Part shown: one piece after another, positions 1 to 11,284 of the stretch
Layout of the letters: each line of letters opens with the position of its first letter
How positions within the stretch are numbered: the first letter of the stretch is position 1
Source of the DNA: Nocardioides sp.
Lineage (GTDB): Bacteria > Actinomycetota > Actinomycetes > Propionibacteriales > Nocardioidaceae
Direction of reading: 5' to 3'
DNA: 11,284 bases
NCBI GenBank assembly: GCA_021731205.1
Contig: JAKFXV010000111.1
Span: forward strand, 1 to 11,284
Made by a program: the position numbers and the translations under genes
The notes under the pieces: generated by a model
Told to the model about the DNA's origin: nothing
Seen by the model: only the letters and a program-made list of their open reading frames with translations
The model's database searches: none

Positions 1-110
1 GTGCAGAGATCGGCATCAGCACCCAGAAGCTGCATGCACGCGGTCCGATGGGCCTACCCGAAATGACCTCAACGAAGTACGTCGTCATCGGCGACGGGCA
101 CGTGCGCTGA
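1..110 (+). CDS. proA: Gamma-glutamyl phosphate reductase, C-terminal end (partial)
   Basis: Reading from base 3, the last 35 codons of a gene entering from the left end in TGA at 108-110. The peptide contains [15 protein letters not shown] and then TSTKYVV, followed by a short GDGHVR tail. I recognise this as the extreme C-terminus of ProA, the NADPH-dependent enzyme that makes glutamate-5-semialdehyde in proline biosynthesis. The [15 protein letters not shown] stretch is a family signature near the end of the protein. The catalytic cysteine and the cofactor-binding part lie outside the window, so the activity cannot be checked here. A proA gene just upstream of nadD is a common actinobacterial arrangement, which supports the call. 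Confidence 0.9.
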
Positions 111-151
111 CGGTTCGGCTCGAGCCGGACCCGGCCGGTACTCTGTCGGAC

Positions 152-322
152 ATGTCGTTGAGCGAAGCCGTCCGCGCCGCAGTGTTCGTGGTCGCGGAGG
201 AAACCGCCGAGCATGGGGAGCCGTTGATCCACCCCTATCTCGTCGGTGCGGTGACCTTGGCGATCCTGCTGCTGGCACTGGCCGCTCTGGTGGCCTTCGG
301 TGCGGGACGAGAACACAGCTGA
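152..322 (+). CDS. Small single-helix membrane protein between proA and nadD
   Basis: This 56-residue reading frame starts at ATG 152 and ends at TGA 320-322. The first 30 residues are polar and acidic, with an [17 protein letters not shown] segment. A single strongly hydrophobic stretch of about 20 residues (roughly 30-50, rich in Leu, Ala and Val) follows, ending in a short FGAGREHS tail. This is the topology of a one-pass membrane protein. A short protein with an IHPY..G motif, one helix and a GREHS-like end is, from memory, a recurrent hypothetical protein between proA and nadD in actinomycetes. Its function is unknown to me. No strong Shine-Dalgarno sequence precedes the ATG. Its stop overlaps a possible CTG start of nadD (CTGA at 319-322), which suggests translational coupling. 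Confidence 0.75.
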
Positions 323-357
323 GCGGCGAGACTGCCACAGCGCTCCGCCGGGTCGGG

Positions 358-960
358 GTGATGGGGGGGACCTTCGACCCGATCCATCACGGTCACCTGG
401 TTGCGGCGTCGGAGGCCCAGTCGTACTTCGGTCTCGACGAGGTGGTCTTCGTCCCGACCGGGGACCCTTGGCAGAAGTCCGAGCGACAGGTCTCACCAGC
501 CGAGCATCGCTACCTGATGACCGTGATCGCGACGGCCGCCAACCCGCGCTTTCGGGTGTCTCGCGTCGACATCGATCGGCCCGGGCCGACGTACACCATC
601 GACACCCTGCGCGATCTGCGGGCCGAACTGCCGCAGACAGAGCTGTTCTTCATCACCGGTGCCGACGCCTTGGGGGAGATCTTCACGTGGCGTTCCCCAC
701 ACGAGCTGTTCGAGCTCGCCAGGTTCGTCGGTTGCACTCGGCCTGGTCACGTCATGGACCCGGCTACGTTGTCCGGCATCCCGACCGAACGCGTGACCCT
801 GATCGAGATCCCAGCGCTGGCGATCTCGTCCACCGACTGCCGTGAGCGGACTCGTCGTCGCGAGCCGGTCTGGTATCTCGTGCCCGACGGCGTGGTGCAG
901 TACATCGCCAAGCACGGCCTCTACGTCCAGCCAGCCGAGTCAGAACCGGAGCCCGCATGA
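358..960 (+). CDS. nadD: Nicotinate-nucleotide adenylyltransferase
   Basis: NadD transfers AMP from ATP to nicotinate mononucleotide, giving deamido-NAD in the cytoplasm, a required step of NAD synthesis. The nucleotidyltransferase signature [11 protein letters not shown] sits at the very start. FITGADAL lies in the middle, and an ISSTDCRER motif (the family's ISSxxxR phosphate-binding motif) is followed by [13 protein letters not shown] near the C-terminus. Length is 200 residues, normal for the family. The start is uncertain. GTG 358 (or ATG 361) is the first standard start codon, but it cuts into the first beta strand, and the same frame upstream reads [13 protein letters not shown] as in full-length homologues. 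A CTG at 319 overlapping the preceding stop may be the true start. The stop codon overlaps the rsfS start (ATGA). Confidence 0.95.
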
Positions 961-1334
961 CCGCGACCGACCATGCCCGCGAACTCGTGCAGGCCGCCGC
1001 GGAGGCAGCCTCTGACAAGTTGGCGACTGACATCGTCGCCTTCGATGTCAGTGAGCAACTGGCGATCACCGACGCGTTCGTCATCGCCTCGGCGAGCAAT
1101 GACCGCCAGGTCAAGGCCATCGTCGACGCCGTCGAGGACAAGCTGCGCGCCATTGGCGCCAAGCCGATTCGACGCGAGGGGGAGCGGGACGGTCGCTGGG
1201 TGCTGATCGACTACGGCGATGTGGTGGTTCATATCCAGCACGAGGAGGAACGGCAGTACTACGCCCTCGAGCGGCTGTGGCGAGACTGCCCGGTGATCGC
1301 GCTCTCGGCCGGCATCGGTGCCGATGGCCGCTGA
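957..1334 (+). CDS. rsfS: Ribosome silencing factor RsfS
   Basis: RsfS (DUF143/Iojap family) binds ribosomal protein uL14 and blocks joining of the 30S and 50S subunits, lowering translation when nutrients are scarce. The 125-residue product has the family's typical length and landmarks: [19 protein letters not shown], then [19 protein letters not shown], then [13 protein letters not shown] and an [12 protein letters not shown] end. ATG 957 overlaps the nadD stop in an ATGA arrangement, and GGAG at 948-951 gives a well-spaced ribosome site, so the start is convincing. nadD followed by rsfS is one of the most conserved gene pairs in bacteria. The 3' end overlaps the next gene by 11 bases, implying a coupled operon. 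Confidence 0.96.
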
Positions 1335-1983
1335 CGTGGGTCGTCGGCTGGTGCTCTTGCGGCACGGCCAGACGGAGTGGAACGCCACCCACCGTGCCCA
1401 AGGCCATGCCGACGTCGATCTGGACGAGTTCGGCCGGGAACAAGCTGCTCAGGCCGCCTCGGCACTGTCAACGCTGCCGCCTGCCGCCGTGGTCTCCTCC
1501 GATCTGGTTCGAGCCGTCAGCACCGCCGGGATCGTTGCCCAGGCGAGCGGACTCTCTGTGCGACAAGATCCCCGGCTCCGAGAGTTCGATCTGGGCGAGC
1601 GCACCGGCATCACCATGGCCGACTACTCGGCTCGCTATCCCGACGAATACGCCCTGTTTCGCGCCGGACAGTACGACGTGGTGCCCGGGGGCGAACCCGC
1701 ACCGCAGGTCATCGCGCGGATGCGGGCCGGCATCGAGGATGCCCTGGCCAGTGTCGAGCCGGGTCAGTTCGTCATCGTCGTGACTCACGGCGCGGCCCTG
1801 AAGTTGGTCGTCCTCGACCTCCTCGGACTCCCACAGTCTGGGGCTGCGTCGTTGCGTGCGATGGACAACTGCGGCTGGTCGATTCTGGAGGAGAGTGCCC
1901 CCGGGGGCAGGCTTCGGTTGACGGCCTACAACCTGCGCCCCCCGGGTCTGGCCGATTTCGTCGCCCCGGGTGGGGTTGGCTAG
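1324..1983 (+). CDS. Histidine phosphatase family protein (phosphoglycerate-mutase-like)
   Basis: The product has 219 residues from ATG 1324. It opens with LVLLRHGQTEWN, the RHG motif whose His (about residue 14) is the phosphorylated nucleophile of the histidine phosphatase superfamily. SSDLVRAVSTA supplies the conserved SDL.RA segment, LREFDLGERTG the central acidic motif, and VVTHGAALK the second catalytic His. This is the cofactor-dependent mutase/phosphatase fold. Proteins at this position in actinobacteria are often annotated as phosphoglycerate mutase, but the true substrate is usually unknown, and a broad phosphatase is as likely as a glycolytic mutase. GTG 1318 is an alternative start two codons upstream. 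The gene overlaps rsfS by 11 bases and lies 38 bases before tRNA-Ala. Confidence 0.9.
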   Translation: MAADVGRRLVLLRHGQTEWNATHRAQGHADVDLDEFGREQAAQAASALSTLPPAAVVSSDLVRAVSTAGIVAQASGLSVRQDPRLREFDLGERTGITMADYSARYPDEYALFRAGQYDVVPGGEPAPQVIARMRAGIEDALASVEPGQFVIVVTHGAALKLVVLDLLGLPQSGAASLRAMDNCGWSILEESAPGGRLRLTAYNLRPPGLADFVAPGGVG

Positions 1984-1999
1984 GATTCCCAGGTCGCTG

Positions 2000-2013
2000 G
2001 GGCGGTTGCGCCC
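2000..2013 (+). other. Short GC hairpin between phosphatase gene and tRNA-Ala
   Basis: GGGCG at 2000-2004 and CGCCC at 2009-2013 form a perfect 5-bp stem with a GTTG loop in the 38-base gap between the phosphatase stop and the tRNA. There is no following T-tract, so a terminator is not well supported. It could be a processing element, or chance in GC-rich DNA. I see no clear separate tRNA promoter in this gap. Confidence 0.25.
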
Positions 2014-2021
2014 GGCGGTTC

Positions 2022-2094
2022 GGGGCTGTGGCGCAGCTGGTAGCGCACCTGCATGGCATGCAGGGGGTCAGGGGTTCGAGTCCCCTCAGCTCCA
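2022..2094 (+). tRNA. tRNA-Ala (anticodon GGC)
   Basis: A complete cloverleaf can be drawn by hand. The acceptor stem GGGGCTG (2022-2028) pairs with CAGCTCC (2087-2093) and includes a G3:U70 wobble, the classic alanine identity element. The D stem is GCGC/GCGC (2031-2034 with 2043-2046). The anticodon stem CCTGC/GCAGG (2048-2052 with 2060-2064) holds the loop ATGGCAT with anticodon GGC at 2055-2057. The T stem AGGGG/CCCCT (2070-2074 with 2082-2086) encloses TTCGAGT. The discriminator base is A at 2094. The bases after it are CCCA, so the 3' CCA is not encoded exactly and must be added post-transcriptionally. It reads GCC and GCU codons. Confidence 0.97.
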
Positions 2095-2108
2095 CCCAAC
2101 GTGCATTC

Positions 2109-2123
2109 GGTAGGCCGGCTACC
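2109..2123. terminator. Possible hairpin terminator between convergent tRNA-Ala and Ig-repeat gene
   Basis: GGTAG (2109-2113) and CTACC (2119-2123) make a 5-bp stem around a GCCGG loop, immediately beyond the stop codon of the minus-strand Ig-repeat gene. It lies in the 29-base gap where the tRNA and that gene converge, so a bidirectional terminator would fit. The stem is short and no T-tract follows on either strand, so the support is mostly positional. Confidence 0.3.
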
Positions 2124-4121
2124 TCAGGGGCCGAGGTACATCACGCGGTTGTCGCTGCTGGTGGACGCCGTGTTCGTGTTGCCTGCCTCGTCAGTCGCGA
2201 CACCGGCAGGCAAGGTGGCGACGATCGTGCCCGTGCTCGTCATCCCGCTCACGCTGACCGTGTAGGTCCGGGGGCCACCGGAAAGGGCCGCCGTCTTGCC
2301 GGTCGCCGTGCCGCCGAGGGTGACGTCTGCGGCCGTGAGCCCGAAGGTGTCCTCGCTGAACCGCACCCGGAAGTTGACCGGCGAGGTCATGGCCGGATCC
2401 GCCTGGCCCGGTGCTTGGTTAACGGTCACGGTCGGTCGGGTCGTGTCGATCGTGATGGTCGTGTTGGCGGAGTAGGAACCGACGTTGCCGGCCAGGTCGG
2501 TGCCCCGAGCGTTCAGGTTCCGGTTGCCGGCCACAAGGGTGACGGTGAAGGTGTAGACCCCGGCCCCGTCGGCGGTCCCGGTGGCGATCACCGTCGTGCC
2601 ATTGCGCAGGTTCACCGTGGCGCCGGCCTCCGTGGTGCCGGTGACGGTGACCGTCGTGAGCATGGTGATCTGGTCGGTCGAGCTGATGCCGGTGTCGCTG
2701 GCGGCGGTCAAGACCGGCGACGAGGTCGTCGGGGCCACGGTGTCGATCACCGCCGTGGACATCACGCTCGGGGCACTGACGTTGCCCGCGACATCGGTCG
2801 CAGTGGCCGTGATCGGATGGGTGCCGTTGCTGAGCGTGGGGCTGGTCACGGAGTAGTTGCCCGAGACGATCGCGGCGCTCACCAGGATCGAGGTCCCGTT
2901 GTCGAGCAGGGTGATGATGGAGTTGGCCTCGGTGGTGCCGGTGAAGATGGGCAGAGTCACGCTGGTGATGCCGTCGGTGTTGGACGCACCCGAGTCGGTT
3001 GCAGTGGTCATCGTCGGGCGAGAGGGTGCGGCCGGAGCCGTGGCGTCGACCGTGATCGTGACCGAACCCGACATGCCCGAGTTGTTGCCCGCGAGGTCGG
3101 TGGCCCGAGCGGTGATCGTGTGGGCGCCGTCCGTGAGCGTGGTCGACGTGACGAAGTAGATACCACCGGTCGCAACGCCGGACCCGCGTGGAACCGCGCC
3201 CTCGAAGAGGGTCACCGTGGCCGTCGACTCCGCCGTCCCGGTGAACACCGGCGTGCTCAGCATGGTGATCCGGTCGGTGGCCGATCGGCCGGTGTCGCTG
3301 CCCGCGGCCAGCGCGGGAGTCGACGGTGTTGCCGGTGCGGTGGTGTCGATCACGATCGTGGAGTTCGCGGAGTAGGGGGAAGTGAGGTTCGCGGCATCCG
3401 TGGCGGTTGCCCTGATGCTGTGCGTAGTGGCGGTCAGGGTGGGGCTGGGGATCGTGTACGTCCCGCCGGCCGCAACTCCACTGGCGATCAAGGTCGCTCC
3501 GGCGTAGATCCGCACCGTGCTGCCTGCCTCGGCCGTGCCGGTGAAGACGGGAGCGGTGATGTTGGTGATGCCGTCGGAGTTGGAGGCTCCGGCGTCGGTG
3601 GCCGCCGTCAAGCGTGGCGCGGACGGCGCGGCCGGGGGAGTGGAGTCGTTGATGACCGTGACCACCGGGCTGAGCGCGCCGATCTCGGTCCAGGACTGGT
3701 ACACCGCGGTCACGCGGTAGCGGTACTGACCGTCGGGAACGCCCTCGTCGTTGCAACCGGTGCCGGTGACCAGACTGGCCGCCGAACTCGCGCAGGCGGG
3801 GAACTCCGCCAGGTCGCCGGTGCGGATCCGCACCACGAAGTACCCCTGGACCGGGATGCCCAAACCCAAGGTGGCGGCGGTCCACGACACCGGAACCGTG
3901 CCGCTGTCGGTGGTACTGGTGCCCTGCACGTTGCCGGGGGCGGTCATCACGTCGGTGGTGCCTCCCGCCAGCCCGGCGCCCAGGGCCGTGAAGAAGGCGG
4001 CGGCCGACGGTCCTCCCACGACGAGGGCGAACAGACCCAGGGCGGCCGTCCCCACACGCGCGCGCAACGTCCAGACGGCGCGCTGGCCACCTCGGGCTCG
4101 CGCTGCGCGTTCCGAAAGCAT
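2124..4121 (-). CDS. Secreted multi-domain Ig-like/FnIII repeat protein with SipW-type N-terminus
   Basis: The 665-residue product is probably exported and may act as an adhesin or matrix protein. ATG 4121 is chosen because AGGAG (4130-4134) lies 8 bases upstream; the frame stays open further upstream, but that sequence looks non-coding. Residues 21-53 are a signal sequence. It ends in AAAFFTALGAGLAGG, resembling the AAF-aromatic-T-x-G-x-G region of the two TasA-like neighbours. Residues about 56-158 resemble a fibronectin III domain, with two cysteines (C110, C123). Four Ig-like domains of about 100 residues follow (161-260, 262-361, 363-461, 463-561), with TGTxE, TATD.AGN and TITID motifs (Big_13-like, family named from memory). 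A different Ig-like domain ends the protein (562-665, NQAPGQADP..SPVNF). There is no LPXTG motif or C-terminal membrane segment, so anchoring is unexplained. It lies 109 bases downstream of the TasA-like gene and is probably in its operon. Confidence 0.88.
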   Translation of the reverse strand: MLSERAARARGGQRAVWTLRARVGTAALGLFALVVGGPSAAAFFTALGAGLAGGTTDVMTAPGNVQGTSTTDSGTVPVSWTAATLGLGIPVQGYFVVRIRTGDLAEFPACASSAASLVTGTGCNDEGVPDGQYRYRVTAVYQSWTEIGALSPVVTVINDSTPPAAPSAPRLTAATDAGASNSDGITNITAPVFTGTAEAGSTVRIYAGATLIASGVAAGGTYTIPSPTLTATTHSIRATATDAANLTSPYSANSTIVIDTTAPATPSTPALAAGSDTGRSATDRITMLSTPVFTGTAESTATVTLFEGAVPRGSGVATGGIYFVTSTTLTDGAHTITARATDLAGNNSGMSGSVTITVDATAPAAPSRPTMTTATDSGASNTDGITSVTLPIFTGTTEANSIITLLDNGTSILVSAAIVSGNYSVTSPTLSNGTHPITATATDVAGNVSAPSVMSTAVIDTVAPTTSSPVLTAASDTGISSTDQITMLTTVTVTGTTEAGATVNLRNGTTVIATGTADGAGVYTFTVTLVAGNRNLNARGTDLAGNVGSYSANTTITIDTTRPTVTVNQAPGQADPAMTSPVNFRVRFSEDTFGLTAADVTLGGTATGKTAALSGGPRTYTVSVSGMTSTGTIVATLPAGVATDEAGNTNTASTSSDNRVMYLGP
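2439..3641 (-). repeat. Four tandem Ig-domain repeats, about 300 bp each
   Basis: The coding sequence contains four consecutive units of roughly 100 codons. They are recognisable by recurring P-x-PS-P, SDTG/TDxIT, VFTGTxE, TATDxAGN and ITID segments. Units 1 and 3 share ASN(S/T)DGIT, and units 2 and 4 share S(A/S)TD(R/Q)ITML. This A-B-A-B pattern suggests duplication of a two-domain block. The repeats are diverged, so this is protein-level repetition and not an exact DNA repeat. Confidence 0.8.
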
Positions 4122-4198
4122 GTCGGAGGCTCCTGCGGGGTGGGGGATGGAGCAGTCGTGCTGGGTAGTGACTAGCGAGAGCTGATCCGCCGACGCGA

Positions 4199-4212
4199 CG
4201 CCGAGTTCGGCG
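4199..4212 (-). other. Intercistronic hairpin between TasA-like gene and Ig-repeat gene
   Basis: CGCCG (4199-4203) and CGGCG (4208-4212) form a 5-bp GC stem with a 4-base loop. It lies 18 bases past the stop of the TasA-like gene, within the 109-base gap before the Ig-repeat gene. No T-tract follows. It could act as a weak attenuator or RNA-stability element giving more of the small protein than of the large one. Chance is possible at this GC content. Confidence 0.3.
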
Positions 4213-4230
4213 CGCCAGCGGGTCGGTGGA

Positions 4231-4683
4231 TCAGGTGCTCGTGTACGCGATGTCGACCGTGGCGCCCTTGCAGGCGTTCTGGTTCGCACCCGACTTGTTG
4301 TTGAACGCGATCGTCAGACCCGACCAGGCGCCAACGCCGGCGCCCGAAGCAACCTCGGCGTTGACCACCGCGGTGCCGGCGATCGTGTAGTCGGTCGCGT
4401 CGCAACCGGCCTGGTTGGTGCCCGTGACGGTGGCGGTGACCGAGCCCACGTAGACCGGGCCGGCATTCGGGTTGTCGAAGTTGCCAGACAGCGACTGAGC
4501 AGGCGTGCCGGGGGCCAAACCAGTCACCGAACTCGTCTGGTTCACGGTGACGGCCGTTACCGTCCCGGTGGTAACCTGACCGGTACCGGAACCGTTGATG
4601 GTCCAGTACCCAAAGGCGGCTCCGGACAGAGCCAACAAACTTGCGAGAGCCAGTGCCATGGCCCTCGTTGTCATTCTTCGCAT
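4231..4683 (-). CDS. TasA/SipW-type small secreted protein, copy 1
   Basis: This 150-residue protein has an N-terminal signal sequence (MRRMTTRAMALALASLLALSG) followed by AAFGYWT..GSGTGQ. That arrangement is typical of actinobacterial proteins with a SipW-dependent signal peptide, related to TasA and camelysin. The mature part is rich in Thr, Val, Gly and Asn, lacks Lys-rich or catalytic motifs, and looks like a beta-sandwich. Two cysteines (in QAGCDATDY and NQNACKG) could form a disulphide. TasA relatives build extracellular fibres, so a matrix role is inferred and not shown. The start at ATG 4683 has AGGAG 7 bases upstream. It is divergent from the TetR gene, shares its control region, and precedes the Ig-repeat gene. 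A paralogue lies at 5620-6072. No signal peptidase SipW is in the window. Confidence 0.85.
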   Translation of the reverse strand: MRRMTTRAMALALASLLALSGAAFGYWTINGSGTGQVTTGTVTAVTVNQTSSVTGLAPGTPAQSLSGNFDNPNAGPVYVGSVTATVTGTNQAGCDATDYTIAGTAVVNAEVASGAGVGAWSGLTIAFNNKSGANQNACKGATVDIAYTST

Positions 4684-4706
4684 GAAACTTCTCCTACTCG
4701 GGGGGA

Positions 4707-4724
4707 GTCTCGTGAGGACGAGAC
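4707..4724 (-). promoter_or_regulatory. Hairpin in the 5' leader of TasA-like copy 1
   Basis: GTCTCGT (4707-4713) and ACGAGAC (4718-4724) are perfect inverted repeats of 7 bp with a GAGG loop. In the minus-strand transcript this hairpin sits just upstream of a C-rich run and the AGGAG ribosome site of the TasA-like gene. It may stabilise the mRNA or affect ribosome access. The stem is clear in the sequence; the role is inference. Confidence 0.5.
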
Positions 4725-4747
4725 CAAAGAGGTGAATTGCCCGTGAG

Positions 4748-4776
4748 TTGCTTACCGACTAGTCAGTCAGTAAGAA
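4748..4776 (+). promoter_or_regulatory. Candidate promoter of the tetR gene
   Basis: TTGCTT (4748-4753) and TAAGAA (4771-4776) are separated by 17 bases and resemble -35 and -10 boxes of a housekeeping promoter reading towards the TetR gene. The palindromic operator candidate occupies the spacer, the usual layout for autorepression. The hexamers are imperfect matches, so confidence is moderate at best. Confidence 0.4.
4751..4774. promoter_or_regulatory. Palindromic TetR-family operator candidate
   Basis: The 24-base element has the form CTTAC-N-GACT-N4-AGTC-N-GTAAG: 9 of 12 half-site positions match their reverse complement. It also contains the perfect 8-bp palindrome GACTAGTC (4757-4764). 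Size and symmetry match known TetR-family operators. It lies between the divergent TasA-like start (4683) and tetR start (4885), so a bound repressor could silence both directions. That the neighbouring TetR protein binds here is inference from position. Confidence 0.65.
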
Positions 4777-4884
4777 AGAGTGGCACGTTCGGCAGCGATC
4801 GACCGTGGAATCGAGAAATATCCCCCGAATGGTCGGTGGCAGCGACGAATTCGGCTGAACTGCAGCCATCGAAGGAACGACGCC

Positions 4885-5496
4885 ATGCCACCACGTAAGG
4901 ACCCCGAGAAGACAAGACTGGCCATTCGCACCGCCGCGATCGCGCAGTTCCTTCAGCAGGGTTACGAAGCCAGCACGCTGGACGACATCGCTAAGACGCT
5001 GGGGCTGACCAGACAAGGTGTGCTCTACCACTACGGCACCAAGGAAGCTCTGCTCCGCAGCATCGTGGAGCCGGTCGTTGTCGACTTCAACCGTGTCATG
5101 GACGAACTGCCCCAGGAGCCGGCCACGGACCGAGCGCAACGCAGATACGTGGTGCGCCGGATGCTCGACCCGCTCTGCGAGCACCGCGAAGCGATGGCGC
5201 TGATCCTCAGGTTCTCCAACGGCTGTGAGACCATGCAGATGGGTGAGATGGCGTATGCCAACAACACACGCGCGGCCAGAATGCTCGTCGGGGACGCCAT
5301 GGACACCGACATCCCCACTCGAATCCGGGTAGTTGCGCTTCTGTCGGCGCTCACCGGCGTGATGGGGGCACGGCTCACGGTTCCGTTGGAGTCCTGCGCC
5401 GAACGAGAGATCCTGGCCGACGCGCTCGTGGCGATGCTGGAGGACAGCCAACCCGTCCGCGCGGCAACGCAGCTCGGCTGCCCGCAAGCCGGCTGA
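4885..5496 (+). CDS. TetR/AcrR-family transcriptional regulator
   Basis: The 203-residue product has a typical TetR helix-turn-helix at residues 10-56: AIAQFLQQGYEASTLDD, then IAKTLGLTRQGVLYHYGTKE with the usual Y-H-Y recognition-helix end and following K/E. The rest is a helical ligand-binding and dimerisation domain of normal size with no recognisable ligand signature. ATG 4885 is preferred over the longer open frame from ATG 4780, because AAGGA (4872-4876) precedes it by 8 bases and because the longer start lies almost on the candidate promoter. It is transcribed divergently from the TasA-like/Ig pair and is likely their repressor and its own. It is flanked by the two duplicated TasA-like units. 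Its stop codon abuts the Ig remnant, and its last residues (after about 190) may not be ancestral. Confidence 0.9.
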   Translation: MPPRKDPEKTRLAIRTAAIAQFLQQGYEASTLDDIAKTLGLTRQGVLYHYGTKEALLRSIVEPVVVDFNRVMDELPQEPATDRAQRRYVVRRMLDPLCEHREAMALILRFSNGCETMQMGEMAYANNTRAARMLVGDAMDTDIPTRIRVVALLSALTGVMGARLTVPLESCAEREILADALVAMLEDSQPVRAATQLGCPQAG

Positions 5497-5614
5497 GAGC
5501 GAAGTCACTGCCGGTAAGACCGTAGATCGCTTCGCCGACGACCGCCTGGAACGACACCGGCGAGGTCAACGTCGGGTCCAGCCGACCGGGTGCTTGATTG
5601 AGGGTGATGCTCGG
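5495..5614 (-). pseudogene. Remnant of the C-terminal Ig-like domain of a second Ig-repeat gene
   Basis: Read on the minus strand, this stretch encodes PSITLNQAPGRLDP, then TLTSPVSF and EAIYGLTGSDFAL. It aligns without gaps to the start of the last domain of the intact Ig-repeat protein (residues 563-602: PTVTVNQAPGQADP, MTSPVNF, DTFGLTAADVTL). By hand count 20 of 40 residues are identical. There is no start codon or ribosome site, the frame differs from that of the preceding TasA-like gene, and the homology stops at the tetR stop codon. It begins 5 bases after the stop of TasA-like copy 2, where a complete Ig gene follows copy 1. I read it as the scar of a deletion in a duplicated unit. Confidence 0.8.
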
Positions 5615-5619
5615 CGACG

Positions 5620-6072
5620 TCAGTTGCTGGTGTAGTCGATGTCGACGATCGCGCCCTGACAGGCGTTCTGGTTGACGCCTGGCAGGTTGTTGAATGCCAT
5701 CGTCAGACCGCTCCACGAGCCGACGCCGCTCCCGGCAGGGACGTGGGCGTTAACGGTCGCGGACCCAGCGATCACATAGTCGTCCTCGTCACAGCCCGGC
5801 TGATCGGTTCCGGCGACCGTCGCGGTCACCGAGGTCACGTAGACCGGCCCGGAGTTGGGATTGGTGAAGTTGCCAGACAGGGTCTGGGCGGGAACTCCGG
5901 GGGCCAGCGCACTCAAGGTGCTGGTCTGGTTGACCGTGATGGCACTCACGGTCCCGGGGTTCGCCTGCCCAGAACCGGAGCCGGTAGCGGTCCAGTGGGC
6001 GAAGGCAGCGCCCGACAGGGCTAGCCCGCAGGTCAGCGTCATCACGCCGCATCGGGCGGCCGTTCCACTCAT
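5620..6072 (-). CDS. TasA/SipW-type small secreted protein, copy 2
   Basis: A 150-residue paralogue of the protein at 4231-4683, aligning without gaps. By hand count about 86 of 126 residues are identical after the signal sequence. Shared blocks include VNQTS, APAQ-like LSGNF, NPN.GPVYV, SVTATV and the cysteine-containing segments QPGCDEDDY and NQNACQG. The signal region (GVMTLTCGLALSGAAFAHWT) has the same AAF-aromatic-x-T pattern. ATG 6072 has AGGAG (6081-6085) 8 bases upstream. Unlike copy 1, it is followed not by a complete Ig gene but by a short Ig-domain remnant, and it has no palindrome like the TetR operator upstream. It may be regulated differently, or be expressed with the operon upstream. 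Extracellular structural function is inferred from the family. Confidence 0.85.
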   Translation of the reverse strand: MSGTAARCGVMTLTCGLALSGAAFAHWTATGSGSGQANPGTVSAITVNQTSTLSALAPGVPAQTLSGNFTNPNSGPVYVTSVTATVAGTDQPGCDEDDYVIAGSATVNAHVPAGSGVGSWSGLTMAFNNLPGVNQNACQGAIVDIDYTSN

Positions 6073-6106
6073 CCACTTCTCTCCTCGCCCGAGAGAGGCC
6101 TGGGAA

Positions 6107-6128
6107 CTCAGACCTCTGAGGAATTCCT
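6107..6128. promoter_or_regulatory. Two overlapping palindromes upstream of TasA-like copy 2
   Basis: CTCAGA-CC-TCTGAG (6107-6120) overlaps the perfect 10-bp palindrome AGGAATTCCT (6119-6128). They lie 35-56 bases upstream of the ATG of TasA-like copy 2, in an intergenic stretch (6073-6264) more AT-rich than its surroundings. The position suits an operator or promoter-proximal element. I found no convincing -35/-10 pair nearby and no known consensus match. The rest of the 192-base gap shows no gene. Confidence 0.4.
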
Positions 6129-6264
6129 GTAGTTGGTCATGAAATTAGCGCAGCAGAGGGAGCCATTGAATTAGTTTGCCGAACCTGTAAAGGCGGCGGA
6201 AATGCGAACGACAATTGGGCGTACTTATGGATAGTTTCGGCGCGGCGAAGGTCGAACTTGAGTC

Positions 6265-6669
6265 CTAGTGTCGAATTCGCGACATGACCCAATGATTGAC
6301 GTTCTCGGCGCGCTCATACGAGAGCCCGTCCAGGGCCAGGTGCGCCATCGCCAAGCCACGCCCGGTCTCGGCCATGACATCGGGCATGACACCGGAGGAG
6401 AGGTCGCCTTCGTAGGCCTCGCCGTTGTCCGACAGGCGACCGAGCAGTTGCTCCGGGCGAACTTCCAGGTGGAACTGCCAGGTCACCTCCCCGGTGGGCC
6501 TACCGTGCTCGACGACGTTGCCGGCGATCTCGATCACGGCTGTTTCGAACAGCATCAGGTCCGCCGGGGAAAGATCGGGGTGCTCGCCAGCTGCTCGCTG
6601 CAGGAGTTCGTGCAGCAGGTTCAGGCTCTCGGGCTGTGCTTCGGCGCAGACGTTGTAGTCACCAGTCAC
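6265..6669 (-). CDS. RsbW-like ATP-binding protein (serine kinase/anti-sigma-type switch protein)
   Basis: The 134-residue product is a GHKL ATPase of the RsbW/SpoIIAB class, which phosphorylates a STAS partner and sequesters a target when the partner is phosphorylated. The N box reads ETAVIEIAGNVVEHG (E47 and N51 are the expected catalytic and Mg-binding residues), the G1 box is SDNGEAY (D81, G83), and the G2 box is ETGRGLAMAH (G103-G105). Length fits the family. The start is GTG 6669, inside the end of the STAS gene (11-base overlap), indicating translational coupling rather than an independent ribosome site. It is the last gene of the four-gene operon. No sigma factor is adjacent, so its target is not evident; candidates are a distant sigma factor or the glycosyltransferase itself. 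Confidence 0.88.
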   Translation of the reverse strand: MTGDYNVCAEAQPESLNLLHELLQRAAGEHPDLSPADLMLFETAVIEIAGNVVEHGRPTGEVTWQFHLEVRPEQLLGRLSDNGEAYEGDLSSGVMPDVMAETGRGLAMAHLALDGLSYERAENVNHWVMSRIRH

Positions 6670-6991
6670 GTGTGGCGTCCGCGGGCGTCGAGTGAGACTT
6701 GAGCACTCGATCGAGGTTGGTGAGCTGCAGCACCGTCGTGACCTGCTCGGGGGCGCCGGCGATCCTCAGGTCGCCTCCGGCCTGCCTGGTCACTTTCAAT
6801 CCGCCGATCAGGGCCCCGAGGCCTGAGGAGTCCACGAAGGACGTGTCGGTGAGATCGACGACGATCCGGGCGTGTCCATCGGCCACGGTCTGGTCCACCA
6901 TCGCCCGAAGCTTGGGCGCAGCCACCATGTTCAATCGTCCGCTGCAGCTCAAGATGGCTGCGTTGCCCACGATCGTCTTCTCGAGTTCCAT
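6659..6991 (-). CDS. STAS-domain anti-anti-sigma factor (RsbV/SpoIIAA-like)
   Basis: The 110-residue single STAS domain carries ARIVVDLTDTSFVDSSGLGALIGG. In it, DSSGLG (residues 54-59) contains the serine phosphorylated by the partner kinase (S55 or S56 by family analogy). In its unphosphorylated form such a protein binds the RsbW-like kinase and frees that kinase's target. The start at ATG 6991 shares one base with the stop of the glycosyltransferase gene (TGATG), and AAGGAG (7003-7008) lies 11 bases upstream. The downstream kinase gene overlaps its 3' end. With the phosphatase at the head of the operon this makes a complete partner switch: phosphatase, STAS switch protein and kinase. Confidence 0.93.
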   Translation of the reverse strand: MELEKTIVGNAAILSCSGRLNMVAAPKLRAMVDQTVADGHARIVVDLTDTSFVDSSGLGALIGGLKVTRQAGGDLRIAGAPEQVTTVLQLTNLDRVLKSHSTPADATRDW

Positions 6992-8943
6992 CAGCGGGTC
7001 AGCTCCTTCGTAGTCTCGGGCGCCTGAAACAGCGCCGCACGGTAGATCACGCTCAGCACGAGCAGGTCATAGGTCACCCAGAGCACGTTGACCCAGGTCG
7101 CGAGCGCATCGTCGGCCTGCCCGGTGTAGAGGCGGGTCAGCCCGATCACCACCGCCATGACGAGTACGACACTCACCGTGACCTGTGGCCAGATCAGACG
7201 CCAAGGAATGCCCCCACCCGGCTGCCTCGTTTTCGGGGTCGCCGCGAAGCCGAGGGGCCGGTGGAAGTAGACGTTGGCGACCCCGTTCACGCAGGCGCGG
7301 ATCCAGATCGGGAACAGCGCCAGTCCGTATTGATGCCCACGCCAACTCGTCACGCCGTATCCGACGTAGCAGAACAGGGCTTGAGTGAGCAGGAAGTAGG
7401 GCACGAAGGCGAGCAGGAACATCAGGTCGAAGGACCGGACGGGCAGGATCCCCGTGCAGAGGAAGACCACCGGAGCGGCGAACAGCGCCAAGGCTGCGAA
7501 GCCGGCGAGGTAGCTCCACATCGTCGCGAAGTACATCAGCCGCTGGCCCACCGACAGCCCACGATTCGTCAACGGGTTCTCTCGGAGCAGCACTTGGAGT
7601 GCTCCCTGAGCCCAGCGCAGGCGCTGCTGCAGCATCGTCCCCAGATCCTCGGGAGCGACTCCGTGCGCCAGGATCTCGTGGTGGTAGACCGACTTCCAGC
7701 CCATGGCATGCATGGACATGCTCGTGGCCAGGTCCTCGGTCACCGACATAGTGGCCAGCGGCATCATCGGCTGCGCCTCTTCCGTGCGATCGACGTCGAT
7801 CGCACGGACCAGGGCCCGCACCGACTCCAGCGCACCCAGTGGCGATAGATCTCGCTGAGCCAGGTGGCCGATCGCGACGTCGTCGATGATGACTCCGCCC
7901 ATTTCTTCGTCGGTTCCCACCGCAAGGGCTGCCAGCTCGGCTAGGTCGGCACGCATCGCAACAACGTCCCGGTCGACGATCTGCCGGCTCGCGGCGTCCA
8001 CCTGCTGCTGGAACGCATAGGTCACATCGCCGACCGGGTGCCCCGCGTCCAGCTGCCGCATCGCATCGTGAGCCGCCCGCCGCACGGAGGTCAGCGCGGC
8101 GACGACCTCGGGTCCTTGGTCCTTGGCCTCGGTGGCGGTTCGAGTGAGCATCCGGCTGCCCAGACGCAAGGCCTGGCGGACAGCTGACTCGACTTCGCGG
8201 ACGTAGCCGACGACGCCGAGCTGCATCAGGGCTTCTCGGCGCAGCACGGTGTTTGACCCACAGAAGAAGGCAGCGTTCCAGCCGTCCTTCCCTTGTTGGA
8301 TCGGTCCGTAGAACAGGGGCGCCTGGCTGCCGAGGGGGTCGGACTCGGTGACGTTCACGAACCATTGAGGGGTCTGGACCATCCCCACCTGAGGGTCGGT
8401 GAACCAGCCGAGGGTCTTGTCCAGGATCGATGGATGGGGAATCTGGTCGGCGTCCAGGATCAGCATGTATTCGCCCTCGGTGAAGAACAGGGCGTTGTTG
8501 AGATTGCCTGCTTTGGCGTGACGTGGCCGATCTGCCCAGTCGGAGTCCCGCGTGAGGTAACCGACACCGAGGCTTTGGGCTGCTTGCCGCAACTGCGGTC
8601 GTTCGCCGTCGTCGAGGATCCACGTCCGATGCGGGTAGCGGATCTTCACGGCCGCTCGAGCGGTGGCGCTGACCATCCACACCGGCTCGTTGTAGCTGGT
8701 GATGAAGACGTCGACCGTGGCACCGCTGGGTGGGGCTGGTGCAGGTCCGCGCTGCTTGATCCGCCACATTGCCAGGCCGAACAGATAGGCGTCGATCAGG
8801 AAGAAGGTTTCGGCGAGCACCAACGGCACCGCGATCCACCAGTTGTCCCACGCCACGGAGAAACCCCAGCGCCAGCCGAGGTAGATCGTCCCCGCCAGAA
8901 CAGTGAGCACCACGAGCACTCGGATCGATAGCCGGTGCATCAT
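6991..8943 (-). CDS. Membrane GT2 glycosyltransferase, cellulose-synthase-like, without PilZ domain
   Basis: This 650-residue inner-membrane processive glycosyltransferase probably polymerises and exports an exopolysaccharide from a nucleotide sugar; the sugar is unknown. Two N-terminal helices (about 5-24 and 34-60) precede a cytoplasmic GT2 domain with ILDDGE (D111/D112), LDADQIPH (D164/D166), TPQWF, FFCGSNTVLRREAL, TED (402-404) and QRLRW (440-444), the D,D,D,QxxRW set of cellulose and hyaluronan synthases. About five more helices follow (467-500, 505-532, 538-560, 583-606, 613-638). It ends soon after the last helix and lacks the c-di-GMP-binding PilZ domain of BcsA. About 140-150 extra, partly helical residues (244-398) sit between DxD and TED. 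It starts at ATG 8943 overlapping the phosphatase stop (ATGA); ATG 8940 is an alternative. No BcsB-like partner is in the window. Confidence 0.92.
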   Translation of the reverse strand: MMHRLSIRVLVVLTVLAGTIYLGWRWGFSVAWDNWWIAVPLVLAETFFLIDAYLFGLAMWRIKQRGPAPAPPSGATVDVFITSYNEPVWMVSATARAAVKIRYPHRTWILDDGERPQLRQAAQSLGVGYLTRDSDWADRPRHAKAGNLNNALFFTEGEYMLILDADQIPHPSILDKTLGWFTDPQVGMVQTPQWFVNVTESDPLGSQAPLFYGPIQQGKDGWNAAFFCGSNTVLRREALMQLGVVGYVREVESAVRQALRLGSRMLTRTATEAKDQGPEVVAALTSVRRAAHDAMRQLDAGHPVGDVTYAFQQQVDAASRQIVDRDVVAMRADLAELAALAVGTDEEMGGVIIDDVAIGHLAQRDLSPLGALESVRALVRAIDVDRTEEAQPMMPLATMSVTEDLATSMSMHAMGWKSVYHHEILAHGVAPEDLGTMLQQRLRWAQGALQVLLRENPLTNRGLSVGQRLMYFATMWSYLAGFAALALFAAPVVFLCTGILPVRSFDLMFLLAFVPYFLLTQALFCYVGYGVTSWRGHQYGLALFPIWIRACVNGVANVYFHRPLGFAATPKTRQPGGGIPWRLIWPQVTVSVVLVMAVVIGLTRLYTGQADDALATWVNVLWVTYDLLVLSVIYRAALFQAPETTKELTR

Positions 8944-10106
8944 GCCCCCGCGCGGCGTACGACGACGGCGGTGATGTCATCCGCCGGCGGATAAGCCGAA
9001 CCCAGGGTCGCGATCTGGTCGACCATCTCCCAAGCGTCTCGGCTGTACTGACTGAGCTCGGCTGCAGCCTTGGCGGCTGTTTTGGGGTCAGGGAAGTAGT
9101 CCAAGATCCCGTCGCTCACCACGATCAGGGTTTCACCCGGATCGAGGCGGTCGTAGCTCGGTTCCCAGCGGTCCCCGACCACTGCCCCCAGGGGTAGCCC
9201 ATCGGAGGCGAGCTGTCGGATCTGCCCCTCGTCGGTGATGATCAGTGCGAGGCCGTGCCCCGCGTCGATGTATTCGAGGTCGCCTGTCTCCGGATCCAGG
9301 CGACTGGTGAACATCGTCACGAACGTCGAGGTGCCGTTGAGGTCGTCCTCCATCGTGGCTGCCGTGCGGCTCAGCGACTCCTGGAGATTGTTGAACCGGG
9401 AGGCCCCTCGGACCACCGAACGCACCGCGGCCGCGATTAACGCCGCACCGATCCCCTTGCCCATGACGTCGGCCACCACGATGTGGAACTGGTCACCGCG
9501 CAACTGCCAGTCGAAGAAGTCGCCGCCCAGATCACGGGCGGGCAGGCAGCGACCCGCGACGTCGTATCCCGGAATCTCGGGCGCCCGGTTGGGCATCAGC
9601 CTGCGCTGGATCTCGCGGGCATGCACGAGGTCGGCATCCGACGCCAGCTCCTGCTCGACCCAGTCCGCAAGGTCCCGCAGGATGGACACCTCGCGAGCAG
9701 CCAGCTCGCGGGGCACGGTGTCGAGGATGCACAGGGACCCGACCCGTTGCCCCCCTGGCGCTGCCAGCGGCTGGCCGGCGTAGAAGCGCAGGTGCGGTGG
9801 TCCGACAACGAACGGATGAGAGCCGAAGTTCTCGTCGGCGCTCAGGTCGGGGATGACCAAGGCCGCCGGGGTTTGGATCGTGCGAGAGCAGAAGGTCTTG
9901 CCGCGTGGCAGGTCGTTGCGCGACATCCCGACCACGGCCTTGTGGAACGCTCGCGATTCGTCGATGAGCTGGACCGACACCATCGGCACACCGAAGATCA
10001 GCTGGGCCATCCGCACGATGCGGTCGAACCGCTCTTCGGGGGGAGTGTCGAGCAGGCGCAGCCGGTGCAGCGCGGTCAAGCGCTCCTGTTCACCGATGCT
10101 GGTCAC
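8940..10106 (-). CDS. GAF domain plus SpoIIE/PP2C serine phosphatase (RsbU-like)
   Basis: The 388-residue protein has an N-terminal GAF sensor domain (about 22-153; FGVPMVSVQLID, FCSRTIQ, FYAGQPLAAPGG, VGSLCILD). A short linker (EIQRRLMP) leads to a PP2C-type phosphatase domain (about 170-385). Metal-binding motifs are present: LGGDFFDW (D196), VADVMGKGIGAAL (D213), a DAGHG segment, VSDGILD (D332) and ADDITAVVV (D376/D377), so it should be active. Its expected substrate is the phosphorylated STAS protein two genes downstream, and the GAF domain would sense an unknown signal. There is no membrane segment, so it is cytoplasmic. The start is GTG 10106 with AGGAG (10112-10116) 5 bases upstream. 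It is first in the operon; its stop overlaps the glycosyltransferase start by 4 bases. Confidence 0.93.
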   Translation of the reverse strand: MTSIGEQERLTALHRLRLLDTPPEERFDRIVRMAQLIFGVPMVSVQLIDESRAFHKAVVGMSRNDLPRGKTFCSRTIQTPAALVIPDLSADENFGSHPFVVGPPHLRFYAGQPLAAPGGQRVGSLCILDTVPRELAAREVSILRDLADWVEQELASDADLVHAREIQRRLMPNRAPEIPGYDVAGRCLPARDLGGDFFDWQLRGDQFHIVVADVMGKGIGAALIAAAVRSVVRGASRFNNLQESLSRTAATMEDDLNGTSTFVTMFTSRLDPETGDLEYIDAGHGLALIITDEGQIRQLASDGLPLGAVVGDRWEPSYDRLDPGETLIVVSDGILDYFPDPKTAAKAAAELSQYSRDAWEMVDQIATLGSAYPPADDITAVVVRRAGA

Positions 10107-10420
10107 CGAGACTCCTGATCCGCGGTCGAAGTTTCGCCGCGAACATTACCTGCGGGCAGCCCTCCGCCGTCGGAAATCAGCCGGTGCGGCGACGACCTCG
10201 ACCAACCCGGCAGTCCGGGTGAGCACAGTTCACACGGAAGTAACACGGCGACCTCATCCGTTGCTTTCTCGCAACACGTCACGGCGCACTGCGAAACACC
10301 GAGCCCAGAGCCTTGTGCAGCAGTGGGGTGGAGCGCGAACGCCAACGGTGTCGTGGCCGTACCGCCTCGTGGCAACACGATCAGTTCTCGATCACGTTCT
10401 CAATCACTTTCGGAGGTTCC
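10107..10420. other. Divergent intergenic region between phosphatase operon and amt
   Basis: These 314 bases hold no gene I can support. They must contain promoters for the minus-strand phosphatase operon and the plus-strand ammonium transporter. A short inverted repeat GTTGC-N6-GCAAC lies at 10260-10275. TTCAC and GTAAC (10229-10244) give an AC-N9-AC spacing that loosely recalls GlnR nitrogen-control sites, but the match to the full consensus is poor. No confident -35/-10 pair was found in either direction. Confidence 0.45.
10378..10411 (+). repeat. Three short imperfect direct repeats just before amt
   Basis: CGATCAGTTCT (10378-10388), CGATCACGTTCT (10389-10400) and CAATCACTTTC (10401-10411) are adjacent units of 11-12 bases with a common (C)(G/A)ATCA..TTCT core. 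They end at the GGAGG ribosome site (10412-10416) of the ammonium transporter. A spacing near one helical turn would suit cooperative binding of a regulator on one DNA face, or an effect on translation initiation. Chance is not excluded. Confidence 0.4.
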
Positions 10421-11284
10421 ATGGACGGCTACTACACCTGGATGCTCGTCTCATCCTCGCTCGTCCTGTTGATGACTGCACCCGGACTTGCGTTGTTCTA
10501 CGGCGGGATGAGCCGCTCCAAGTCGGTGCTCAACATGATGATGATGTCGTTCAGCGCAGTCGGCGTCGTCGGCATCGTCTACGCCCTGTGGGGTTGGTCG
10601 ATGTCGTACAGCTCGCTTTCGTGGGCCGCGGCGGATGCCGAGAACCCCGGCGCTGAATACGCGAAGCTCTTCGCCAGCCCCTTCGACCAGTTCGGGCTCA
10701 CCGACACCTTGCCGGGCAACTATGTCTTCGTCGCGTTCCAGATGACCTTCGCGGTCATCACCGCGGCTCTGATCAGCGGCGCGATCGCCGACCGGGTGAA
10801 GTTCTCCTCCTGGCTGGTGTTCATGCCGATCTGGGTGACCCTGTCGTACTTCCCGCTCGCTCACCAGGTGTGGGGTGGCGGGTTCCTCAGCAACGTCGAC
10901 GGGGGTCTGGCGTCGATGGTCTACGGCGTCACTGAGGGCGTCGCCAAGGTGGCCCCGATCGACTACGCCGGCGGCACCGTGGTGCACATCAACGCCGGCG
11001 TCGCGGGCCTGGTGCTCGCGCTGCTGATCGGAAGCCGCAAGTCATTCGGCAAGGAGCCCATGCGTCCCCACAACCTGACGCTGACGATGATCGGCGCCGG
11101 CCTGTTGTGGTTCGGCTGGTTCGGCTTCAACGTGGGCTCGATCGTGTTCGCCTCCACCGACGAAGCGGAGATGATCGCGCAGTTCACCACCGAGACCGGT
11201 CTGGTCTGGCTCAACACCACCCTGGCCACCTGTGCTGCGATGCTCGGTTGGCTGATCGTGGAGCGCTTCAGGGACGGCAAGGGC
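10421..11284 (+). CDS. amt: Ammonium transporter (Amt family), N-terminal part
   Basis: 288 codons are open from ATG 10421 to the window edge; the gene continues beyond. Amt proteins are trimeric membrane channels for ammonium uptake. Characteristic segments are APGLALFYGGMSRSKSVLNM, the FQMTFAVITAALISGAIADR block with the next helix WLVFMPIWVTLSYFPLAH, GGTVVHINAGVAGLVLA (H189 is the first of the pore twin histidines) and NLTLTMIGAGLLWFGWFGFN. The second pore histidine and the C-terminal tail lie outside. GGAGG ends 4 bases before the ATG, slightly close but strong. In actinobacteria amt is often followed by glnK and glnD and controlled by GlnR; the downstream part is not visible and no clear GlnR box was found. 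It is divergent from, and probably unrelated to, the partner-switch operon. Confidence 0.95.
   Translation, partial: MDGYYTWMLVSSSLVLLMTAPGLALFYGGMSRSKSVLNMMMMSFSAVGVVGIVYALWGWSMSYSSLSWAAADAENPGAEYAKLFASPFDQFGLTDTLPGNYVFVAFQMTFAVITAALISGAIADRVKFSSWLVFMPIWVTLSYFPLAHQVWGGGFLSNVDGGLASMVYGVTEGVAKVAPIDYAGGTVVHINAGVAGLVLALLIGSRKSFGKEPMRPHNLTLTMIGAGLLWFGWFGFNVGSIVFASTDEAEMIAQFTTETGLVWLNTTLATCAAMLGWLIVERFRDGKG

Follow-up and report, generated by a model that had tools for sequence, protein, structure and literature searches.

The window, as we call the whole stretch of DNA analysed (11,284 nucleotides from a Nocardioides sp. contig), holds on its minus strand genes for a PP2C phosphatase, a membrane GT2 synthase, a STAS protein and an RsbW-like kinase, in this order of transcription. 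Successive genes overlap by 4, 1 and 11 bases in the list of open reading frames, and these coordinates bear out the order and overlaps given in the first-pass annotation. The genes and the features within them are as follows.

8940-10106, minus strand: PP2C phosphatase with GAF and SpoIIE domains (ORF list, Pfam)
6991-8943, minus strand: BcsA-like membrane GT2 synthase, 650 amino acids, without PilZ (ORF list, Pfam, NCBIfam, PDB profile match)
7756-8214, minus strand: catalytic-domain insert of the synthase, residues 244-396, between FFCGSN and TED (alignment with BcsA, relatives)
7732-7740, minus strand: TED motif of the synthase, immediately after the insert on its C-terminal side (found in 268 of 268 synthases)
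7231-7248, minus strand: gating-loop-type motif FAATPK of the synthase (matching pattern in 230 of 268 synthases)
6659-6991, minus strand: STAS protein, 110 amino acids, with an anti-sigma-factor-antagonist fold (ORF list, Pfam, NCBIfam)
6824-6826, minus strand: codon of STAS Ser56 in DSSG, the predicted phosphorylation site (motif position)
6265-6669, minus strand: RsbW/SpoIIAB-like serine kinase, 134 amino acids (ORF list, Pfam)
6517-6531, minus strand: N-box of the kinase, Glu47 to Asn51 (both residues present in all 248 paired kinases)

Switch proteins, synthase and insert

The PP2C protein of the window joins a sensor domain (GAF, 2.2e-13) to a phosphatase domain (SpoIIE, 8.1e-34; both from Pfam) and is presumed to be the input that dephosphorylates the STAS protein. 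It contains the motifs GGDFFD, DVMGKG, SDG and DDIT, the patterns of which are present in 171 to 223 of 237 relatives, some of these sequences being incomplete. The input domain varies while the remainder of the operon is constant: Pfam places GAF on the PP2C protein of the window and on those of L048 and L099, and a receiver domain takes its place in three micrococcal relatives (L055, L062 and L095). The STAS domain (2.1e-18 in Pfam) carries the motif DSSGLG, kept in 245 of 252 STAS relatives, and we take its Ser56 to be the equivalent of SpoIIAA Ser58. The STAS family profile matches TM1442 and SpoIIAA in the PDB, which are anti-sigma-factor antagonists. The kinase is recognized as HATPase_c_2 (6.8e-9 in Pfam). 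Its G2 box has GRG at residues 103-105, found in 99-100% of 248 relatives, and a loose pattern for the G1 box occurs in 195 of 254. The catalytic motifs of phosphatase and kinase and the STAS serine, all of which had been reported at the first reading, are present in the window proteins.

The synthase matches Cellulose_synt (9e-22) and GT2 families in Pfam and contains the motifs LDDG, LDAD, TED and QQRLRW. Its family profile finds BcsA in the PDB with an E value of 2.1e-89 and aligns with it across the catalytic and membrane parts. TED is presumably the catalytic base as in BcsA, and FAATPK is assumed to be the FxVTxK-type gating loop of that enzyme. The synthase scores 321.8 bits against TIGR03030, the BcsA equivalog model, the cut-off of which is 699.1. 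The absence of a PilZ control domain, also claimed earlier, was confirmed, in that Pfam detects none in the window synthase and the relatives extend a median of 12 and a maximum of 56 residues beyond the last modelled position. Because PilZ is absent and the score falls far below the BcsA equivalog cut-off, the product is not assigned as cellulose.

Between FFCGSN and TED, two motifs that are nearly contiguous in E. coli BcsA in the profile alignment, the synthase has some 150 extra residues as an insert. From one motif to the other the distance is 162-178 in 108 of the 109 loci measured and 107 in L116, perhaps through an earlier TED. The inserts of the window and of L131 matched no Pfam family, and a comparison of the insert with the PDB gave no credible chain. 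Judged from helix propensity, which is high in the part covering residues 246-360, the insert is probably largely helical. Among four parts of the synthase this one shows the lowest helix cost (0.445, compared with 0.48 from TED to QRLRW, 0.604 for insert residues 361-396 and 0.646 for the core), and no TM-like stretch was found in it. The motifs on either side are part of the catalytic domain, and by analogy with BcsA the insert should therefore be cytoplasmic. Its conserved points include Y247, T308, D326, D333-L334 and S367-P368-L369. We propose the insert as the docking site for the switch.

Conservation of the operon and linkage of insert to switch

A scan of named prokaryote genomes gave at least 548 confirmed relatives of the synthase, and the best 80 were examined; these are the closest loci and not a random sample. 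STAS, kinase and PP2C genes lie within 3 kb of the synthase in 76 of these 80 closest loci of at least 548, spread over 28 named genera and 15 families, and all four genes stand on one strand in the window's order in 68 of the 80. The other eight of these 76 loci have PP2C after the kinase, or have kinase and PP2C on the opposite strand. The four exceptions are L032 (contig end), L090 and L101, neither of which has STAS and kinase adjacent, and L110, where STAS and kinase lie about 3 kb off on the opposite strand. With 76 of the 80 grouped within 3 kb and 68 in the window's order, the four-gene grouping is not due to chance. The conservation across Actinobacteria that the first-pass annotation had made a test of its reading is thus found, the window's order being kept in 68 of the 80 closest loci.

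With samples from five groups the set grew to 269 loci at which the synthase is full-length and bears the insert, some genomes appearing twice (e.g. L004/L033, L032/L112 and L110/L225). STAS is directly downstream of the synthase on the same strand in 251 of the 269. From the GT2 stop to the start of the STAS model the median gap is 27 nt (quartiles 24-30, n = 248), from which it follows that the two genes abut and that the window's tight junction is the rule. The operon is real and widespread in Actinobacteria. The synthase itself is patchy: it was found in 22 of 394 genomes of the class, the window's own included (E of 1e-220 or better), in 60 of 294 genomes of the window's own family, and in 52 of 349, 46 of 245 and 26 of 251 genomes of the families f39, f6 and f7. 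In L132 (G395:C53), from a 1.6 Mb genome, the operon looks decayed, with the synthase in pieces and a remnant of PP2C.

In the class sample, STAS and kinase adjoin all 20 insert-bearing loci with enough contig, a count that leaves aside L112 (contig end) and the decayed-looking L132. Neither STAS nor kinase was found near any of 40 insert-less loci (37 genomes), which are a subset of the insert-less loci in that sample; at one of them, L147, there is about 4 kb off a weak match to the PP2C model over the GAF part. Since each of the three models (STAS, kinase and PP2C) was built from 76 to 78 family members, a remote STAS beside insert-less synthases might be overlooked, although STAS proteins at 30-84 bits were detected elsewhere. 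A tree computed with the insert columns left out requires two changes of the insert. After removal of six rows (the five longest-branch loci) it needs one, with weak branch support (SH-aLRT 43). A single origin of the insert fits these trees, and its link with the switch may accordingly be one event. A PilZ-less synthase with a catalytic-domain insert of some 150 residues, tied to a partner switch, appears to be new as far as the open-access literature covered goes.

Family f39 was analysed at genome level, at E thresholds of 1e-150 (synthase) and 1e-26 (STAS). Cassette-type STAS occurs in 52 of 52 synthase genomes and in 21 of 297 others (Fisher p 3e-45, kinship ignored). Fourteen genomes were examined because they contain a synthase copy without STAS directly downstream, and all of them have a cassette-type STAS, the best match being at least 129 bits in each. 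In six of the 14 this STAS sits in a PP2C-STAS-kinase cassette (L353-L356, L358 and L445); the one in G947 (L447) is on the strand opposite to the synthase, some 2 kb away. G785 and G1470 have STAS next to a second synthase copy; in G937, the genome of L110, STAS likewise stands beside a second copy, and the other copy has a STAS-kinase pair at a distance of about 3 kb. Genus g173 contributes five genomes (L217, L267, L269, L273 and L277) in which a kinase gene comes directly after the synthase and STAS is missing there, the gap between models being 75-89 nt; a separate STAS-kinase pair lies elsewhere, so that these genomes have two such kinases. Since the 14 include the five g173 genomes and four of g122, they represent fewer than 14 independent events. 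Two or three cassette-type STAS proteins occur in 17 of the 52 synthase genomes of f39, and a STAS elsewhere in the genome may hence be a paralogue with another task.

Beside the STAS of the 21 f39 genomes that have the cassette type and no synthase match, the kinase adjoins in 20 and PP2C too in 19, and no synthase was found in the 5-10 kb stretches around it. Such a switch points to other targets or a general role. Several of these cassettes (L410-L430, e.g. L412, L423 and L430) were seen by eye to lie between a PcrA-like helicase gene and sucC. In six genomes (L431-L435 and L438) a synthase-linked cassette coexists with a separate one, and a FastTree tree of 278 STAS+kinase rows implies at least 16 changes of linkage. 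The dependence is one-sided, of the synthase on the switch and not the reverse, and the pair is not strictly exclusive.

Genes around the operon were examined with regard to the polymer. A GH26-like gene occurs near it in up to 17 of the 80 closest loci, a count in which the matches of L048, L051 and L052 lie in long reverse frames that perhaps do not belong to the gene itself and in which L077 and L078 are one strain. Of ten proteins, drawn from six loci and compared with Pfam, nine matched GH26 (eight at scores above the cut-off), and two of these nine have an OpgC acyltransferase domain as well. GH26 gave no Pfam match among the window proteins scanned. The GH26 and OpgC neighbours hint at a beta-mannan- or beta-glucan-like extracellular polymer, perhaps acylated. 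An OpgC-type acyltransferase joined to a weak GH26-like region stands beside the synthase in L090 (429-2924) and L110 (4287-6761), the GH26 score of the latter being just under the cut-off.

Downstream of the operon in the window, two genes on the minus strand (4231-4683 and 5620-6072) encode secreted-looking proteins of 150 residues with 65% mutual identity. They have no Pfam or NCBIfam match above the cut-off, and their N-termini resemble SipW-dependent (TasA-like) signals by eye. A 721-residue protein (2124-4289, minus strand) has Big_13 Ig-like/Ca2+-tandemer repeats and is possibly a matrix adhesin beside the polysaccharide operon. A tRNA-Ala gene (ggc) is at 2022-2096 on the plus strand. 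Outside the window's own genome, homologues of the 150-residue proteins were found at one place among the loci examined (L440, identical with L363), and the Big_13 protein had no tblastn match among these loci. Matrix-like proteins were rejected as general operon neighbours because homologues occur at that one place only. At L440 (G1470:C4:8000-18000; Arthrobacter rhizosphaerae, the genome of L101) a lone cassette-type STAS of 114 bits adjoins a 69% homologue of the window's 150-residue protein and a large OmpL47/Ca-tandemer-repeat protein, an instance in another genus of this switch family close to such matrix-like proteins.

Target of the switch

Partner switches of this kind usually control gene expression, commonly by releasing a sigma factor. 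The earlier observation that none is encoded beside the operon holds for nine of the window's proteins, all compared with Pfam and NCBIfam, a set to which the three genes at 358-1983 do not belong; the window's TetR protein matches sigma models with scores far below the cut-off. In the genome's own assembly, which is 84% complete, two region-3 sigma proteins were found, one of RpoD type that is cut by a contig end and one of WhiG/FliA type, and no factor of SigB/F/G type was found in this incomplete assembly.

Mean-field DCA was used to look for coevolution in 248 paired operons, at a Neff of 123. The positive control, STAS with kinase, was hardly enriched (1.06-fold in the top 20 and 1.38-fold in the top 500), and the ratios for insert with STAS (0.83 and 0.96) and insert with kinase (0.53 and 0.83) therefore carry no reading. 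The highest ratios, in the same analysis with its failed control, belonged to the part of the synthase before the insert, with STAS (2.44) and with kinase (1.88; both top 20). Natural fusions of GT2 and STAS were sought among 812 fusion-size candidates. Three proteins matched at E <= 0.001, all with GT2 domains, and they were rejected as frameshift artefacts because the synthase sequence turns into unrelated letters ahead of the STAS start.

The shared operon suggests that the switch acts on the synthase itself. The explanation that we consider best, and to which we give an even chance, is that the four genes form one output module in which the switch controls the synthase directly through docking on the insert. 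The GAF-PP2C phosphatase would sense a signal and remove the phosphate from Ser56 of the STAS protein; the RsbW-like kinase would restore it. The effector would be the membrane synthase of the same operon, its insert docking one of the switch proteins. We favour a form in which unphosphorylated STAS binds the insert and turns the synthase on, by analogy with SiaC and the stalk of SiaD; alternatively, the kinase might bind and block the synthase until STAS draws it off. Either way, a direct phospho-switch would stand in for control by c-di-GMP and PilZ. The broader proposal, that processive polysaccharide synthases gained a docking insert and with it a direct, c-di-GMP-independent gating of a BcsA-like enzyme by a phospho-switch in much of Actinobacteria, we put slightly below an even chance. 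The first-pass reading that the switch controls the synthase is partly supported by these results.

A classical switch would have the kinase sequester a sigma factor encoded elsewhere, with the synthase as a regulon gene that happens to share the operon. All three switch proteins have the canonical motifs, the STAS profile matches anti-sigma-factor antagonists in the PDB, the RpoD and WhiG-type factors exist in the window's own genome, and the switch must have another target in the 21 of 297 genomes where STAS occurs without the synthase. This account nevertheless leaves unexplained why the insert is confined to switch-linked synthases and why the GT2 and STAS genes abut, and no sigma factor was found among the window proteins scanned and none of SigB/F/G type in the 84%-complete assembly; we consider it unlikely, if a serious candidate. 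The one-way dependence, with STAS in 52 of 52 synthase genomes but also in 21 of 297 others, speaks for a general module with several clients, of which the synthase would be an optional one recruited in Actinobacteria. The 16 or more changes of linkage and the Arthrobacter STAS that adjoins secreted matrix-like proteins at L440 are in keeping with this, whereas the six genomes with linked and separate cassettes suggest specialised paralogues rather than one shared switch, and we regard such a module as rather improbable.

The switch might also act through a diguanylate cyclase in trans, after the manner of BgrUWVR of Sinorhizobium or HsbA-HsbD of Pseudomonas, the synthase answering c-di-GMP at a non-PilZ site. 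There are precedents in known switches that reach beta-glucan synthesis through c-di-GMP, as stated in an excerpt of PMC7647112. Against it, the synthase has no PilZ and no cyclase is encoded among the nine window proteins scanned; we judge this route very unlikely. Whether the switch acts on the synthase is open to direct test, the switch and its candidate target being genetically tied in 28 named genera and the insert being a discrete part that can be deleted or swapped.

Comparison with known systems

To our knowledge, the on/off control of actinobacterial exopolysaccharide synthesis is poorly understood. By its gene content the operon is a partner-switching system with a synthase in the effector place, and we found no earlier description of it in the open-access literature. 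In the portions of that literature covered, no GT2-STAS-RsbW-PP2C operon is described, and subscription papers might contain one; the survey of EPS operons in PMC7112194 has no occurrence of 'STAS'.

The switch proteins resemble RsbU-RsbV-RsbW in having a sensor-PP2C, a STAS protein with the DSSG serine and the boxes of a GHKL kinase, and differ in that no cognate sigma factor was found alongside, among the nine window proteins scanned. The synthase shares with BcsA the GT2 motifs, the membrane architecture and a gating-loop-type motif, but it lacks PilZ, has a large insert and scores far below the equivalog cut-off. A glycosyltransferase with a STAS domain of its own, all4160 of Anabaena, is mentioned in an excerpt of PMC8256260.

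The operon bears on the question of what STAS proteins that are not tied to sigma factors, such as SypA, have as targets. SypA of Vibrio fischeri is a STAS protein that is active unphosphorylated and controls a polysaccharide biofilm; the passages on it in PMC4517449 report post-transcriptional control and no evidence of anti-sigma antagonism, whereas the review PMC8256260, in its corresponding passage, words SypA as starting transcription. As these partial accounts have it, the system differs from the one described here in that SypE is kinase and phosphatase in one protein and the locus has 18 genes. BgrUWVR of Sinorhizobium meliloti, as cited in portions of PMC7647112 and PMC8457831, is a switch that turns on mixed-linkage beta-glucan synthesis. 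It is alike in coupling a partner switch to beta-glucan synthesis and differs, by the same limited accounts, in acting through the cyclase BgrR and c-di-GMP.

The closest parallel in proposed mode of action is SiaABCD of Pseudomonas aeruginosa, in which, likewise, a single operon encodes a PP2C phosphatase, a kinase, a STAS-like protein and the enzyme that is the effector. According to excerpts of PMC8457831 and PMC7647112, SiaC attaches to the helical stalk of SiaD when unphosphorylated and is kept from doing so by phosphorylation, so that there, too, a STAS-like protein acts on an enzyme rather than on a sigma factor. The differences, within the scope of those excerpts, are that the effector of SiaABCD is a diguanylate cyclase, a GT2 synthase occupying this slot in our operon, and that its phosphorylation is on threonine and its biofilm control runs through c-di-GMP. 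By this analogy the operon may work like SiaABCD, yet it is not a member of the SiaABCD type.
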